Source: Sulfurimonas sp. HSL1-2
Lineage (GTDB): Bacteria > Campylobacterota > Campylobacteria > Campylobacterales > Sulfurimonadaceae
Length of the DNA stretch: 64,000 nt
Assembly: GCF_039645565.1 (NCBI RefSeq)
Contig: NZ_CP147914.1
Coordinates: 1,299,573-1,363,572 of the forward strand
Direction: 5' to 3'
Part shown: positions 1-64,000 of the stretch, piece by piece
Layout of the letters: every line of letters starts with the position of its first letter
Numbering within the stretch: the first letter of the stretch is position 1
Made by a program: the position numbers and the translations under genes
The notes under the pieces: model-generated
What the model was told of the DNA's origin: nothing
Seen by the model: only the letters and a program-made list of their open reading frames with translations
Database searches by the model: none

Positions 1-93
1 ATGGTTCACGGCGCGGACATGGTTGATGGAACAGGTGATGTCCTGCTGCGAATCGATCAGCGTTCCGTCCATGTCAAAGATCACAATACGCAT
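1..93 (-). CDS. HAD-family phosphatase, N-terminal part (phosphoglycolate phosphatase-like)
   Basis: Only the first 31 codons are in the window; the gene runs off the left edge on the minus strand. The N-terminus reads MRIVIFDMDGTLIDS, the classic HAD motif I (DxDGTL) with the nucleophile Asp and the acid/base Asp. HAD enzymes of this type remove phosphate from small molecules such as 2-phosphoglycolate, but the substrate cannot be judged from this piece. The ATG is preceded by an AGGGAAG ribosome-binding site and a good -10 box. The gene is divergent from mlaA. The HAD family is certain; a Gph-type function is a guess. Confidence 0.8.
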   Translation of the reverse strand, partial: MRIVIFDMDGTLIDSQQDITCSINHVRAVNH

Positions 94-123
94 GTTTTTC
101 TTCCCTACCGGTGATTTCGCGCT

Positions 124-129
124 ATTATA
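124..129 (-). promoter_or_regulatory. -10 box for the HAD phosphatase gene
   Basis: On the minus strand there is a perfect TATAAT, 30 bases before the ATG. It sits in a 13-base palindrome (CGCTATTATAGCG), so opposite-strand activity cannot be excluded. Confidence 0.5.
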
Positions 130-203
130 GCGAAGCCGTTTTCCGGGGCGTATTACGTGACGTTTCTGTATCAAATTGCAGTGACATATTTAAACATTTT
201 GGG

Positions 204-209
204 TACAAT
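204..209 (+). promoter_or_regulatory. -10 box for mlaA operon
   Basis: TACAAT lies 10 bases upstream of the chosen mlaA ATG. The same TACAAT/TATAAT form recurs before several other operons in this window. The short distance would give an almost leaderless mRNA, so the true promoter may lie further upstream. Confidence 0.3.
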
Positions 210-219
210 CGTGAAATTT

Positions 220-1035
220 ATGAAAAGACTGTTTTTAACGATGATATTGGGGTTTTCGCTGCTTTATTCCCAGGAGGGAGCATCGGCCGCACCCGCCCCG
301 TCAGACCAGATCGGCCCCCTTGCACACCTCTCCGGTCCCGAAGACGAGGTCTTCGACGACGGCTTTGACATCGGGGGCTTCGAAGATGAGTTTACGGATG
401 TGGCCGCGGAACCGGTCTATGACCCGCTCGAAGGGTACAACCGTTGGATGACCGGCTTTAACAACACCCTCTTCGATTACCTCCTCGATCCGGTCATCAG
501 TACCTACAATTTCATCCTGCCCGAACCGATCCGGGTCTCCATCAACAATATTTTCAACAACCTCTATTACCCCGTCAGCCTGGTCAACAACCTCCTGCAG
601 CTCAAATTCGAGTACGCGCTGAGCGAGACCGGGCGTTTCATCATCAACTCCACTTTCGGCTTCGCGGGGATGTTCGATACGGCCATGCAGATCGGCGTGG
701 AACCCCATGTCGAGGACTTCGGCCAGACCCTGGGCCATTACGGCGTCGGGAACGGCATGCCGATCGTCCTTCCCTTCTTCGGTCCGAGCAACCTGCGCGA
801 CATCACCGGCGATCTGCTCGATTTCTACGTCAACCCTGTCTACTACGTGGAGCCGAGAACGTATAATATTCCCCGCAATACATACGAGGGGTGGGGACTG
901 GTCGGCGCCAAGCGTTTCAACAAGTTCTCCCTCTACAAACAGGAGTACCTGCAGATCCGCAGGGAAGCCCTGGATTTCTACCCCTTTATGCGCGATGCCT
1001 ACGAGCAGAACCGCAACAAACTGATATCGGAGTAA
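220..1035 (+). CDS. mlaA: MlaA/VacJ family outer-membrane lipid-asymmetry protein
   Basis: MlaA proteins sit in the outer membrane and remove misplaced phospholipids from its outer leaflet. The protein (about 271 aa) begins with a signal peptide (MKRLFLTMILGFSLLYS) and then has the MlaA signature block, with DPLEGYNRWM, a long amphipathic region and the GMPIVLPFFGPSNLRD segment. I see no lipobox Cys, so it is probably secreted without a lipid anchor. An upstream in-frame ATG (157) would spoil the signal peptide; ATG 220 (or GTG 211) is better. It is followed after 4 bases by mlaC and then by an RND protein, which supports a lipid transport role. Confidence 0.88.
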   Translation: MKRLFLTMILGFSLLYSQEGASAAPAPSDQIGPLAHLSGPEDEVFDDGFDIGGFEDEFTDVAAEPVYDPLEGYNRWMTGFNNTLFDYLLDPVISTYNFILPEPIRVSINNIFNNLYYPVSLVNNLLQLKFEYALSETGRFIINSTFGFAGMFDTAMQIGVEPHVEDFGQTLGHYGVGNGMPIVLPFFGPSNLRDITGDLLDFYVNPVYYVEPRTYNIPRNTYEGWGLVGAKRFNKFSLYKQEYLQIRREALDFYPFMRDAYEQNRNKLISE

Positions 1036-1039
1036 CCTT

Positions 1040-1624
1040 ATGAAAAAACTGTTCTATCTTGTCCTCATCTCCCTGCTGCTGCCGCTCTCCGCAGCCGCCA
1101 TGGAAGCCAACGAGATCGGCAGCGTTATGCGCCAGAAGGTCGATGTCGTTTTGTCGATCCTTAACGACCACAATCTGAGCAAAACCGAACGCAACAGCGC
1201 CATTGAAACCGAGATGGACCCCTATTTCGATTTTGTACTGATGGCAAAACTCAGCCTCGGCAAAAGCGGCTGGCAAGAGGCGACCCCCGCGCAGCGCAAA
1301 GAGTACGTCGTGCTCTTCGAACGCCGCATCAAGGACTTCTATATGAGCAAGCTCGACCTCTATAAGGACGAGGTGATCACCCTGGAAACACCACAGGAGG
1401 TCAAGAACCGCATCTATCTCAACAGCTATATCGTCGAAAAGGGCGAGAAGAAAGAGGTGCTTTACAAGTTCTACCATGCCAAAGAGGGGTGGCTCATCTA
1501 CGACGTCGACGTCCTGGGTGTCAGTATCATCCAGTCCTACCGCAGCCAGTTTGCCGGCGAACTCGAGAACGGTTCGATAGAGCAGCTCCTCATCAAGCTG
1601 CGCCAGCCACAGCCTGATGCTTAA
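1040..1624 (+). CDS. mlaC: MlaC/Ttg2D family periplasmic phospholipid-binding protein
   Basis: MlaC is the soluble periplasmic shuttle that carries phospholipid between MlaA and an inner-membrane partner. The 194-aa product has a clear signal peptide (LVLISLLLPLSAAAMEA) and the family's helical body with the DFVLMAKLSLGKSGW and YDVDVLGVSIIQSYRSQF segments, the latter the conserved lipid-pocket region. It starts 4 bases after mlaA, and its last 8 bases overlap the start of the RND gene, so the three are co-transcribed and probably translationally coupled. Its length is usual for the family. Confidence 0.88.
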   Translation: MKKLFYLVLISLLLPLSAAAMEANEIGSVMRQKVDVVLSILNDHNLSKTERNSAIETEMDPYFDFVLMAKLSLGKSGWQEATPAQRKEYVVLFERRIKDFYMSKLDLYKDEVITLETPQEVKNRIYLNSYIVEKGEKKEVLYKFYHAKEGWLIYDVDVLGVSIIQSYRSQFAGELENGSIEQLLIKLRQPQPDA

Positions 1625-4124
1625 ACGCTTCTATACCGGTTTCGTTTTCCGCCACCCGTGGCTCGTCATCGCCATCGTGCTGCTGACGGCGGCAGTGATG
1701 GGAACACAGGCCGTCAAACTCAGTGTTGACGCCTCGGCCGAAACCCTCCTGCTTGAAAACGACAAGGACCTCGCCTACTCCCGCCTCGTCGCCAAACGCT
1801 ACCGCGGCCAGGACTTCCTCGTCATCACCTACACGCCCGAAGCCGACCTGCTCGCCCCGCGGACCCTTGAAGACATACGGACCCTCGCTGCGGCGCTCCT
1901 GAAGATCGAAGGGGTCGACTCCGTCAACTCCATCTTGAACGTGCCGCTCCTGGAGAGCCCCCCGAAACCCGTCAAAGAGCTGCTCGAGAAGATCCCCTCG
2001 ATCGCGGCGGGCGATGCAAACCTGACGCTGGCCCGCGAGGAGTTCAAGCATAACCCGCTCTATGTCTCCAACCTCGTCAGCCCGGACCTCAAGACAACGG
2101 CCCTGCAGGTCAACCTCGTCCGCGACGACCGCTACTACGAGCTGCTCGACCATCTCAACGCGCTGCGCGCGGCCGATGACAACGGCAGCCTTACCGCGGA
2201 GGGCGAAACCCAGCTTGCGGATGCGACCGCCGCCTTCAAGGATTACCGCGACATCGCCCGCGAACGTGACCACCGCATGATCCTGGCCGTCCGCGACACC
2301 CTGCGCACGCACGACACCGCCGGGGAGCTCTTCCTCGGCGGTGTGACGATGATCGCCGACGACATGGTCACCTTCGTCAAACGCGACCTCAAAACCTACG
2401 GCGTGGCGGTCCTGGCACTGCTGATCCTCGTGCTTTGGACGGTCTTCCGCCAAAAACGGTGGGTCGCCCTGCCGGTGCTGATCTCCGCCCTCTCCATCGG
2501 GATCACGGTCGGGCTGCTGGGGATGCTCGGGTTCGAGATCACCGTCATCTCGTCAAACTTCATCTCCCTGCAGCTCATCATTACGATCTCCATCATCATT
2601 CACCTGATCGTACGCTACCGCGAACTCGCCCTCGCCAAACCTTCGGCCACCGAAAAAGAGCTGGTACTCCAAAGTACCCTCTCCATGTCCAAACCGACCT
2701 TCTTCGCCATCATTACGACGATTGCCGGTTTTGCCTCGCTGATGCTCTCGGGGATCAAACCGATCATTGCACTGGGCTGGATGATGAGCATCGGGATCAG
2801 CGTCTCCCTGATCATCACCTACCTGCTCTTCCCGGCCGTCAACGTCCTGCTCAAGCGCAAACAGCCCAAGACAACCTTTGACAAAGAGTTCTCCGTCACC
2901 AAGATCCTGGCGACCTTCACCGAACGCCACGGCGCCCTGACGCTCATTGCTAGCGTGGCACTGATCGCCTACTCCGTTACCGGGGCGCAGCGGCTCGTCG
3001 TCGAGAACAGCTTCATCAACTACTTCAAGCCCTCGACGGAGATCTTCCAGGGGATGTCCGTCATCGACCGGCAGCTCGGCGGGACGACACCGCTGGACAT
3101 TACCATCGACCTGCCCCAGGCCCCCGCGGCCGAGACGGTTGCCGAGCGTTCGGGCAGCTCCGACGGTTTTGACGAGTTCGACGAATTTGCCGAAGAGTTC
3201 AATGCCGAGGCACAGGGCGCCCAGTACTGGTTCACCGACAGCCGCATGCAGGTCGTGCGCCGGGTGCACGAATGGCTGGAGAACGTGCCGCACGTCGGCA
3301 AAGTCCTCTCCCTCGGCACCATGCTCGAAGTCGGCCGCACCCTTAACAACGGCCGCGAACTCGACAACTTCGAACTGGCCCTCCTCTACAACGAAATGCC
3401 CGCGAAATTCGCCGACATCATTCTCAAGCCCTACGTCAGCATCGAACACGACCAGGCCCGTTTCGCCCTGCGCATCATCGACTCCGACGCCGACCTGCGC
3501 CGTGCCGACCTGTTAAAGGAGCTTCACGACGGCCTGATCAACGAGGTCGGCATCCCGCCGGAGCATCTGCACATCTCCGGCCTGATGGTGCTCTACAACA
3601 ATATGCTCCAGAGCCTCTTTGAGTCGCAGATCGCCACGCTCGGGGTGATGGCCGTCCTGCTGTTCCTGATGTTCTGGGCGCTCTTCCGCTCCTTCAAGAC
3701 GGCCGTCGTCGCCATCATCGCCAACCTCGTGCCGGTCGGAACGGTTTTCGGGGTCATGGGGTGGTCGGATATCCCGCTGGATATGATGACCATCACCATC
3801 GCCGCCATCAGTATCGGGATCGCGGTCGACGACACCATCCACTATATCCACCGTTTCCGGATTGAGCTCGCCAAAGACGGCGACTACGTCGCGGCGATGC
3901 ACCGTTCCCACGAGAGTATCGGCTACGCGATGAGCTACACCTCCGCGGCCATCATGATCGGTTTCGTCATCCTCGTACTCTCGGTCTTCATCCCGACGAT
4001 CTACTTCGGCCTTCTGACCGTACTCGTCATGTTCATGGCAATCGTCGCGGACCTCCTGCTGCTACCAAAACTCATCCTTCTGCTGCGTCCTTTCGGGCAA
4101 TTGACGAAAAAAGTTGCCAATTAA
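1617..4124 (+). CDS. RND/MMPL family transporter, probable lipid exporter
   Basis: This 835-aa membrane protein has the two-fold RND layout. TM1 lies near residues 13-35, then come a large periplasmic loop, a cluster of five TM helices (about 260-410), a second periplasmic domain and a second TM cluster (about 660-820). It resembles the MMPL/HpnN branch used for hydrophobic cargo rather than drug pumps with separate adaptor genes. The conserved GIAVDDTIHYIHRF segment marks the C-terminal TM4 region. An acidic insert (EFDEFAEEF) lies in the second loop. The position behind mlaA and mlaC suggests it stands in for the MlaFEDB ABC complex; that role is inferred. Confidence 0.82.
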   Translation: MLKRFYTGFVFRHPWLVIAIVLLTAAVMGTQAVKLSVDASAETLLLENDKDLAYSRLVAKRYRGQDFLVITYTPEADLLAPRTLEDIRTLAAALLKIEGVDSVNSILNVPLLESPPKPVKELLEKIPSIAAGDANLTLAREEFKHNPLYVSNLVSPDLKTTALQVNLVRDDRYYELLDHLNALRAADDNGSLTAEGETQLADATAAFKDYRDIARERDHRMILAVRDTLRTHDTAGELFLGGVTMIADDMVTFVKRDLKTYGVAVLALLILVLWTVFRQKRWVALPVLISALSIGITVGLLGMLGFEITVISSNFISLQLIITISIIIHLIVRYRELALAKPSATEKELVLQSTLSMSKPTFFAIITTIAGFASLMLSGIKPIIALGWMMSIGISVSLIITYLLFPAVNVLLKRKQPKTTFDKEFSVTKILATFTERHGALTLIASVALIAYSVTGAQRLVVENSFINYFKPSTEIFQGMSVIDRQLGGTTPLDITIDLPQAPAAETVAERSGSSDGFDEFDEFAEEFNAEAQGAQYWFTDSRMQVVRRVHEWLENVPHVGKVLSLGTMLEVGRTLNNGRELDNFELALLYNEMPAKFADIILKPYVSIEHDQARFALRIIDSDADLRRADLLKELHDGLINEVGIPPEHLHISGLMVLYNNMLQSLFESQIATLGVMAVLLFLMFWALFRSFKTAVVAIIANLVPVGTVFGVMGWSDIPLDMMTITIAAISIGIAVDDTIHYIHRFRIELAKDGDYVAAMHRSHESIGYAMSYTSAAIMIGFVILVLSVFIPTIYFGLLTVLVMFMAIVADLLLLPKLILLLRPFGQLTKKVAN

Positions 4125-4141
4125 AATTAACACGCTACAAT
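4114..4141 (+). promoter_or_regulatory. Promoter for the SPOR/receiver protein gene
   Basis: A TTGCCA -35-like hexamer is followed after 16 bases by TACAAT (4136-4141). This is 53 bases before the ATG at 4195, which has a GAAGGATGGG ribosome-binding site. Confidence 0.45.
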
Positions 4142-4194
4142 AGTAACAATATCTACCGGGGAGCTCCCGCTCCCCGTGTCAGAAGGATGGGATT

Positions 4195-6042
4195 ATGTTA
4201 CAGTTACGTCGTCTTCTTGTTGCCGTTATGCTCCTGGCCGCCGGGGCATTTGCCGCACTCAACCAGGCCATTTCCGTCGGTGCGTTCAGCAGCGCCGATG
4301 CCGCCCAGGCCCGCATTGCCGAGGTGAAAAATCACCTGATGCAGGACGAAGCCGTCGCTGCGTTGCTCAACAAAGCGCGCTTCAGCTTCACCGTCGAGCA
4401 GGTCAAAGGGCTCTACCGCTCCGAACTGACCGGCTTCACGGACGAAACGGATCTTCACGCTGTGATGACGTCTGTGAAGGGTGTTGTACCCGACGCCTAC
4501 TATGTCACCCGCACCGCCGTCACCGCAGAGGCACGAACCGCACCTGCCGCGGCACCGGTCCCTGTCCAGGAGGAGGAAGGCATCTTCGTCGTTGATGAAA
4601 CCGATGTCGTCGCGGAGACTCCGGCCGTCGGAACCCCCGAACCGCTCCCCGCAGCTGCGGCACCCGTACCCGCAACCGTGACACCGGCACCGAAGGGGCC
4701 GGCCACCGCGATTGTCGACACGGTGCCCGCCCCTGTCGCCTCCACGGAGGTTACTGCCAGCAGCGATCTGCCCGAACCGCCCCTCGACGGCACCTCCTCA
4801 ATGCTGCTGTACAGCATCATACTGGCACTCGTCGCCCTGCTGATCCTGCTCTATATCGCCCGCCGCAAACGCCAGCCTTCCGATCTTTTCCCGCAGCATG
4901 AAAAAGCGGATTTCGAAGAGCTTGCGGAGAAGTTCACCGCCTCTTCGGCCGCCGAGCACGTCCCTGAAACGGAAACAGCCGCCGAAGCGCCGGAGGCACC
5001 CGAGACCGCGCCGATAGAAGAGGAGTTCAAACCCGAACCGGCCGTCAAGATCGAAGAGACCCCGTTCTACGAGGAAGCGGCCGAGGAGCCGGCACCGGTC
5101 GTATTCGAAACCTTTGAAGAGGAGATGCCGGAAGCTGCCCAGGAAGCACCTGAAGCAGCGCTGGAAGTTCCGGCCGCTCCGGTCACCCCTGCGGAAACCG
5201 TCACGCGCAAAAAACGTGAACTGCCGGCGGACCTGGGCTCCGTCACCAAAGAGCGGCTGGCTGAATTCGCCGGCAACCGTCTTTTGATCGCCGAAGACAA
5301 CCTGATCAACCAGAAGGTGATCTCACGCCTTCTGGAGGGGAGCGGGATGGAGATCGTCATCGCCAACAACGGCCGGGAAGCCCTGAATATGCTCAACGAA
5401 AACCCCAACTACAACATGGTCCTGATGGATGCCCACATGCCGGTCATGGACGGCTTCGAAGCAACACAAGCCATTCGTCAGGACCCGCGTTTTGACGCTA
5501 TAACGGTTGTCGCGCTGAGCGGGGACGTCGGGGCCGATGATATCCGCAAGATGCGCGAAGCGGGCATGGAGGAGCAGCTGGCCAAGCCGCTGCGTGTCGA
5601 TGCCCTTTATGCGGTAATGTACCAGTACCTGAACCTTGCGTCGGAAGCGGTTGAAGACGAGGAGGAAGAGGCGCTTCCGGAACTGAAAACCCACGGGGCG
5701 GATACGGCGCTCAACGCCGCAGTGGGTCTGGACATCTGTGCCGGCGACAAAGTGATGTACGCCGAGATCCTCGATGAGTTCGTCGCCTCCTACAACCAGG
5801 CCGACAATCTTGTCCGCAGCTACCTCCGGGCCAACGACGATACCAAGCTCGTCGCCTTCATGCTCGACGTCAAGGGTGTCGCGTCCAATATCGGGGCCGA
5901 CGCCCTTGCCGAGGCGGCGGAAACACTTCGCGAGGCGGTACTCATCAACCGGGTCGATGAGTACGTCAAACTGGCGGACGCCTTCGCCGCGACGCTGCAC
6001 AAAACGATGGCCGCCATCGAAAGCTTCAAAACAACCCTCTAA
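4195..6042 (+). CDS. Membrane protein with periplasmic SPOR-like region, cytoplasmic receiver domain and His-less HPt-like domain
   Basis: The 615-aa protein has an unusual order of parts. It has an N-terminal signal/TM segment (residues 5-21) and then a short periplasmic SPOR-like stretch (AISVGAFSSADAAQARI, about 25-100). A Pro/Ala-rich linker leads to a TM helix (about 203-221), followed by an acidic linker. The receiver domain (about 359-480) has the acidic pair in LLIAEDN, phospho-acceptor Asp412 (MVLMDAHMP) and the KPL lysine. The C-terminal domain (about 500-615) is HPt-like, but the phospho-His of the HxxKG motif is Leu557 (MLDVKG). It may link cell-envelope state to phosphotransfer; the partner kinase is unknown. 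The gene stands alone between the mla operon and a convergent hemH. Confidence 0.75.
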   Translation: MLQLRRLLVAVMLLAAGAFAALNQAISVGAFSSADAAQARIAEVKNHLMQDEAVAALLNKARFSFTVEQVKGLYRSELTGFTDETDLHAVMTSVKGVVPDAYYVTRTAVTAEARTAPAAAPVPVQEEEGIFVVDETDVVAETPAVGTPEPLPAAAAPVPATVTPAPKGPATAIVDTVPAPVASTEVTASSDLPEPPLDGTSSMLLYSIILALVALLILLYIARRKRQPSDLFPQHEKADFEELAEKFTASSAAEHVPETETAAEAPEAPETAPIEEEFKPEPAVKIEETPFYEEAAEEPAPVVFETFEEEMPEAAQEAPEAALEVPAAPVTPAETVTRKKRELPADLGSVTKERLAEFAGNRLLIAEDNLINQKVISRLLEGSGMEIVIANNGREALNMLNENPNYNMVLMDAHMPVMDGFEATQAIRQDPRFDAITVVALSGDVGADDIRKMREAGMEEQLAKPLRVDALYAVMYQYLNLASEAVEDEEEEALPELKTHGADTALNAAVGLDICAGDKVMYAEILDEFVASYNQADNLVRSYLRANDDTKLVAFMLDVKGVASNIGADALAEAAETLREAVLINRVDEYVKLADAFAATLHKTMAAIESFKTTL

Positions 6043-6057
6043 CCTATTCGTTTTCCT

Positions 6058-6074
6058 GCGCGCTTTTTGCGCGC
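6058..6074. terminator. GC hairpin between convergent genes
   Basis: GCGCGC, a T5 loop and GCGCGC form a perfect 6-bp stem 16 bases after the stop at 6042. It faces the 3' end of hemH and could serve both strands. No strong T tract follows on either strand, so it is weak as an intrinsic terminator. Confidence 0.4.
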
Positions 6075-6112
6075 CACCATTCACATCTTTTTGATTTCAG
6101 TGCTTTGAGTTT

Positions 6113-7066
6113 TCAGGAACGCATTTTCGCATAGAGCGACGCCAGCGCCTCGACAAAGAGCGGGTGGTCGTTGGGACAGGCGGCGACGCGGTAATCCTCG
6201 TACCCCAGCTCCTCGGCCACTTCGCGGTACTCCATATCGAGCTCGTAGAGGGTCTCGGAGTTGTCGATCGTAAAGGCGATCGGAAAAACAAGCACCTTTT
6301 TGCACTCCAGGCTTTCGAGCTTCTGCTCCAGGGAGGGTTCCAGCCACTTCAGCGGGCCGACCTTTGACTGGTAGGCGATATGGATGTCGGCAAAGGCGAG
6401 TCCCGCCGCTTCGAGCATCGGCTTCAGCAGCGCGACGTGTTCGGTCACGTGATGTTCGTACGGATCGCCCTTGTCGACAATCTTCTGCGGGAGCCCGTGC
6501 GCGGAGAAGATCAGTTCAAACGCCCCCGCGTCCGCCCCGGCCATCGCCTCGCGGATACGGTCGATGATGACCGCGTTGTAGGTCGCACTGGTGTAAAAAT
6601 GCTTGATCTCCGTCACCAAAGCCTTCAGCCCCAATGCATGCATCCGAGCTTCGTAATCCTCCAGGGAAGACTTGGTCGTCGTCGTCGAGTACTGCGGGTA
6701 GAGCGGAATCAGGTAGACGTGTGTCACCCCTTCCGCTTTCAGACGTTCGATGGAAACGTCCGCAAAGGGCGGTGTATAGCGCATGGCAAAATCGACGATA
6801 ACGTCTTCGCCCAGTTTCGCCTGCAGCGCCGCAACGAGCTGCTTCGTAATGCCGACAATGGGCGATTTACCGCCGAGCTTCTGGTAGACCTCCTGCGCGC
6901 TCTTCGTGCGGTTCGAGGTAATGACGCTGGCAATGAAGCGGCGCAGCAGGTCGCTCTTCATCGTCAGAATGTTGGGGTCGTTGAACATGTTATGCAGGAA
7001 GGTCTGAACCTCGTAGAGGTCGTTCGGGCCTCCCATATTAAGCAATATGACTGCATTTTTTGCCAT
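6113..7066 (-). CDS. hemH: Ferrochelatase
   Basis: HemH inserts ferrous iron into protoporphyrin IX, the last step of protoheme synthesis, at the inner face of the membrane. The protein (317 aa) carries the family hallmarks: the N-terminal LLNMGGP, the PLYPQYSTTTT porphyrin-side motif, the catalytic His in FSAHGLP and the acidic ENSETLYELDMEY-type helix (here DNSETLYELDMEY). I chose ATG 7066 because its A overlaps the TGA of the upstream hydrolase gene (TGATG); a GTG two codons upstream is possible. The three genes upstream on this strand appear co-transcribed. Confidence 0.95.
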   Translation of the reverse strand: MAKNAVILLNMGGPNDLYEVQTFLHNMFNDPNILTMKSDLLRRFIASVITSNRTKSAQEVYQKLGGKSPIVGITKQLVAALQAKLGEDVIVDFAMRYTPPFADVSIERLKAEGVTHVYLIPLYPQYSTTTTKSSLEDYEARMHALGLKALVTEIKHFYTSATYNAVIIDRIREAMAGADAGAFELIFSAHGLPQKIVDKGDPYEHHVTEHVALLKPMLEAAGLAFADIHIAYQSKVGPLKWLEPSLEQKLESLECKKVLVFPIAFTIDNSETLYELDMEYREVAEELGYEDYRVAACPNDHPLFVEALASLYAKMRS

Positions 7067-7836
7067 CAGCACACCTTTGAGACGTCGGCGATGAAACGTT
7101 CGCTGCCGAGTATTTCTGCATGATTGTACCCGCTGTATACTTTATGGACAGCTAACAACGGCGCCTTCTCCTTCAGCGCAAGGCTCTGCTCAAGCGGCAC
7201 GATCTCGTCGTCCCGGCTGGCATAGATGCTTACCGGTGCGCTGACGCCGCCGAGATAACGGGCCGTCTCAAAACGGCAGCGCATCAGCCACCCCGGGAAG
7301 AAAGGCACCCTGCGGCGCGCGAGGGAGGGAATATCGTAAAAAGGTGCGACAAGGATGAGCCGCGTCACGTCGGTGCGCGAAGCGGCATAGGCGGCCACGC
7401 TGCCGCCGAGGCTGTAGCCCATCAGCATCAGCGGGCCGAAACGCTCTTTGGCATAGGCCACCAGCGCAACGGCATCCTCGAGCAGAACGCGTTCGCCCGG
7501 CCTTCCGCCGCTGCGGCCGTAACCGCGGTAGTTGAACGCGATGATACGCCAGTCGGGGAAACGCTCGCTGAGCTTACTGACCAGCGCCACGCTGTCCTGC
7601 TCCTTGCCGCCGAAATAAAAGACGGTGCTGCGGGGCGACTCCGGCTCGTACACGATGCCTTCCAGCACGACGTTGCCGCCGCGCACCTGCTCGAGCCCCC
7701 GGAAGCGCTCCGGGTGCAGGTGGAACGCGTCACGTTTGGGGTAATAAACAGGGGCGAAAACCAGCCGCGGCCACAGCAGAAAAAGCACACCCCAAAGCAG
7801 CACGATCACGCCGATGACCGTCAGAACAACCGTCAC
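7066..7836 (-). CDS. Membrane-anchored alpha/beta hydrolase
   Basis: The 256-aa protein has one N-terminal TM helix (about residues 3-24) and then an alpha/beta-hydrolase domain of the BEM46/ABHD13 kind. The nucleophile elbow GYSLGG (Ser142), an Asp in SRDDEIV and a His in YNHAEIL make a complete triad. The substrate is unknown; homologues are esterases or thioesterases. It starts at a GTG that overlaps the stop of the upstream lipoprotein gene (GTGA), and its own TGA overlaps hemH, so it lies inside a coupled operon. Confidence 0.8.
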   Translation of the reverse strand: MTVVLTVIGVIVLLWGVLFLLWPRLVFAPVYYPKRDAFHLHPERFRGLEQVRGGNVVLEGIVYEPESPRSTVFYFGGKEQDSVALVSKLSERFPDWRIIAFNYRGYGRSGGRPGERVLLEDAVALVAYAKERFGPLMLMGYSLGGSVAAYAASRTDVTRLILVAPFYDIPSLARRRVPFFPGWLMRCRFETARYLGGVSAPVSIYASRDDEIVPLEQSLALKEKAPLLAVHKVYSGYNHAEILGSERFIADVSKVC

Positions 7837-8858
7837 GGAAGGTCCTCGAAACTGTCGGTCTCGAAGCAGGCACGCTGCCGCAGCGGGGCGTAAACCGGGT
7901 CATCCACCGCCGCTTCGTGGGCGCCGATAGCAGTACCCTCGGCATCGTGGTATGTCGCAGCATAGAAGGATTTCCACTGCAGACCGAGCTGGCCGTACGT
8001 ATAGACGAAATCGCTGTAGGAGGGGTCGTCCGTAGCCGTGATAGCGCGGATGCGGGCGGGATCGGCAAAGGGCGACGTGTCGGTGATCCAGTCGGCGACC
8101 GTTCCCGCAGCGGGCACATCGTCGGGCACGTCGTAAATGCCTGCGAGCATACAGACATGCCCTGCGCCGAAGTACTTTGAGAGGTAGAGCGCCTGCCCCG
8201 CCCCCTGCGAATGGCCGCCGGCATAAAGGTTTTCCCACGCCACGCCGTCTGTGCCGACGACCGTCACGGGGAAATGGAACCCGCTGGCTTCGAAATACGC
8301 GACGAGGCGTAGCAGGCGCGGGATGACGGCGTCGGCTGCGGGTACATCGACGACGGTCGAGAGGTCCTCGCCGGTCAGCTTCTCCTCTCTTACCTTCCCC
8401 GCACAGTTGTTGACCTCGGGGTGGCCGCCGCACTCGGTCGTGCCGTTGACAAGGTAGCGGTTGTGGTAGGCAACGTTCAGCACGACGAAACCGTTCTGCG
8501 CCGCTTCGTGCATAAAGGTCTCGGAAGAGAAGGCTCCGTTCTCCTGGTTATAGGGACGGCCGAAGGTCCCGACCATATGCACGTAAACCCCTTTGACGCT
8601 GCTTCCCTCCGGCGGGAAAACAGCGCTGTGGTATCCGAATCCCAGCCGCTGGTCCAGCAGTGTCGCCGTCCCGAACTGGTCGCGGGCGGCAGGGTTGAGA
8701 CGCGAGGGGCGCACGGCACAGAGCAGTGTCCCGTCGCCGAGGCTCTTGCTGGCATCGCACAGCGCGGCAGAGGGCTGATGGAAGGCGTCCGCGGAGCTGT
8801 TGCTCCCGCACCCCTGCATCAATGCCGCCGCCGCGATAAACGGAAGGAACGTTTTCAT
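7833..8858 (-). CDS. Secreted alpha/beta hydrolase-like protein, possible lipoprotein
   Basis: The product (341 aa from the ATG at 8858) has a signal peptide ending in LMQGCGSNSS, so Cys17 may carry a lipid although the lipobox is imperfect. The mature part contains a GHSQGAGQA elbow typical of serine hydrolases and several Cys pairs (for example CGGHPEVNNC) that suggest disulfides in the periplasm or outside. I do not recognise a specific family. An in-frame ATG at 8879 adds only a non-hydrophobic stub and overlaps the preceding gene. The next gene starts inside its stop codon. Confidence 0.7.
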   Translation of the reverse strand: MKTFLPFIAAAALMQGCGSNSSADAFHQPSAALCDASKSLGDGTLLCAVRPSRLNPAARDQFGTATLLDQRLGFGYHSAVFPPEGSSVKGVYVHMVGTFGRPYNQENGAFSSETFMHEAAQNGFVVLNVAYHNRYLVNGTTECGGHPEVNNCAGKVREEKLTGEDLSTVVDVPAADAVIPRLLRLVAYFEASGFHFPVTVVGTDGVAWENLYAGGHSQGAGQALYLSKYFGAGHVCMLAGIYDVPDDVPAAGTVADWITDTSPFADPARIRAITATDDPSYSDFVYTYGQLGLQWKSFYAATYHDAEGTAIGAHEAAVDDPVYAPLRQRACFETDSFEDLP

Positions 8859-8875
8859 AGCCCTATTGTAGCAGA

Positions 8876-10000
8876 TCACTTTCCGGCGCGTTTCGCCCAG
8901 CGGTAGAGGAAACGGGTCGGGTCCAGCGCCTCGGGTAGCGGCTTTCCTTCCAGCAGCGACTCGGCGAGGGTGCGGGCAAGCAGAGGTCCCATGACGAAGC
9001 CGTAGCCGCCCGTGCCGTTGATCATGTAGATCCCGGGGTGGTAGACGAGCGACGCCGCGTCGGTTTTGGCACCTTTTGCAAGCCCCGGAAACGCCTGCAG
9101 CGACGCCTCGGCGTCGGCGACCCTTCCGACCAGCGGGTAATAGTCGTTGGAACCCGAACGCAGCCCCGTGTGGTCCTGGAGGACTTCAATATTTTCCAGC
9201 CTGACTGTTTTGGCCGCCTTCTGCAGCAGTTCCGCACGCCCTGCAGCATAATCATAGGGCTCCGTCGCTGTCTGCGGATCATAGTGCACGTCGTGCGTCG
9301 CCCCGATGGCACCCTCCCCGTTCGCGCCGGTCGCGGCAATGGAGACGTACTGGTGCAGATGGCACGGCAGCGGCGTCGCCGTCCTGATGTCGACGCGGTG
9401 CCCCCAGATGGCCCGCAGCGCGATATGCGGCATCGCAACGACGGGCCGGTATGCGCCCGTCGCCAGAACGACCTTCTTCGCGCGGATCGTTCCGACCGAC
9501 CAGATTCCGTCATCATATTTTATGATATTAATATCATCCAATATTAAGTCAGAACCCTCCGCCAGCCGCGAGCAGACTCCCTGGGCGTTGACCAGCCCGC
9601 TGCGGGCCAGGACAACGTGTTCGAACGCCTCCGTCTCCTCTGTCAGGGGCGCTTCCGGCATCGAAGCGAGCATCGGCAGCGCCGTCGTCTCTTTGAATGC
9701 CCTCACCTTTTCGTTCTCGTCCTCGTACTTGGCGAAGTGGATCAGGGGTGCGATGCGGATCAGCTCGGGGAAACGGCGCTCGTAAAAATCGAGCGAGAAT
9801 AGGTAGCTCTCCTCCATCAGCATCTTGAGCGGGCCGCCCTTGGAGAACTTGGGCGAAACGAAAGCCCCTGCCGCACCGCTGCCGCCAGCGGCGATCCCTT
9901 CGCGGTCGATCAGGGCGACTTTCTCGCCCCCCTGCGTCAAAAAATACGCCGTCGCGCAGCCGTTGATGCCGGCGCCGATTATGGCCGTGTCGTAGGTCAA
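8876..10000 (-). CDS. FAD-dependent oxidoreductase (DAO family, MnmC C-domain-like)
   Basis: The protein (374 aa) starts with a Rossmann FAD-binding fold, YDTAIIGAGINGCATAYFL, then DREGIAAGGSGAAGAF. It ends with the second nucleotide-contact motif (INGTGGYGFVMGPLLA). The layout is that of glycine/D-amino-acid oxidases and of the oxidase half of MnmC, which acts on the tRNA wobble uridine. No methyltransferase half is present, so the substrate is open. I prefer the TTG at 10000, directly before the Rossmann strand and with an AAAAAGGA ribosome-binding site. Starting at 10063 would add 21 basic residues of no family character. Confidence 0.72.
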   Translation of the reverse strand: MTYDTAIIGAGINGCATAYFLTQGGEKVALIDREGIAAGGSGAAGAFVSPKFSKGGPLKMLMEESYLFSLDFYERRFPELIRIAPLIHFAKYEDENEKVRAFKETTALPMLASMPEAPLTEETEAFEHVVLARSGLVNAQGVCSRLAEGSDLILDDINIIKYDDGIWSVGTIRAKKVVLATGAYRPVVAMPHIALRAIWGHRVDIRTATPLPCHLHQYVSIAATGANGEGAIGATHDVHYDPQTATEPYDYAAGRAELLQKAAKTVRLENIEVLQDHTGLRSGSNDYYPLVGRVADAEASLQAFPGLAKGAKTDAASLVYHPGIYMINGTGGYGFVMGPLLARTLAESLLEGKPLPEALDPTRFLYRWAKRAGK

Positions 10001-10130
10001 ACGGGTCCTTTTTCTTTTGCCATAGTGTAACGAAACTCCGTTCAAACCAGGCATAGGTATCACACTGCCTAAAGATCAAAAATACCAATTAGAAATATTA
10101 TTTCGCAGTATCTTTTAATTAATAAAGTCC

Positions 10131-10136
10131 TATAGT
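10131..10136 (+). promoter_or_regulatory. -10 box before the metalloprotease gene
   Basis: TATAGT lies in an AT-rich block (10070-10145) between two GC-rich genes, 57 bases upstream of the ATG. The gene also has a very strong ribosome-binding site (AGGAGGAGGA). Confidence 0.35.
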
Positions 10137-10192
10137 TTAATGCAGATGTCCACCCTCGCCGGTCGGACAGAAACAGGAGGAGGAACAAAACA

Positions 10193-12583
10193 ATGAGCAC
10201 GGAGCTGATCAGACTGCCCGTCGTCGTCATCAAGCTCGCCGATGACGACGGCTCGCACTATGCAGGCGACGCATTTTCAGACGACACGATCAGGGCGCTG
10301 ATCGAGGATACCAATGCCATTTACGAACCCGATGTGGGCATCAGGCTGATTCTGCAGAAGATCAGCACCCTCAACAATACGCTGATCAACCGTGTGGCGG
10401 ACTGGAGCATGGAGTGCCCCGATGCAGAGGCGACGATCCCGCACCCGGACCCTGCTTTCGCCGGTTACCGCCTGAGCCCTTCGCAGCATGCGGCCTACAG
10501 CTATGCGGCCAAGCACTACCCCGACAAGATCGTCATTTACGTCCGCCGCCGGACCGCCATCAGGGTGCCAGTCGATGCGGGTTACCCCAAACCGCTTGAC
10601 GGGAACTGGCCCGGACTCCCCGCCGCGTTCAAGCAGGGGATCGACGCCGCCCTGCTGCGGCAGGACAACGGCAAGATCTACCTCTTCAAAGGAAACGAAT
10701 ACGTCCGCTTCTCAAGCGTCAGTGCAGGAGTAGACCCGGGTTACCCCAAGCCCATCGCGAACCACTGGCCGGGCCTACCGGCTTCCTTTCAGCAGGGGAT
10801 CGATGCCGCGCTTTGGCGGGAGAGTAACGGCTGCGTCTACCTCTTCAAAGGGAGCGAATACGTCCGTTTCACAAGCGTCAGTGCCGGCGTCGACCCGGGC
10901 TATCCCAAGCCCATCGCCGACCACTGGCCGGGCCTCCCGCCCTCATTCCAACAGGGGATCGATGCCGCGCTCTACTACAAACCCACCGGTCAGATCTATT
11001 TCTTTAAAAATGACGAATACGTCCGCTTCTCAAGCGTCAGTGCAGGAGTAGACCCGGGCTACCCGCAGGCCATCAGAGACAACTGGCGCGGTCTCCCGGA
11101 GGGATTCGAACAGGGCATCCAGGCGGCCCTGTGGCGCGAAAGCAACGGCTGTACCTACCTCTTCAAAGGCAGCGAGTATGTCCGGTACTCGAAGGCGTGC
11201 GACATTGTCGACGAAGGCGGCGGCGGTTTCTCGCACAAAGATATGAACTTTGTCGCGCTCAGCCCGTGGGCGGCGACGGGAACGCTGGGCGTCATGGTCT
11301 ACGCCGGCGGTCCTACCCCCGCCCAGGCACCCCACGTCTTTCTGGCCCATGAGCTCGGCCACTACTTCGACCTGACCCATACCATGCGCAACGACTCCCC
11401 CGAAACAATGGCCGTCGCGACGCAGCAGCTCGACGACTACTGCCGGCAGCACTATCCCGACCCCAAAAACGTCCCCGAAAACATCGCGGACCTCGTTTGG
11501 GATATGGATACCCTGACGGATACCTCAGGCGATCCGGGCGCCACACTGTACATGCAGGCGCTCTTCGGGACAGACCTGCCCTCTGCCACCGCCAACCCCT
11601 GCATCGGGGCCGGTACGTTCACCGTCCACTCGGACTACTGCGGCAGGGACTTTACCGCGACACCGCCGCGCGACAACGTCATGAGCTACACGGCGCAGTG
11701 TCCCTACCTTCCCGGCAACACCACCGGGCAGACGCGGGCACGGATCACGCCGCAGCAGCGGGCCATCATCCACGCATCGCTGACAACCTGGCGCAAAAAC
11801 CTGCAGCAGCTGCCGGTGGGCCATGACCGCTACAACGCCGTCTGGATCAAATCGGACGAAGACCGTCCCGTCATCTGGGCCTGGAAACGGGCCGACTTCG
11901 ACAGACTGAAAAAAGAGTATGATGCAAAAGGGTTCCGCCTGGACGAACTCAACGCCTTCGTCCTGCCCGGCGGCGAGGTGCGCTACAACGCCGTCTGGAT
12001 CAAATCGCACGACGACAGGCCCGCCGTCTGGGCCTGGAAACGCGCCGATTTCGACAAGCTCTACACCGAGTACTACGCGAAAGGGTACCGGCTGGCGTCG
12101 CTCAATGCCTTCATGCTCCCCGACGGCATTGAGCGTTTCAACGCCATCTGGATCAAATCGCACGAAGACCGGCCCGCTGTCTGGGCCTGGAAACGCGCCG
12201 ATTTCGACAAGCTGTACACCGAGTACCATGACAAAGGCTTCCGCCTGATCGATATCAATACGTTCGTCTACCCTGACGGAGAGGAGCGCTACAACGCCGT
12301 CTGGATCAAGTCGGACGAGGACCGTCCCGCCGTCTGGGCCTGGAAACGCGCCGACTTCGACAAGCTGTACACCGAGTACAACGCGAAAGGGTACCGTCCG
12401 GAACGCCTCAATGCTTTCCTCGGCGCCGACGGCGAACTGCGCTACAACGCCCTCTGGGTCAATGTAGGCGGCGGCAGAAAGGCCCTGTGGGAGTGGGTGC
12501 GCTGGGACTTCGAGAGCCGCCACGACACGCTGCACGCCAAGGGGTACCGCCTCTATCGGCTCGGCTGCAGCGTCCTACCCTAG
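10193..12583 (+). CDS. Metzincin-like metalloprotease with inserted four-blade hemopexin domain and five C-terminal tandem repeats
   Basis: The 796-aa protein is modular. Residues 1-126 look like the N-lobe of a zinc protease. Residues 127-338 are four repeats of exactly 53 aa (VDPGYPKPI...YLFKGSEYVRF), the number needed for a complete hemopexin beta-propeller. Residues 386-396 are HELGHYFDLTH, a zinc site of the HExxHxxxxxH type with Asp where metzincins usually have Gly. A Met-turn follows (DNVMSY, Met497). Residues 546-796 hold five 51-aa repeats (RYNAVWIKS..RPAVWAWKR) like 'bacterial tandem repeat domain 1'. I see no signal peptide, although Cys residues near the active site suggest export. 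The ribosome-binding site is strong. The gene looks accessory; target and export route are unknown. Confidence 0.85.
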   Translation: MSTELIRLPVVVIKLADDDGSHYAGDAFSDDTIRALIEDTNAIYEPDVGIRLILQKISTLNNTLINRVADWSMECPDAEATIPHPDPAFAGYRLSPSQHAAYSYAAKHYPDKIVIYVRRRTAIRVPVDAGYPKPLDGNWPGLPAAFKQGIDAALLRQDNGKIYLFKGNEYVRFSSVSAGVDPGYPKPIANHWPGLPASFQQGIDAALWRESNGCVYLFKGSEYVRFTSVSAGVDPGYPKPIADHWPGLPPSFQQGIDAALYYKPTGQIYFFKNDEYVRFSSVSAGVDPGYPQAIRDNWRGLPEGFEQGIQAALWRESNGCTYLFKGSEYVRYSKACDIVDEGGGGFSHKDMNFVALSPWAATGTLGVMVYAGGPTPAQAPHVFLAHELGHYFDLTHTMRNDSPETMAVATQQLDDYCRQHYPDPKNVPENIADLVWDMDTLTDTSGDPGATLYMQALFGTDLPSATANPCIGAGTFTVHSDYCGRDFTATPPRDNVMSYTAQCPYLPGNTTGQTRARITPQQRAIIHASLTTWRKNLQQLPVGHDRYNAVWIKSDEDRPVIWAWKRADFDRLKKEYDAKGFRLDELNAFVLPGGEVRYNAVWIKSHDDRPAVWAWKRADFDKLYTEYYAKGYRLASLNAFMLPDGIERFNAIWIKSHEDRPAVWAWKRADFDKLYTEYHDKGFRLIDINTFVYPDGEERYNAVWIKSDEDRPAVWAWKRADFDKLYTEYNAKGYRPERLNAFLGADGELRYNALWVNVGGGRKALWEWVRWDFESRHDTLHAKGYRLYRLGCSVLP

Positions 12584-12598
12584 CCACCTTCTTTCAAT

Positions 12599-12632
12599 GG
12601 CGCAGGTCACCTGTCGACACCTGCGCCCTTCT
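12599..12632 (+). terminator. Intrinsic terminator after the metalloprotease gene
   Basis: GGCGCAGGT and ACCTGCGCC form a perfect 9-bp stem with an 11-base loop, followed by a CTTCTT tract, 16 bases after the stop codon. Confidence 0.7.
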
Positions 12633-12686
12633 TGTTAATTGCCTTTTAAACGCTATGCTTTGCTCTTAAGATGCCAAAGGACGGAA

Positions 12687-13355
12687 ATGGATACATTGGA
12701 TGCACTCCTCGAACGCAGATCGGTGCGGGCTTTCCGCGACAAAGCGGTCGACAAAGAGACGGTCATCTCGATACTCGAACACGCAAAGCATGCCCCCTCC
12801 GGCGTCAACATGCAGCCGTGGAGCGTCTGCGTCGTCGGCGGCAGCAGAAAGAAGCAGATCGAAGAAAAGATCATCCGGGCCTTCGAAGCGGGCGAGAAAG
12901 CCCGCATGGACTATAGCTACTACCCGCAGCAGTGGGAGGAGCCCTACCGGAGCCGGCGCAAAGAGACGGGCCTGCTGATGTACCGGACGCTGGGCATTGC
13001 CAAAGAGGACAAAGCGGCACAGGCCGAACAGTGGAAAGCCAACTACAGGGCCTTCGACGCCCCCGTCGTACTTTACTTTTTCATCGATGCCGCCCTGGAA
13101 AAGGGTTCCTGGCTCGATTACGGCATGTTCCTGCAGTCCGTCATGCTCGCGGCAACGTCCCTCGGGCTGGGCAGCTGCCCGCAGGCCGCCCTGGCCGAAT
13201 ACCCGGACATCGTCCGCGAGGCGCTGGGCATCGGCGGCGACAAGACCCTGCTCTGCGGCATGGCCCTGGGCTACGAGGACAAGACGGCCCCCATCAACGG
13301 CTACCGGACGCCAAGAGTTCCCCTCGACGCGTTCACCGCGTTCTACGATGCCTGA
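12687..13355 (+). CDS. Nitroreductase family protein
   Basis: This is a flavin-dependent (FMN) NAD(P)H nitroreductase-like protein, about 222 aa. It has the family N-terminus LLERRSVRAFRDKAVD (phosphate-binding Arg cluster), HAPSGVNMQPW and the C-terminal segment GMALGYEDKTAPIN. Such enzymes reduce nitroaromatics, quinones or flavin-like cofactors; the substrate cannot be told here. ATG 12687 follows AAGGACGGA and sits just before the conserved start of the domain; an upstream ATG at 12639 would lie in the terminator tail. The neighbours on both sides are separately transcribed. Confidence 0.88.
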   Translation: MDTLDALLERRSVRAFRDKAVDKETVISILEHAKHAPSGVNMQPWSVCVVGGSRKKQIEEKIIRAFEAGEKARMDYSYYPQQWEEPYRSRRKETGLLMYRTLGIAKEDKAAQAEQWKANYRAFDAPVVLYFFIDAALEKGSWLDYGMFLQSVMLAATSLGLGSCPQAALAEYPDIVREALGIGGDKTLLCGMALGYEDKTAPINGYRTPRVPLDAFTAFYDA

Positions 13356-13424
13356 AGCTGAAAGCGTTCCCCCGAAGCGTCGCACCGGCCGAGCCTGAAG
13401 CCGATCCGTGGTAAAAAGGTTAGA

Positions 13425-14654
13425 ATGAAACCGCAGACACCCCACCCCTCCTTTAAAGAGTTCGTCCTTCTAATGAGCCTGATGACCGCCGCGGCGGCCC
13501 TGGCCATCGACGCCGTCATGCCCGCGCTCAGCACCATCGGCACGGCCCTGCAGGTGCAGACGGACAACGACCGCCAGCTTATCATCTCCCTGCTTTTTGC
13601 GGGGATGGCCCTGGGGCAGCTGCTCTACGGGCCGCTCAGCGACAGCTTCGGGCGGAAGCCGGCCATCTATGTCGGGTTCGGCCTCTACATCGCGGGTTCC
13701 CTCATCGCCCTGCTCAGCCCGAACCTCTCCGTCATGCTCTTCGGCCGCTTTTTGCAGGGGCTCGGCGCCGCCGGGCCGCGCATCGTTTCCGTGGCCCTCA
13801 TTCGCGACCTTTACGAAGGGCGGATGATGGCCCGGGTGATGTCCTTCGTCATGAGCATCTTCATCTTCGTACCCGCCGTCGCCCCGGCCCTGGGCGAAGG
13901 GCTGCTCTACCTCTGGGGGTGGCAGGCGATCTTCGGGCTCTTCATTGCCGTCGCCGCCGTCACGCTGGTCTGGTTCATCCTTCGCCAGCCGGAGACCCTG
14001 CCCAAAGCGCGGCGCATCCCCCTCTCGCTCTCAAACGTCCTTACCGGCATCGTCGAGACCTGCAGGAACCGCACCGCCCTAGGCTATACCGTCGCCATGG
14101 GGCTGGTCTTCAGCGTCTTCATGGGCTATCTCAGCTCCGCCGAACAGATCTTCCGCGACACCTACGGCACCGGGGAGCTCTTCGCCCTCTACTTCGGCAT
14201 CTTCGCCCTCTCCATCGGCCTCGCCTCCTACCTCAATGCGCGGCTGGTGATGCGCTACGGGATGCGGCCGCTCAGCTCCTCGGCGCTCGCGGCCCTCACC
14301 CTCGTCTCGCTCCTCTATTTCACCTATGCCTATGCCCATGACGGCGTACCACCGTTTTGGAGCTTCATGCTCTACGGCCTCATTACCTTCTTCTGCTTCG
14401 GCCTGCTGTTCGGCAACCTTAATGCCATGGCGATGGAGCCGCTGGGACACATTGCCGGCATCGGCGCCGCGGTCGTCGGTTCGCTCTCGACCTTCATCGC
14501 CCTGCCCATCGGCGTGACCATAGGCCGCCTCTACGACGGCGGCATCCTCGCCCTCGTCGGGGGCTTTGCCCTCCTCGGCGCTGCCGGGCTTGCCGTCGTA
14601 CGCCGCACCGGCCACGAGAAGATGCAGCGCGTCCCCGTCCCGGCCGATGACTGA
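13425..14654 (+). CDS. Bcr/CflA-type multidrug efflux MFS transporter
   Basis: The 409-aa membrane protein has 12 predicted TM helices and the MFS drug:H+ antiporter motifs. Motif A is GPLSDSFGRKP between TM2 and TM3, the Bcr-type TM1 reads AIDAVMPAL, and motif B is RFLQGLGAAGPRIVSVALIRD. The family exports bicyclomycin, chloramphenicol-like drugs or small metabolites. The gene follows the nitroreductase after about 70 bases and may share its transcript. The C-terminus is a short charged cytoplasmic tail. Confidence 0.88.
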   Translation: MKPQTPHPSFKEFVLLMSLMTAAAALAIDAVMPALSTIGTALQVQTDNDRQLIISLLFAGMALGQLLYGPLSDSFGRKPAIYVGFGLYIAGSLIALLSPNLSVMLFGRFLQGLGAAGPRIVSVALIRDLYEGRMMARVMSFVMSIFIFVPAVAPALGEGLLYLWGWQAIFGLFIAVAAVTLVWFILRQPETLPKARRIPLSLSNVLTGIVETCRNRTALGYTVAMGLVFSVFMGYLSSAEQIFRDTYGTGELFALYFGIFALSIGLASYLNARLVMRYGMRPLSSSALAALTLVSLLYFTYAYAHDGVPPFWSFMLYGLITFFCFGLLFGNLNAMAMEPLGHIAGIGAAVVGSLSTFIALPIGVTIGRLYDGGILALVGGFALLGAAGLAVVRRTGHEKMQRVPVPADD

Positions 14655-14694
14655 ATCCAGCAGGTTACATATTAATTAATATACTATATAGTTG

Positions 14695-14742
14695 TTGCCG
14701 TGCCGGGAGCTTTTTTTGCATTGGTGCGGCACAATACGGCAA
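14695..14742 (+). promoter_or_regulatory. Leader hairpin in front of the 14753 gene
   Basis: The left arm TTGCCGTGCCG (14695-14705) pairs with CGGCAC and GGCAA on the right (14727-14742), leaving a small bulge. A T7 tract lies in the loop. The ribosome-binding site (AAAAGGAG) begins at the foot of the stem. Just upstream lies an AT-rich promoter-like region (ATATACTATATAG, about 14680-14692). Confidence 0.4.
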
Positions 14743-14752
14743 AAGGAGTCCC

Positions 14753-15214
14753 ATGGAAACGCACAAGGAGAGAGTCTTCCTCAGAGGCCGCGGGGGAAGC
14801 GACGCGGCGCACCAGGCCGACGAGGCACTCTACCACGAGCTGCTCGTCCGCCACGACGAGCTTGAACGTACGACGCAGAAAACGGCGGCGGGGATCGAAA
14901 CGGTCACCCGCGTCACCTCCGGGGACGCCAGGCTCGTCACCATCCTGCACGACCATGTCGTGGGGATGAAGAAGCGCTACGACGGCGGCCGGGCCGTACG
15001 CTCCTGGGACCCCCTCTTCGTCGAGCTTTTCGACAACCGCGACGCCATGACGCTGGCGTGGGAAATGCTCGAAGACGGCATCAAGGTCACCCTCACCTCG
15101 GACGATCCCGCCGTCGTCGACATCATCCACCGCCACGACGAAACCCTGCAGATGTTCGTACAGTTCGGCCTGCAGGCCTCACGCCACGAAAGCCCCTACC
15201 GCCCGGAGGCGTAA
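14753..15214 (+). CDS. Conserved hypothetical cytoplasmic protein
   Basis: I do not recognise this 153-aa protein. It has no signal peptide or TM helix and looks fully helical. It is rich in His and acidic residues, with ILHDHVVGMKKRY in the middle and DIIHRHDETLQMFVQF near the end, which could bind metal or haem, but no motif is decisive. The ATG has an AAAAGGAG ribosome-binding site beneath a leader hairpin. It is followed by a GNAT acetyltransferase gene, but 105 bases separate them. Confidence 0.6.
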   Translation: METHKERVFLRGRGGSDAAHQADEALYHELLVRHDELERTTQKTAAGIETVTRVTSGDARLVTILHDHVVGMKKRYDGGRAVRSWDPLFVELFDNRDAMTLAWEMLEDGIKVTLTSDDPAVVDIIHRHDETLQMFVQFGLQASRHESPYRPEA

Positions 15215-15319
15215 GGCCGCAAAAAGTCCGGACGACAACCGGGCACTGCGTCCCTGGCATCTTTTTTGCAAACTGCCGCCTCATGAAAACACCAACTACC
15301 AACCTCAAAAAGTAGACCG

Positions 15320-15775
15320 ATGCGGTGGCAATGGTCATTGTACGATCGGCTCTCCCCCATGGAGATCCTGGAGATCATGAAGCTCCGGCAGGCCGTCTTT
15401 GTCGTGGAACAGGAGTGCGCCTATCAGGATGCGGACGACCTTGATCCGCTGTCGTGGCACCTCACGGGGTGGGAAGAAGATGCCGACGGGAAACGGCTCG
15501 TCGCCTATCTGCGCGTCGTATCCCCGGGCAGGAGATTCGCGGAACCCTCCATCGGGCGCGTCATCACCCCCTTGCCGCTGCGCGGCAGGGGTCTGGGCAA
15601 AGCGCTGATGCTTGAAGCGATAGCGCGTATCCCCTCGCTTTACCGGCAGGCGTCCATCCGCATCTCAGCGCAGCAGCGACTGGAGCCCTTCTATGCCGGC
15701 TTCGGCTTTGAAACGGTTTCAGATCCCTACGACGAAGACGGCATTCCCCACGTCGAGATGCTGAGAGTACCCTAG
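15320..15775 (+). CDS. GNAT family N-acetyltransferase, ElaA-like
   Basis: This 151-aa protein matches the ElaA branch of GNAT acetyltransferases. It has the early LRQAVFVVEQECAYQDADDLD segment typical of ElaA, the acetyl-CoA pyrophosphate loop RGRGLGKALM, and FYAGFGFE near the C-terminus. It should transfer an acetyl group from acetyl-CoA to an amine; the acceptor is unknown. Its length is typical of the family. The start is ATG, with only a weak AAAAAGTAGACCG ribosome-binding site. Confidence 0.88.
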   Translation: MRWQWSLYDRLSPMEILEIMKLRQAVFVVEQECAYQDADDLDPLSWHLTGWEEDADGKRLVAYLRVVSPGRRFAEPSIGRVITPLPLRGRGLGKALMLEAIARIPSLYRQASIRISAQQRLEPFYAGFGFETVSDPYDEDGIPHVEMLRVP

Positions 15776-15844
15776 AATACAGACTCATTTTCTCCTATTA
15801 GCACATATATTGCATGTCCTGCCAAACACGCAAGGAGACAGGTC

Positions 15845-16375
15845 ATGCAAGAGCGTTCGTGGGAAGAGGAGCAATTCATCATCTGGAACAGTGCGCTCGG
15901 TCTCCGCGACTTCGTCATGATCGACCGCGTCGAAGGCGACGAAGGGAGCCGGGTCGCCTGGCTGGAAGAGCCCTACGAGATGGTCGGCCCCTTCGACTTT
16001 GACGAGTTCCTCTCCACAGGATGCATCAGCTTTGCCGCCTGCGTCGTCATGTCCCGCCATAAATGGAATACGGAGCGCACGCAGCTGCTGCAGGAGTCCA
16101 TGGAACGCCGCCGCAAGACCCAGGAGAAGGTTTTCGAGGAGCTGGCCCGTCGCAACCGGCACAAACGGCGCCACGGCAGCCCCTTCCGGCAGTTCAACGA
16201 ACGCGAGATGCGAGAACTCCTGGAACTCCCCGTCGACGGCGAACTTGAAGTGACCCAGATCAAAGCCGCCTACCGCCGCCGCGCCAAAGAGGCGCACCCT
16301 GACGTCGGCGGCAGCCACGAGCTCTTCGTGCAGATCACGGAAGCGCGGGACCTCCTGATCGAGCTTGTTTCATAA
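15845..16375 (+). CDS. J-domain protein (DnaJ-like co-chaperone)
   Basis: The 176-aa protein carries a C-terminal J domain (about residues 120-176). It has the helix II pattern QIKAAYRRRAKEAHPDVGG and an intact HPD motif at 151-153, which stimulates the ATPase of DnaK-type Hsp70. The N-terminal 115 residues have no family I recognise; a basic coiled segment (RRRKTQEKVFEELARRNRHKRRH) joins the two halves. This placement of J at the C-terminus resembles specialised co-chaperones rather than DnaJ. The ribosome-binding site is AAGGAGACAGGTC. Confidence 0.82.
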   Translation: MQERSWEEEQFIIWNSALGLRDFVMIDRVEGDEGSRVAWLEEPYEMVGPFDFDEFLSTGCISFAACVVMSRHKWNTERTQLLQESMERRRKTQEKVFEELARRNRHKRRHGSPFRQFNEREMRELLELPVDGELEVTQIKAAYRRRAKEAHPDVGGSHELFVQITEARDLLIELVS

Positions 16376-16709
16376 CCGAACGGCGCCCTGCTCCGTGACA
16401 TCCCACCTGCTTGGCAGAGCCTGCTGCATACCATTAACTCCCTCTACCGGCAATGATTCGCTCCACGCTGTAAATGAACACACCGAAGAATTTTTATTGA
16501 TTCATGTTGAATATCATATGAAAATCGAAACTACTTTGCTAAAATGAATCTGCATAAATAGTGAGAATCCACTGACTGTTTGGAATCGTCTTTTCCGTCA
16601 ACTGCAGGGATAGCATTGATTGCCTGGTCTAAACAACCACTGCTGATGAATTCCGTAACGAAAAGAGGTCTATCGTGAAACACACCACTGCCAACGGCGC
16701 AGGATCTAA
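16376..16709 (+). other. Non-coding gap with the probable promoter of the diguanylate cyclase gene
   Basis: I see no convincing gene in these 334 bases. The left part is GC-rich like the neighbours; from about 16465 it becomes AT-rich. TGCTAAAAT (16537-16545) is a good extended -10 box, which would give a leader of about 160 bases. At 16675-16713 a 12-codon reading frame (GTG start, AAGAGG ribosome-binding site) ends in a TGA that overlaps the ATG of the next gene. Confidence 0.4.
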
Positions 16710-18230
16710 ATGAAACAGCAGCTGACGGCCTGGCAAAAAAGGGATGAGCACTCTGACACTTTACCGATGGAGCAGGTACAGGTGCTCTACGCCCATCTGC
16801 CCTCATCGCTGAGTATCAGTGCCATTCTGGCCTTGATCCTGGTCGTGATCCAAGCACCGGTCATTGACGCCGGTATCCGATTCGGCTGGCTTGCGCTTCT
16901 TTTCGCTGTTCTGCTGTGGCGGGTAGCCCTGCTGATGGCCTGGCGGCGGTCGGCTGACATAATGACCCCGGCTGACGCCAAACAGTGGCTGCTGCGTTTC
17001 CGCCTGGCACTTATAGTCACCGGTATGGTCTGGGGCATGGGCGGTGTCGTCCTGGTTCCATCCGATGACATCTCCCATCAAGTCTATGTTGCCTTCACAC
17101 TTGCCGGACTGAGCGCCGGCAGTGCTACCGTACTGGCAATCGACCGCCTATCCGTATTGGGCTTTATCCTGCCGGTTCTCTTATCGCTGATTGTGCCGCT
17201 TTCCGTCACGGACAATACCCTCTCCCAGGGTATGGGCGCGATGCTCTCCCTCTTCCTGCTCTTTTTGCTGCTAAGCGCCCGCGATACCAGGCAAAGGCTT
17301 GAAGAGAACTTTCACCTGCGCGTCAAGGCGGCCCAGAGCGAGGAGAGTCTGCTGAAAATGCTGGAGAGCAGCCCCATCGCAACGCGTATCTCAGACCTGG
17401 GCAGCAACCGCGTGGTGTTTGCCAACAGCTGCTACAACGACCTGCTCGAAATCCCCGATGATAAGATCATCGGTGTACGTCCCTCCAGCTATTACGCCGA
17501 TCCCAAAGAGTTTGCCGAGATTGAGGAAGCCGTTGCCAGGGGGGAAAAGGTCGTCGACAAATTGATAGAGATCCGATCGCCCGGATCGTCCCAGTGGGTC
17601 AAATGGGTCCTGGCCTCCTACTTCCCGATTGAATACCAGGAAAAACCGGCCGTCCTGGGATGGTTCTACGACATCACCGACCGCAAACTGGTCGAGGACG
17701 AGGTCGAACACGAGGCCTTCCACGATGCACTGACCGGCCTGCCGAACCGGCTGCACTTCCACAACCGGCTGCACAAAGCGATTGCCAATGCCGAACACAA
17801 GCAGACCGACCTGGCCCTGATGTTTATCGACCTGGACCGGTTCAAACCCGTTAACGATCAGTTCGGGCATGACACCGGCGACCTGTTGCTCAAGGTCGTC
17901 GCAGACCGCATCGTTGCCTGCCTGCGCCAGTCAGATATCGCTGCACGTATCGGCGGGGACGAGTTCGTGGTGCTGCTCTCCGGTGTCGGCAGCGACGAGA
18001 ACGCCCTGGTCATAGGGGAAAAGATTCGGTATGCCCTCTGTCAGCCCTTCGAGATCGAGGGGCTGACACTCCACATCTCCTCCAGCATCGGAGTTGCCAT
18101 CTATCCAAAAGATGCCGAAAAGGAAGATGATCTCATCAAACGGGCGGACATCGCCATGTACACCGCCAAGGCCAGAGGCCGCAACAGCGTGGTGGCCTAC
18201 CGGCCGGGCATGCAGGGCGAAGGCGATTGA
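16710..18230 (+). CDS. Membrane-bound PAS-GGDEF diguanylate cyclase
   Basis: This enzyme should make cyclic di-GMP from two GTP at the inner membrane. The 506-aa protein has a hydrophobic N-terminal sensor with about six TM helices (residues 28-190), a PAS domain (about 205-320, SSPIATRISD...GWFYDITDRK) and a GGDEF domain (about 335-500). The signature is canonical (ARIGGDEFVVLL, GGDEF at 415-419). An inhibitory I-site RxxD (RQSD) sits five residues before it, so product feedback is likely. There is no EAL domain. The signal sensed is unknown. ATG 16710 overlaps the stop of a 12-codon upstream frame. Confidence 0.92.
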   Translation: MKQQLTAWQKRDEHSDTLPMEQVQVLYAHLPSSLSISAILALILVVIQAPVIDAGIRFGWLALLFAVLLWRVALLMAWRRSADIMTPADAKQWLLRFRLALIVTGMVWGMGGVVLVPSDDISHQVYVAFTLAGLSAGSATVLAIDRLSVLGFILPVLLSLIVPLSVTDNTLSQGMGAMLSLFLLFLLLSARDTRQRLEENFHLRVKAAQSEESLLKMLESSPIATRISDLGSNRVVFANSCYNDLLEIPDDKIIGVRPSSYYADPKEFAEIEEAVARGEKVVDKLIEIRSPGSSQWVKWVLASYFPIEYQEKPAVLGWFYDITDRKLVEDEVEHEAFHDALTGLPNRLHFHNRLHKAIANAEHKQTDLALMFIDLDRFKPVNDQFGHDTGDLLLKVVADRIVACLRQSDIAARIGGDEFVVLLSGVGSDENALVIGEKIRYALCQPFEIEGLTLHISSSIGVAIYPKDAEKEDDLIKRADIAMYTAKARGRNSVVAYRPGMQGEGD

Positions 18231-18318
18231 CCTTCGCGGGCGGACTGCACAAACCATTTTTCTCCCCGTGCTATCGATCGAATAGCAGAAGAAAAAGAAT
18301 TGCACTATAGAAATACTT

Positions 18319-18337
18319 CACATTTATATGTGTTTTT
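18319..18337 (+). terminator. Weak hairpin with T tract after the diguanylate cyclase gene
   Basis: CACAT, a TTAT loop, then ATGTG followed by TTTTT. The stem is short and AT-rich, about 90 bases after the stop codon. Confidence 0.3.
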
Positions 18338-18414
18338 GTTAATAGTAATGAGACATTATTCTGATAGAATATACAAAATTCAACAGTTTTTCGACCCTGA
18401 AGAAGGACTCCTCT

Positions 18415-18795
18415 ATGCTCAGAACCATTTTGCTCGGTACCGTTGCCCTCTGCATCTCAGGCGCGCTGCACGCCGTCGACCTTCAAATCACCACCCTTGA
18501 AGAAAAAGAGACCTTTCATATCATCAACGCCTCGCTGATCTGCGACGGGCAGAACATCGGCAGCAACCTCATTGTCTTCCAGGGCGGTGCCCAGATCCAG
18601 CTACCGTTCAAATCGGTCACATCACTGAAAGAGGGACAATCACCTGCAGGGTTCAACATCAAAACCAGGGACGGGAAAGAGACGACAGGGAATCATATGT
18701 ACTGCTCGCTCTACCAGTGGATCGGTGAAAACGAGTACGGCGGTTCAATCTCGATCCGCGGTGACAAGTGGGATGTTGTAAAAGTATTAGACTGA
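18415..18795 (+). CDS. Hypothetical secreted protein
   Basis: The 126-aa product has a signal peptide (MLRTILLGTVALCISGALHA) and a small beta-rich mature part with two Cys (SLICDGQNIG and MYCSLYQW) that could form a disulfide in the periplasm. I do not recognise a family. The ATG is preceded by GAAGAAGGACTCC. It lies between the diguanylate cyclase gene and an AT-rich orphan gene with no sign of an operon, so its job cannot be inferred from context. Confidence 0.6.
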   Translation: MLRTILLGTVALCISGALHAVDLQITTLEEKETFHIINASLICDGQNIGSNLIVFQGGAQIQLPFKSVTSLKEGQSPAGFNIKTRDGKETTGNHMYCSLYQWIGENEYGGSISIRGDKWDVVKVLD

Positions 18796-18860
18796 CCATA
18801 CTGATATCAGCAACTAATACTTTTTTCAATTACTAATTCGCACAACCTGTAATCGTTTGC

Positions 18861-18866
18861 TACAAT
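18861..18866 (+). promoter_or_regulatory. -10 box for the AT-rich orphan gene
   Basis: TGCTACAAT (TACAAT at 18861) is an extended -10 motif 28 bases before the ATG at 18894. Confidence 0.5.
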
Positions 18867-18893
18867 AAATGCTATTAGTAATCAGGCCAAAAT

Positions 18894-19559
18894 ATGGAAC
18901 CAAAAAAATCACTTATATTTGATAAAACAAAATTTGTCCAAGTAACGCAAGGGTTTGTCACGCCTCCAAGATCAAAGATTGTCAAACAATCCCTGTCAAC
19001 AGTTAAAGAATGTATTAACTCTGCAATATTCATGGCTAGTCAAATAGAACTTGTAGAACATTGTTTATCTACTGTACGTCCTGAAAGTGTCCGGCCTGCT
19101 TTCTTTCGAGCATCATTAAGTGAATTAATTCGAATTGAAGATTTTTTGACTGATCATGAACTTCCTAATTTTTATAAAAGCAATGATCCAACATTGCACC
19201 TCATAAAATTACTGAGAAATTATCAGGTTCATGTAGCAGCCACTGAGTTACGTAGTGGTCGGATTTCAGTTAAATTGTCTGGAGAGGAAATGACTTACTA
19301 TAGTTTTATCGCAAAAAATGTGAGTGCCATAGAACTTCAAGAACTTCGTAGTGCAAAAGCTTATTCATTTGAGCAACTCAATGAGCTTGCAATGCTTTTT
19401 GATTCTGAGCAACGCAAATTTGGTGTAGTTCAATTACTATATTACATAGCGATGCGCGTTGAAGAGTATGCTATATATAGCCTAACAAACCAAAAAAGAG
19501 CGATTAAAAGAAGTTCAATGCAGGAGGGACCATGCCAACAATCCACGAAAAGCGAATGA
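18894..19559 (+). CDS. AT-rich hypothetical protein, probably horizontally acquired
   Basis: I do not recognise this 221-aa protein. It is soluble, mostly helical and has no signal peptide. Codon use is strongly AT-biased (many AAA, ATT, TTA codons), unlike the GC-rich genes on both sides. The last dozen or so residues ([14 protein letters not shown]) are read through the ribosome-binding site and first codons of the next gene, a 28-base overlap, as if an insert had lost its own stop. It has its own -10 box. It is probably real because the frame is long for such AT-rich DNA, but it could be a decaying fragment. Confidence 0.6.
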
Positions 19560-20011
19560 CATCAAGACCTGAAGGCGAGTTCGTCGTCTTCCTGATCGGG
19601 ATGCGCATCAACAAGCCGTGGAAAGTCCATAAGTGGCTGCCCGTAGCGCTGGCGATGCCGCGGATGCTCAGGGAGCTGCAGGCGGACCCGGAGCTGGGGC
19701 TGCTGCACTACGAGCAGTGGTTCGGGCGTACGATCATCCTGGTGCAGTACTGGAAGTCGTTCGAGCATTTGGAGCAGTTCGCGGGGCTCAAAGACGGTGA
19801 GCACCCGCCGGCATGGGCCGCGTTCAACAAGCGCGTCGGTTCAAGCGGCGACGTGGGGATCTGGCATGAGACCTATGTCGTGCGGCCGGGGCAGTATGAA
19901 AACATCTATCACAATATGCCGCAGTTCGGGCTGGCGAAGGCGTTCGGTTTTGTCGAAGCGGAGGGCCGCCATGCGTCGGCCAGGGGGCGCCTGGAAGGCG
20001 GGCGGGGTTAG
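19532..20011 (+). CDS. DUF4188-like (monooxygenase-like) protein
   Basis: The 159-aa protein resembles the DUF4188 family of small putative monooxygenase-like proteins: [21 protein letters not shown] at the start, [30 protein letters not shown] in the middle, [19 protein letters not shown] near the end. This pattern suggests an alpha/beta-barrel dimer; the substrate is unknown. ATG 19532 has a strong AGGAGGG ribosome-binding site inside the 3' end of the AT-rich gene. Its stop overlaps the 3' end of convergent glyS by 4 bases. Confidence 0.7.
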
Positions 20012-22056
20012 ATCGAGATCTCTTTGATGTCCGCGATGCCCAGCAGCGTCTTGTAGACGGAAGCGACGAGGGCTTTGCGGTTGTAGCGGACGGCTTCGTC
20101 CTCGGCGTTGACCATGACGTTGTCGAAGAAGGCATCGAGCTCAGGCTTCAGGCCGAAGAGCGCGTCGAGTTCCGCTTCGTAACTGTCGTACTCGGCGTCG
20201 ACGACGGCTTTGAATGCTTTGTAGAGCGCGCCCTCTTCCACCGCCTCGAAACGGCTCACATCGATATTGAGCGGACCGTTGACATCAAAGTCCTTGGTGA
20301 TGTTCGCGACGCGTTTGAAGGTCGAGAACATCGTCGAGAAGCTGTCGGATTCCACGAAGCTTGCGACAGCCTTGATCTTCGCATCGAGGGAGAGAATCTC
20401 CCGTTCGCCGGAAGCGAGAACCGCCGCGACGATGGAAGGGTTGACCTTGTAGTACTGGTTGACCCGCTCGATGAAGAAGGATTCGAGCTTTTCGAAGTCG
20501 ATCCCCTTGTATTTGGCGCCGAGTTCGCGCAGGGTCGCGGCGATGTCAAAGGGCAGGCCGTGGGCCAGCGCGATACGGACGATCCCGTTGACGGCGCGGC
20601 GCAGACCGAATGGGTCGCGTGAACCGGTCGGGATCTGGTCGACGCTGAAGAGCCCCAGCAGGGTGTCGAGCTTGATCGCGAGGGCTACGAGGGCGCTGAA
20701 GCGTGTTGACGGTACCGGGGAGTCCTCGCCTTCGGGGAGGTACTGCTCTTTGATGGCGAGGGCGACTTCGTCCGCTTCGCCCAGCGCCTTCGCGTAGTAG
20801 TAACCCATCAGGCCCTGCAGCTCGGTAAACTCGTAGACCATTTCGCTCATCAGGTCGGCCTTGGCCAGCTCGACGGCGCGCTGCAGCAGCTCCTGGTTCA
20901 TCTCATAAGAGAGGCTGTTCTCCACCGTCACGAGGTCGCCGTAGCGCTCAAAGAGGGCGTCGGCGATGTCGTGCTCGCGGTTGATCTTGTCGCGGAGCGT
21001 TCCCAGGCCGTCCATAAAGACGACCTTCTCAAGCCCCTCGGTGCTGAGCCCCTTGTTCAGGTCGTTGTCGTAGAAGAAGAGCGCATCGGCGAGGCGCGGG
21101 CGCAGGACCCGCTCGTTGCCTTCGACGACCTTGCTGAAATCTTCTGTCAGGGCGTTGGAGACGACGACGAACTGGTTGACGAGCCTGCCGTCTTTGAAAA
21201 CCGGGAAGTAGCGCTGGTGCTCCTTCATGGAGGTGATGATAACCTCCGGCGGCAGGCGCAGGAAGGTGTCGTCGAAGCTGCCCAGCAGCGGCGTCGGGTG
21301 TTCCGTGATGGCGATGACCTCGTCGAGCAGGTCGCCGTCGACCTCGATGGCGATGCCGTGCGCTTTTTCAAGGGCTTCGAAGGCATCGAGGATCGTTTTG
21401 CGGCGGTCGTCGGCGAAGAGCGTGACCGCGCCCGATTCGAGCAGTCCGAAGTACTGCTTCTCGTCCGCGACCATCTGCGGTTCGAAGCTGTGCATGCGGT
21501 GCACGTAGGTGACCGGGGCGCTCTTGACGTTGAAGAGGGTCATGTCGACGCTCTCGCCCTCCATCATGACGTTGACCCAGCGGATCGGGCGGATAAAGCT
21601 CTCTTCGAGCGCGCCCCAGCGCATGGACTTGCCGAAGCTGAGACTTTTCAGCCACTGCGAGAGCATCCCCTCGAGCAGTGCCTTTGAGGGCTGGCCCTTG
21701 ATCTCTTTTTTATAGTAGAGGACCTCTTTGCCGCCCTTCTCCGCGCGGCCGACCTCGTCCAGCGAGACGCCGCATTTGCGCGCGAACCCTTCCGCCGCCG
21801 GCGTCGCTTTGCCGTCTTTGTAGGCGATGGCAATAGGCGCTCCGAAAAGCTCCTCGGTCGTGTCGTCCTGGGCGGTCTTGAACTCGCGGTGCCACAGCAC
21901 GAGGCGGCGCGGTGTGTAGTAGAACTCGAACTCGCACATCAGCGCATTGTCCTCGAGCACTTTCGCCCACTTCTTCTCGATGTTTGCAAGCTCGCCCAGC
22001 AGCGGTACCGCCGGCAGCTCCTCTACCCCGATTTCGATCAATAGTGTCTTCAGCAT
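20008..22056 (-). CDS. glyS: Glycine-tRNA ligase beta subunit
   Basis: GlyS is the beta subunit of the bacterial alpha2beta2 glycyl-tRNA synthetase and binds tRNA-Gly. The 682-aa protein begins with [12 protein letters not shown], contains the HD-like core of the family and the conserved [20 protein letters not shown] segment, and ends with the DALR-like anticodon-binding domain ([22 protein letters not shown]). Its length is normal. An in-frame ATG 84 bases upstream adds a stub unlike the family, so ATG 22056 is the start. The alpha subunit glyQ is not in the window. Confidence 0.96.
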
Positions 22057-22187
22057 ATCTATCCCGTCGAATAAAAAGTATCGCGATTTTAGCGCGTGGC
22101 AGGTTAAAAGCGGATGATAGCCCCCGCCCCCGGGGGCCATTGCCGCTTAAATCGGCACGCCCCCTCCGAATTTTTACGCAGGTACCC

Positions 22188-22193
22188 TATAAT
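22188..22193 (+). promoter_or_regulatory. -10 box for the HugZ-like gene
   Basis: A perfect TATAAT, 37 bases before the ATG at 22231. Confidence 0.5.
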
Positions 22194-22230
22194 AGCACCA
22201 TATTTCGCCCCGCATTAAAGGCCTGGACCC

Positions 22231-22707
22231 ATGCTCGATTTTCTCTCCGCGTTCCGCAGCACCGTTATAGGTACGACAGACGCCGACGGTTTCCCCTTCG
22301 CCTCCTACGCCCCCTTCGTCCGCGACGATCACCGCTACTACGTCTTTATCAGCGACATCGCACGCCATGCGGCCAACCTCCGCCGGGAGGGGCGCGCTTC
22401 GCTCTTCTTTATAGAGGATGAGTGCAACGCCGAAAACCTCTTTGCACGCAAACGGGTTTCGCTGCAGTGCGAAACGCGCATCGTCCCCCGCGAAGACGAG
22501 CGTTTCGATGCCGTCATGTCCCGTTTCATGAAGACCTTCAGCCCCGGGATGATCTCAGGCCTGATGCAGATGCAGGACTTCCACCTCCACGAGTTCACCC
22601 CCGTCGGCGGGGAGGCGGTCTTCGGTTTCGGCGAAGCCTACACCCTCGGCGGGGAGCACATGGAGACCCTGCTTCCGCGCCGCGGCGGCGGGCATAAAAA
22701 GGGGTGA
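22231..22707 (+). CDS. HugZ-like pyridoxamine-5'-phosphate-oxidase-fold protein
   Basis: The 158-aa protein has the split-barrel flavin/haem fold of the PPOX superfamily. It opens with GTTDADGFPFASYAPFVRDD and ends with the HugZ-like pattern FTPVGGEAVFGFGEAYTLGG. HugZ of Helicobacter and Campylobacter is a haem oxygenase used to take iron from haem. This copy lacks the longer N-terminal part of HugZ, so it may bind flavin instead. It is followed after 36 bases by the cardiolipin synthase gene. Confidence 0.78.
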   Translation: MLDFLSAFRSTVIGTTDADGFPFASYAPFVRDDHRYYVFISDIARHAANLRREGRASLFFIEDECNAENLFARKRVSLQCETRIVPREDERFDAVMSRFMKTFSPGMISGLMQMQDFHLHEFTPVGGEAVFGFGEAYTLGGEHMETLLPRRGGGHKKG

Positions 22708-22743
22708 ATCACGCTATGCTGTCAGTAAACGCAAAGGGGTAGG

Positions 22744-24132
22744 ATGAATTTCGACTGGCTGCAGCTGCTCTTCTTTCACACCTTCGTCATCCTCGGCGAA
22801 CTGATGGTCATCGCCTCACTGCTGCACATGATCTACCAGCGGCGTACCCCGTCGAGCATGATGGCATGGATGCTCGCCATCGTGCTGCTGCCCTACCTTG
22901 CCGTCCCCCTCTACTTCGTCCTGGGATCGCGCAAGCGCCGCTCGCGCTACCTCAAGACGGCCTTCGACATGCGCGAGACCGAAGCCGCCGTCACCCAGGC
23001 CAACCCCATCGACGGCATCCTGCGCAACAACGGCATCCCCGGGGCGACCTCCGGCAACCGTTTCACCATGCTCTTCGAGGGGACCGAGGCTTACAGTGCC
23101 CTCCTGGAGCAGATCCGCACGGCCCGGGAGAGCATCTGGCTGAGCACCTACGTCTTCAAGCATGACGCCGTGACCGCTGCACTGGCCGAAGCGCTCATCG
23201 CCAAACGGCGCGAAGGGGTCGAGGTGAAGCTCCTCATCGACGCCCTGGGGTCATGGCCGCTCTATTTCTGGCAGTTTCCCCTCGGCGCCCTGCGCAAAGC
23301 GGGGGTCGAGGTCTGCTTTTTCATGCCGATCCTGCGGATGCCCTTTCGCAACTACATCAACCTCCGCAACCACCGCAAGATCTACCTGTTCGACCGCACG
23401 ACGGTACTGACCGGCGGGATGAACCTCTCCGGCGAATACATGGGGCCGCTGCCTGACGCCAAACGGTGGGAGGACCTGCTCTTTCGTATCGAGGGGCCGG
23501 CGGCCTACCACTACGCGGAGATCTTCGCCGCCGACTGGGCCTACGCCGCCGAAGCGCCGCCCCCAGTACCGGGAACCCCCGTCCATACCGACGGCGACGC
23601 CTACGTGCAGGTCGTCCCCTCCGGTCCCGACGTGCCGGGCGACGCCCTCTTCGAGGCACTCCTCAGCGCCGTCTACGCCGCCCGCGAACGGATCTGGATC
23701 GTCACGCCCTATTTCGTCCCAGACGCTTCGCTGATGCAGGCGCTGACCATTGCCAACACCAAGGGGGTCGACGTCAAGCTCATCACTCCGCGCGAATCCA
23801 ACCACCTCCTCGCCGATCTCGCCCGCAGCAGCTACATGCGCGAACTCGAAGAGGCCGGTATCCATGTCGCCCTCTACGAAGGCACGATGCTCCACGCAAA
23901 AGCGATCCTTTTCGACGATCTCGGCGCCATGCTGGGATCGGTCAATATCGACAACCGCAGCCTGCTGCTCAACTACGAAGTCGTCAGTTTCGCCTACTCC
24001 GAACGCATCATCAGCGAGACGGAATCGTGGATGGAAAAGCTGATGAAACGTTCGACCGTCAGCATCCGTCCCGCCGGGCGTTTTCGGCGGCTCGGCGAGA
24101 ACCTGATGCGCCTCATCGCACCGCAACTGTAG
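22744..24132 (+). CDS. cls: Cardiolipin synthase
   Basis: Cls joins two phosphatidylglycerol molecules into cardiolipin at the inner membrane. The 462-aa protein has two N-terminal TM helices (about residues 8-28 and 38-60) and two phospholipase-D-type HKD motifs: NHRKIYLFDRT near residue 209 and HAKAILFDD near 383, each HxKxxxxD complete. Length and order are typical of ClsA-type enzymes. The ATG has a GGGGTAGG ribosome-binding site. A hairpin follows the stop. Confidence 0.93.
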   Translation: MNFDWLQLLFFHTFVILGELMVIASLLHMIYQRRTPSSMMAWMLAIVLLPYLAVPLYFVLGSRKRRSRYLKTAFDMRETEAAVTQANPIDGILRNNGIPGATSGNRFTMLFEGTEAYSALLEQIRTARESIWLSTYVFKHDAVTAALAEALIAKRREGVEVKLLIDALGSWPLYFWQFPLGALRKAGVEVCFFMPILRMPFRNYINLRNHRKIYLFDRTTVLTGGMNLSGEYMGPLPDAKRWEDLLFRIEGPAAYHYAEIFAADWAYAAEAPPPVPGTPVHTDGDAYVQVVPSGPDVPGDALFEALLSAVYAARERIWIVTPYFVPDASLMQALTIANTKGVDVKLITPRESNHLLADLARSSYMRELEEAGIHVALYEGTMLHAKAILFDDLGAMLGSVNIDNRSLLLNYEVVSFAYSERIISETESWMEKLMKRSTVSIRPAGRFRRLGENLMRLIAPQL

Positions 24133-24148
24133 CCCGGTTTTTCCGGGC
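24132..24148 (+). terminator. Hairpin after cls
   Basis: GCCCGG, T5, CCGGGC starts in the cls stop codon. The T tract lies in the loop rather than behind the stem, so termination strength is uncertain. Confidence 0.45.
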
Positions 24149-24171
24149 CCTTAGGGATTTATTAAATCAGA

Positions 24172-24177
24172 TATAAT
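24172..24177 (+). promoter_or_regulatory. -10 box for the superoxide reductase gene
   Basis: A perfect TATAAT (in AGATATAATTTC), 74 bases before the ATG at 24252, in an AT-rich stretch. Confidence 0.5.
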
Positions 24178-24251
24178 TTCTCTTATTTATGTTTTATTAA
24201 ATCTTTGCAGGTGTACAATGCACGCGTAAATCAAAAACAGAAGGAAATGCC

Positions 24252-24641
24252 ATGCCAACTATCAACCGCTATGTCGACATCGACACTGTCGAGCGCGAAG
24301 CAAAAAAAGACTACATCGACCGCCACTCTCCGTTCATCCACTGTGCTGCAACGGCGAAAAAAGGTGAAAAGTTCCCGGTCACGGTCAAAATGGGTAACGA
24401 GTATACGCACCCGGACGATCCGGACCACTTCATCGAAAGCATCCGCCTCTTCAACGGCGAAACGCTCCTCGGTGAAGCGTCTTTCACTTCCGGTATGCTC
24501 GGCGGCCAGGATATGAAAGGTCACGCAGAAGTGACTTTCAACATTATCCCGAGCAAAAAGATGAAGCTGGTTGCGCAGGCTTACTGTACAAAACACGGCC
24601 TCTGGGAAAACGAGCCGGTCGAAGTCACAGTCGAAGACTGA
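24252..24641 (+). CDS. Superoxide reductase, neelaredoxin-type (desulfoferrodoxin iron-binding domain)
   Basis: This 129-aa cytoplasmic protein should reduce superoxide to peroxide without making oxygen, as in microaerophiles and anaerobes. The mononuclear iron site is complete: His25 (DRHSPF), His53 and His59 (YTHPDDPDHF), Cys112 and His115 (CTKHGLW), giving Fe(His)4Cys. The usual Glu two residues before the first His is Asp23. There is no N-terminal desulforedoxin Cys4 domain, so it is a one-iron form. It has its own promoter and a strong terminator, so it is a single-gene unit. Confidence 0.88.
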   Translation: MPTINRYVDIDTVEREAKKDYIDRHSPFIHCAATAKKGEKFPVTVKMGNEYTHPDDPDHFIESIRLFNGETLLGEASFTSGMLGGQDMKGHAEVTFNIIPSKKMKLVAQAYCTKHGLWENEPVEVTVED

Positions 24642-24651
24642 TTTCCCTCTC

Positions 24652-24678
24652 CCGCCGCGCCTTTGCGGCGGTTTTTTT
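24652..24678 (+). terminator. Intrinsic terminator after the superoxide reductase gene
   Basis: CCGCCGC and GCGGCGG form a 7-bp GC stem, followed directly by T7. It is a textbook rho-independent terminator 10 bases after the stop. Confidence 0.9.
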
Positions 24679-24683
24679 ATAAT
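24678..24683 (+). promoter_or_regulatory. -10 box for the UDG-like gene
   Basis: TATAAT begins at the last T of the terminator's T tract, 35 bases before the ATG at 24719. Confidence 0.35.
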
Positions 24684-24718
24684 CCCCTTTTAACACCGCA
24701 TTCACTATACTCTGATTC

Positions 24719-25381
24719 ATGAAATCGTACCAGAACGCTGCACTTCTGCAGAACCTTTACCGGCTCAAAGCCCTGGGATTCGACTACTGCGACCCGGTCA
24801 TCGTCAACCCGCGCGGCGCCCCAGGAGAGCTTCCCAACGACCTCGCTGCCCTGCAACGCATCGCCAGCAGCTGCCACCTCTGCGACCTGGCCAAGATCCG
24901 TCGCCAGAGTATGGCCGGTACGGGCAGCGGCAGTGCGGAGCTGATGATCATCGACGCCTACGTCTCCATGGCGCAGGACGAGAGCGGGGACTACTTCGCC
25001 GGCCGTTCCGGCGCGTCGCTGGAGAGCATGATCACCAACGTCCTGGGACTCGACCCCGCCGCGGTCTACCTGACCCATGCCGTCAAGTGCAAGGGGGCCG
25101 GAACCCAGAAACCGACGGCGTCGGAGTGCAGCAGCTGCAAGCCCTACTGGCGCAAAGAGATCGAACTCGTCCGCCCGAAGGTCATCGTCACCCTCGGCCC
25201 CGACGCCTACAGCATCGTCACCGACGACAGCACCCCTTTCGAGCAGGTGCGCGGGCACAAGATCGACTATGACAAAGGCACCCTGCTCGTGCCGCTGTAC
25301 CACCCGCAGTACCTGCTGCGCAACCCGTCGCTCAAGAAAGTGACGTTTTTTGACCTCCAAAACATCAAGGCCGCCCTGTGA
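24719..25381 (+). CDS. Uracil-DNA glycosylase family 4-like protein with altered motif A
   Basis: Family 4 UDGs remove uracil from DNA and hold a 4Fe-4S cluster. The 220-aa protein keeps the cluster Cys layout (CHLC near residue 55, C..C in VKCKGAG...ECSSCKPYW), the DYFAGRSG segment and the C-terminal YHPQYLLR (motif B). But motif A, normally GExPG, reads DAYVS in the aligned place (MIIDAYVSMAQDESG). It may therefore have changed activity or be a structural relative. The downstream gene starts inside its stop codon (GTGA), so the two are coupled. Confidence 0.75.
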   Translation: MKSYQNAALLQNLYRLKALGFDYCDPVIVNPRGAPGELPNDLAALQRIASSCHLCDLAKIRRQSMAGTGSGSAELMIIDAYVSMAQDESGDYFAGRSGASLESMITNVLGLDPAAVYLTHAVKCKGAGTQKPTASECSSCKPYWRKEIELVRPKVIVTLGPDAYSIVTDDSTPFEQVRGHKIDYDKGTLLVPLYHPQYLLRNPSLKKVTFFDLQNIKAAL

Positions 25382-26655
25382 GAACCCTTCTGATCGCTCT
25401 TCTACTGCTTCCCGCGCTGCTTTTTGCCCGCAGCGGTGTCGTCTCCGGCATTCCCCTGCCCAAGACCTACGTGCTCAACCTCGACCCCTACGAGTGCGAT
25501 ACCGACTGCCTCGAGGATCTCGTCGAACACGAGCAGTTCTTCTCCCTGCTCGCACAGATGCCCGAGCCGGTCGAGGACGAGGCCCTGAACGAACAGCGCC
25601 TGATCTATGTCGCCCTTTTCAACATCGACGGCGCCGTGATCGGGACCGGGGTGCGTTTTGCGCTGCTGCTGCCCGAGCGGGTCATCGGCCGCTACGCCGC
25701 ATCGACGACGAACAGCGTGCTCGCCTACCTGCTTGGCAAGAACCGTGATTTCGAGCTCAAGACCTTCAATATCGGCGGCGAAAGCCCCGATGAGATCCGC
25801 ACCGGCCTCTCCGCCGTCTCGCAGGAGCATTTCCACTACGTGATCGCCCCCTTTACCAAACAGGGTGCCGATACGCTGGTGCAGATGCGCCCGCGCTGCA
25901 ACGTCTATGTGCCCACGGTCAACGTCGCCGACGTGAACGCCACCGAGCTTGAAGAGAGCGGCGGACGTTTCTACTTCGGCGGGATCAACTACAAAGAGCA
26001 GATCGGGAAACTGCTGGAGAACGCCACGCCGCCGCTGGTCATCTTCTATGATCAGTCCGCCCTGGGCGAAGAGCTCAAAAGCGCGGCCGAAAGCGCCTAC
26101 CTCGAGCGTTTCGCAGACGAAGACCCCCGCAGTTTCGATGCGGCCGGCCGTACCATCTACGCCTACCCCATCGACAAGCGGACGACCAACCTGAAACACA
26201 TTCTCGATCAGAATGAAAAACTCCAGCACGGTACGTTCCTGCTCAACACGCCGCTGGTCAAAAGCGCGATGATCATGTCCCAGCTGACCCTCTACGATGC
26301 CAACGCCACACAGGTGCTTGCAACGCAGATCGGCTACAACTCCATGCTCTTCGACATCACCCAGCCGCAGGACCGCGAAAACATGCTCGTCGCCAACTCC
26401 ATCGGGGCGCAGAACGGGGTGCTCGTCGAGAGCAATAAACTGCTGCAGAACGATATCGAGTACGACTGGATCAACTACGCGACGACGCTGGGGATTGACT
26501 ATTTCTACTCGCTGGCCGCGGGATCGCCGCGTGAGTATACTGTACCTATCGAGGATAACCAGGTGGCCTACCCTGTGACGATCTACCGCGCAGGGATTTC
26601 GCGCTTTTCAGCGCTTGGAGAGGAGGAGGAGTCTCCGTTCGACTCACTCTTCTAG
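25378..26655 (+). CDS. Hypothetical periplasmic protein with binding-protein-like fold
   Basis: The 425-aa product begins with a GTG that overlaps the stop of the UDG-like gene and has a signal peptide (LLIALLLLPALLFARS). The body looks like a type I periplasmic-binding or LpoA-like fold: HYVIAPFTKQGADTLVQM, a segment VYVPTVNVAD, then FYFGGINYKEQIGKLLEN and LVIFYDQSALGEEL. It could bind a ligand or a cell-wall enzyme; I cannot name the family. Its 3' end overlaps the convergent thioesterase gene by 12 bases. Confidence 0.6.
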   Translation: MRTLLIALLLLPALLFARSGVVSGIPLPKTYVLNLDPYECDTDCLEDLVEHEQFFSLLAQMPEPVEDEALNEQRLIYVALFNIDGAVIGTGVRFALLLPERVIGRYAASTTNSVLAYLLGKNRDFELKTFNIGGESPDEIRTGLSAVSQEHFHYVIAPFTKQGADTLVQMRPRCNVYVPTVNVADVNATELEESGGRFYFGGINYKEQIGKLLENATPPLVIFYDQSALGEELKSAAESAYLERFADEDPRSFDAAGRTIYAYPIDKRTTNLKHILDQNEKLQHGTFLLNTPLVKSAMIMSQLTLYDANATQVLATQIGYNSMLFDITQPQDRENMLVANSIGAQNGVLVESNKLLQNDIEYDWINYATTLGIDYFYSLAAGSPREYTVPIEDNQVAYPVTIYRAGISRFSALGEEEESPFDSLF

Positions 26656-27024
26656 CAGCGCCTTCAGTTTTTCCTTCCTGGCGGCATCGAGCCGCCCGAT
26701 ACGCCCGTCGGTCATGAGGTAGACAAGCTGCACGTCGAGGGTAAAGAGCAGTTCGTCACCGCGCCGCACCTTCTGATGCATCTGCAGCCCCGTGCCCCTT
26801 ACAGACACCACTTCCACAGAGACCTCCAGCAGATCGCCCAGCACCGCCGAACCGAGATAGTCCGCTTCGATATGGCGCACGACAAAGTGCCCCCCTTCAA
26901 ACAGCGGTGATTCCCCCTTACTGAAGAAGAGCTCGCTGCGGGCGCGTTCGCAGAATTTCAGGTAGTTGGCGTAGTAGACGACGCCGCCCGTGTCCGTGTC
27001 TTCGTAATAGACGCGAATCGTCAT
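26644..27024 (-). CDS. ybgC: YbgC-family acyl-CoA thioesterase
   Basis: This hot-dog fold thioesterase (about 126 aa) has the 4-hydroxybenzoyl-CoA thioesterase signature YEDTDTGGVVYYANYLKFCERAR, with the catalytic Asp in DTDTGG. YbgC enzymes hydrolyse short or medium acyl-CoA or acyl-ACP and often sit near the Tol-Pal genes, but here it trails the glycogen cluster. I prefer ATG 27024; a GTG directly after the glgP stop (27030) is also possible. Confidence 0.9.
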   Translation of the reverse strand: MTIRVYYEDTDTGGVVYYANYLKFCERARSELFFSKGESPLFEGGHFVVRHIEADYLGSAVLGDLLEVSVEVVSVRGTGLQMHQKVRRGDELLFTLDVQLVYLMTDGRIGRLDAARKEKLKALLEE

Positions 27025-27030
27025 CGGCAC

Positions 27031-28668
27031 TTACTTGTACATCAGTTCGTAGTATTCGTGTGCCATCCGGCCCGAGTCGAACTTCGGGATGACGTCCGCC
27101 ATCGCCCGTTTCATCATGTGCGTCCACTGTTCGGGGTGGTCGTAATAGAGCGGGATGATCTGGTCTTCGAGCATATCCATAAGGTTTTTGTTGTCTTCGC
27201 GGTCCTGCTCCTCTGTCGGGGTGCTGTGGTCGATCGGCGGGATGGTAAAGGCATTCATCCCGTTGATGGCGAACTCGGGGTGCCACCCGTCGTCCGTGGA
27301 GAGGTGCAGCGTGCCGTTCATGCTCGCGCTCATCCCGCTCGTACCGCTCGCTTCGCGTGAAACGCGCGGCGTGTTCAGCCAGATATCGCTCCCCTTTTTG
27401 AGGATCGCGGAGAGTTCCAGCTCGTACCCGGCCAGGACGGCCATGCGCTTGAACTGGTGGCTGATGTGGATCAGCTCGTTGAAGAGGTTGACCGCACTGG
27501 TGTCGAAGGGGTACGGCTTTCCGGCCCAGATGACCTGGATAGGGTGTTCCGTCCGTTCGATCAGCGCTTTGAAACGTTCAAAATCGAGCTTGAGGAGCCC
27601 CGGGCGCTTGTACTCGGCGAAACGGCGTGCCCAGACGATGGTGAGCACATCCGGGTCGAACATCTTGCCGGTCTGGTCGGCGACGATGTTGAAGAGCTGG
27701 CGCTTGAGGTGCTTTTTGCGGGCCAGCAGTTCATAATCCTCGTGGCTGTCCAGGGCGGCCTGCATCCCCTTGTCCGTCCAGTAGCGGCGGTTCTGGGCGT
27801 TGGTGATGGAGATGATCTCCGAACGCCCCTCGCAGTCCGCCCACATGCGGTTCGCCACCTCCCCGTGGAACTTGGAGACGGCGTTGGTGATCTTCGAGGC
27901 GCGCAGGGCGCCCACGGTCAGGTTGAAGTTCTCCCCCTGCTCTCCCGTGACCTGGCGGACCTCTTCGAGCGAGAGGCCGTTAAAGAAGCCGAAGCGGTGC
28001 AGCAGGTGGAGATTGTGCTCCTCGTTGCCGGCGGCTTCGGGCGTGTGTGTCGTGAAGGCGACATGCTGTTTCAGCTCTTCGAGCGTACCGTAGCGTTTAT
28101 AGAGTTCGTAGGCCAGCGGGAGGGCATGCCCCTCGTTGAGATGGTAGATATCCACGCTGTGTTTGAGGGACTCCAGGACTTTGACGCCGCCGATTCCCAA
28201 TACGATCTCCTGGGAGATACGCGTCTCCTCGTTGGCGTCGTAGAGTTTATGGGTGATGGTACGCGCAAGGAAGTCGTTCTCCGGAATGTCCGTCGAAAGC
28301 AGGACCACCGGGGCCGACGAGAAGATATCCGGCGGGAGGTAGTACGCCTTGATATGGACTTCCTGCCCGTGGATCTTCACCGTGGCACGGATACCGAGGT
28401 CTTTGAGGAAGTAGTAGTGCTTGCGGATAAAGTTGATCTTGAGGCTGCGGTCCTCGTGCCGCCCCTGGTCATAGTAGCCGTAGCTCCACAAAATACCCAC
28501 ACCGACCATGTTCTGGCGCAGGTCGTAGGCGCTGCGCATGTGTGAACCCGCCAGGAACCCCAGGCCGCCCGAATAGATTTTCAGGGCCTGGTGGATGGCG
28601 AACTCCATGGAGAAGTAGGCAACGGGTTTGGCGTACTTTGGGTCGAAGTCGTAATCATGCAGGATCAT
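27031..28668 (-). CDS. glgP: Alpha-glucan phosphorylase-like protein lacking the PLP lysine
   Basis: Glycogen phosphorylases release glucose-1-phosphate from alpha-1,4 glucan ends using pyridoxal phosphate bound to a Lys. This 545-aa GT35-type protein is of the short class. It starts AYFSMEFAIHQALKIYSGGLG, has HLNEGHALPL and WARRFAEYKRPGLL, and ends EASGTSGMSASMNGTLHLS. In that last motif the cofactor Lys after GM is Ser447, read directly from ATG-AGC. Either it uses another mechanism or it has lost phosphorolysis and acts as a glucan-binding protein. It follows pgi by 5 bases within the glycogen operon. Confidence 0.78.
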   Translation of the reverse strand: MILHDYDFDPKYAKPVAYFSMEFAIHQALKIYSGGLGFLAGSHMRSAYDLRQNMVGVGILWSYGYYDQGRHEDRSLKINFIRKHYYFLKDLGIRATVKIHGQEVHIKAYYLPPDIFSSAPVVLLSTDIPENDFLARTITHKLYDANEETRISQEIVLGIGGVKVLESLKHSVDIYHLNEGHALPLAYELYKRYGTLEELKQHVAFTTHTPEAAGNEEHNLHLLHRFGFFNGLSLEEVRQVTGEQGENFNLTVGALRASKITNAVSKFHGEVANRMWADCEGRSEIISITNAQNRRYWTDKGMQAALDSHEDYELLARKKHLKRQLFNIVADQTGKMFDPDVLTIVWARRFAEYKRPGLLKLDFERFKALIERTEHPIQVIWAGKPYPFDTSAVNLFNELIHISHQFKRMAVLAGYELELSAILKKGSDIWLNTPRVSREASGTSGMSASMNGTLHLSTDDGWHPEFAINGMNAFTIPPIDHSTPTEEQDREDNKNLMDMLEDQIIPLYYDHPEQWTHMMKRAMADVIPKFDSGRMAHEYYELMYK

Positions 28669-28673
28669 TGCGA

Positions 28674-29939
28674 TCAGCCTTTGTCTGTAAATGTTTCATA
28701 GAGGATCACCTTGCCGAGCTCGACGCCCGGCTGGTCGTAGGTATTGACCAGCAGCATTGCACCGACGAGGGATGTCAGCAGTTCATAGTAGATGATCATG
28801 GCACCGACGCTCGGCGCATCGATGGTTTCGATGACGATCCCGTCTGTCGGCACGCCGCTGCGCACGAGGCTTTCGCGGGTGGCGGCGCACTGGGCGTTGA
28901 TAAGGGTGTTGAAGCTCTTGCCGTTGATAAAGTCAGTCTTTTCGATATGCTTGAGCGAGATCTCGGGGATCGTGAGCGGTACGCCGAAATCCTCGATGCT
29001 GATAAAGGTGACCGTCTTGTCCTTCGGCCCTTCGATCAGCAGCTGCAGGAAGGAGTGCTGGTCCACCGAACCGATGAGCCCCACCGGCGTCATGCCGACG
29101 TGCGATCCCATCGCGTCGATCTTGCCCAGGGATTCGCCCCAGAGCTGCACGTACCACTTGGTAAAGTTCTCCAGGTCGTTGGCGTAGGAGAAGAGGACGT
29201 TGATGCTCTGTTCTCTCTCATGCTCGTAGAGAAAGCACGCCTTCTCCAGCAGGTGCTGCTCTTTGCCCCCGAAGAAGGAGCCGAGGAAACTGCCCGCCCC
29301 CTCCAGCAGCGCCGCCGTGTCGTAGCCGGCCAGCGTCAGCGGGATGATCCCCACCGCGCTGAGCACGGAGAAGCGGCCGCCGACGTTGTCGGGAATGTTG
29401 TACTGGCCCAGGCCGTAGGCGTCGCCGAACTGCGAGAGGCCGGAGCCTTTGTCCGTAATGACGATGATCCGCTCGCGGTCCGCACCCTCAAGCTCCAGGC
29501 CGAAATGCGCAATGAGCGTTTTGAAAATGGAGGTCGTCTCGATCGTGCCGCCGGATTTGGAGATCACGATGAAGAGGGTCTTCTCCTTCGTCAGCTTCGC
29601 CATCGTGCGCGTGATGTCGATGGGGTCGGAGTTCTCGAAAAAGTGCAGTGCGCGCTTTTTCGTTCCCCGGGACGCCAGCAGCGAATCCACCGCCTTGATC
29701 CCCAGCGAGGAGCCGCCGATACCGATGACGGCGATGTCCGTAACCGCTCCCGATGCCAGCAGGCTGTTCTGCGTCTCCAGCGCTTTGGCCGCTTCCACCA
29801 GCGACTGGGAACCTTCGGGCAGGTCATAATAACCGATGCGCCCCTTATGCTCTTCGGTCACGACGGCAAACGCCTCCTCCATGACACGATGCTGTGCCTC
29901 CGAACCCTCAAACGTAAAATCGCGATCAAAACGTAACAT
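28674..29939 (-). CDS. pgi: Glucose-6-phosphate isomerase
   Basis: Pgi interconverts glucose-6-phosphate and fructose-6-phosphate and links the glycogen cluster to glycolysis/gluconeogenesis. The protein (about 421 aa) has IGIGGSSLGIKAVDSLL, the phosphate-binding VISKSGGTIETTSIF and DNVGGRFSVLSAVG, as in the shorter bacterial Pgi class. Two ATGs compete: 29945 lies only 2 bases from the AGGGG ribosome-binding site, and 29939 has normal spacing, so I chose 29939. It appears to have its own promoter in the 77-base gap after glgB. Confidence 0.94.
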   Translation of the reverse strand: MLRFDRDFTFEGSEAQHRVMEEAFAVVTEEHKGRIGYYDLPEGSQSLVEAAKALETQNSLLASGAVTDIAVIGIGGSSLGIKAVDSLLASRGTKKRALHFFENSDPIDITRTMAKLTKEKTLFIVISKSGGTIETTSIFKTLIAHFGLELEGADRERIIVITDKGSGLSQFGDAYGLGQYNIPDNVGGRFSVLSAVGIIPLTLAGYDTAALLEGAGSFLGSFFGGKEQHLLEKACFLYEHEREQSINVLFSYANDLENFTKWYVQLWGESLGKIDAMGSHVGMTPVGLIGSVDQHSFLQLLIEGPKDKTVTFISIEDFGVPLTIPEISLKHIEKTDFINGKSFNTLINAQCAATRESLVRSGVPTDGIVIETIDAPSVGAMIIYYELLTSLVGAMLLVNTYDQPGVELGKVILYETFTDKG

Positions 29940-29971
29940 TGTCATCCCCTCATAATTGTTAATTTTATATC

Positions 29972-29977
29972 AGTATA
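29972..29977 (-). promoter_or_regulatory. -10 box before pgi
   Basis: On the minus strand GGCTATACT (TATACT) lies 32 bases before the pgi start, in the only AT-rich gap between glgB and pgi. It may allow pgi-glgP-ybgC to be made independently of glgB. Confidence 0.4.
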
Positions 29978-30016
29978 GCCCTGTTCCGGCCAAAGAAGCG
30001 CCGCCGTATTGAACGA

Positions 30017-31939
30017 CTAATGGGCACTCCGTTTTTTCAGATAGACGACGGCCATCGGCGGCAGCGTCATCGACAGCGAGTACGGGCGTCCGTACATCGG
30101 CATCTCCTCGGCGTAAATCACACCTTCGTTGCCGATCTCCCACCCTTCGTACGCCTTGGCCTGCGAGTTGAAGATCTCCACGTATTCGCCGCCGTCCGGC
30201 AGTGCCAGGCGGTACCCCTCGCGCGTTTCGTCGGCGAAGTTGCAGACGACATAGACCGTCTCATCGGGGTTGTCGCTTTTGCGCATGAAACTGATGCAGT
30301 TGTGGCTGTAATCGGCGTCATCGATCCATTCGAACCCTTTGCGCTCCACGTCGTGCAGGTAGAGCGCCGGTTCGCTGCGGTAGAGGCGGTTGAGCTCGGC
30401 CATCATCGCTTGCAGCCCCTGGTGCAGCGGGAACTCCAGCAGGTGCCACTCCAGGCTGTGCTTGTAGGCCCACTCGGCATACTGGGCGAACTCCCCGCCC
30501 ATGAAGAGCAGCTTTTTGCCCGGGTGGGCCATCATGTAGCCGTAGAGCGCACGCAGGTTGGCGAACTTCTGGTTCGTGTCCCCGGGCATCTTGTTGATGA
30601 GCGAACCTTTCATATGGACGACCTCGTCATGGCTCAGCGGCAGCATGAAGTTCTCGTCGAAGGCGTACCACATGCTGAAGGTGAGCTGGTCGTGGTGGTG
30701 CTGGCGGTAGAACGGGTCGCGGTGCATGTAGGCAAGCGTGTCGTGCATCCACCCCATGTTCCATTTGAAGCCGAACCCGAGCCCGCCGACGTCGGTCGGA
30801 CGCGTCACCATCGGCCAGGCCGTCGACTCCTCCGCGATCATCATGATGTCCGGGAAGGCCGCGTAGGCGGAGGTGTTGAGCTGGCGCAGGAAGGCCACCG
30901 CTTCGAGGTTCTCGTTGCCGCCGTGTTCGTTCGGGACCCATTCGCCCTCTTCGCGGGCGTAGTTGAGGTAGAGCATCGAGGCGACGGCGTCGACCCGGAT
31001 CCCGTCGATGTGGTACTTCTCCAGCCAGAAGAGCGCGGAACTGATGAGAAAAGCCCGGACTTCGTTGCGACCGTAGTTGAAGATGATGCTGCCCCATTCG
31101 GGGTGGTACCCCTGCCGCGGGTCCTCATGCTCGTACAGCGCGGTACCGTCGAAGTTGATCAGGCCGTGCATGTCGACGGCAAAGTGTGACGGCACCCAGT
31201 CCATGATGACGCCGATACCGTTCTGGTGCAGGGCGTCGATCAGGTGCATCAAATCCTGCGGCTCCCCGTAGCGCGACGTCGCGCTGTAGTAGCCCGTCAC
31301 CTGGTAGCCCCATGAGCCGTAGTAGGGGTACTCGGTCAGCGGCATGAACTCGACGTGGGTATAGTTCATCTCCTTGAGATAGGCGACCAGTTCGTCTGCC
31401 AGCTCGAGGTAGGTCAGGTAGCGGTCCCCCTCCTCGACTTTGCGCCGCCAGGAGCCCAGGTGCATCTCGTAGACGCTGACGGGGGCGTCGTGGCGGTTGT
31501 GCGCGGCGCGCGTCCCCATCCACTCCGCATCGTTCCAGCTGTAGGTATCGAGCTCCCAGGTCCGCGATGCGGAGTTGGAGGGCACCTCCGCGTAGAAGGC
31601 GAACGGGTCGGCCTTTTCATGTACGATGTTATGGAACTTCGAGACAATATGGTACTTGTAGGTCAGTCCCGCTTCAATCCCTTCGATGAAGCCTTCCCAG
31701 ATACCCGAACCGTCTTCGCGCAGGCGCAGCGGATGGCGCTCGGGATCGTAGTCGTTGAAATCCCCGCGGACGCTGACACGCTCGGCATTGGGGGCCCAGA
31801 CGGCGAAATAGACGCCGCGGACGCCCTCGCGCTCCATGAAATGCGATCCCATCTTTTCAAAAAGTTTCGTGTGGGTCCCCTCTTTGAAGAGGTAGATGTC
31901 GAGTTCGGAAAAGCGCGAAATATCGTAATGGATCGTCAT
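30017..31939 (-). CDS. glgB: 1,4-alpha-glucan branching enzyme
   Basis: GlgB cuts alpha-1,4 chains and rejoins them as alpha-1,6 branches. The 640-aa protein has an N-terminal CBM48 domain (VYFAVWAPNAERVSVRGDFNDYD, about 40-130) and a GH13 barrel. Its conserved regions are MDWVPSHFAVD, GIRVDAVASMLY (nucleophile Asp), MIAEESTAWP (acid/base Glu) and LPLSHDEVVH. It ends with the all-beta C-terminal domain. This is the usual GH13_9 layout. It starts 11 bases after the stop of glgA. Confidence 0.96.
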   Translation of the reverse strand: MTIHYDISRFSELDIYLFKEGTHTKLFEKMGSHFMEREGVRGVYFAVWAPNAERVSVRGDFNDYDPERHPLRLREDGSGIWEGFIEGIEAGLTYKYHIVSKFHNIVHEKADPFAFYAEVPSNSASRTWELDTYSWNDAEWMGTRAAHNRHDAPVSVYEMHLGSWRRKVEEGDRYLTYLELADELVAYLKEMNYTHVEFMPLTEYPYYGSWGYQVTGYYSATSRYGEPQDLMHLIDALHQNGIGVIMDWVPSHFAVDMHGLINFDGTALYEHEDPRQGYHPEWGSIIFNYGRNEVRAFLISSALFWLEKYHIDGIRVDAVASMLYLNYAREEGEWVPNEHGGNENLEAVAFLRQLNTSAYAAFPDIMMIAEESTAWPMVTRPTDVGGLGFGFKWNMGWMHDTLAYMHRDPFYRQHHHDQLTFSMWYAFDENFMLPLSHDEVVHMKGSLINKMPGDTNQKFANLRALYGYMMAHPGKKLLFMGGEFAQYAEWAYKHSLEWHLLEFPLHQGLQAMMAELNRLYRSEPALYLHDVERKGFEWIDDADYSHNCISFMRKSDNPDETVYVVCNFADETREGYRLALPDGGEYVEIFNSQAKAYEGWEIGNEGVIYAEEMPMYGRPYSLSMTLPPMAVVYLKKRSAH

Positions 31940-31950
31940 GTAAACTCCGT

Positions 31951-33438
31951 TTATTGGTGGCGGCTGCTGCGCCGGCCGCCGATGATATGGCAGTAGATGT
32001 CACTGTAGGCCTCGGCGGCGACTTCCCAGTCAAAACGCTGTTCCATCGCATTCAGACGCATCTGGTCGATGGCATCCGGGTCCTCGTACCACGTCTCCAC
32101 CGCCCATTTGACAGTATTAGAGAGCGCATCCGGCGTCGCGAAATCGAACTTGAAGCCGGTGCCGCTCTGCTGGTCGCCGCCGTAGTTCACGATCGTATCG
32201 TCGAGCCCGCCGGTGGCGCGCACGATGGGCAGCGTGCCGTACCGGAGGCTGTAGATCTGGTTGAGCCCGCAGGGTTCGAAGAGCGAGGGCATCAGGAACA
32301 TGTCGCTGCCCGCCTCGATGCGGTGCGCCAGGTCGTTGCGGTAGCCGATGTAGCAGGCGAATTTGTCGGGGTACTTGGCGGCTACGTCGCTGAAGAAATA
32401 CTCCGCCCACTTCTCGCCCGTTCCGAGCAGAACGATCTGGATGTCCAGCTCCATCAGGTTCCAGATGGCCCCTGCCAGCAGCCCGATCCCTTTTTGATCC
32501 GCGAGGCGGCCGACGAGACCGATCAGCGGCACGTCCGCGCGTTCCGGCAGGCTGAATTCGCGCTGAAGGTCCTGTTTGCAGAGTGCCTTCCCGGCAAGGT
32601 TGTCGGCATCAAAATGCTTCGTGATGAAGGGGTCGACCGCCGGGCTCCACTCGTCGTAATCGACGCCGTTGAGGATGCCGTAGAGCTTGCTGGCATTGGC
32701 GTCGATGAGCCCTTCCAGTCCCCAGCCGAACTCCGCCGTGCGGATCTCGCTGGCGTACTTGCGGCTGACGGCATTGACGGCGTCGGCGTGGACAATCCCG
32801 GCCTTGAGCAGGTTGATCCCCCCGAACTCCTCGAGTTCGTCGGCGTTGTAGTGCTCCCAGCCGACGCCCAGCACATCCATCGCGCCCTTGTAGAACTTGC
32901 CCTGGTGCTGGAGGTTGTGGATCGTCAGCAGCGTGCCGGTATTCTCGAAATCGGGGTCGAATGCGTAGGTCGTGTTGATCAGCAGCGGGATCGCCGCCGT
33001 ATGCCAGTCGTTCGTATGGATGACGTCGGGTTTGAAACGGAGCTTCTTCGCCAGCTGTAAAACGGCCTTGGAGAAGAAAATGAAACGGTTGTCGTTGTCC
33101 CCGTACGCCTGGCCGTCCTCGTCGTAAAGCCCCTTGCGCCCGAAGAAGCCCTCGTGGTCGATGAAATAGACGGGGACATCGCTGCCGGGGAGCACCCCTT
33201 CGTAGACCGCGGCCCACGCTTCGCCCATGCTGCCCATCGGCACGCCCAGGGAGCCGTCGAGCTTCTTGAGCTTGTACTTCTCGATGTCGACGATATAGTA
33301 GCGCGGCATGACGACGCGCACGTCATGGCCCAGGGCGCGCAGCGCCTTGGGAAGTGCACCGGCAACATCGGCGAGACCGCCGCTTTTGGCGAAAGGGACG
33401 ACTTCGGATGCCGCCAGCAGAATATTGAATGATGTCAT
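31951..33438 (-). CDS. glgA: Glycogen synthase, copy 1
   Basis: GlgA extends alpha-1,4 glucan using an NDP-glucose donor, usually ADP-glucose in bacteria. The 495-aa GT5 protein has the N-terminal donor-binding motif EVVPFAKSGGLADV (KxGG), HTNDWHTAAIPLL and the C-terminal E-x7-E motif SLFEPCGLNQIYSLRYG. It lies between a second glgA and glgB on the same strand. It differs from its neighbour along most of its length, so this is not a recent duplication. Confidence 0.95.
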   Translation of the reverse strand: MTSFNILLAASEVVPFAKSGGLADVAGALPKALRALGHDVRVVMPRYYIVDIEKYKLKKLDGSLGVPMGSMGEAWAAVYEGVLPGSDVPVYFIDHEGFFGRKGLYDEDGQAYGDNDNRFIFFSKAVLQLAKKLRFKPDVIHTNDWHTAAIPLLINTTYAFDPDFENTGTLLTIHNLQHQGKFYKGAMDVLGVGWEHYNADELEEFGGINLLKAGIVHADAVNAVSRKYASEIRTAEFGWGLEGLIDANASKLYGILNGVDYDEWSPAVDPFITKHFDADNLAGKALCKQDLQREFSLPERADVPLIGLVGRLADQKGIGLLAGAIWNLMELDIQIVLLGTGEKWAEYFFSDVAAKYPDKFACYIGYRNDLAHRIEAGSDMFLMPSLFEPCGLNQIYSLRYGTLPIVRATGGLDDTIVNYGGDQQSGTGFKFDFATPDALSNTVKWAVETWYEDPDAIDQMRLNAMEQRFDWEVAAEAYSDIYCHIIGGRRSSRHQ

Positions 33439-33487
33439 GCAATCCCTCGTGTTGAAATACGGATGGTCCCGGATGCGATAAAGGGGG

Positions 33488-34921
33488 TCATTTTACCGCG
33501 CTCCCGCTGATTTTCCGGTACAGCGCGGCGTAGGCCGAGGCACTTTGGCCCCAGGAGACGTCCGCGTGCATATTGTGGGTTGCGGCCCTTGACCACGCCT
33601 TCGCGTCACGGTAGAGTTCCAGGGCCGTCTCAAAGGCCGCCAACAGGGCCTCAGGCGTCGCCTCGTCAAAGGTGATCCCGCAGGCCGTAGGCGTCTCCTG
33701 CATCCTCGTGATCGGTGCGACGGTATCGGCAAGCCCCCCGACAGCGTGGACGATCGGTACGGCGCCGTAGTGGGCCGCGATCATCTGGTTGAGGCCGCAG
33801 GGCTCGAACAGGGAGGGCATCAGCAGGAAATCCGCCGCCGCGTACATCCGGTGGGCCAGCGCCTCGTCGTAACCGAAAAAGAGGTGGAGGTTCGGATGTG
33901 CCTCTGCCACGGCTTCGAACCGCGGGTGGTACCGGGGTTCGCCTTCGCCCAGGATGGCGATGTTGCAGGGCAGCGCCGCCATCTGCGGGAGCGCCTCGAG
34001 GAGCATGTCGATCCCCTTCTGCCAGGTGAAGCGCCCGATGAAGATAAAGAGCGGCAGCCCCGCATCTTCCAGCCCCGCATCTTCCAGGTAGCGCTTCTTG
34101 TTCGACAGTTTCCCCCGCGGTGTTTTATAGGGGCGCAAAAGGCTCTTGTCCGTCTGCGGCGAAAAGTGCTCCGTATCGATACCGTTGGCGATGCCGCTCA
34201 GGCGGGTGCGGTGTTTTTCCAGGTACCCTTCCAGCCCGCAGCCGAACCGGTGCGTGAGAATCTCCTCCGCGTACGTGGGGCTCACCGTCGTGACGGCATC
34301 CGCATAGCCGATGCCCGCCTTCATCAGGTTGACCCGGTCATAGTATTCGATCCCTTCGAGGGTGAAATGGCGCTTGTCGATCCCCAGCGCAGAGAGGGCC
34401 TTCTTCGGAAAGTCCCCCTGGTAGGCGAGGTTGTGGATCGTATAGACGGTCCGCGCCTTGAGCGTCTCGTCATCGGCGATGATCAGCGCCGCCAGGGCCG
34501 TCTGCCAGTCATTGAGATGGACGATGTCGCTCTGCATCGCTCTGGCCAGTTCCGTCACCGCATAGCTGAAGAGGCCGAAACGCTCCGCATTGTCGTCGTA
34601 CCCCTCCCCCGGTGGGCCGTAGAGGTAATCGCGGTCGCAGAGCTGCGGTTCATAAACGAACAGGTACGTCCGTTCCTCATAACGGCTTTCATAAAGGGAA
34701 ACCGTCCGGCGCTCCGACCCCAGCATCACGTCGAAAGAATCCGTCGGCCCTTCGATGGCGTACTTCTGCCGGTCGACCGTGTGGTAGAGCGGCATCACCA
34801 CGGCCACGTCGAAAGCATTCGCGAGCGCCTTAGGCAGGCTGTAACCGACATCTGCCAGACCGCCGGTCTTAGCAAACGGGTACACCTCGCTGGCCGCGAA
34901 GAGTACCTTCGGCTTACGCAT
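33488..34921 (-). CDS. glgA: Glycogen synthase, copy 2
   Basis: This second GT5 protein (about 477 aa) has EVYPFAKTGGLADVGYSLPKAL (KxGG), HLNDWQTALAALI and SLFEPCGLNQMIAAHYG, so both catalytic regions are intact. A small tandem repeat (LEDAGLEDAGLP) comes from a local DNA duplication near 34060-34090. ATG 34921 overlaps the last 8 bases of the galT-like gene, and in-frame upstream codons lie inside that gene. Two synthases side by side suggest a split of work, such as initiation versus elongation, or two donors; this is inferred. Confidence 0.93.
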   Translation of the reverse strand: MRKPKVLFAASEVYPFAKTGGLADVGYSLPKALANAFDVAVVMPLYHTVDRQKYAIEGPTDSFDVMLGSERRTVSLYESRYEERTYLFVYEPQLCDRDYLYGPPGEGYDDNAERFGLFSYAVTELARAMQSDIVHLNDWQTALAALIIADDETLKARTVYTIHNLAYQGDFPKKALSALGIDKRHFTLEGIEYYDRVNLMKAGIGYADAVTTVSPTYAEEILTHRFGCGLEGYLEKHRTRLSGIANGIDTEHFSPQTDKSLLRPYKTPRGKLSNKKRYLEDAGLEDAGLPLFIFIGRFTWQKGIDMLLEALPQMAALPCNIAILGEGEPRYHPRFEAVAEAHPNLHLFFGYDEALAHRMYAAADFLLMPSLFEPCGLNQMIAAHYGAVPIVHAVGGLADTVAPITRMQETPTACGITFDEATPEALLAAFETALELYRDAKAWSRAATHNMHADVSWGQSASAYAALYRKISGSAVK

Positions 34922-35939
34922 CAGGTTCACCCCGCAATAGTCGCGCCGCCGTTTCGGGGGCAACGGGATTGATCATGATCTGCGTCAAAAGTTCGAAGCC
35001 CCCGTGCCGGTAAAGCCGCGGCTGGATGCGGAGCATGAAACGGAACATATCGTCCGTCGTTGCCTTTGCCGGGGTCTCCTCCGGTGTCGCAAAAGGGGGC
35101 GTGGCGATCTCGAGATTGAAGGCCAGGCATCCCAGCTGCCGTTCCAGTTTCAAAAGCACGTCCAGCAGCAGCGGCGCCAGGGCTTCGAACGCCTCCGGGG
35201 CGAGGGTGTCGATCTGGCCGCGCCGTGTTTCCGAAGCGATAATCACCTCGAACGGGTAGGCGCTTGCGAAGGGGCAGAAGGCCGTAAAGTCCCCCTGCTC
35301 GGCAATGATGCGCTCCCCCGCCTGGCGCTCGTGATCAATGACCGCCGCGACCAGCGCCCTGCCGTGTTCACGGTAATAGCGTGCGCTCCGCTCGTAATAG
35401 GCCCGCTGGGTATTCGGGAGAATCGGCAGGCCGATGAGCTGGGTATGCGAATGGGGCTGTGTCGCCCCCGCATCGGTCCCCTCGTTTTTGAACAGCGAAA
35501 TGTAACCGATCCGCATGTCGCGCCGCAGGTCCGCCACCCGTGCGCCGAGCGTCGTCAGCCAGTTGACGACCTCGCCTTTGCTCCACTGCGTCATGGAGGT
35601 GTGGTGCTCCGGCGTATCGATGATCACCTCGTGGGCCCCGAACCCTTCATGGTATTCGAAGATGCCGTAGTGGTGCTTGTCGGGCGTTTCGATCTGCACG
35701 GCCTTGTAGAGGTTGGGGACGACGCGGGTCTGCCAACCCGGCTCGTTTGCGAAGCTCCCCGCGCTGCGGATGGCGAAGATCTCCGGCGGGGTCAGTGCTT
35801 CGTTCCCCTCGCAGAAGGGGCATTTGGCGACATGGCGATACGCTTTGAGCCGTTTGGGGATACAGTCGGGACGGTGGAGCCGTTCAGGTGCAATGAGCAC
35901 ATGCACATCGTGCAGCTTGTCGTAACGGATCTCAGACAT
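34914..35939 (-). CDS. galT: GalT-family nucleotidyltransferase/phosphorylase
   Basis: The 341-aa protein belongs to the galactose-1-phosphate uridylyltransferase branch of the HIT superfamily. It has a CPFC zinc pair (Cys40, Cys43), a long substrate loop, and an active-site motif PHSHTQ with His163 and His165. Classic GalT has HPHxQ; HSH is a variant. Plant relatives include an ADP-glucose phosphorylase (At5g18200), and this gene overlaps a glycogen synthase, so it may act on ADP- or UDP-glucose rather than galactose. No galE or galK is nearby. Confidence 0.8.
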   Translation of the reverse strand: MSEIRYDKLHDVHVLIAPERLHRPDCIPKRLKAYRHVAKCPFCEGNEALTPPEIFAIRSAGSFANEPGWQTRVVPNLYKAVQIETPDKHHYGIFEYHEGFGAHEVIIDTPEHHTSMTQWSKGEVVNWLTTLGARVADLRRDMRIGYISLFKNEGTDAGATQPHSHTQLIGLPILPNTQRAYYERSARYYREHGRALVAAVIDHERQAGERIIAEQGDFTAFCPFASAYPFEVIIASETRRGQIDTLAPEAFEALAPLLLDVLLKLERQLGCLAFNLEIATPPFATPEETPAKATTDDMFRFMLRIQPRLYRHGGFELLTQIMINPVAPETAARLLRGEPDA

Positions 35940-35983
35940 GGCCGCCCCTTTGCATCAGATCATGTGCCATTTGTGCTCTTTTC

Positions 35984-38017
35984 CTAGACAAACCAGTGCT
36001 CCGCGTAAGTTTCATTCATATCGATATGCAGCGACCCGTATCCCGGCAGGGTCTGGACGATCTCCTCCCCGCGCGTGATCTCGAAACGCAGGTGGAAGAC
36101 GTCAAGGCCGATGAAGCCTTGGCGCGAAAGCGCCAGTTCCGGACGCTCGTCAAAGGCGAAATCGACGCGCTCGTCCTGCAGGGGCTTCGTCATCGGGAGG
36201 ATGACTTTCCGGCCGTTCTCCTCGACCGTGATGATCAGGGTACACCCCTTGGCACGGAGCCTGTCGGTATCCCCTTCAAAAGCGAGGTAGACCCGCTCTT
36301 CATCATGCCCGTAGTGGATCTTCTCGACCGGGCCGCGGACCCGGTCCATCGTCGAATACCCCTTGCGCTCATCGACCGTGCCGCTGCCGAGCCACTCGAA
36401 AAAGCTTGACTCCTTCCCGTCGATGATGGGTGAAACCGGGCTCTGCGGATAGGTCAGGAACGCATCGCGGCCCTTCTGGGAAATGATCGGTTCGAAAAGG
36501 TCGGCCGGGGGCTGCATCTCCAGCAGGCGGTAGATGGTAATGAGATGGTCTCGGAAAAGCGCGTCGAACTCCTCGGCGAAATCCGTCGCATGGTCATCGC
36601 CGTACCACCAGAACCAGTCGCTGCATTCGGCGGCCAGAAAATGAAATCGGATCTTTTCCGCCCTTTCCGGGTCCACCCTGCCCTCGTGGTGATCGGCATC
36701 GCGGCGCGTCTGGTAGATCAACTCCCAGGCGCGGTTCTTCTCTGCATGGCCGCTCCAGGTATCGAAATTTCCGTAGATCCAGCTTCCCGGCGCGAGGCGG
36801 GAGAGGGTCGGCTGGTCCGGCTGGACCGCAACCTCGTTCATCGTGACCGTCTCGATCCCGACGGAGTGTTCCAGGCGGGCATAGAGCGCCATAAAGAAGT
36901 CGTAGGCGTTGTTCTCAAAGAACTCCCAGGCGTTCTCCCCGTCGAGGATGACAAAGACGGTGCCCCCGTGTTGCTTTGCTCCGATGCCGCCGAGGGCACG
37001 TATAAAGTGGTCGGCCGCTTCGTCGGCGGGTTTGAAGCGGTAGGTAAAGCCGATGAGGTCGCTGAGACCGTGGTCGCGGAAGCCTATCGTCACCCCGTCG
37101 AAACGGTAGGGGCTGTAGAGGTTGTCGCGCGTGTCGCTCTTCAGCGAACGGAAGAGGATCTCCTCGTCCGTCGCGATCCACTTCAGACCGTGCTTCCGGT
37201 AGATCCCGACGCTGCGCTCGTCCACCGCCCCTTCCGCCGGCCAGAAGCCGACCGGGTCCGTGCCGAACGTCTTTTTGTACAGGGCAACCGCACGGCTCAC
37301 CTGCTCCGATGCATCCGACTCCAAAGAGAGGGGATTGGCCGGCAGCGTCGTATGGGGGTTGGCCCGCTTGGCGTTTTCCATATCGAGCAGCAGCGGCAGG
37401 ATGGGATGGTTGTACGGCGTCGTCGACACGGCGATCCGGCCCGCCTTCTGCAGTTTCGCGTAAAAGGGCAAAATCGTTGCGACAAAGGCGGTGAGCTCCT
37501 CGAGCAGTGCGTGCTTGTCCCGCTGGGAGTAGGCGTCACGCTGCGCCAGAAGCTTCTTGACCACGCTGCTGTTGTGGCGCAGGTAGTTGCCGCACCATGC
37601 CAGCATGAAGAGCACCTGCAGCTCCAACAGCTGCTCGGGACTGTAGTCGTCGCGGTGGAAAAGCGCCGCGTATCGCGGCAGCGGCCGGACCATGGTCTCG
37701 AACTGCGTCGATTTGCACATCTTGACCATCCAGGCGCGTTCGCCTTCTTCCAGTTTTTCGACCGGTTTGATCCACAGTGCCAAAAAGGCGTCGTTCGCGA
37801 GCGGATCGCGGTAGAGGTTCAGCTGTTCGATCAGCGGCGGCGTCACGTTGAACGTGGCTTTGAGTCCGGGAAACCGGGTCAGGAGCCACGGCATTTCATA
37901 GTAGTCTTTGATGGCATGCAGAAAGACCCAGGGCATCGTCATGACACCGCTGCTGTCCCGGTAGTCGGGCTGGTGCATATGCCAGATAAACGCCAGGTTC
38001 AACGGTGCCGTTTCCAT
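35984..38017 (-). CDS. Glycoside hydrolase family 57 protein (alpha-amylase/amylopullulanase-like)
   Basis: GH57 enzymes cleave or transfer alpha-glucans. The protein (about 677 aa) starts LNLAFIWHMHQPDYRD (conserved region 1, HxHQP), then has FNVTPPLIEQL, GFWPAEGAVDE with the likely catalytic Glu, and FVILDGENAWEFF with the acid/base Asp. The C-terminal third is a beta-rich extension. I see no signal peptide, so it acts in the cytoplasm on stored glucan. The ATG overlaps the stop of the nucleotidyltransferase gene (TGATG); upstream in-frame codons are read through that gene and are not used. Confidence 0.92.
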   Translation of the reverse strand: METAPLNLAFIWHMHQPDYRDSSGVMTMPWVFLHAIKDYYEMPWLLTRFPGLKATFNVTPPLIEQLNLYRDPLANDAFLALWIKPVEKLEEGERAWMVKMCKSTQFETMVRPLPRYAALFHRDDYSPEQLLELQVLFMLAWCGNYLRHNSSVVKKLLAQRDAYSQRDKHALLEELTAFVATILPFYAKLQKAGRIAVSTTPYNHPILPLLLDMENAKRANPHTTLPANPLSLESDASEQVSRAVALYKKTFGTDPVGFWPAEGAVDERSVGIYRKHGLKWIATDEEILFRSLKSDTRDNLYSPYRFDGVTIGFRDHGLSDLIGFTYRFKPADEAADHFIRALGGIGAKQHGGTVFVILDGENAWEFFENNAYDFFMALYARLEHSVGIETVTMNEVAVQPDQPTLSRLAPGSWIYGNFDTWSGHAEKNRAWELIYQTRRDADHHEGRVDPERAEKIRFHFLAAECSDWFWWYGDDHATDFAEEFDALFRDHLITIYRLLEMQPPADLFEPIISQKGRDAFLTYPQSPVSPIIDGKESSFFEWLGSGTVDERKGYSTMDRVRGPVEKIHYGHDEERVYLAFEGDTDRLRAKGCTLIITVEENGRKVILPMTKPLQDERVDFAFDERPELALSRQGFIGLDVFHLRFEITRGEEIVQTLPGYGSLHIDMNETYAEHWFV

Positions 38018-40524
38018 CACGCTTTCGCCCACTCCGCGACCTTCGTCGTGTATTCGGCGAGGATCGCTTCGCCGCGTTCGCTCGTCTCCGCCTGGATGTA
38101 GAGGTTGAGATTGTCGCTGTACTGGTCCGGAATCATCAGGACCCAGTCGTTCTTGTCGAGCCAGATCTTCACGCCGTCGAGGGTCGAGGCGTCTTTGCCC
38201 TTCGCATCCTCGAGGAAACGGCGCATCATCTTGCCCTTGAGCGACTGGCTGCATGCGGCCTGGGCCGTCCGGTAGTAGAACTTCGGCAGCGACGCGATCA
38301 GTTCGGACAGCTTGACCTCGAACTTGATCAGCATCTCGAGGATCTTCAGCGTCGCGAACATGCTGTCACGGTGCGTGGCGAAGGCGGAAAAGGCGAAGTT
38401 GCCCTCCCCCGTCGCCACGAGGTCGTACTGGCGCATCTGCTCCGCTTTGAAGTTGGCGTACTGTCCGCGTTCGATCTCGAGGGAGTCGAAGTAGACGATG
38501 TCCGCCGCCCAGGTCGGCAGGAAGACCTTCATCTTCTCGCCGCGTTCGCGCGCTTCCATGTTCAGGAGCGAGAGCACGACATAGAGCGCCGTCTGCTTTT
38601 CGAGCACTTTCCCCTCGTCGCACATGATGTCCAGGCGCTGGCCGTAGGGGTAGAACATGAAGCCGGCATCAAGCTTCATGGAGGTCATGACGGCACTCAT
38701 GTCGCCGACGGAGCGCTTCACCAGGGAGTTGATGTTCGCCAGGCGTTTCTCATCCGCATAGGCGTTGAAGATGATATTGTCCACCTCCATATCCCGCAGG
38801 ATTTCCGGGTAGACCTCGTAGCCCATCCCGTGCATCACGTCCACGGCGATGCGGTACCCGCTGCGTTTGAAGAAGTGCGGATCGAAGAGGTGTTCCATCT
38901 GTTTCTGATAGGCGGCATACTCTCTGGCATGATCCGACTCGAAGATCTGGCCGATCTGGGAAAAGTCGACGCGGCGGAAGGTCTCTTTGAAAAAGGCCTT
39001 CTCCACCTTCTTTGCCACCTCGGTGTTGATCCGCAGCGCCTCATGGTTGTAGAAAGTGATCACCGTGCTGGTCGGGTCGTCGAGCTGCTGACGGAAATAG
39101 ACCCCCGCGACGACCTTGCTGTCCATCGAGAGGCTGCAGCGCAGGACCGAGGAGGGAATGCCGTTGTAATCCTTGACGTTGACGCCCGAGGAGAGCAGCC
39201 CGCCGACGAAGGCGCGTTTGAGCATCCGCGACCCCTTGTTGTAGTCGCGGGCCATGACGACCGTCGAACCGATAGGCAGCTGGGCGCCGAACGCTTCGGC
39301 AAGCTTCGTCGCCATTTCGCAGGAGAGCTCGACGTTGGACTTCCCGACGACGTACCCGTTTTCGAAGATGGAGTTCTTGTAACGGCTCCCGAAAATGACA
39401 CTGCGGCTGACGATGGCGGCATCCTCGATCACTTTGTGCGGCCAGATCGTGACGTCTTTTTCGACGGTGACCAGCTGGCCGATCTCGCACTCTTCGGCCA
39501 GAATGAGTCCCGCCTTCGCCGTGACGTTTTTGCCGATCTGGTTGTCGTTACAGATGACACAGCCGTCAAGCAGCGCGCGCTTGTCGACCGTCACGCGTTC
39601 CCACAGGACGCTGTTGCGTACCTTGCTCTCTTTGCCGATCGTACAGTCGTCGCCGACGACGACGTTGTTGAGCTTCGTGCCTTTGCCGATGGTGACGTTC
39701 CTGCCCAGGACGACCGTCCCGATGATCTCGACGCTGTCGTCGAGTTTATAGGCTTCGTCGCTGTAGAGTGTCCCGTCGGGGTAGGCCTGGCGGACCGGCG
39801 GCATCATCACCTTGACGCTGCCGCCGAGGATGTCCTCGTAGACGTCACGGTAGCTCTCCGGGTTCCCGACGTCGCGCCAGTACCCTTCGGCATTCCCGGC
39901 CATGAGGGGCACCCCTTCGCGCATCAGCAGCGGGAAAAGGTCCTTGGCGAAGTCGAAGTTCTCGTTTTTGGGAATGTAGGAGAGGATCTCCGGTTCGATG
40001 ACATAGATCCCCGTATTGATCGTGTCGCTGAAGACCTCGCCCCAGCTCGGCTTTTCGAGAAACTTCTCGATCCGCCCCTCTTCGTTGGCGATCACCACCC
40101 CGAACTCGAGCGGGTTCTCTACCGAAGTGAGCGTGATCGTCAGCTTGGAATCTTTCTGCTTGTGGTAATCGAAGATCTTCTTGAAATCGAAATCGGTCAC
40201 CAGGTCGCCGCTGATGATAATGAAGTTGTCGTCGCCGATATACTCCTCGGCCAGCTTGACCGCCCCTGCCGTGCCGTAATCGTCATCGGGCAGGACATAG
40301 GTGATGTTGATCCCCAGGTGGCTGCCGTCTTTGAAATGCTCCTTGATAATGTCGGGCTTGAAATAGAGCAGCACAATAAACTCGGTGATCCCGAGCTCCT
40401 TCAGGGTCATCATCGTGTGTTCCATCATCGGACGGTTCACGATCGGCAGCATCGGCTTCGGTCTCGAATGGGTTAACGGCTGGATCCTCGTTCCAAACCC
40501 ACCTGCCATTACAACGGCTTTCAT
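38017..40524 (-). CDS. NDP-sugar pyrophosphorylase fused to a phosphohexomutase-like domain
   Basis: The 835-aa protein has three parts. A nucleotidyltransferase domain (1-235, MKAVVMAGGFGTRIQPLT, KPMLP, WRDVGNPESY) attaches NTP to a sugar-1-phosphate. A left-handed hexapeptide helix follows (about 240-375), and then a phosphohexomutase-like region (about 380-835). The last lacks the family's TASHNP serine loop and the DGDxDR metal loop (the aligned place reads YPYGQRLDIM), so it looks inactive as a mutase. Such fusions are usually named mannose-1-phosphate guanylyltransferases. Here, in a cluster without glgC, it may supply the glucosyl donor; this is inferred. Confidence 0.85.
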   Translation of the reverse strand: MKAVVMAGGFGTRIQPLTHSRPKPMLPIVNRPMMEHTMMTLKELGITEFIVLLYFKPDIIKEHFKDGSHLGINITYVLPDDDYGTAGAVKLAEEYIGDDNFIIISGDLVTDFDFKKIFDYHKQKDSKLTITLTSVENPLEFGVVIANEEGRIEKFLEKPSWGEVFSDTINTGIYVIEPEILSYIPKNENFDFAKDLFPLLMREGVPLMAGNAEGYWRDVGNPESYRDVYEDILGGSVKVMMPPVRQAYPDGTLYSDEAYKLDDSVEIIGTVVLGRNVTIGKGTKLNNVVVGDDCTIGKESKVRNSVLWERVTVDKRALLDGCVICNDNQIGKNVTAKAGLILAEECEIGQLVTVEKDVTIWPHKVIEDAAIVSRSVIFGSRYKNSIFENGYVVGKSNVELSCEMATKLAEAFGAQLPIGSTVVMARDYNKGSRMLKRAFVGGLLSSGVNVKDYNGIPSSVLRCSLSMDSKVVAGVYFRQQLDDPTSTVITFYNHEALRINTEVAKKVEKAFFKETFRRVDFSQIGQIFESDHAREYAAYQKQMEHLFDPHFFKRSGYRIAVDVMHGMGYEVYPEILRDMEVDNIIFNAYADEKRLANINSLVKRSVGDMSAVMTSMKLDAGFMFYPYGQRLDIMCDEGKVLEKQTALYVVLSLLNMEARERGEKMKVFLPTWAADIVYFDSLEIERGQYANFKAEQMRQYDLVATGEGNFAFSAFATHRDSMFATLKILEMLIKFEVKLSELIASLPKFYYRTAQAACSQSLKGKMMRRFLEDAKGKDASTLDGVKIWLDKNDWVLMIPDQYSDNLNLYIQAETSERGEAILAEYTTKVAEWAKA

Positions 40525-40614
40525 ACACTCTCCTCACAATATAAATCGACCCCTCCGTTTAACGACCGGTAAGGTAGTTACGTCGTCCCTGATCTGTTAC
40601 AGTTCATACGGCAT

Positions 40615-40896
40615 TCAAAGCTCCAGCAGCGCGTTGTGGCTGCCGAACGGCGAAGGGACCGTTGCGCAGTCCCCCTCCGCCATCCAGGCACCGTCGCCGC
40701 TTTTATAGCCGAATTCAAACGTGCTGCCGGCGGGCAATACCTTCGTCAGATAAAACTCGCCGTTCTTCTTCTGCTTCATCGGTTCATCCGACCAGTCGTT
40801 CCAGGCGCCGCACAAGACGACGTCCTCCATACCGGTTTCGGGCAAAACCGTAAACGTCACCCAGACTTTTTTCCCGTTCTGTTTTTTTCTGATCAT
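40615..40896 (-). CDS. Small CBM48/isoamylase early-set domain protein
   Basis: The 93-aa protein is a single glycogen-binding immunoglobulin-like domain: VTFTVLPETGMEDVVLCGAWNDWSDEPMKQKKNGEFYLTK has the WNDW core seen in AMPK and branching-enzyme N-domains, with a C-terminal FGYKSGDGAW strand. It probably tethers or targets other proteins to glycogen. It heads the leftward cluster, 90 bases before the nucleotidyltransferase gene. Confidence 0.82.
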   Translation of the reverse strand: MIRKKQNGKKVWVTFTVLPETGMEDVVLCGAWNDWSDEPMKQKKNGEFYLTKVLPAGSTFEFGYKSGDGAWMAEGDCATVPSPFGSHNALLEL

Positions 40897-41041
40897 TACC
40901 CACCTCTTATGTTTTGAAATGTGCTTTTAGGATTCTACTACAAAATAGTATGCAAAACAGATTACGAGTTGATTGCAATTTAATCAATATGCTCCTGCAG
41001 GCGGCTGAGAGAGGGCACTCTGCCTCTAAGTATCTTTTTGC

Positions 41042-41047
41042 TACAAT
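41042..41047 (+). promoter_or_regulatory. -10 box for the gatC operon
   Basis: TTGCTACAAT (TACAAT), 30 bases before the gatC ATG, behind a T-rich stretch. Confidence 0.55.
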
Positions 41048-41077
41048 TAATACGATTACGCCAACGAAAGGTACTTT

Positions 41078-41368
41078 ATGCAAATCGATGACGCCCTGCT
41101 AAGCCGTCTGGAAAAACTCTCAATGCTCAAAATTGACGACGCCCACCGCGAAGAGGTGATCGGCCAGCTCAGCGAGATCGTCGCCTTTGTCGACAATCTT
41201 AGCGCGCTGGATACAACCGATGTCCCCGACACCTTTGCGATGACTACAAATGCGACACAGCTGCGCGAAGATGTTCCCAACTGCAACACCGCCGTCAACG
41301 ACGACATCCTTGAACATGCTCCCCACAGCGACGAGCATTTCTTTATCGTCCCGAAGATTATCGAATGA
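41078..41368 (+). CDS. gatC: Asp-tRNA(Asn)/Glu-tRNA(Gln) amidotransferase subunit C
   Basis: GatC is the small subunit that steadies the GatA-GatB complex, which converts mis-charged Glu-tRNA-Gln or Asp-tRNA-Asn. The 96-aa protein shows the family pattern LEKLSMLKIDDAHREEVIGQLSEIVAFVDNLSALDTTDV and ends with a conserved HFFIVPKIIE. gatA and gatB are not in the window, which is usual for Campylobacterota, where gatC stands apart. Its stop overlaps the next start (ATGA). Confidence 0.95.
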   Translation: MQIDDALLSRLEKLSMLKIDDAHREEVIGQLSEIVAFVDNLSALDTTDVPDTFAMTTNATQLREDVPNCNTAVNDDILEHAPHSDEHFFIVPKIIE

Positions 41369-41712
41369 TAACTGTCTACGGCATCAAAAACTGCGACAGT
41401 GTGAAAAAAGCCCTCGCTTTTTTCAAAAAGCACGACATCGCCTACGCTTTCGTGGACTTCAAAACGGATCCCGTCGGCGAAGCGGAAGTCGACCGCTGGC
41501 TGTCACAGGGTGCCGAAATGCAGCAGCTTTTCAATACGCGGGGAACGACCTACCGTACCCTGAAACTCAAAGAACTCAACCTCGATGACGGCGGCAAACG
41601 GGCCTGGCTTGCCAAGGAAAACCTGTTAATAAAACGCCCTGTTGTGGAAACCGGAAATCATGTTATAATCGGTTTCAATGAACCCCTCTATGAAGGAGAA
41701 TTTCTCTCATGA
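41365..41712 (+). CDS. ArsC/Spx-family reductase-like protein (YffB type)
   Basis: The 115-aa thioredoxin-fold protein starts ITVYGIKNCDSVKKALAFF, with the single active Cys of the YffB/ArsC group, and has the conserved LIKRPVVETG segment. YffB proteins probably use glutathione as a thiol-reductase cofactor; arsenate reduction is not shown. It overlaps gatC upstream and pilT downstream by 4 bases each, so the three are translationally coupled. Confidence 0.88.
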   Translation: MITVYGIKNCDSVKKALAFFKKHDIAYAFVDFKTDPVGEAEVDRWLSQGAEMQQLFNTRGTTYRTLKLKELNLDDGGKRAWLAKENLLIKRPVVETGNHVIIGFNEPLYEGEFLS

Positions 41713-42785
41713 GTCAGACCCTGGATATCCGTAAACTGTTAAAAAGCGTCGTCGCCTACAATGCGTCGGACCTTCACCTCGTTTCCCGCTCCGAGCCCCA
41801 GATCCGTATCGACGGCCGCCTGGTGGCGCTGAACCTTCCCGTCCTTGACGGCAAAACGATCGAGGATATGTCCTATTCCCTGCTGACCGAGAAACAGAAA
41901 AAGGAGTTCGAGGAGCATAACGAACTCGACTTCGCGATCCTGCTCCCCGAAGTCGGCCGTTTCCGTGCCAACTACTATAAAACCATGGGCGATATCGCCT
42001 GTGCCTTCCGTATCATTCCGATCGAGATCCCGAGCCTCGACGATCTCAACGCCAAAGCCATCTTCAAAAAGCTCGTCAAGCGCGAAAAGGGGCTGATCCT
42101 CGTCACCGGACCGACCGGTAGCGGTAAGTCCACTACCCTGGCCGCGATGCTCAACGAGATCAACGAAACGGAAAACCGCCACATCATCAGCGTCGAGGAC
42201 CCGGTCGAATTCGTCCACCAGAACAAGAAGTGTCTCTTCTCCCACCGGAACGTCGGGACCGACACGGCCAACTTCGCCAATGCGCTCAAATACGCGATGC
42301 GTGAAGACCCCGACGTCATCCTGGTCGGGGAGATGCGTGACAAGGAGACCATTGCCGCCGCACTGACCGCGGCCGAAACCGGTCACCTCGTCTTCGGTAC
42401 CCTGCACACCAACTCCGCGCCGCAGACGATCAACCGTATTATCGACGTTTTCGCGGGGGACGAGCAGCCGCAGGTCCGTGCGCAGCTCTCCACCTCCATC
42501 ATCGCCGTCATTTCGCAGGCACTGCTGCCGCGCCTGGGCGGCGGACGGGTCGCGGCCCAGGAGCTGATGATCAATATCCCGGCGGTCGCCAACCTGATCC
42601 GCGAAGACAAAGTCCACCAGCTCTATTCGCAGATGCAGCTCAACCAGCAGGAGACGGGGATGGTCACCCAGACCCAGGAGCTCTTCGACCTGGTCCGCAA
42701 GCGGATCGTCTCCAAGCAGGACGCCATCCAGTGGTCCAACCGCCCCGACGAACTCATCAAGGCGCTCGACGCCGCCGCGCTCTAA
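41709..42785 (+). CDS. pilT: Type IV pilus retraction ATPase PilT
   Basis: PilT is a hexameric ATPase at the inner membrane that drives pilus retraction and twitching. The 358-aa protein has an N-terminal PAS-like domain (ASDLHLVSRSEPQIRIDG), a Walker A at residues 134-142 (GPTGSGKST), Asp and His boxes (SVEDPVEFVH, GHLVFGTLHTNSA) and a Walker B region (DPDVILVGEMRD). The C-terminal AIQWSNRPDELIK follows the PilT pattern. No other pilus genes are nearby. Confidence 0.93.
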   Translation: MSQTLDIRKLLKSVVAYNASDLHLVSRSEPQIRIDGRLVALNLPVLDGKTIEDMSYSLLTEKQKKEFEEHNELDFAILLPEVGRFRANYYKTMGDIACAFRIIPIEIPSLDDLNAKAIFKKLVKREKGLILVTGPTGSGKSTTLAAMLNEINETENRHIISVEDPVEFVHQNKKCLFSHRNVGTDTANFANALKYAMREDPDVILVGEMRDKETIAAALTAAETGHLVFGTLHTNSAPQTINRIIDVFAGDEQPQVRAQLSTSIIAVISQALLPRLGGGRVAAQELMINIPAVANLIREDKVHQLYSQMQLNQQETGMVTQTQELFDLVRKRIVSKQDAIQWSNRPDELIKALDAAAL

Positions 42786-42890
42786 GCGCACTGCTACGCA
42801 CATCCCCGCTTGGGGAAAAAATCACTAACTACTTTTCTTGAAATTGTCTAGTATCTGAAGGTTGCCGCAGTGTGGATTTGTGTAATGGTT

Positions 42891-42973
42891 AAGTGCGGTT
42901 TACCTGCACGTGGGCTTCCTGCCGAGGGAAACCCAGTGTTAACGCAGGTGTCCGGGCTTTGCCCGGATGCCGT
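42891..42973 (+). ncRNA. Candidate structured RNA element, copy A
   Basis: This 83-base element lies between the 3' ends of pilT and the convergent DAHP synthase gene. It begins with a GTGC/GCAC hairpin (42893-42909). Then comes a two-part hairpin, TGGG/CCCA outside and TTCC/GGAA inside (42911-42935), and last a 7-bp hairpin TCCGGGC/GCCCGGA (42951-42967). Copy B upstream of glyA shares the 5' hairpin, the block AACCCAGTGTTAACG and the end ATGCCGTA, while its inner stems differ in compensating ways. It matches no riboswitch class I can name. Copy A has no downstream gene on this strand, so it may be a free RNA or a 3' UTR element of pilT. Confidence 0.55.
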
Positions 42974-42982
42974 AATTAAAAA

Positions 42983-44332
42983 TTAGCTACGGGCTGCTTT
43001 GAGGGTATCGGCGATGAGGAACGCCAGTTCGAGGGACTGGTCCGCATTGAGGCGCGGATCGCAGTGGGTGTGGTAACGGCTGTTGAGGTCCTCTTCCGTA
43101 ATATGGAAGGCACCGCCGAGACACTCGGTGACGTTCTTGCCCGTCATCTCCAGGTGGACGCCGCCGCCGTAGGTCCCTTCGGATCTGTGAACCTGGAAGA
43201 ACTCTTTCATCTCGGTAAGGATATCGTCGACGCGGCGGGTCTTGTAGCCGTTTCCGGACTTGATGATGTTGCCGTGCATCGGGTCACAGCTCCAGAGCAC
43301 CTTTTTGCCTTCGCGCTCGACGGCCCGGATCAGCTCCGGCAGGTGGTCGCCGACCTTGCCGGCACCCATGCGTACGATCACGTTGATGCGTCCGGCTTCG
43401 TTCTCCGGGTTCAGGGTATCACAGAGCTTCAGCAGGTCTTCGGTCGTCATGGACGGACCGGCCTTGAACGCCAGAGGGTTTTTGACGCCGCGCAGGAACT
43501 CGACGTGCGCGCCGTCGACCTGGCGGGTACGGTCGCCGATCCAGAGCATGTGAGAGGAGACGTCGTACCAGTCGCCTGTCAGGGAGTCCTGGCGGGTGAA
43601 GGCCTCTTCGTAGTTAAGCAGCAGCGCTTCGTGGGAGGTGAAGTAGTCCGTTTCGCGCAGGGTGCGGTAGGTCTGCGACGTCACGCCGCAGGCTTCCATG
43701 AAACGCAGGGACTGCTCGATCTGCGCCGCGAACGCTTCGTACTTCTCCGACATCTCCGTCTGCTTGACGAAATCGAGGTTCCACTTGTGCACCTGGTGCA
43801 GGTCCGCCATACCGCCCGACGCGAAAGCGCGCAGCAGGTTGAGCGTCGGTGCCGCCTGGTGGTAGGCGTGGATCATGCGCTCCGGGTCCGGGATACGCGC
43901 TTCCTCGGTGAACTCGATGCTGTTGATGATATCCCCACGGTAGCTCGGCAGCGTAACGTCGCCGACGGTCTCCATGTCAGAGGAGCGCGGTTTGGCGAAC
44001 TGGCCGCCCATGCGCCCCACTTTGACGACCGGCAGGCCGCTGGCGAAACTCATGACGACGGCCATCTGCAGCATCACCTTGAAGGTGTCGCGGATATTGT
44101 CGGCATGGAACTCGGAGAAACTCTCGGCGCAGTCGCCGCCCTGGAGCAGGAACGCCTTCCCATCAGAAACCTGGGCCAGCTGCGCTTTCAGATTCCGTGC
44201 TTCGCCCGCAAACACCAGCGGCGGATAACGCCGCAGCTCTGCTTCGACCCGTTTCAGGTGGTCCTGATCGGGGTAGGTCGGTTGCTGCTTGATCGGAAAA
44301 CTTCTCCAGCTCGATGGTGACCAGTTACTCAT
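42983..44332 (-). CDS. aroF: Class II DAHP synthase (3-deoxy-7-phosphoheptulonate synthase)
   Basis: This enzyme joins phosphoenolpyruvate and erythrose-4-phosphate in the first step of the shikimate pathway. The roughly 449-aa protein is of the plant-like class [49 protein letters not shown] and [18 protein letters not shown] hold the metal and phosphate ligands. I start at ATG 44332 ([10 protein letters not shown]); a TTG three codons upstream is possible. Together with trpE and aroE further right, it supplies aromatic amino acids. Confidence 0.95.
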
Positions 44333-44447
44333 GGCTCTCAATACCTTATAATCAATTTAGAGCGGCAATGATACAGCACGAAGCTTTAACAGGGGGTTAA
44401 TAACGCCCCGCCGGCACGCTGTCAAGCTTTTTTTAGTGAGAGTTGTC

Positions 44448-44453
44448 TATAAT
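44448..44453 (+). promoter_or_regulatory. -10 box for the cvpA-fur-lysS operon
   Basis: TTGTCTATAAT (perfect TATAAT), 30 bases before the cvpA ATG. Confidence 0.55.
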
Positions 44454-44482
44454 TCTTCTCAATTTCAAAACGGGCGTTCTGA

Positions 44483-45088
44483 ATGGATTTCAACTACTTC
44501 GACCTTGTCATCTCCGTCATCATCCTGCTGCTTGGCCTCAAAGGCATCCTCAACGGCTTTTTCAAAGAGCTTTTCGGGTTGATCGGGATCATCGGCGGTA
44601 TCTTCGTTGCCTCACGGGTCAGCGGCGAGGTCGGAGCCTTCCTCAACGACAATATTTTCCATTTCGAGAGCCCCTCCCTCATCTCGTTTTCGGGCTTCCT
44701 CCTCACCCTGGCGCTCTTCTGGCTCGCCATGGTAGGAATCGGCCACCTCTTCAAACGCCTCGGCGCCGCCAGCGGCCTGGGCGCGCTTGACCGAATTGCG
44801 GGCTTCGTCTTCGGCAGCGGGAAGTTCTTCTTCATCGCCGCCGTCATCGCCTACGCCCTCAACAACGTCGTCACCATCCGCGAAAACATCCGCGAACCGC
44901 TTGAGGGAAGCATCCTCTTCCCTATTCTCGTCGAGACCGGCAGCTACATCATGCACCTCGATACCGAATCGCTGCAGCCCAAGGAGACGGCGCCCAAGCC
45001 CGAAACGAACGACTCCGCCATCTCGATCGAACGTGCCGGCGAGATCATCGAGACCGTCAAATCACAGCTGAAGGAGCAGACGCCATGA
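44483..45088 (+). CDS. cvpA: CvpA family inner-membrane protein
   Basis: The 201-aa protein has four TM helices in the first 140 residues with the family start FNYFDLVISVIILLLGLKGILNGFFKE and a Gly-rich GALDRIAGFVFGSGK loop. The C-terminal third is charged and cytoplasmic. CvpA-like proteins affect envelope integrity and colicin V export; the precise role is unclear. It is the first gene of a unit in which fur starts inside its stop codon (ATGA), as in Campylobacter. Confidence 0.9.
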   Translation: MDFNYFDLVISVIILLLGLKGILNGFFKELFGLIGIIGGIFVASRVSGEVGAFLNDNIFHFESPSLISFSGFLLTLALFWLAMVGIGHLFKRLGAASGLGALDRIAGFVFGSGKFFFIAAVIAYALNNVVTIRENIREPLEGSILFPILVETGSYIMHLDTESLQPKETAPKPETNDSAISIERAGEIIETVKSQLKEQTP

Positions 45089-45567
45089 GCCATTCGAATG
45101 ACTTCAACGCCAAAACCATCGAATACGAACAGCTCCTCGAGGATTTCAAAAAACTGCTGAAAAAGAACGGCCTGAAGTTCACGATCCAGCGCGAGGTGAT
45201 CCTGGAGACGCTCTACAACTCCGACGAGCACCTGACCCCCGAAGCCCTCCACAAGAAGATCCAGGAGAACTACCCGGACCTCAAAACGGGGATCGCGACG
45301 ATCTACCGTACCCTGGGCCTGCTGGAGAGTGAAGAGATCGTCACCTCGCTCTCCTTCGGTGCCCAGGGCAAGAAGTACGAACTCGGAGCCAAAGAGCACC
45401 ACGACCATATGATCTGCACCGAATGCGGCTCCATCACCGAGTTCGTCGACGAGGAGATCGAAAAACGCCAGCACGCCATCGCCGACAAACTCGGCTTCCA
45501 GATGAAAGACCACTCGATGCAGATCTACGGGGTCTGCGCCGAATGCCAGAAAAAATCACACACCTAA
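45085..45567 (+). CDS. fur: Fur-family ferric uptake regulator
   Basis: The 160-aa protein has a winged-helix domain (KFTIQREVILETLYNSDEHLTPEALHKKI, GIATIYRTLGLLE) and a metal/dimer domain with EHHDHMICTECGSITEF and a second CxxC (VCAECQ), so the structural zinc site is complete. The extra N-terminal helix (about 20 residues) is typical of Campylobacterota Fur. It should repress iron uptake genes when Fe2+ is plentiful. The location between cvpA and lysS matches the Campylobacter order. Confidence 0.93.
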   Translation: MSHSNDFNAKTIEYEQLLEDFKKLLKKNGLKFTIQREVILETLYNSDEHLTPEALHKKIQENYPDLKTGIATIYRTLGLLESEEIVTSLSFGAQGKKYELGAKEHHDHMICTECGSITEFVDEEIEKRQHAIADKLGFQMKDHSMQIYGVCAECQKKSHT

Positions 45568-45582
45568 CAGAGGAGATCGCTA

Positions 45583-47109
45583 TTGTCTTTTTTTGACAAC
45601 AAATACATCCAGCAACGTATCGAAAAAGCCGATGCGCTCAAGGCCGAGGGGATCAACCCCTACGCCAACGACTCGGCACGCAATACGACCATCGACAAGT
45701 TCCTGAACGTCAACTCCGACCTGGCGCACACAGAGACGAAACGCGACGAGAACCGCCGCTACTGCGTCGCGGGGCGCATCAAGTTCTTCCGCGTCATGGG
45801 GAAGGCCAGCTTCCTCAAGATCGAGGACGAAAGCGCCATGCTGCAGGTCTACGTCACCCGTGACAACCTGCCCGAGGGCTTTTACAACAACGTCTTCAAA
45901 AAGCAGATCGAGGTCGGTGACATCATCGAGGTCGAGGGCTTCCCCTTTGTCACCAACCAGGGCGAGCTCTCCCTGCACGTCGACGGCTTCAAGCTCCTGA
46001 CCAAGGCGATCGCGCCGCTGCCGGAGAAGTTCCACGGCCTCACCGACAAAGAGATGCGCTACCGCCAGCGCTACCTCGACCTGATCATGAACAGCGAAGT
46101 GCGCAAGACCTTCAAGATCCGCAGCCAGATCATCTCGCTCACGCGCCGTTTCTTCGAGGACAAAGGCTTCCTCGAGGTTGAAACGCCGATGATGCACCCC
46201 ATCGCAGGGGGCGCCAACGCCAAGCCGTTCGTGACGCACCATAACGCCCTTGGCGTCGACCGCTACCTGCGCATCGCCCCGGAGCTCTACCTCAAGCGCC
46301 TCATCGTCGGCGGCTTCGAAGCCGTCTTCGAGATCAACCGCAACTTCAGAAACGAGGGAATGGACGCGACCCACAACCCGGAGTTCACCTCCATCGAGTT
46401 CTACTGGGCCTTCAAGACCTACAAGGACCTCATTGCGTTGACCAAGGAGTACTTCGAGTACCTCTTCGACCACCTGAAGCTCCCGACGCAGCTGCCCTAC
46501 GGGGAGATGGAAGTGGACTTCTCCAAATTCACGGAGATCCCGCTCATCGAGTCGCTCAGCGCGATCGGCGGCGTACCGGAATTCATTGTCCACGACAAAG
46601 AGAAGATGCTTGTCTACCTGCGCGAAAACGGATTTGACGTCAGCGACAGCCTCAATGTCGGCCAGCTCCAGGGCGAGATGTTCGACGCCTTCGTCGAGGA
46701 GAAGCTGATCAACCCGACCTTTATCACGATGTACCCGGTCGAGATCTCTCCGCTGGCGCGCCGCAACGACGCCAACCCGGCGCTCACCGACCGCTTCGAG
46801 CTCTTTATCGCGGGGCGCGAAATCGCCAACGCCTTCAGCGAGCTCAACGACCCCATCGACCAGCTCGGCCGTTTCGAGGGACAGCTTGAAGCCAAAGCCG
46901 GCGGCGACGAAGAAGCGCACGAGATGGACGAGGACTTTGTCCGCGCGCTCAGCTACGGGATGGCCCCGACGGCCGGCCAGGGGATCGGCATCGACCGTCT
47001 CGTCATGCTGCTGACCAACGAGCACTCCATCCGCGACGTGCTCCTGTTCCCGGCGATGAAGCCGCTGAAAAACGAGCTCAACCCCGCCGACGGAGACGAG
47101 GAAGAGTAA
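45583..47109 (+). CDS. lysS: Lysyl-tRNA synthetase, class II
   Basis: LysS charges tRNA-Lys. The 508-aa protein has the N-terminal OB fold ([25 protein letters not shown]) and class II motifs: motif 2 [29 protein letters not shown] and motif 3 [19 protein letters not shown]. It starts with TTG at 45583 after a good GAGGAG ribosome-binding site; the reading [16 protein letters not shown] fits the family. It follows fur by 15 bases. Confidence 0.97.
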
Positions 47110-47176
47110 GGCTAAAAAGCGTAGGATTGATCCAAGGAAGCTGGTAGGAAGATACGTTCAGAATGCCAGAACAACA

Positions 47177-47260
47177 AAGTGCGGTTTAACTGCACGCGGG
47201 CCCGCCGCCAAGGCGAACCCAGTGTTAACGTAGGCAATCGGAACTTGGTCCCGATGCCGT
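47177..47260 (+). ncRNA. Candidate structured RNA element, copy B (glyA leader)
   Basis: This 84-base element ends 27 bases before the glyA ATG. It keeps the GTGC/GCAC hairpin and the AACCCAGTGTTAACG block of copy A. The inner stems are changed but still pair: CGCC/GGCG (47203-47215) in place of TTCC/GGAA, and ATCGG/CCGAT plus GGC/GCC (47233-47258) in place of the 7-bp stem. Such paired changes suggest selection on RNA shape. A cis-regulatory role on glyA, for example sensing a one-carbon or amino-acid metabolite, is possible but unproven. Confidence 0.58.
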
Positions 47261-47287
47261 ATTTAATTCAATAAAAAGAGGAAAAAA

Positions 47288-48535
47288 ATGAGCTTTCTGC
47301 AAGAGTTTGACAACGAAGTTTATGCCCTGTGTGAAAAAGAGCTGGAGCGCCAGACCGACCACCTTGAGATGATCGCTTCCGAGAACTTTACCCTGCCCGC
47401 CGTCATGGAGGCGATGGGTTCCGTATTCACGAACAAATACGCCGAAGGCTACCCGCAGAAACGTTACTACGGCGGATGTGAATTTGCCGATGCCGTCGAG
47501 CAGCTCGCCATCGACCGCGCCTGCGAGCTCTTCGGCTGTAAATTCGCCAACGTCCAGCCGCACGCCGGCTCCCAGGCGAACGGCGCCGTCTACGCCGCGC
47601 TGATCCAGGCGGGCGACAAGATCCTCGGGATGGACCTGAGCCACGGCGGCCACCTGACCCACGGTGCGAAGCCCAGCTTCTCGGGCAAGAACTACCAGAG
47701 CTTCACCTACGGTGTCGAGCTCGACGGCCGCATCAACTACGAGCGCGTCATGGACATCGCCCGCATCGTCCAGCCGAAGATCATCGTCTGCGGCGCTTCC
47801 GCCTATGCCAGAGAGATCGACTTCAAGAAATTCCGCGAGATCGCGGACGAAGTCGGTGCGATCCTCTTTGCGGACATCGCCCACATTGCCGGCCTCGTTG
47901 CCGCCGGTGAGCACCCGAGCCCGTTCCCGTACGCAGACGTCGTCACCACGACGACGCACAAGACACTCGCCGGCCCGCGCGGCGGTCTCATCATGACCAA
48001 CGACGAAGATATCGCGAAGAAGATCAATTCCGCGATCTTCCCGGGTCTGCAGGGCGGACCGCTGGTCCACGTCATCGCCGCCAAGGCCGTCGGCTTCAAA
48101 TACAACCTCTCCGACGAGTGGAAAGCGTACGCGAAGCAGGTCAAGTCCAACGCGAGCGTCCTCGCCGACGTCATCATGAAACGCGGCTACAAGGTCGTCA
48201 GCGACGGTACGGACAACCACCTCGTCCTCGTCTCCTTCCTCGACCGCGACTTCAGCGGTAAAGACGCCGATGCGGCACTGGGCCGCGCGGGCATCACCGT
48301 CAACAAGAACACCGTTCCGGGCGAATTCCGCTCGCCCTTTGTCACTTCCGGTATCCGTATCGGTTCCCCGGCGCTCACGTCCCGCGGGATGAAAGAGGAG
48401 CAGTTCGAGATCATCGCCAACCGTATCTGCGACGTTCTCGACGACATCGAGAACGAAGCCAAGCAGGCCGAGATCAAAGCAGAACTCAGAGCACTCGCCC
48501 AGCAGTTCGTCATCTACTCCCAGCCGACGTATTGA
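47288..48535 (+). CDS. glyA: Serine hydroxymethyltransferase
   Basis: GlyA converts serine and tetrahydrofolate to glycine and methylene-tetrahydrofolate, feeding one-carbon metabolism. The 415-aa PLP enzyme has [17 protein letters not shown], the [13 protein letters not shown] segment, [15 protein letters not shown], and the cofactor Lys in [16 protein letters not shown]. The ribosome-binding site is AAAGAGG. A candidate structured RNA lies in the 178-base gap after lysS. Its TGA overlaps the ATG of the DUF1882 gene. Confidence 0.97.
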
Positions 48536-49071
48536 TGGACAGAGAGGCCCGTTTTTTCGAACGGATCGTCCGGTCGTACTACTGGCAGAAGATGCCGGAA
48601 GTCGCCGAGCAGGTCCCGTTCGGGAACCGCACCTTCTTTTCGAAATACAAGCGCGTCGATGCGCCGCTGAGCGATACCCTGATCAACGCGCACCGCGCCC
48701 GGCAGCTCACCCTGGCCCACCCCCTTGTCGACGATGACGGTAACGTCCCTTTTATCGTGATCGACTACAACGGCGATGCGCCCAAACACTTCTACCACCA
48801 TGCGGGCAAGATCCTCTCGGCACTGGGGTATGAAGACCTTGTCACCTTCCACTCGGCAAGCCCGAACCACCTGCATCTCTACGTTCCCTGCGGCGCCGCT
48901 TTACAACACGCCGTCGAAATGGGTAAAATCATTTCCCAAAAGCTGGAAGAGAAAATGAACCGGCAGTGGCGGGTCTACCCAACCGACGCGCTGCCCGATG
49001 CCTACAACATCATCAATCTTCCCTATGCCCTGTTTACAGCGGGGGGCAACAAAGGAGCCCAGTATGCCTGA
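48535..49071 (+). CDS. DUF1882 family protein
   Basis: The 178-aa cytoplasmic protein belongs to a family I know only from Campylobacterota, always next to glyA. It has FHSASPNHLHLYVPCGAAL and a central FIVIDYNGDAPKHFYHHAGKI; several His residues are clustered, but no known catalytic motif is present. The function is unknown. The start ATG overlaps the glyA stop (TGATG). The SPOR gene begins inside its 3' end, so it is part of the same transcript. Confidence 0.82.
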   Translation: MDREARFFERIVRSYYWQKMPEVAEQVPFGNRTFFSKYKRVDAPLSDTLINAHRARQLTLAHPLVDDDGNVPFIVIDYNGDAPKHFYHHAGKILSALGYEDLVTFHSASPNHLHLYVPCGAALQHAVEMGKIISQKLEEKMNRQWRVYPTDALPDAYNIINLPYALFTAGGNKGAQYA

Positions 49072-49747
49072 CGAACACCACAACGAACTCAACGATATCA
49101 TCCTCAACCGAAACTCACGGGACGGTACCCGCAAAAAGATGCTTATCGGAGTCGGTACGTTGGTGATCGTGGCCATCGTCATCGTCATTATCATGGGACG
49201 CATGAGCGGCTCCGCACCGGTCCAGGTCGCCCACCCCGAAGTCGTCGCCAAACCGATTCCCACCCCGCTCACGCCGGTGGCATCCGTCAATGCGACGACC
49301 CCTGCTCCCGAACCGGAGCCGGCAGTCGAAGCGCCCGCAGCCCCCGAAATCGCCCAGCCGGTCCCGATCGCGCAGAGCGACATCATCGTTATCGATGAGA
49401 CGGAACCCGAGGTCGCACCGCAACCGAAACCGGCGCCTGCCCCGGTCGTAAAACCGAAACCGGCTCCGGTGCCGACCCCTGCACCGGCAGTCGCGGGCCA
49501 CCCGGCACCGGGCGACGTCTACATCCAGGTCGGCTCATTCAGCCGCTACAAGCCCAACCGCGCCTTCCTGGACAACATCAAGCGCAGCGGCTACGAGTAT
49601 ACCTTCCACCGCGTCGTCATCAACGGCCAGACGACGAACAAAGTCCTCGTCGGTCCGTTTACAAACCGAACCGACGCCAAAGCGCGCCTGCAGGATGTCC
49701 GCCGCAAGATCGAATCCGGCGCCTTCATCTACACCATCAAACCGTAA
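49064..49747 (+). CDS. SPOR-domain inner-membrane protein
   Basis: The 227-aa protein has a short cytoplasmic N-terminus, one TM helix (MLIGVGTLVIVAIVIVIIMG, about 26-45), a long Pro/Ala/Val-rich periplasmic linker and a C-terminal SPOR domain (about 150-227, VYIQVGSFSRYKPNRAFLDN). SPOR domains bind peptidoglycan stripped of stem peptides at the division site, so a role in cell division or wall shape is likely. ATG 49064 follows AAAGGAG and overlaps the DUF1882 gene by 8 bases. Confidence 0.88.
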   Translation: MPDEHHNELNDIILNRNSRDGTRKKMLIGVGTLVIVAIVIVIIMGRMSGSAPVQVAHPEVVAKPIPTPLTPVASVNATTPAPEPEPAVEAPAAPEIAQPVPIAQSDIIVIDETEPEVAPQPKPAPAPVVKPKPAPVPTPAPAVAGHPAPGDVYIQVGSFSRYKPNRAFLDNIKRSGYEYTFHRVVINGQTTNKVLVGPFTNRTDAKARLQDVRRKIESGAFIYTIKP

Positions 49748-49759
49748 GAAGCGAGAGTT

Positions 49760-51166
49760 ATGTTCCACCACACCCAGTTTATGCTCGACCAGTTCGCACC
49801 GATCGCGCTCTACCAGAAACTCAAAAATGCCTTTGCGGACGAGATCACCTTTCTGTTCGAGAGCGCCGGCAGCAGCGGCGGCAAGAACAGCATTATCCTG
49901 ATCGGTGCGCGCGAGCGGCTGCAGTACCGCGAAGGCGAGATGCGCTACACGAACGGTGCGGGCGAAACCGACGTCTCGGCGGTCTCCCCGTTCGATTTCC
50001 TCAAATCCTACTACGCCGCGATCGACACCGCCCCGTACAAGGCGGTCTGCAAAAGCCTCGACATCGGCTATGCCGACGGCTTTATCGGCTACATCGGCTA
50101 CGACATGGTCAAGGTATTCGAACCGGTACTGAAAAGCCACATGGAGAACCTCGAAGACCCCATGCAGGTGCCCGACCTCGACCTGATCCTGCCCAAGCTC
50201 GTCGTTGTCTACTCCCACCAGAACCACAAGGTCACCCTGCTGACGACCCTGGACGCGATGGCGGAACGCTTCGGCACCCTCGAGGCCGAGATCAAGGGCG
50301 AGTACGACTACACCCCGCTCATCCCGATGCATAACGACGAAGGGGGCAGTTTCGCCTTTACGAAAGAGCGCTTCTTCGAGATGGTGGCGGACTCCAAGGA
50401 GATGATCAAGAGCGGCGACGTCTTCCAGATCCTGATGACGAACCGCTACACCCGCAAAGCGCATGTCGACCCGTTCAGCTTCTACCGCATTCTCCGCACC
50501 AAGAACCCTTCGCCCTACATGTTCCTGATGGAGTACGAGGATTTCGCCATCGTCGGAAGCTCCCCGGAGGTCATGGTGCGCCTGCAGGAGAACGAACTGC
50601 TGCTGCGCCCCATCGCGGGGACCCGTAAACGCGGCGACACCAAAGAGCGCGACCGCGAACTCGAAGAGGAGCTGCTCGCCGATCCCAAAGAGCTTTCCGA
50701 GCACCTCATGCTCATCGACCTGGGGCGCAACGACATCGGCCGCGTCGCCAAGACCGGCACGGTCAAGGTCGAGGATATGATGCATATCGAGCGCTACTCC
50801 CACGTCATGCACATCGTCAGCGACGTCACGGCCGAACTGCGCGAGGACAAAGACATGTTCGACCTCTTCATGGCGACCTTCACCGCGGGGACCATGACCG
50901 GGGCGCCGAAGATCCGTGCGATGGAGCTCATCGCGCAGTTCGAAGGGCTCAAACGCGGCTTTTACAGCGGTGCGATCGGCTACTTCGGCTTCGACGGCAA
51001 CATGGACAGCGCCATCACGATCCGCACCTCCCTCGTCAAACCGGGCGAGGTGATCCTGCAGGCGGGCGCGGGCATTGTCGCCGACTCCCAGCCCGAACTC
51101 GAGTACCTCGAAGTCCAGAACAAACTGGGCGCGCTGTTGAGCTCCCTGGAGGACCTGAAGTTTTGA
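49760..51166 (+). CDS. trpE: Anthranilate synthase component I
   Basis: TrpE makes anthranilate from chorismate, the first committed step to tryptophan. The 468-aa protein carries the chorismate-binding signatures RPIAGTRKRGDTKERD, LGRNDIGRVAKTG and TGAPKIRAMELI, with PIAGT typical of TrpE rather than PabB. The glutamine amidotransferase partner trpG is not nearby. The stop overlaps the TTG start of aroE, so the two aromatic pathway genes are coupled. Confidence 0.9.
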   Translation: MFHHTQFMLDQFAPIALYQKLKNAFADEITFLFESAGSSGGKNSIILIGARERLQYREGEMRYTNGAGETDVSAVSPFDFLKSYYAAIDTAPYKAVCKSLDIGYADGFIGYIGYDMVKVFEPVLKSHMENLEDPMQVPDLDLILPKLVVVYSHQNHKVTLLTTLDAMAERFGTLEAEIKGEYDYTPLIPMHNDEGGSFAFTKERFFEMVADSKEMIKSGDVFQILMTNRYTRKAHVDPFSFYRILRTKNPSPYMFLMEYEDFAIVGSSPEVMVRLQENELLLRPIAGTRKRGDTKERDRELEEELLADPKELSEHLMLIDLGRNDIGRVAKTGTVKVEDMMHIERYSHVMHIVSDVTAELREDKDMFDLFMATFTAGTMTGAPKIRAMELIAQFEGLKRGFYSGAIGYFGFDGNMDSAITIRTSLVKPGEVILQAGAGIVADSQPELEYLEVQNKLGALLSSLEDLKF

Positions 51167-51960
51167 CCCCCTCCCTCTTCGCCATCTTCGGCGATCCCGT
51201 CCACCACTCCCGCTCGCCGCTGATGCACAACCACGTCTTCAAACGCCTGGGCTTTCCCGGCTGCTATACGCGGGTGCATCTTACCGACGGCACCAAACTG
51301 CGTAAAACCTTCTTCGACCTGGGGCTGCAGGGTGCGAACATCACCGTGCCGCACAAAGAGGCCGCCTACAGCGCCTGCGACGAGATCCGCGGTTTCGCCA
51401 AAGAGGTCGGCGTCGTCAATACGATCGTCAATGAAAACGGCAGACTCATCGGCTACAACACCGATGCCGACGGTTTCCTCTTTGCCATCCGCAACTTTGA
51501 CAATGTCAACGACGTCCTGATCCTCGGCGCAGGCGGCACGGCACGGGCCCTGGCAACGAGGCTGAAGCAGGAGGGCAAAACCGTCCACGTCCTGAACCGC
51601 TCCGCCGGCCGCCTGGCCCCCTTTGCCGACGACGGCTTCGCGACGATGACCTGGGACGATTTCACCCCCAAAGGTTACGACCTCGTCGTCAACACGACCT
51701 CGGCCGGGCTCGAAGACGACAGCCTCCCCGCCCCCGAAGCCCTGCTGCTCCCGCTGCTGCGGCAGAGCCGCTACGGGGCCGATGCCATCTACGGCAAAGT
51801 GACCCCTTTTCTCGCGCTCTGTGCCGAGAACGGTCTCCAAGCCATCGACGGCGCCGAGATGCTCCTGGGCCAGGGGGTCCTGGCCAACCGTCTCTTCACC
51901 GAAGAGCGCTACAGTGCCGAGTCCATCGAAGAGGTGATGCGTGAAAGTTTTGCCTTTTAA
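51163..51960 (+). CDS. aroE: Shikimate dehydrogenase
   Basis: AroE reduces 3-dehydroshikimate to shikimate with NADPH. The 265-aa protein has the substrate motif FGDPVHHSRSPLMHN, the catalytic Lys in GANITVPHKEAA, NTDADGFL and the NADP loop LGAGGTARALATRL. It starts with TTG 51163 (GGAGG ribosome-binding site), whose TG is shared with the trpE stop. The next gene begins 20 bases before its stop. Confidence 0.95.
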   Translation: MTPSLFAIFGDPVHHSRSPLMHNHVFKRLGFPGCYTRVHLTDGTKLRKTFFDLGLQGANITVPHKEAAYSACDEIRGFAKEVGVVNTIVNENGRLIGYNTDADGFLFAIRNFDNVNDVLILGAGGTARALATRLKQEGKTVHVLNRSAGRLAPFADDGFATMTWDDFTPKGYDLVVNTTSAGLEDDSLPAPEALLLPLLRQSRYGADAIYGKVTPFLALCAENGLQAIDGAEMLLGQGVLANRLFTEERYSAESIEEVMRESFAF

Positions 51961-52930
51961 ACGCACGGCCTCGGCCCTGCTTCTGCCGCTGCTCAGCACT
52001 GCCCTCTTCGCCTACAGCGACTGCAGTTTCAAAATCGACGCCTACGAGTCCATCTGCAACAAGGCGGTCAAAGCCGGCGTCAGCGTCGACTATGCCAACC
52101 GCTACCTGCTCGATGCCCAGAGCACGCTGCGCGACGCCCAGAGCCTGCGCCTTTTCAGCCCGAAGATGATCACGGTCCACCATGCCAACGAGAAGCGTGC
52201 CAACAACGCCCTCGTCACCTTCGTACCGGCGATGGTCGAAAATCTTCGGCAGTACCGCGGCGCCTATGACGAAGCGGAACGGCGCTTCGGCGTCAACCGC
52301 GAGGTCGTCGCGGCCATTCTCGCCAAGGAAACGCGTCTGGGGCGCGTGGGATGCACCCACGACGCCTTCACCGTCTTCAACACGCTCGTACGGGAGCTCC
52401 CCGCCGACAGCGAACGCAACAGGGGCCTCCTTGCCATGGCCGAGCGCAACATCGTCTCCCTGATGGCGTTCTGCTACACCAACGCCATTACCCCGGGCAC
52501 CTGCCGCTTCAAAAGCTCCTATGCCGGGGCCGTCGGCATCTCCCAGTTCATGCCGCAGAACTTCTACCTCGTCGAGAGCTACGGCCAAGGCCCGGGCGAC
52601 CTGCAGAAGATGGAGGACGCCATTCTCTCGACCGCGCGCTACCTGCATGACAATGCCGGCTTTACGGTGCTGATCGACTGGAAAAAGTTCCCCCTGATGC
52701 CCGAGGTTGAAGAGGCGTGGTACGACTACGACTTTGCGACCGACAACGCCTCCTTCGCCTTTGACAAGGGGCGCAACGGCCGCACCTACAACTGCTACGC
52801 CTGCGGCAAACCGGAACTCGGCTATCTCAGCGGCTATGTCAAAAAGATCATGCGCTACAACAACTCCAGCAACTATGCCGTGGGCGTGCTGCGTCTCGCC
52901 TACGACGCCTTTACCCTTTCCAACAAATAA
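51941..52930 (+). CDS. MltB-type lytic murein transglycosylase
   Basis: The 329-aa secreted protein cleaves peptidoglycan with formation of 1,6-anhydro ends. It has a signal peptide (SALLLPLLSTALFAYSDC) and the SLT_2/MltB core: VAAILAKETRLGRVG holds the catalytic Glu, followed by GAVGISQFMPQNF and later ILSTARYLHDNAGF. A Cys-rich tail (NCYACGKPE) may add a disulfide. It starts with GTG inside the end of aroE. No clear lipobox is present, so it may be soluble or membrane-held. Confidence 0.9.
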   Translation: MKVLPFKRTASALLLPLLSTALFAYSDCSFKIDAYESICNKAVKAGVSVDYANRYLLDAQSTLRDAQSLRLFSPKMITVHHANEKRANNALVTFVPAMVENLRQYRGAYDEAERRFGVNREVVAAILAKETRLGRVGCTHDAFTVFNTLVRELPADSERNRGLLAMAERNIVSLMAFCYTNAITPGTCRFKSSYAGAVGISQFMPQNFYLVESYGQGPGDLQKMEDAILSTARYLHDNAGFTVLIDWKKFPLMPEVEEAWYDYDFATDNASFAFDKGRNGRTYNCYACGKPELGYLSGYVKKIMRYNNSSNYAVGVLRLAYDAFTLSNK

Positions 52931-52932
52931 CC

Positions 52933-53715
52933 CTACGCCCAGTCGTGCAGGTGGGCGTGGGTGTGTTCGCTGCCGTCGTGGGTATGGCGGTGGCGGTGCA
53001 GCAGTCTGGCCTCGTCGAGGATGTGCAGGTCGTCAAAGAGGGCATCGACCGGGCCGTCGTAATGCAGGGTATGGTCGGGACCGAGTACGAGGGCGCGCGT
53101 CCCCAGCTCGCGGCCGAGGCTGAGGTTGTGCGTGCAGAGCAGCGTCGTGATCTTCATCTCCTGCAGCAGCTCCACCAGCCACCCCGTCGTCGGCGGGTCC
53201 AGGTGCGCCGTCGGTTCGTCCATCATCAGGAACTTCGGCTCGACGGCCAGCAGGGATGCCAGCAGCACCCGCTGCTTTTCGCCGCCGCTGAGCCGGTAGG
53301 GAGCGCGTTCGAGCAGCCTCGCCACCCCGAACAGCTCCGCGAAGTGCTTTACCCTCTCATCGACGTTGTCAAACCCGAAAGTCCGCGGCCCGAAGGCGAT
53401 CTCTTCGTAGACGCTCGTATTGAACAGCATGCTGTTGGGGTCCTGCATCTGCAGCACGTTCTCGCGCCTGAATGTCCCCTTGTTCGCTTTGAGAAAGCGT
53501 TTGTCCATCGGCACCCCGCCGTAGAGGATCTCGCCGCTTTTGGGCTGCTCCAGCCCGTTGAGGAGTTTGAGCAGGGTCGACTTGCCCGAACCGTTGATCC
53601 CGAAGAGCACGAGTTTCTCCCCTTCTTCTATCGTAAAGGAGATGTCGCGCAGCAGCGGATGCTTCTCCCCTTCGAAATCGGTCGCGTCGAAACTGACGTT
53701 GCGGCACTCAATCAT
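52933..53715 (-). CDS. nikO: ECF nickel/cobalt transporter ATPase (NikO/CbiO)
   Basis: This 260-aa ABC ATPase powers the metal ECF transporter. The Walker A is GINGSGKST (residues 39-47), the Q-loop region is QMDPNSML-like (here QMQDPNSMLF), the signature is LSGGEKQR, and Walker B reads FLMMDEPTAHLD. The C-terminus is His-rich (LHRHRHTHDGSEHTHAHLHDWA), which may bind nickel. It is the last gene of the leftward nik operon and overlaps nikQ by 8 bases. Confidence 0.9.
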   Translation of the reverse strand: MIECRNVSFDATDFEGEKHPLLRDISFTIEEGEKLVLFGINGSGKSTLLKLLNGLEQPKSGEILYGGVPMDKRFLKANKGTFRRENVLQMQDPNSMLFNTSVYEEIAFGPRTFGFDNVDERVKHFAELFGVARLLERAPYRLSGGEKQRVLLASLLAVEPKFLMMDEPTAHLDPPTTGWLVELLQEMKITTLLCTHNLSLGRELGTRALVLGPDHTLHYDGPVDALFDDLHILDEARLLHRHRHTHDGSEHTHAHLHDWA

Positions 53716-54256
53716 CCATCACCCCCCGTGATCGCATCCCCATCGCATTCTCCTGCGACAGCGAAAGTGTCTTGTACATAAAATAGTAGAGCTGCGCCAG
53801 CAGCGCATGCAGCCTTGTGCCGTGCTGCCGTCCTGCGTTGCGGCTCCGCAGCCCCTCCGAGAATGCCGCGTAGGAGCGCATGAACGCGATGATCTGCGAG
53901 ACGCAGAGCGTGTAGAGCAGCGAGAGTGTGCGCGAAAAGGCGAGTGCGCGGGCCATATTGATGCGCGACACCAGGGTGAAGGTCATCAGCGTCATCGCCA
54001 GGGCGCGCAGGTTGATCAGCAGCAGGGCCGCTTCGGGAAATCCGAAGAAGCGGTGGGCCAGGAAATAGGCCAGCGTGACGGTCACGTTAAAGAGCAGCAG
54101 CGCCGCGACCGCCCGGCGCAGCAGCAGCCAGCGCCGCCGCCCGCCCAGCGCGACGAGCAGCAGCAACAGCGCGGCGATCACCCTTATGTCATGGATATAG
54201 CCCAGCGCCACGATCCCGGCGAGATACGCAAAAAGCCACAGACGTTCAAACCGCAT
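53708..54256 (-). CDS. nikQ: ECF transporter transmembrane subunit (NikQ/CbiQ-like)
   Basis: The 182-aa protein has four or five TM helices in the first 110 residues and an Ala-rich coupling helix region with ARALAFSRTLSLLYTL and RSYAAFSEGLRSRN, resembling the ARG motif helices that touch the ATPase. It is shorter than typical CbiQ (about 220-260 aa). It is flanked by the ATPase and CbiM genes with short overlaps at both ends, so its role in the complex is well supported by position. Confidence 0.82.
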   Translation of the reverse strand: MRFERLWLFAYLAGIVALGYIHDIRVIAALLLLLVALGGRRRWLLLRRAVAALLLFNVTVTLAYFLAHRFFGFPEAALLLINLRALAMTLMTFTLVSRINMARALAFSRTLSLLYTLCVSQIIAFMRSYAAFSEGLRSRNAGRQHGTRLHALLAQLYYFMYKTLSLSQENAMGMRSRGVMDD

Positions 54257-54893
54257 CGAACACCCCTTTGAAATAGCGCTTCAGGAAACGCACCATCATG
54301 AGCGTCACGGCCCCCTCGGCGAATCCCGCTATGAGATGCGGGATCATGATGCTCGGCAGCGTCACCTCCAGGCCGAAGGGGAAAAAGAGCGGTTTGCCCC
54401 CGGCGTCGTGGGCGATCAGCGGCTGGATGCCCAGTACGAACGCGACGATCACCGCCGGGATGACCAGTCCGAACCAGCCCGCCGCGAAAAGGGCCGCGCT
54501 CTCCGAAAAGCGTTTCACGAAGCGGTAGACGGTATAGGCGGAGACGGACCCGGCAAAGGCGATCGCGATGACGTGCACCCCGTACGCGGTGATCCCCCCT
54601 TCCCCGAACAGCAGTGCCTGCACCAGCAGTACCAGGGAGAGCGCCCCGAAGGCCGTCCAGGGGCCGAACAGTACCGCCATCAGCCCCACCCCTCCCAGGT
54701 GTACCGAGGTCCCGCCGGGCATCGGGATCGCGAAGAGCATCGCGACGAAACTGAACGCGCTCACCGCCGCGACCCCGGCGATCTTATCGGCATCGAGCTC
54801 GGCGCGCTTCAGCGCCAGGAGAATGAGCCCCGCCGCCACGGCCGTGGCCGGGAGGTAGGTGGCCGGGGAGAGAAAACCGTCCGGGATATGCAT
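54246..54893 (-). CDS. nikM: ECF nickel/cobalt substrate-binding membrane protein (NikM/CbiM)
   Basis: The 215-aa membrane protein starts MHIPDGFLSP. In CbiM/NikM the free amino terminus and His2 bind the metal, so the start codon is fixed. It has six or seven TM helices, with PGGTSVHLGGVGLMAVLFGPW as the conserved second motif. It is the specificity subunit; nickel is more likely than cobalt because of the neighbouring nikK and nikL genes. It lies between the outer-membrane protein gene and nikQ. Confidence 0.92.
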   Translation of the reverse strand: MHIPDGFLSPATYLPATAVAAGLILLALKRAELDADKIAGVAAVSAFSFVAMLFAIPMPGGTSVHLGGVGLMAVLFGPWTAFGALSLVLLVQALLFGEGGITAYGVHVIAIAFAGSVSAYTVYRFVKRFSESAALFAAGWFGLVIPAVIVAFVLGIQPLIAHDAGGKPLFFPFGLEVTLPSIMIPHLIAGFAEGAVTLMMVRFLKRYFKGVFDAV

Positions 54894-54903
54894 CTGTTTG
54901 CCT

Positions 54904-55878
54904 TTAAAAGAGGGTCGAGAAGGTAAAGATCAACCGGTAGCGCTCTTTGCCTTCGGAACCCTGCTGGAGATCCGCTTCGTTCAGGTCCGTCGCCGTCGGC
55001 AGTTTCACGCCCATTGCGGCCGAAACGGTCTTGTAGGTCAGACGCATGCCGGGCGTCGTATAGAGGATCGAACCGCCCGTCGCTTCGGCGCCGACGCCGT
55101 CCTCTTCGTCACGCCCGAGGTAGAGGTAGTTTGCCTCGAGGGAGGCATCCAGGCGGAGCCGCGATTTGGGCAGCTCATAGACCCTTGCAGTGAGTGCGCC
55201 GTTGACGCGGATTTCATCCCCGAAGCGCAGCTTTGTGCCGTCGTCGTAGGTGTGTTCGAAAAAGGTATTGTACGAACAGTCGCCCACGAAAGTAAAGGCG
55301 TTCCCGAACCACTTGGTCATGCTGGCCCCGGCCATCAATGAGGGTTCGCCGAACCCCGTCTGCATCCCCGGGTCGATGAGTGCGCCGCTGCCGTCCTTGC
55401 GTTCGGAGTCCCCCGTGGGCAGGGTGCCGTTCACGAAGAGCGTAAAGTGCCAATCCTCCATGTCATCCAGGCTCTCGTTTTTGCGTGCGAGTTTGAACCC
55501 CTCGTCATAGACCAGGCCCAGCACGAGCTGGAGATTGACGTCATGGAAGCCCGACACCATTGTCGCGTCGTCCAGCGCCTTCGTATAGTAGGGCATGAAC
55601 ACATACGCACTCAGGTAGGGGGTCGCCCCGTAGCCCAGTCCGTAGAGCCAGTAGTCCGTCCGCTCCATTTCGCCGTCTTTGGCACTTGTATAGGTTTTGT
55701 ACTTCGCGTGGTCGAGCTTCAGGTATCCCAGGAACGATCCCTCCGGAAGCGTCGTTGAACTGGTCGTCTCCAGCGGTGCCCCCGGACCGTCGACGCCCGT
55801 CAGGCTGATCGAAGGCACCCCGTGGTGCCCCCATGCAGCGGCACAGGCCAATGCCGTCATTCCCAATACTTTTTTCAT
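54904..55878 (-). CDS. Outer-membrane beta-barrel protein of the nickel operon
   Basis: The 324-aa product has a signal peptide (KKVLGMTALACAAAWG) followed by HHGVPSISL and many amphipathic beta strands, ending with the aromatic residue typical of outer-membrane barrels (IFTFSTLF). It resembles the 'transporter' or MetA-pathway barrel group. It is coupled to nikL by a 4-base overlap and precedes nikM, so a channel for Ni2+ (or a Ni chelate) across the outer membrane is a fair inference. The ribosome-binding site is GGAGAGGG. Confidence 0.72.
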   Translation of the reverse strand: MKKVLGMTALACAAAWGHHGVPSISLTGVDGPGAPLETTSSTTLPEGSFLGYLKLDHAKYKTYTSAKDGEMERTDYWLYGLGYGATPYLSAYVFMPYYTKALDDATMVSGFHDVNLQLVLGLVYDEGFKLARKNESLDDMEDWHFTLFVNGTLPTGDSERKDGSGALIDPGMQTGFGEPSLMAGASMTKWFGNAFTFVGDCSYNTFFEHTYDDGTKLRFGDEIRVNGALTARVYELPKSRLRLDASLEANYLYLGRDEEDGVGAEATGGSILYTTPGMRLTYKTVSAAMGVKLPTATDLNEADLQQGSEGKERYRLIFTFSTLF

Positions 55879-56294
55879 TTCCCTCTCCTTTTTTTATAAA
55901 AATACAGCCCGCCGAACAGCGCGAAGATCAGCGCCAGCCCGACGAAGACCTTCTGGAACTTCTCGAACAGCGGCCGGTCATACCCGCCCAGGGCCAGTTG
56001 ATCGTCAACGGTGATCTCCACCGTCGCGCCGTGGCCGTCCTCGCCGAAGGCCTTGAGCGTCCACACCCCCTGTTTCGTCGGCAGGAAACAGAGCGACGAC
56101 ATTTTGTCCGTCCGTCCGACCTGGTAGGGAATGGTCTCGCCGGGGGCGTAGAGCTCGTAGGACTGGTAGGAAAAATCGCTCTGATCGGCATAGGAGAAGG
56201 AGACGGCGATGCACTCCGCATGCGACACCCGGTGCACGAGGTCATGGGCGAAGAGCAGCGGCGCCAGTATCATTAGAGCAAAAAGCCATCGCAT
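55875..56294 (-). CDS. nikL: NikL-like membrane-anchored periplasmic protein
   Basis: The protein (about 139 aa) has an N-terminal signal, a small beta domain (SHAECIAVSFSYADQSDF, a segment ending GATVEITVDD), and one C-terminal TM helix followed by KKRRGK. Such proteins (NikL/CbiL-like) are accessory parts of NikMNQO-type transporters. The His near the mature N-terminus (AHDLVHRVSHAEC) could bind metal. The ATG overlaps the nikK stop (TGATG). Confidence 0.75.
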   Translation of the reverse strand: MRWLFALMILAPLLFAHDLVHRVSHAECIAVSFSYADQSDFSYQSYELYAPGETIPYQVGRTDKMSSLCFLPTKQGVWTLKAFGEDGHGATVEITVDDQLALGGYDRPLFEKFQKVFVGLALIFALFGGLYFYKKRRGK

Positions 56295-56962
56295 CACTTC
56301 ACCTCCAGGTTCAGCGTGGCGTTGTAGAGGCGCTCGGCGACCGGGGCACCCCGGAGCGGCTCTCTCAGGGTGGCGCGGATGAGCTGCAGCCCCGCGTGGC
56401 GGATACGGACATTGATATGTCCCGCTTCGTCCGTCGTGCCGACGACCCGGCCCTCATAGGCAACGACCGCACCCGCTTTCGGTATACCGTCAAAGGTCGC
56501 GAGGATCCGCATCTTGTCCCCCTCTTCCAGGGTTGACGGGTCCCGGCTGAAACTCAGTTCAAACCCTTTTCCCAGCGGCGTAAAGTCCGCCGGCCGGTTC
56601 AGGCGCTTGACGCTTTCGATACTCTCCCAGCTTCGGATCACCATCGAGGGGTTCGCCTCCGCCGCCGCGACGATGCCGTAGGGTGTTTTGGCGTAATTGC
56701 CCAGGTGCAGGACAACCATCGCACTGTCGCACTCCGTGCCGAGACGTTCCGAAACGCCGAACGGTCCCTTTACCTCGTCAGTCGTGCCGTTACGGCGGCA
56801 GTAGCGCTCCGATGGAAACCGCTGCGGCACCTCGTCCTTATGGGCATGCTCCCCCGCGTCCGCCGCGAGGTGGCCGCGCTGCAGTGCACCCGAAGCGTCG
56901 ATCCAGTAGTCGTGGGCCGAAAGCGTCGCCGCCGTCATCGCCATGAGAAGAAGTCGGTACAT
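56294..56962 (-). CDS. nikK: DUF4198/NikK-like periplasmic protein
   Basis: The protein (about 222 aa) has a signal peptide (LLLMAMTAATLSAHDYWID), a His-rich stretch (GEHAHKDE) and a C-terminal Ig-like domain ending AERLYNATLNLEVK, as in the DUF4198 family linked to nickel uptake. The mature protein would start with His-Asp. ATG 56962 has a GGAGGG ribosome-binding site; the earlier in-frame ATG at 57016 lies in the promoter region. It is the first gene of the leftward nik operon. Confidence 0.8.
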   Translation of the reverse strand: MYRLLLMAMTAATLSAHDYWIDASGALQRGHLAADAGEHAHKDEVPQRFPSERYCRRNGTTDEVKGPFGVSERLGTECDSAMVVLHLGNYAKTPYGIVAAAEANPSMVIRSWESIESVKRLNRPADFTPLGKGFELSFSRDPSTLEEGDKMRILATFDGIPKAGAVVAYEGRVVGTTDEAGHINVRIRHAGLQLIRATLREPLRGAPVAERLYNATLNLEVK

Positions 56963-56983
56963 CCATCCCTCCAAACCAGCCTG

Positions 56984-57006
56984 TGACGGCTGTAATGAAT
57001 CATTAT
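56984..57006 (-). promoter_or_regulatory. Palindromic operator-like site before the nik operon
   Basis: The stretch holds two overlapping inverted repeats, AATGAATCATT and TGAATCATTATTCA, just upstream of nikK. Their AT-rich form resembles Fur- or NikR-type boxes, fitting metal control of nickel uptake. Only the palindromes are seen; the regulator is inferred. Confidence 0.35.
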
Positions 57007-57146
57007 TCACCTGCATCTTAAAGAAGGATCACTAAAGCCGCACTAAACGATCCCACTTCTTATATCGATTTGGGACCAAATAACGCCTTATCGTCTCGAT
57101 TTACATACGGTTCCATGCCGCGTGACGATACATTACAAAAAACTGC

Positions 57147-57152
57147 TACACT
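57147..57152 (+). promoter_or_regulatory. -10 box for the DUF4139 gene
   Basis: CTGCTACACT (TACACT), 37 bases before the ATG at 57189, which has an AAGGAG ribosome-binding site. Confidence 0.4.
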
Positions 57153-57188
57153 GACAGGAAACAATTTCCCGCTTTTCAAGGAGCCGCC

Positions 57189-58532
57189 ATGCACCCGATC
57201 CGCCCGCTTCTTCTGTCGCTGTTTGCCTCCCCCCTCCTCTTTGCCGCCACCCTTTCGCCCTCTTCGACAGAGACTTCCCTCGTCATCTACAACGCCGGCA
57301 TCGGGCTGGTGCATGAAAAACGGCAGCTCAGCGTCGAGAAGGGAAAACAGAGCGTCGTCTACCCCGGCGTGGCAACGACGGTGCAGACCGACGCCGTCAG
57401 CGTACGGCTACCGGAGGGCGTAACGCTCTATTCGCAGCAGTACCGCTTCGACAAGATCACCCTCGCCAAGATCATCGAGGCCAATATCGGCAAGCGTGTC
57501 CGGTTTAAAACAGGCGGTAAGGAGAAACCGGAGATAGGCGGCGGGACGCTCCTGGCGGCATCGCCCGCCGTCGTGCAGACCGACCGCGGCATCGAGAGCG
57601 GGATACGCAACGAGGATTTCATCTTCGACGCCATCCCCGACACGCTCATCATGAAGCCCTCCCTCGTCTGGAACGTCGAGGCCTCCAAACCGATCCGGGG
57701 CGAGATGGCGCTGGACTACCTCATAGGCAGCATCCAGTGGAAGAGCGACTACACCCTCACCCTGGACGGCGACAAAGGGGACCTGACGGGATGGATCACC
57801 GTCGACAACCGCTCGGGCAAACGTTTCGAGAACACGAAGCTGCACCTGCTCGCGGGGGAGATCAACCGAGCCGCCCAGCCGCGTCTCTATGTCGGCAAGG
57901 TGATGATGGAAGCTGCGGCGGCGCCGGTGGCAGAACAGGCCGTCGAGGGGTACCATCTCTACAGCGTCCCCTTCAAGGTAACCCTCGCCGACAATGAGAA
58001 GACGCAGATACGCTTTATCGACCGGCCGTCGCATGCGCTCAAACGTCGCTATGAGGTGACCATGCCCTCCCCGCTGCAGAGCGGCGCGGAGCTGAAACGA
58101 CCCGTCAGCCAGTTCGTCGACCTCGAAGGCTTCGACATCCCGCTGCCCGCAGGCACGGTGCGCACCTACGCCGAAACGGACGGCACGACCATCCTGCTGG
58201 GCGAGAGCGCGCTGGACAACACCCCCAAAGACGAGACGGTCACCCTGCGCCTGGGAACAAACTTCGACCTCGTCGCCAAGAGCACGCTGGTGACGCGCCA
58301 GGACGAAGGTCTCTACTGGGACCTTACCGTCTCCTACCGCCTCTCCAACCGCTCCGACGCTGCCAAGCGCGTCGATGTCCTTGTCCCCGGCGTCTCCTCG
58401 GACAGCAAAACGACAATAAAAAGCACGCTCTCCTACGAGCGCCGCGACGGCTACACCCTCCGCTTCTCGCCGACGCTGAAAGCGGGCGAGACCAAAACGT
58501 GGCAGGTCTCCTACCGGATCTCCAAGCCCTAA
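57189..58532 (+). CDS. DUF4139 domain-containing secreted protein
   Basis: The 447-aa protein has a signal peptide (LLLSLFASPLLFAATL) and the DUF4139 fold: an N-terminal segment SLVIYNAGIGLVHEKRQL, then KPIRGEMALDYLIGSIQWKSDY-like strands and a C-terminal beta domain ending TWQVSYRISKP. The family is found in periplasms or on cell surfaces; its function is unknown. It has a single promoter and no operon partner, with nikK divergent on its left and the APH/ATPase gene convergent on its right. Confidence 0.82.
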   Translation: MHPIRPLLLSLFASPLLFAATLSPSSTETSLVIYNAGIGLVHEKRQLSVEKGKQSVVYPGVATTVQTDAVSVRLPEGVTLYSQQYRFDKITLAKIIEANIGKRVRFKTGGKEKPEIGGGTLLAASPAVVQTDRGIESGIRNEDFIFDAIPDTLIMKPSLVWNVEASKPIRGEMALDYLIGSIQWKSDYTLTLDGDKGDLTGWITVDNRSGKRFENTKLHLLAGEINRAAQPRLYVGKVMMEAAAAPVAEQAVEGYHLYSVPFKVTLADNEKTQIRFIDRPSHALKRRYEVTMPSPLQSGAELKRPVSQFVDLEGFDIPLPAGTVRTYAETDGTTILLGESALDNTPKDETVTLRLGTNFDLVAKSTLVTRQDEGLYWDLTVSYRLSNRSDAAKRVDVLVPGVSSDSKTTIKSTLSYERRDGYTLRFSPTLKAGETKTWQVSYRISKP

Positions 58533-58537
58533 GCTTT

Positions 58538-60067
58538 TTACGCTCCTATAAACGCCGCCAGCGCCTTCACCGGCAGCGGCGCGTCGCACTGCAGGACAAA
58601 TCGGTACGCCTGCTCAGGCTGTGAGAGCGGCTTGACCCTGCTCTGCTGCATGGCAAGGACCGCTTCGTCCGCTTCGGAGACGTCATTGCCCTTCTCGCTG
58701 CGTATCCGAATACGGCGCAGAAGTTCCTCTCCACTGCATTCGATGTCCAAAATGACAAATGGCACGCCCATACGCGCGGCCAGTTCGGCAAAGGGCTCGC
58801 GCTGTTCCGGCGCGAGGAAGGTCGCGTCGGCGACGGCGCTGCAGCCCGCTTCCAACAGTGTTGCAGCAAGCATTTCGAGCCTGCCGTAGGTCGCCGCCGT
58901 TGCCTCTGCCGTGTAGATGTCGACTTCTTCCCCTTCGCTGCGGAAAAGGCGCATCCGCTCGATGTCCGAGCGCAGGCGCAGCGCGCCGAAGGCCTCGACG
59001 GCTTCCAGGGCCAGGGTGCTCTTGCCCGAAGCGGATACGCCGTGCATGATCATCAGAAAAGGATGATTCTTCTCCCCGTAGCTTTTTGCCAGTGCGATAT
59101 AGGCCCGCACTTCGTCGACGACCCTTTCGCGCGCCTCCTCCGCAATGTCCTGAGCGGCATGAAGGGCAAGCACTTTCGCCCGCACCATGGCCCGGTAGGT
59201 CTTGTAAAAGGGCAGAAGGGCCACGGCGGCGTAGTCGCCCGTATGTTCAAGGTAGCGGTTGAGGATGCGGCGGCTCTGCCGGGCGAGTCCCCTGTACTCC
59301 AGATCCATCAGCAAAAAAGCGAGGTCGCTGATGACGTCGATGTGGTTGAGGTAGGGGTTGAACTCGATGGCGTCGAAGAGCATGGGCCTGCCCTCGAAGA
59401 GCGCCATGTTGTGCAGGTGCATGTCCCCGTGGACTTCGCGCACGAAGCCATCATCGCGCCGGCGCTGCAACAGCAGGGTCAGGCGTGCATGCTCCGCCCG
59501 CGTCCACTGCTCCAGCGCCGCGACGTCCGCGGCCAGGTCGCCGTCGCGGTGCAGGGAGGCCATGAGGTCGAAGTTCTCCTGCATCGGCATGACAACCCTC
59601 GCGGGCGTACCGTAGTCGCTGTCAGGATCGACAACGGGCGCGCCGTCGTGCATGGCGGCGGCCGTGTCGGCGACGGCGTCGCACTCTTCGCCGGTGAGTC
59701 CCTGCGCAGAAGCGATATTGTCGAGCTGGGCCCCGGCGTCGAAGCGGCGCATCTTGACGGCGTACTCTATGGCCGCGCCCTCCCCGTCCAGCTCCGGTGC
59801 CTCGACACTGCCCGTGACGGCGACGACCCCCAGGTAGAGCAGCGGGGCGTAACGGCCGTTGATGCGCACCTCCTCCTGGCAGAAATGCTTGCGGCGCTCG
59901 AGGGTGGAGTAGTCCAGGAAACCGAAATCGACGGGTTTTTTCAGCTTGTAAACGACGTCTTTGGCGATGATGACGCTGGAGATGTGGGTCTGGATAAGGG
60001 AGGATTCCGGCTGCCCCAGCAGCCGAAGCAGGTTGCGCACCAGCCGGTCGTGGTCGCGCTCGGTCAT
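58538..60067 (-). CDS. APH-like kinase fused to a P-loop nucleotide kinase/ATPase
   Basis: The 509-aa protein has two halves. Residues 1-320 resemble aminoglycoside-phosphotransferase-like kinases: KDVVYKLKKPVDFGFLDYS, and a catalytic loop VHGDMHLHNMALFEGRPMLFDAIEFN. Residues about 335-509 form a P-loop kinase with Walker A GVSASGKST. Such fusions are widespread but uncharacterised, and the name does not imply drug resistance. It follows recR by 6 bases, so they share a transcript. Confidence 0.85.
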   Translation of the reverse strand: MTERDHDRLVRNLLRLLGQPESSLIQTHISSVIIAKDVVYKLKKPVDFGFLDYSTLERRKHFCQEEVRINGRYAPLLYLGVVAVTGSVEAPELDGEGAAIEYAVKMRRFDAGAQLDNIASAQGLTGEECDAVADTAAAMHDGAPVVDPDSDYGTPARVVMPMQENFDLMASLHRDGDLAADVAALEQWTRAEHARLTLLLQRRRDDGFVREVHGDMHLHNMALFEGRPMLFDAIEFNPYLNHIDVISDLAFLLMDLEYRGLARQSRRILNRYLEHTGDYAAVALLPFYKTYRAMVRAKVLALHAAQDIAEEARERVVDEVRAYIALAKSYGEKNHPFLMIMHGVSASGKSTLALEAVEAFGALRLRSDIERMRLFRSEGEEVDIYTAEATAATYGRLEMLAATLLEAGCSAVADATFLAPEQREPFAELAARMGVPFVILDIECSGEELLRRIRIRSEKGNDVSEADEAVLAMQQSRVKPLSQPEQAYRFVLQCDAPLPVKALAAFIGA

Positions 60068-60073
60068 TTTTGC

Positions 60074-60643
60074 CTAGACCTTGACGCGGTCTTCGAGGGC
60101 CCGGGCGAGGGAGAGCATGTCGATGTTCTCCAGGCTCACGCCCGTCGGGACCCCCTGGGCGATCCGCGTGAACCGCACGTCCATCCCCTGCAACTTGTCC
60201 TCGATGTAAAGGATGACGGCGTCAGTGGCGATGGAGGGCGTCAGCGCAAAGATGATCTCCTCGACGCCGCTGCCCGCCGTGGCGCGCAGGTGGTCGATAT
60301 CGAGGCGGTCGAGAGCGTCGAGGACGTAGTAGCGGCCGCCGAAAAGCCCGTTCTCCTCGATGGTGAGAATGTCCTTTGCGTTCTCGACGATGCACAGCAG
60401 CGACACGTCGCGCCCCTCGTCGGAGCAGACGCCGCAGAGCTCATCCTCGCTCATCCCCCCGCAGGAGCGGCACTTTTTGATGCTGCCGACGGCATCCTCG
60501 ATGGCGTGGGCAATCTTCATCGCCCCGAAGCTGTCGTGCATCAGCATGTGGTAGGCCAGGCGGGTCGCCGACTTCTGTCCCACGGTCGGGAGCTCCTGCA
60601 GGGCGTCGACAAGGCGCGTAAACTTCTCAAGGCTGTGTTTCAT
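60074..60643 (-). CDS. recR: Recombination protein RecR
   Basis: RecR helps load RecA at DNA gaps together with RecO and, where present, RecF. The 189-aa protein has an N-terminal helix-hairpin-helix (LPTVGQKSATRLAYHML), a zinc finger CRSC...CGVC and a Toprim domain (CIVENAKDILTIEE, SIATDAVILYIED). Its length is normal. It is the first gene of a pair with the APH/ATPase gene. Confidence 0.95.
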   Translation of the reverse strand: MKHSLEKFTRLVDALQELPTVGQKSATRLAYHMLMHDSFGAMKIAHAIEDAVGSIKKCRSCGGMSEDELCGVCSDEGRDVSLLCIVENAKDILTIEENGLFGGRYYVLDALDRLDIDHLRATAGSGVEEIIFALTPSIATDAVILYIEDKLQGMDVRFTRIAQGVPTGVSLENIDMLSLARALEDRVKV

Positions 60644-60750
60644 AGCGCTATTTTAGCGTAAAGCCGCCCCGGTGGGCGCTGCCGCCTGAAAGATTTTTCA
60701 GCAATTTCGCCGGGAACGGCGATGATAGAAAACCTTTACCTGTTCCGGCC

Positions 60751-60756
60751 TAGAAT
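60751..60756 (+). promoter_or_regulatory. -10 box for the methyltransferase gene
   Basis: CCTAGAATAAGG (TAGAAT), 31 bases before the ATG at 60788, which has an AAAAGGAG ribosome-binding site. Confidence 0.35.
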
Positions 60757-60787
60757 AAGGGATTGCAGTAGCAAAAGGAGTAGCGCG

Positions 60788-61459
60788 ATGGCAGAGTTTG
60801 ACCCCGAAGCTTACCGGCAGATGGTCCGTTCCTACCAGGAGCGCGACGACCCGCTGGGGTGGTTCGACAGCATCTACAGCAGCGCCGACGGCGACCACAC
60901 CGCCGTCTTCTGGGCCGACCTCGCCCCCAACCCCTACCTGACCGGCTGGCTCAAAGCGCACCCCCTCGCACCGGGGGAAAAGCAGCGGGCCATTGCCGTC
61001 GGCTGCGGGGTCGGTGACGACGCCGAAGAGCTCTCCGCCTACGGCTACGACGTCACCGCCTTCGACATCGCCCCCAGCGCCATCGCGCTCTGCAAAAACC
61101 GCTACCCCGACAGCAAAGTGGAGTACCTCATCGCCGACCTGTTCGACTACCCAGAAGCGTGGAGAGGAGCCTACGACGTCGTCTACGAATGCAACACCAT
61201 CCAGGTGCTGCCGGGCAAGTACCGCATCATGGCCCGCGACGCCATGGTCTCGCTCATGGCCCCCGGCGGCACCATCCTCGTCTCCTGCCGCAGCCGCCTG
61301 GCCGGGGAACAGGAAGAAGCAATCCCCCTCCCCCTCGACAAAGACGAGATAGGCGGCTTCGTCCGCGCAGGCCTGAACGAGGAGAGTTTCGTCGCCTACG
61401 ACGATGACCAGCCCCCGCCGGTGCCGCACTTCTTTGCTACCTACCGAAAACCGCTCTAG
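60788..61459 (+). CDS. SAM-dependent class I methyltransferase
   Basis: The 223-aa protein has the Rossmann motif I AIAVGCGVGDDAEEL, motif II TAFDIAPSAIALCKNRY, DLFDYPEAWRGAYDVVYE (motif IV area) and GGTILVSCRS. It is similar in outline to the thiopurine/tellurite-resistance-like methyltransferases; the substrate is unknown. ATG 60788 has a strong ribosome-binding site. It is the last GC-rich gene before the AT-rich cassette array. Confidence 0.88.
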   Translation: MAEFDPEAYRQMVRSYQERDDPLGWFDSIYSSADGDHTAVFWADLAPNPYLTGWLKAHPLAPGEKQRAIAVGCGVGDDAEELSAYGYDVTAFDIAPSAIALCKNRYPDSKVEYLIADLFDYPEAWRGAYDVVYECNTIQVLPGKYRIMARDAMVSLMAPGGTILVSCRSRLAGEQEEAIPLPLDKDEIGGFVRAGLNEESFVAYDDDQPPPVPHFFATYRKPL

Positions 61460-61474
61460 CCGAGCAACTCCGCA

Positions 61475-61491
61475 CCGAGTTCTCGGATTTT
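61475..61491 (+). terminator. Small hairpin after the methyltransferase gene
   Basis: CCGAG-TT-CTCGG followed by ATTTT, about 15 bases after the stop. It marks the end of the GC-rich region. Confidence 0.4.
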
Positions 61492-61637
61492 CCACTCTCC
61501 AATGTATGATTAACACCGAATTGTGCCAATAGACCTACATCTTGTTAATCTATCACCGGATATCGATAATAGTCATACATCCATTTTTGCATTACAGCAC
61601 ACCAAACAGTTTAATATATTGCATATTGTTATTCTTT

Positions 61638-61676
61638 TTGCAGGTTTTTCTAACCAAAAAAGTTCTATAGTACACT
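61638..61676 (+). promoter_or_regulatory. Possible promoter at the head of the cassette array
   Basis: An AT-rich segment with TATAGT (61666-61671) and TACACT (61671-61676), and a T-rich block upstream. It lies just before the first cassette junction, the place where integrons carry their cassette promoter. No clean -35 box is spaced correctly. Confidence 0.3.
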
Positions 61677-61689
61677 AAAATGTAAACTA

Positions 61690-61704
61690 ATTAATAGTTA
61701 TCGT
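61690..61704 (+). other. attI-like 5' junction of the cassette array
   Basis: AATAGTTATCG contains the core GTTATC at 61697, in the G-TTRRRY form used by integron integrases. The bases TTATC at the start of the first cassette match the inverted R'' box (AGATAAC) of that cassette's own attC, so the recombination point is between 61697 and 61698. No further attC lies upstream. It may be an attI site or the scar of a lost one. Confidence 0.55.
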
Positions 61705-61718
61705 GAAAGAGAAAAAGT

Positions 61719-61919
61719 ATGAAAATAGAATGTATTAATTGTTCATATGTTGAAATAACAGATGATGATGGCAGTAAGTATTGTTTGGCTAGTGATATAT
61801 TTTTAAATATTATTGAAGAACAAAAAAAGGATATTAAAAGTAACAGTCCTTACCCATATATCTATGGTACAGCAGCATTGCAAAGTTTTTATGACACATA
61901 CCCGGAATGTTGTATTTAA
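61719..61919 (+). CDS. Cassette 1: hypothetical Cys-rich small protein
   Basis: I do not recognise this 66-aa protein. It has Cys5, Cys8 (CINC), Cys22 and a terminal CC pair, so a small metal site is possible. It is AT-rich and lies 21 bases inside the first cassette, with a GAAAGAGAAAA ribosome-binding site. The stop is just before the cassette's attC, which is the normal arrangement. Confidence 0.6.
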   Translation: MKIECINCSYVEITDDDGSKYCLASDIFLNIIEEQKKDIKSNSPYPYIYGTAALQSFYDTYPECCI

Positions 61920-61924
61920 ATGCG

Positions 61925-61996
61925 AGATAACAAATCAAAGGAGACCAATCAAAAACCCGCGGGCGGCTTTTTGATTGCTCATTTTAAACGTTATCT
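61925..61996 (+). repeat. attC site 1
   Basis: R'' AGATAAC (61925-61931) pairs exactly with R' GTTATCT (61990-61996). Between them lies an inner stem CAATCAAAAA/TTTTTGATTG around a GC-rich loop (CCCGCGGGCGG). GAC and CTC extend the stem with one mismatch. The crossover is between 61990 and 61991. The GC core followed by T5 could also act as a terminator. Confidence 0.82.
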
Positions 61997-62011
61997 TAAA
62001 AAGGAGTATAG

Positions 62012-62371
62012 ATGCTTGCATGGGGAATAGGTATTGTGGTTGTACTGACTGCACTTTATTTTTTGGCCAAAAAATTCGAAAGCCTGAAAAATGTGCCAAC
62101 AGAAAAATTGTATGAAACACTGGAAGATGAGAATCAATACAGGTTTTGGTTCAAATCAATCGAGGAACTTGTGCGCAGAGGTGAAGATATGACATATCTG
62201 AAAAACAAGCTCCTGGATGGTTTGGAATCTACCATTCTTAGAGATAGAGTTTTTGCTTCAGAGTCCTACAAAGCAATTTTTCCAAATGTATTACAGTCTA
62301 TTGGATATAAACCGAACAAAGAGCCGGATGAAGATATGCGTGTCAAACTTGCAGCCCTAAGAACGAAATAG
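62012..62371 (+). CDS. Cassette 2, gene 1: single-TM hypothetical protein
   Basis: The 119-aa protein has one N-terminal TM helix (residues 2-20, WGIGIVVVLTALYFLAKK) and a cytoplasmic helical domain (EKLYETLEDENQYRFWFKSI). It is not recognised. The start has a strong AAAAAGGAG ribosome-binding site within the cassette. It is followed after 11 bases by a second gene in the same cassette. Confidence 0.65.
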   Translation: MLAWGIGIVVVLTALYFLAKKFESLKNVPTEKLYETLEDENQYRFWFKSIEELVRRGEDMTYLKNKLLDGLESTILRDRVFASESYKAIFPNVLQSIGYKPNKEPDEDMRVKLAALRTK

Positions 62372-62382
62372 GAAATCGAATT

Positions 62383-62919
62383 ATGAAATATGTCGGAATT
62401 ATTTTATTAGTCCTGGTTGGATACTTTATTTGGCACTTCGTCATTCAAAACAAGCCCATTGTCATAGCAACATCAAATTCAGGCAAAAAGGTTTCCGGAA
62501 CTCTAAAGTTACCAATACAAGCCAATCAATTGACTATTCAAATTCAAAACAATGAACATAACACTGTTATTACAGGCATCAAAGTATCCAGAGATGTGCA
62601 TGACAGTTTGGGATTATCTGCTCCTAATGGCTTTCATCAAGAAGCAATGGCATTTGAAGATAGCGATGACACTGAAACAAAAGAATACGTAAAAAAATTC
62701 AATGCAGAGACTGTTCGGTATGATGGCAACTATAAAATCGGACCAAACCAAAAGGCAGAGCTGATCTTCCCAATAACCAATCTGGATGATTTACACGGGG
62801 AAATAGACTTTACATATGAACATAAACTTGGGTTTGGCGGTTCGATTTCCTTCTTTTCTGTACAGCTAAATCCTGAAAGAAAATCATCTGATGAAGACAA
62901 TCTCACAAGTAATGGATAA
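62383..62919 (+). CDS. Cassette 2, gene 2: membrane-anchored beta-rich protein
   Basis: The 178-aa protein has one N-terminal TM helix (residues 3-20, YVGIILLVLVGYFIWHFV) and a beta-rich domain probably outside the membrane (GKKVSGTLKLPIQANQLTIQ, IDFTYEHKLGFGGSISFF). It is not recognised. With the first gene it forms a two-gene cassette, suggesting that the two membrane proteins act together. Confidence 0.65.
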   Translation: MKYVGIILLVLVGYFIWHFVIQNKPIVIATSNSGKKVSGTLKLPIQANQLTIQIQNNEHNTVITGIKVSRDVHDSLGLSAPNGFHQEAMAFEDSDDTETKEYVKKFNAETVRYDGNYKIGPNQKAELIFPITNLDDLHGEIDFTYEHKLGFGGSISFFSVQLNPERKSSDEDNLTSNG

Positions 62920-62927
62920 TCGTCATA

Positions 62928-62999
62928 AGATAACAAATCACAGGAGACCAATCAAAAACCCGCGGGCGGCTTTTTGATTGCTCATTTTAAACGTTATAC
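62928..62999 (+). repeat. attC site 2
   Basis: R'' AGATAAC (62928-62934) is the exact reverse complement of GTTATCT, the start of its own cassette at 61990. R' here is GTTATAC (62993-62999), whose last six bases belong to cassette 3. The central region is the same as attC 1 except for one base in the spacer. Confidence 0.85.
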
Positions 63000-63013
63000 A
63001 GAAGGACACTTGA

Positions 63014-63439
63014 ATGATTCTTGAAAGTCTCGGACTGACATCATATGACATCGCTCTTCTTGTCGGTTGCCCAATCGGCGCTGTTATTGGTAGCCTGGCA
63101 CAGGCTATAGTTAAGAGTATTGATCTTGAGGGACCGCCTACAAACGAAGATGACATGAAGATAGCATCCAAGGAGCTTCAAGAATTACGTGGTACGTGGC
63201 TATATCTTAGGATGGTTCTAGGTGGCATCCTTGGCATTGTTTTAGGGTTGTACTTTATTGGCTCCATCCAACCTTCCGCTGCAACTGTCGCGAAGATCAT
63301 TGCTTTGTCAATAATTGCAGGATATGCGGCACCTAAAGTTTGGGAAGCGCAGGAACGCATCGTCGAAGCAAAGTTGAAGAAGATAGCCGACAGAGAAGAA
63401 GCTAATGACTCGGCTGCTGAGCGTGAAAATTCCATATAA
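63014..63439 (+). CDS. Cassette 3: three-TM hypothetical membrane protein
   Basis: The 141-aa protein has three predicted TM helices (about 12-33, 63-85, 89-108) and a charged helical C-terminus (EAQERIVEAKLKKIADREE). It is not recognised. The start has an AGAAGGACAC ribosome-binding site 14 bases into the cassette, and its TAA lies inside the R'' box of attC 3, a compact arrangement often seen in integron cassettes. Confidence 0.68.
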   Translation: MILESLGLTSYDIALLVGCPIGAVIGSLAQAIVKSIDLEGPPTNEDDMKIASKELQELRGTWLYLRMVLGGILGIVLGLYFIGSIQPSAATVAKIIALSIIAGYAAPKVWEAQERIVEAKLKKIADREEANDSAAERENSI

Positions 63440-63505
63440 CAAATCAGAGGAGACTAATCAAACACCCGCGGGCGGCTTTTTGATTGCTCATTTTAAACGT
63501 TAGGC
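63434..63505 (+). repeat. attC site 3
   Basis: R'' ATATAAC (63434-63440) against the cassette start GTTATAC gives one mismatch; R' is GTTAGGC (63499-63505), a consensus GTTRRRY. The centre carries a few changes from attC 1, but the GC core CCCGCGGGCGG and T5 remain. Confidence 0.82.
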
Positions 63506-63510
63506 TAAGA

Positions 63511-63939
63511 ATGAAAAAGTATCTTCTTTATCTACTTCTATTGCTTACTGGACTTTTGAATAGCTTTGCGGTCATTGCTTTGGCAGGTATTTTCTATCCC
63601 TTAGATGTAATAACATGGACAGTCAAAATGCTAAAAGAGCTTGAGCTCATTTACCTTGGATCATTTGCTGTGTACTTTATAGCTCAGTCGACTTTAGCAT
63701 TAATCAGTCTTCCATTTTTTCTATTATCAGCATACATGTTCACTCGCTATACCAGAATGAGTACTAACACAATAAGTACACTAAGTTCAACCGGAGTAGC
63801 ATTATTCGTAGCTATAGCAGGATACGTTGACGATCCAGGACCACTAATCTATCTACTTGACTTACTCATCCTTGTCATAATGAACGCAACTAGTATTTAT
63901 GCAATGGAGAAGCATTTAAAGGCACGTGAATATGCATAA
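63511..63939 (+). CDS. Cassette 4: four-TM hypothetical membrane protein
   Basis: The 142-aa protein is very hydrophobic with about four TM helices and short loops, starting MKKYLLYLLLLLTGLLNS. It is not recognised. ATG 63511 is 12 bases into the cassette with a weak ribosome-binding site (AGGCTAAG) partly formed by the R' box; an in-frame ATG at 63484 would lie in the previous attC. The TAA is inside the R'' box of attC 4. Confidence 0.65.
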   Translation: MKKYLLYLLLLLTGLLNSFAVIALAGIFYPLDVITWTVKMLKELELIYLGSFAVYFIAQSTLALISLPFFLLSAYMFTRYTRMSTNTISTLSSTGVALFVAIAGYVDDPGPLIYLLDLLILVIMNATSIYAMEKHLKAREYA

Positions 63940-64000
63940 CAAATCAGTGGAGACCAATCAAAAACCCGCAGGCGGCTTTTTGATTGGTCATTTTAAACGT
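63934..64000 (+). repeat. attC site 4, cut by the window end
   Basis: R'' GCATAAC (63934-63940) pairs with the cassette start GTTAGGC except for one base. The inner stem is longer here, because GACC/GGTC pairs fully. The window ends at the GT of R' (63999-64000), so at least one more cassette or flank follows. Confidence 0.8.

Follow-up and report, generated by a model that had tools for sequence, protein, structure and literature searches.

A bacterial metzincin with a hemopexin propeller that probably interrupts its catalytic domain

The window analysed here is a 64,000-nucleotide stretch of the Sulfurimonas sp. HSL1-2 genome (contig NZ_CP147914.1), and coordinates refer to it unless stated otherwise. 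At 10193-12583 on the forward strand lies an open reading frame encoding 796 amino acids, which a preliminary description had read as a protease with a propeller and C-terminal repeats; the frame itself, its Pfam matches and a 95% identical orthologue confirm this reading. The gene has a strong Shine-Dalgarno sequence and a third-position GC of 0.81, is flanked by FAD oxidoreductase and nitroreductase genes, and lies 3 kb from a ferrochelatase gene (6113-7072, reverse strand). Its features are as follows:

10175-10183, forward strand: ribosome-binding site AGGAGGAGG, 9 nt 5' of the ATG (read from the sequence)
10193-12583, forward strand: whole gene, 796 aa metzincin with a probably nested hemopexin propeller and C-terminal BTRD1 repeats (open reading frame, Pfam, orthologue L002, dN/dS)
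10193-10555, forward strand: N-lobe, residues 1-121, with beta1 (6-14), helix A (30-48), beta2 (50-59), a helix (96-108) and beta3 (113-117) (profile, Pfam Reprolysin_3 at residues 33-62, AF2 secondary structure)
10571-11200, forward strand: inserted hemopexin propeller, residues 127-336 (PF00045, E 1.3e-51; phmmer, MMP-14 propeller, E 2.5e-25; Foldseek)
11201-11827, forward strand: metzincin C-lobe, residues 337-545, with edge strand IV, strand V, zinc helix, Met-turn and C-terminal helix (alignment with L004-L009; partial Pfam Reprolysin_4/5 and M43 matches)
11348-11380, forward strand: zinc motif H386-E387-L-G-H390-Y-F-D-L-T-H396 (HELGHYFDLTH) (sequence)
11675-11692, forward strand: Met-turn N495-V-M497-S-Y499-T, within DNVMSYT (N-x-M-S-Y invariant in L004-L009)
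11828-12580, forward strand: five 51-aa BTRD1 repeats, residues 546-796 (PF17660, E 1.6e-29; alignment)

The chain opens into strand beta1, starting approximately five residues ahead of it, and has no N-terminal pro-segment with a Cys switch. Upstream of the start codon, 19 open codons encode a basic stretch that is not hydrophobic, in agreement with the earlier remark that a signal peptide is absent, and no secretion genes were found adjoining the protease gene. An antisense frame of 336 codons over the C-terminal repeats (11525-12535, reverse strand) was set aside, as it is probably an artefact of GC-rich periodic coding sequence.

In the Pfam scan the Hemopexin model matched four stretches and BTRD1 four scored stretches, where alignment finds five repeats; Reprolysin-type metzincin models gave partial matches around the zinc site, and no M10 family match (Peptidase_M10) was obtained up to E 1. 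The metzincin zinc motif HEXXHXXGXXH/D is present at H386-H396 with Asp at the Gly position, and the Met-turn aligns with N-x-M-S-Y in six of six relatives. The N-terminal metzincin subdomain, comprising strands I-III and helix A, is matched by the profile described below (residues 4-59) and by the order of AF2 secondary structure, not by 3D packing. The layout is an unusual, well-conserved variation on known parts.

Sequence comparison indicates that one metzincin domain is likely interrupted by a four-bladed hemopexin propeller, which separates its N-lobe from its zinc half. The preliminary description had proposed this arrangement, which is supported by profile and Pfam tests with controls, by the order of secondary structure elements and by the evolutionary rates of the lobes. 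Insertion-free relatives of the zinc half (L004-L009) were found in Planctomycetota and Bacteroidota; L004, L005 and L007-L009 pass the Pfam M43 cut-off and L006 falls below it. A Clostridium candidate (L003) was rejected as an M48 peptidase. Joined in silico, residues 1-121 and 336-545 align with L004-L009 over the full length of the domain. Their junction coincides with a loop of 4-9 residues that leads, in these relatives, from strand III (I-N-x-Y-F) to the following strand. The insertion point thereby appears to lie between strands III and IV, adjoining the cleft-edge strand.

An earlier profile of six sequences discriminated poorly, with a marginal N-lobe match (3 of 2000 shuffles and 3 of 769 natural decoys equalled or beat it), so a profile of 31 uninterrupted metzincin sequences was built, and only this richer one separates the N-lobe. 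It places residues 4-59 on its positions 27-79, the beta1-helixA-beta2 part, at 9.1 bits. This score exceeds the best of 2000 shuffles (5.5) and the best of 1580 natural fragments (5.3), so that the N-lobe ranks first among 1581 fragments. The joined lobes score 40.3 bits against the same profile, compared with 31.1 for the C-lobe alone, and none of 1000 joins with a shuffled N-lobe reach this value. A grid of junctions was best at 121|333, with several others within 1-2 bits; the boundary of the insertion is therefore approximate. The Pfam models behave similarly. Reprolysin_3 covers N-lobe residues 33-62 with its positions 4-33 and the C-lobe with positions 96-123, and joining the lobes raises its score from 12.9 to 23.5 (cut-off 22.4) and that of Reprolysin_4 from 18.7 to 24.8 (cut-off 22), where four shuffled-N controls give at most 12.2 and 17.5-17.7, respectively.

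Structural modelling added secondary structure only. The AlphaFold model of residues 1-545 (pLDDT 50, pTM 0.27) is too weak to show lobe closure, TM-scores to PDB entries are approximately 0.2 or less for it and for the model of the propeller alone, and its structural matches were discarded as meaningless at this model confidence. AF2 secondary structure nonetheless runs strand, helix, strand, helix, strand within residues 1-121, with a long zinc helix at 379-399. Models that do not close the lobes would also suit a string of independent domains, in which residues 1-126 form a separate small pro-domain or binding domain, followed by the propeller and a minimal zinc-helix protease that needs no N-lobe. 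Such a string would likewise account for the C-lobe scoring alone in Pfam and in the local profile, and for the automatic full-length alignment (MAFFT), which misplaced the gap and did not recover the split. We nevertheless consider it unlikely: the N-lobe is in register with beta1-helixA-beta2 of metzincin profiles with clean controls, constraint is equal in both lobes, and a C-lobe alone would be without strands I-III, which are common to every metzincin. An unrelated domain in residues 1-126, the outcome that the preliminary description had set against nesting, was not seen.

The propeller was first described as four 53-aa hemopexin repeats. Four units are indeed present, of which only three are whole (153-205, 206-258 and 259-311), the fourth being divided between the two ends of the propeller (127-152 and 312-336). 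An integer blade count with the cut inside one unit is what would be expected of a ring whose start and end must be neighbours in a loop of the host. Closure into a four-bladed ring would fit the four PF00045 stretches and a blade strand pattern, the latter taken from a weak model (AlphaFold of the propeller alone, pLDDT 47). With this model, Foldseek returned hemopexin domains as best matches at low TM, reflecting local strand order only; by sequence (phmmer), MMP-14 and MMP-2 (E 9e-20) have the closest propellers of solved structure.

The C-terminal array holds five repeats by alignment, as claimed, with the fifth diverged and shortened to 47 aa; excepting this last one, they are 67-78% identical to one another. 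By analogy, the five BTRD1 repeats probably form one closed five-fold ring. In polyglycine hydrolase, five EHEE repeats of the N-domain close into a barrel (Fvan-cmp, 7tpu; PMC9912923), and such BTRD1 proteins resemble the Sulfurimonas protein in having five repeats of approximately 50 aa that match PF17660. Their ring, with poorly conserved repeats, comes before a beta-lactamase-like domain, whereas here the ring is C-terminal to a metzincin. In two sampled bacterial loci (L051 and L044) a beta-lactamase-like serine hydrolase comes after BTRD1-like repeats; these appear to be bacterial counterparts of the polyglycine hydrolases of fungi.

At the DNA level, TRF detects tandem arrays of period 159 (10605-11184, score 553) and period 153 (11828-12462, score 740). 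Both periods hold exactly, although identity between the copies is no more than 52-83%. Each repeat shares 89-94% nucleotide identity with its orthologue in the sister species, compared with 52-83% with its neighbours in the same gene (the fifth BTRD repeat was left out of this comparison because of an indel). The duplications are therefore older than the split of the two species, contrary to the recent internal duplication first suggested.

The catalytic part appears to be a pappalysin-like metzincin of the lower-pappalysin/M43 type, not a matrix metalloprotease (MMP). The best solved relatives of the profile are pappalysin-2, ulilysin, PAPP-A and mirolysin, with E 5e-12 against ulilysin (2cki) over positions 3-229 and E 9e-8 against mirolysin (6r7w). 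The Pfam M43 model (PF05572) scores 15.7-16.8 bits, under its cut-off of 23; given this score and the absence of both pro-segment and signal peptide, we describe the protein as functioning in the manner of a pappalysin and not as a proven member of the family. Uninterrupted leaderless metzincins with a GGGFS-type motif ahead of strand IV are known from bacteria and fungi. With the lower pappalysins (ulilysin, mirolysin and cytophagalysin; MEROPS M43) the protein shares a Tyr two residues past the Met and the D..DT..D region behind the zinc motif, in which D439, D443, T444 and D447 are conserved. In the pappalysin family the C-terminal subdomain carries a calcium site and two disulfides; here Cys 417, 470, 483 and 503 are present and may pair accordingly. 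Mirolysin shows the same Asp-for-Gly variant of the zinc motif as HELGHYFDLTH, its Asp231 standing at the usual Gly (PMC6949598). Unlike the lower pappalysins, the Sulfurimonas protein has neither a signal peptide nor a Cys-Gly switch pro-segment and carries a propeller in the strand III-IV loop; in cytophagalysin only a helix lies between beta3 and beta4 (PMC11674741).

Foreign modules within a pappalysin catalytic domain have a precedent in PAPP-A and PAPP-A2 (pappalysin-1 and -2), in which LNR1-2 act as substrate-specific exosites; the LNR modules of PAPP-A control cleavage of IGFBP-4, not of IGFBP-5 (PMC9579167). These inserts differ from the propeller in being 30-residue calcium-binding LNRs, apparently in another loop, and PAPP-A is an animal, secreted, disulfide-rich protein. 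In bacterial pappalysins, the top strand is divided by an LNR-like loop (PMC6949598).

The M10A matrix metalloproteases likewise combine a metzincin with a four-bladed hemopexin propeller, there placed on a hinge after the catalytic domain, whereas here residues 127-336 precede the zinc site at 386. The contrast with animal MMPs drawn in the preliminary description therefore stands as to order, although the comparison is partial, the catalytic half being pappalysin-like. In the gelatinases MMP-2 and MMP-9, fibronectin type II modules are inserted in the catalytic domain. Hemopexin repeats do occur in other bacterial proteases. The examples found here carry them after the catalytic domain and belong to other protease families: an M35 peptidase of Streptomyces sp. 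NBC_01361 (L092) and an S8 subtilase from Bacteroidota, with eight repeats (L049). The latter and L102, also from Bacteroidota, are subtilase-family proteins whose C-terminal ends are very regular arrays of eight to ten hemopexin repeats of approximately 54 aa. In the literature searched, we found no description of a hemopexin propeller within a metzincin catalytic domain.

Nor did a second nested case emerge among approximately 1,900 sampled genomes; the samples covered Planctomycetota (294 genomes), Bacteroidota (296 and 397) and the organism's own phylum. Viral contigs yielded no hemopexin or metzincin relative and phages none, and plasmids gave hemopexin matches only, with no match to the C-lobe. 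The gene occurs in 2 of 228 family genomes, being absent from the other 226 and from the rest of 397 genomes sampled across the phylum. The second carrier, another species of the genus (G006), holds a syntenic orthologue of 797 aa (L002) in an independent complete genome, and the gene is therefore not an assembly artefact. In two sister genomes (G004 and G007) the site is empty: the stretches matched by the flanking genes, with coordinates taken from BLAST, lie approximately 106 bp apart, compared with approximately 2.6 kb in the carrier. Overall dN/dS between the two orthologues is 0.097, with the lobes lower (N-lobe 0.064, C-lobe 0.050) and the propeller (0.116) and BTRD part (0.107) higher; dN is 0.007, 0.011 and 0.040 in N-lobe, C-lobe and propeller, respectively. 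Both lobes thus share a slow rate and the propeller evolves faster. Two sister species have an intact copy of the gene, which is under purifying selection in both; the gene is rare and has probably been gained (or lost from the sisters) and maintained.

These comparisons suggest a working model. Residues 1-121 and 337-545 would fold into one zinc endopeptidase, and the two ends of the propeller would complete one shared blade, so that they meet and the propeller fits a surface loop. Strand IV, the antiparallel edge strand lining the substrate cleft, follows the insertion by alignment, and the propeller should therefore stand beside the cleft. Since the LNR inserts of PAPP-A steer substrate choice, the same logic would make the propeller a built-in exosite, holding on to a protein (or matrix) substrate and offering it to the zinc. 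We favour this analogy tentatively, at a little under even chances. The C-terminal five-repeat BTRD ring may serve as a second binding or anchoring module, although a binding role is a guess. Domain content, selection, the intact zinc motif and Met-turn and the fit of both lobes to one metzincin profile come directly from sequence, whereas three-dimensional closure, the exosite role, proteolytic activity and the site of action are inferred.

In animal MMPs, a hemopexin propeller at the end of a flexible hinge directs the enzyme to collagen and other substrates. If the propeller were part of the catalytic domain itself, exosite and active site would instead be rigidly fixed to each other, which would offer a natural test of exosite steering. 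The nested design is comparable with the LNR inserts of PAPP-A and the fibronectin inserts of gelatinases, and split-blade closure illustrates how a repeat ring can be housed in a loop. The practical weight of these points hinges on activity and substrate being shown.

The propeller might alternatively be a passive or evolving spacer without a catalytic role, in a general protease or an enzyme losing function in two species. Its dN, approximately four times that of the lobes at replacement sites, and the confinement of the gene to two family genomes lend this some weight, yet its dN/dS indicates purifying selection, and frame, repeat number and register are kept in both species; we regard a spacer as rather improbable. 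Less probable still is that the propeller, beyond serving as an exosite, works as a ligand-operated gate: built straight into the loop ahead of the cleft-edge strand, it would shift that strand on binding its target and so switch the protease on, in place of the missing pro-segment latency. If true, metzincins would have a novel mode of regulation here, in a protein that arrives at its target with no signal peptide.

We also doubt that the protease acts on other cells, whether as leaderless, effector-like cargo of an injection device or after release by lysis, with the propeller and the BTRD ring binding the target. Other bacterial hemopexin-repeat proteins (L010, L013 and L049) also lack an obvious leader, as this one lacks a signal peptide, and a phage-tail-sheath gene occurs in both carriers and not in G004 or G007. 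This gene, however, lies approximately 95 kb away, solitary among metabolic genes and fused to a methylguanine-methyltransferase domain, and the T6SS sheath TssC was not found; a tail-tube model gave no match, its control being silent too. The sheath protein itself (L096:15922-17394; G000:C1:1403922-1405394, outside the window) matches Phage_sheath_1 and Phage_sheath_1C, its C-terminal end is fused to an O6-methylguanine-DNA methyltransferase DNA-binding domain, and the gene has equal open-frame length in G006.

Heme handling, with the propeller binding heme and the protease degrading heme proteins, is very improbable: the ferrochelatase gene would suit it, but the best propeller matches are to MMP, vitronectin and plant albumin, ahead of heme-binding hemopexin, heme binding by serum hemopexin takes two propellers, and the FAD-oxidoreductase and nitroreductase genes that flank the protease gene adjoin in the sisters, so that the neighbourhood says little.

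Elsewhere, L096:1773-11239 carries a type I secretion set (an ABC transporter, an HlyD-like protein and an outer membrane efflux protein), beside which lies a protein with no Pfam match whose start, we presume, resembles the retention module of giant surface adhesins. A 770-codon frame from Planctomycetota (L040) places hemopexin-like repeats, judged by eye, between peptidoglycan-binding-like and OmpA-like segments.

Follow-up and report, generated by a model that had tools for sequence, protein, structure and literature searches.

How does a genome in which no integron integrase can be found come to carry an array of gene cassettes joined by attC sites? The question is raised by a locus in Sulfurimonas sp. 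HSL1-2, whose genome consists of a single contig of 2,521,190 bases. We analysed a stretch of 64,000 nt from this contig, which we refer to as the window and in whose numbering positions in the array are given; the array itself is the 1361-kb locus of the genome. Knowledge of integrons comes mostly from the Gamma- and Betaproteobacteria. A first-pass annotation, made from the letters of the window, had proposed an integron-type array here, and this proposal stood in part: cassettes with attC sites are present, but a complete integron is not, as there is no intI gene anywhere in the genome.

Cassettes and attC sites of the array

The array spans positions 61698-63999, with each of its four cassettes closed by a 72-bp attC site and all cassette ORFs lying on the + strand (Table 1). 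Over the array and a 240-bp head, GC content is 0.33-0.46, compared with about 0.63 before them and about 0.6 after them. At the right end, the R' box of the fourth attC site overlaps the stop codon of the neighbouring chromosomal gene.

Table 1. The array, its head and its chromosomal neighbours (window numbering, except where a locus handle precedes the position).
Feature	Position	Strand	Description
Conserved chromosomal gene left of array	60722-61459	+	methyltransferase-like, judged by sequence look
Array head ("leader"), type B	61490-61697	+	AT-rich, about 200 bp; candidate Pc and attI-like site
Cassette 1	61698-61990	+	293 bp; ORF 61719-61919 (66 aa), no family
attC site 1	61925-61996	-	R'' 61925-61931, R' 61990-61996; bottom strand would be the active strand
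Cassette 2	61991-62993	+	1003 bp; ORFs 62012-62371 (119 aa) and 62383-62919 (178 aa), no family
attC site 2	62928-62999	-	covariance model and folding
Cassette 3	62994-63499	+	506 bp; ORF 63014-63439 (141 aa); stop codon within R''
attC site 3	63434-63505	-	weakest folder of the four
Cassette 4	63500-63999	+	500 bp; ORF 63511-63939 (142 aa from ATG), no family; stop within R''
attC site 4	63934-64005	-	last 5 bases (end of R' box) beyond the window end at 64000
Chromosomal gene beyond attC site 4	L013:4573-5553	-	326-aa methyltransferase-like protein

Four nearly identical sites of about 72 bp had been claimed for the array, and this description was borne out: from R'' to R' all four measure 72 bp, and they are 94-100% alike over 65 bp. 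Two covariance models of attC were built. The first came from an alignment of 30 bottom strands taken from HSL1-2, its sister genomes and other genera; the second, drawn from 16 attC sites, held no sequence from HSL1-2, so that circularity would be avoided. Checked against this model from other genomes, as the first-pass annotation had recommended for an attC model, all four sites matched on the bottom strand at 80-99 bits (99.1, 97.3, 81.8 and 80.4 bits for sites 1-4; E 1e-21 to 1e-16), with the uncut copy of site 4 in L013 reaching 87.4 bits and top-strand scores staying below 38 bits. Single-strand folding likewise gives the bottom strand an advantage of 3 to 5 kcal/mol across the sites, with bottom-strand folds of -18.3, -15.4, -8.8 and -19.6 kcal/mol for sites 1-4 and top-strand folds of -14.6, -10.3, -5.7 and -14.3 kcal/mol. 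Compared with shuffled sequences, three of the four folds lie far outside the range and that of site 3 does not (z -1.6). attC sites are built on a common plan of an R box (TAAC/GTTA), an unpaired spacer, an L box, bases left unpaired on one side and a terminal stem, and the window sites conform to it. In the attC alignment 92% of cells pair, against 32-50% when it is slid, and shuffles barely differ; the sites are so alike that covariation is small, and it is the fit to the attC plan that supports the structure. An Rfam search matched no family. The four sites are genuine attC sites.

The boxes at the two ends of a cassette, R' at the start and R'' at the end, share one site of origin and are therefore mirror images. 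We compared them over 16 cassettes of HSL1-2 and G036, a complete genome of the same genus, a set in which window cassette 2 counts twice because a copy is present in G036 too. The reading that each R'' mirrors the first bases of its own unit held up well, with own-end boxes agreeing at 56 of 64 variable positions; 33.5 agreements would be expected for re-paired ends, and 56 was reached in none of 20,000 shuffles (P<5e-5). Boxes adjacent within one attC site agree at only 37 of 80 positions. Within the window the mirror is exact for cassette 2 and has one mismatch in each of cassettes 1, 3 and 4, just as had been described, and the two genes said to end inside R'' do so (ORF 63014-63439 and the ORF ending at 63939). 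The units are integron cassettes, each with complementary R' and R'' boxes of its own.

What these cassettes encode is mostly without a family name. The five cassette ORFs gave no Pfam family above cut-off and no PADLOC match, and a PHROG search of them returned one match, which assigns the ORF of cassette 3 to phrog_15254 (E 6e-40), a phage family whose function is unknown. The protein of cassette 3 also has a weak holin match, and its gene is common to phages and integron cassettes. In the plasmids and viral contigs searched, we found no relatives of the 178-aa protein of cassette 2, and the viral contigs searched yielded no attC core.

Integrase remnants and array heads

The whole genome contains no integron integrase, the best match to TIGR02249 being a Xer-like gene at 58.8 bits against a cut-off of 265. 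Its four tyrosine recombinases appear to comprise two Xer-like proteins and two other integrases, and the G036 IntI, used as a query against the genome, recovered only genes already matched by TIGR02249 and one fragment at 816,804-816,884. By the IntegronFinder definition, a CALIN has two or more attC sites, with cassettes, and lacks an intI close by. Since the genome holds no integron integrase, the array in the window is a CALIN, not a complete integron.

Traces of a lost integrase are found at another locus. At the head of the 816-kb array stand the final 27 codons of intI (78% amino acid identity), and an attI site adjoining this remnant is 88% identical to the G036 attI over 146 bp. The attI candidates were scored, alongside 507 control sites, with a position matrix built on 13 integrons belonging to other genera; the 816-kb attI reaches 13.3 bits, a score like that of the attI sites of intact integrons and one that none of the 507 controls equals. 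In the sister genome G010, the first 16 or so and the last 31 or so codons of intI are fused at the same locus (L086:13414-13540), the junction falling in a short stretch that the two ends have in common, and attI is intact alongside. This arrangement looks like an earlier step of integrase loss at the 816-kb locus, and shorter 3' remnants of intI occupy the same place in G027 and G036. Given the remnants and the G010 fusion, integrase loss by deletion is seen, not assumed, at 816 kb. No integrase remnant was found at the 1361-kb locus. At the 937-kb head (L014:15640-15690), the opposite strand reads MGKKLLDKVRDQISIRLEC with a ribosome-site-like stretch, and MGKKLLDKVRDQISIRLEC bears a weak resemblance to an integrase N-terminus (nhmmer E 0.014); this head may possibly hold a 5' remnant of intI.

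The window array begins with a head that recurs elsewhere. A copy of this type B head lies at 937442-937637 on the minus strand of the same genome and is 91% identical to that of the window, and G027 and G036 each have type B heads at two loci, 79-85% identical. The copies diverge from the first cassette base, which is the cassette boundary. The head contains a conserved TTCTATAGTACACT that resembles a promoter -10 and ends in ACTAATTAATAG followed by TTA. TTCTATAGTACACT is its most conserved part, surviving even at heads that have otherwise diverged, and is a likely candidate for a promoter -10 region; scanning for a promoter consensus gave no decisive match. Most of the integrons examined are preceded by a family attI core, TGAATAAATA followed by GTTA, to which the end of the window head bears a weak resemblance. 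The attI matrix likewise matches the window head weakly, 7 of the 507 control sites scoring as high, and we therefore call the head attI-like. No type B head stands beside an intact integrase in the 200 family genomes. We infer that the type B head may be another kind of head combining promoter and attI, one that has persisted after its integrase was lost, and that the leader would have served the window array as both promoter and insertion point.

Turnover of cassettes at fixed loci

The covariance model finds 17 attC sites at seven loci of the genome: one each at 507 and 1184 kb, two each at 815-816, 1440 and 1686 kb, four at 1361-1363 kb and five at 933-937 kb. Half-sites occur at 695 and 936 kb, and apart from these two the attC sites flank genes and are not scattered alone, as bare repeats would be. 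At 1440 kb (L018:10851-10926), a clearly different type of attC (TAACAAATCGTTGCACACC...GAACTCAAACGTTA) adjoins a standard one. The flanks of the attC loci align with sister genomes, in three of them for the 1361-, 1184-, 816-, 937- and 1440-kb loci, in two for those at 1686 and 695 kb and in one for that at 507 kb. The contents between the flanks largely differ, the exceptions being sharing with G010 at 1184 kb and, partly, at 816 kb.

The locus in the window illustrates this turnover. Its left neighbour gene is the same in G010, G027 and G036, and all four complete genomes of the genus hold different genes between the same two neighbours. G036 has two attC sites and a TIR-like gene (CAP12-PCTIR_TIR, below cut-off), G027 has a caspase-like gene (also below cut-off) and a decayed attC, and no attC was found at the locus in G010. 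The defence-like genes of the sisters, TIR-like in G036 and caspase-like in G027, lie at L072:4541-5725 and L074:4620-5342. Four different contents between the same neighbours mean that contents turn over at a fixed place. Each compared genome represents one species, so the turnover is between species; the strain-variable cassettes that had been predicted are thus seen as contents that differ at this locus among the genomes of four species. We found no empty version of the locus; every one of the genus's four complete genomes has an occupied copy.

One of these genomes retains a complete integron. In G036 (L079:9046-14331), an intI gene is transcribed away from an attI site and an array of five cassettes, all between the same flanking genes as the 933-937-kb array of HSL1-2. 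Its IntI has 324 aa and scores 421 bits, with Vibrio IntI4 (2a3v) as the best PDB match. Judged by eye, one cassette of this integron appears to carry a gene pair (L079:9124-9704) for a PemK/MazF-like protein and an antitoxin of the AbrB/MazE-like kind. Over 938 bp, the second cassette of the G036 integron and cassette 2 of the window share 99.3% identity; the orthologous flanks of the 1361-kb locus are 88-93% identical between the two genomes. The G036 copy lies about 420 kb from the G036 place orthologous to the 1361-kb locus, and the two copies have different neighbours, to which they are joined exactly at the recombination points. From these alignments, cassette 2 is evidently a case of single-cassette transfer between genomes or loci.

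Of 200 genomes of the family, 67 have an integron integrase; in a phylum sample of 397 genomes the count is 39, from 18 of 68 genera and from six families that all belong to one order. The same attC core is found in genomes titled Arcobacter, Sulfurimonas, Sulfurovum, Sulfuricurvum, Sulfurospirillaceae and Acidithiobacillus marinus. In the last of these, which has a 37-nt core in common with the others, NZ_MXAV01000001.1 carries an attC of the Campylobacterota type (L040:517-597; 89 bits with the model), which suggests cassette exchange across phyla. The impression that integrons are seldom reported in this phylum has to be given up: they are not rare in its environmental members, the phylum is already listed among integron carriers (PMC8618304), and CALINs in Sulfurovum sp. 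NBC37-1 and an In0 plus a CALIN in Sulfurimonas autotrophica are on record (PMC10295459).

Origin of the array and comparison with known systems

We consider it highly probable that this CALIN stems from an integron, its cassettes having been inserted by IntI and the integrase later lost by deletion, with the promoter and an attI-like site both located in its head. IntI would have inserted the cassettes one by one via folded bottom-strand attC hairpins, behind this head and at one of several chromosomal places that are fixed in the genus. The integrase would then have been deleted from the HSL1-2 lineage, and the array would now be able to persist, with transcription from the head, while homologous recombination could remove or exchange it. 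With the integrase lost, the cell itself could do no reshuffling unless an IntI arrived in trans. We also infer that the IntI that built the array belonged to this lineage and was later lost, and did not come in on a passing plasmid.

Among the accepted origins of CALINs are the decay of a former integron and off-target insertion (PMC8618304). In the latter case, an IntI encoded elsewhere would have inserted the cassettes at an intergenic attG site where no platform ever existed, and the result would still be a CALIN. Single attC sites at 507 and 1184 kb, the lack of an intI remnant at 1361 kb and the weak attI likeness of the leader would all fit such a history, and we give secondary-site insertion some weight because the head is never beside an intact integrase in the family genomes and its attI match is no more than suggestive. 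It nevertheless seems unlikely, if still worth serious consideration, since the head of about 200 bp is shared with other array heads, two of them directly after an integrase 3' remnant, and since the locus is filled in each of the four complete genomes, a degree of site specificity that goes beyond scattered attG use (contrast, PMC12444791). Block exchange between loci or strains, with homologous recombination between heads or attC repeats and not an integrase having brought the present contents, might explain why the heads at 1361 and 937 kb are closer to each other than to sister-genome heads, and cassette 2 in G036 does sit between attC sites of nearly the same sequence. However, what is shared with G036 is a single cassette, bounded exactly at the recombination points and with both neighbours different, and we regard such an exchange as quite improbable.

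It is scarcely credible that the sites are a non-integron repeat, such as a bidirectional terminator or a MITE or REP-like hairpin, that separates genes by chance. The strong core hairpin with its AT-rich stem and the half-sites at 695 and 936 kb could be read in that way, but the bottom-strand bias, the cassette-specific end boxes, the same sites beside intact IntI and attI in G036 and the lack of an Rfam match all speak against it. A broader and rather doubtful idea is that the integron of the genus is a split system, in which several fixed heads, each with a promoter and a genus-specific attI-like site, would be served in trans by one integrase; lineages would differ in whether that gene survives, and the loci, not the integrase, would be what is inherited.

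Read as the remains of an integron that lost its integrase, the HSL1-2 array illustrates well how an integron decays in nature within the Campylobacterota. Four complete genomes can be compared at the same array loci: an intact integrase is kept in one, an internal deletion is visible in another and the losses are larger elsewhere, and their cassettes still differ. They are therefore well suited, as a natural series, to the question of how long arrays remain useful once the integrase is gone. The array also adds a Campylobacterota attC type, and none of the 11 taxon-specific attC models (PMC8352920) is for this phylum.

The window array is real and belongs to an already known kind of element, here in decay. 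It has the same plan as the CALIN class, with a cluster of attC sites, cassettes and no intI, and differs from it in nothing essential; here, sister genomes show the step of integrase loss, and several arrays share a head sequence. The elements of Sulfurovum sp. NBC37-1 and Sulfurimonas autotrophica are of the same kind and phylum and were found by IntegronFinder, their entries being a table listing without cassette, attI or loss analysis (PMC10295459). In Treponema phagedenis (PMC3607928), intI was likewise lost and attC left at a syntenic place, at one locus there compared with seven in HSL1-2. Xanthomonas (PMC12444791) offers a likeness in its ancestral integron at one locus, with intI truncated or lost in many strains and CALINs at other, conserved loci. 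The HSL1-2 case differs from it in belonging to another phylum, in the leader of about 200 bp that array heads share at several loci, and in having its intI remnants at a different locus from that of the intact intI of its sister.
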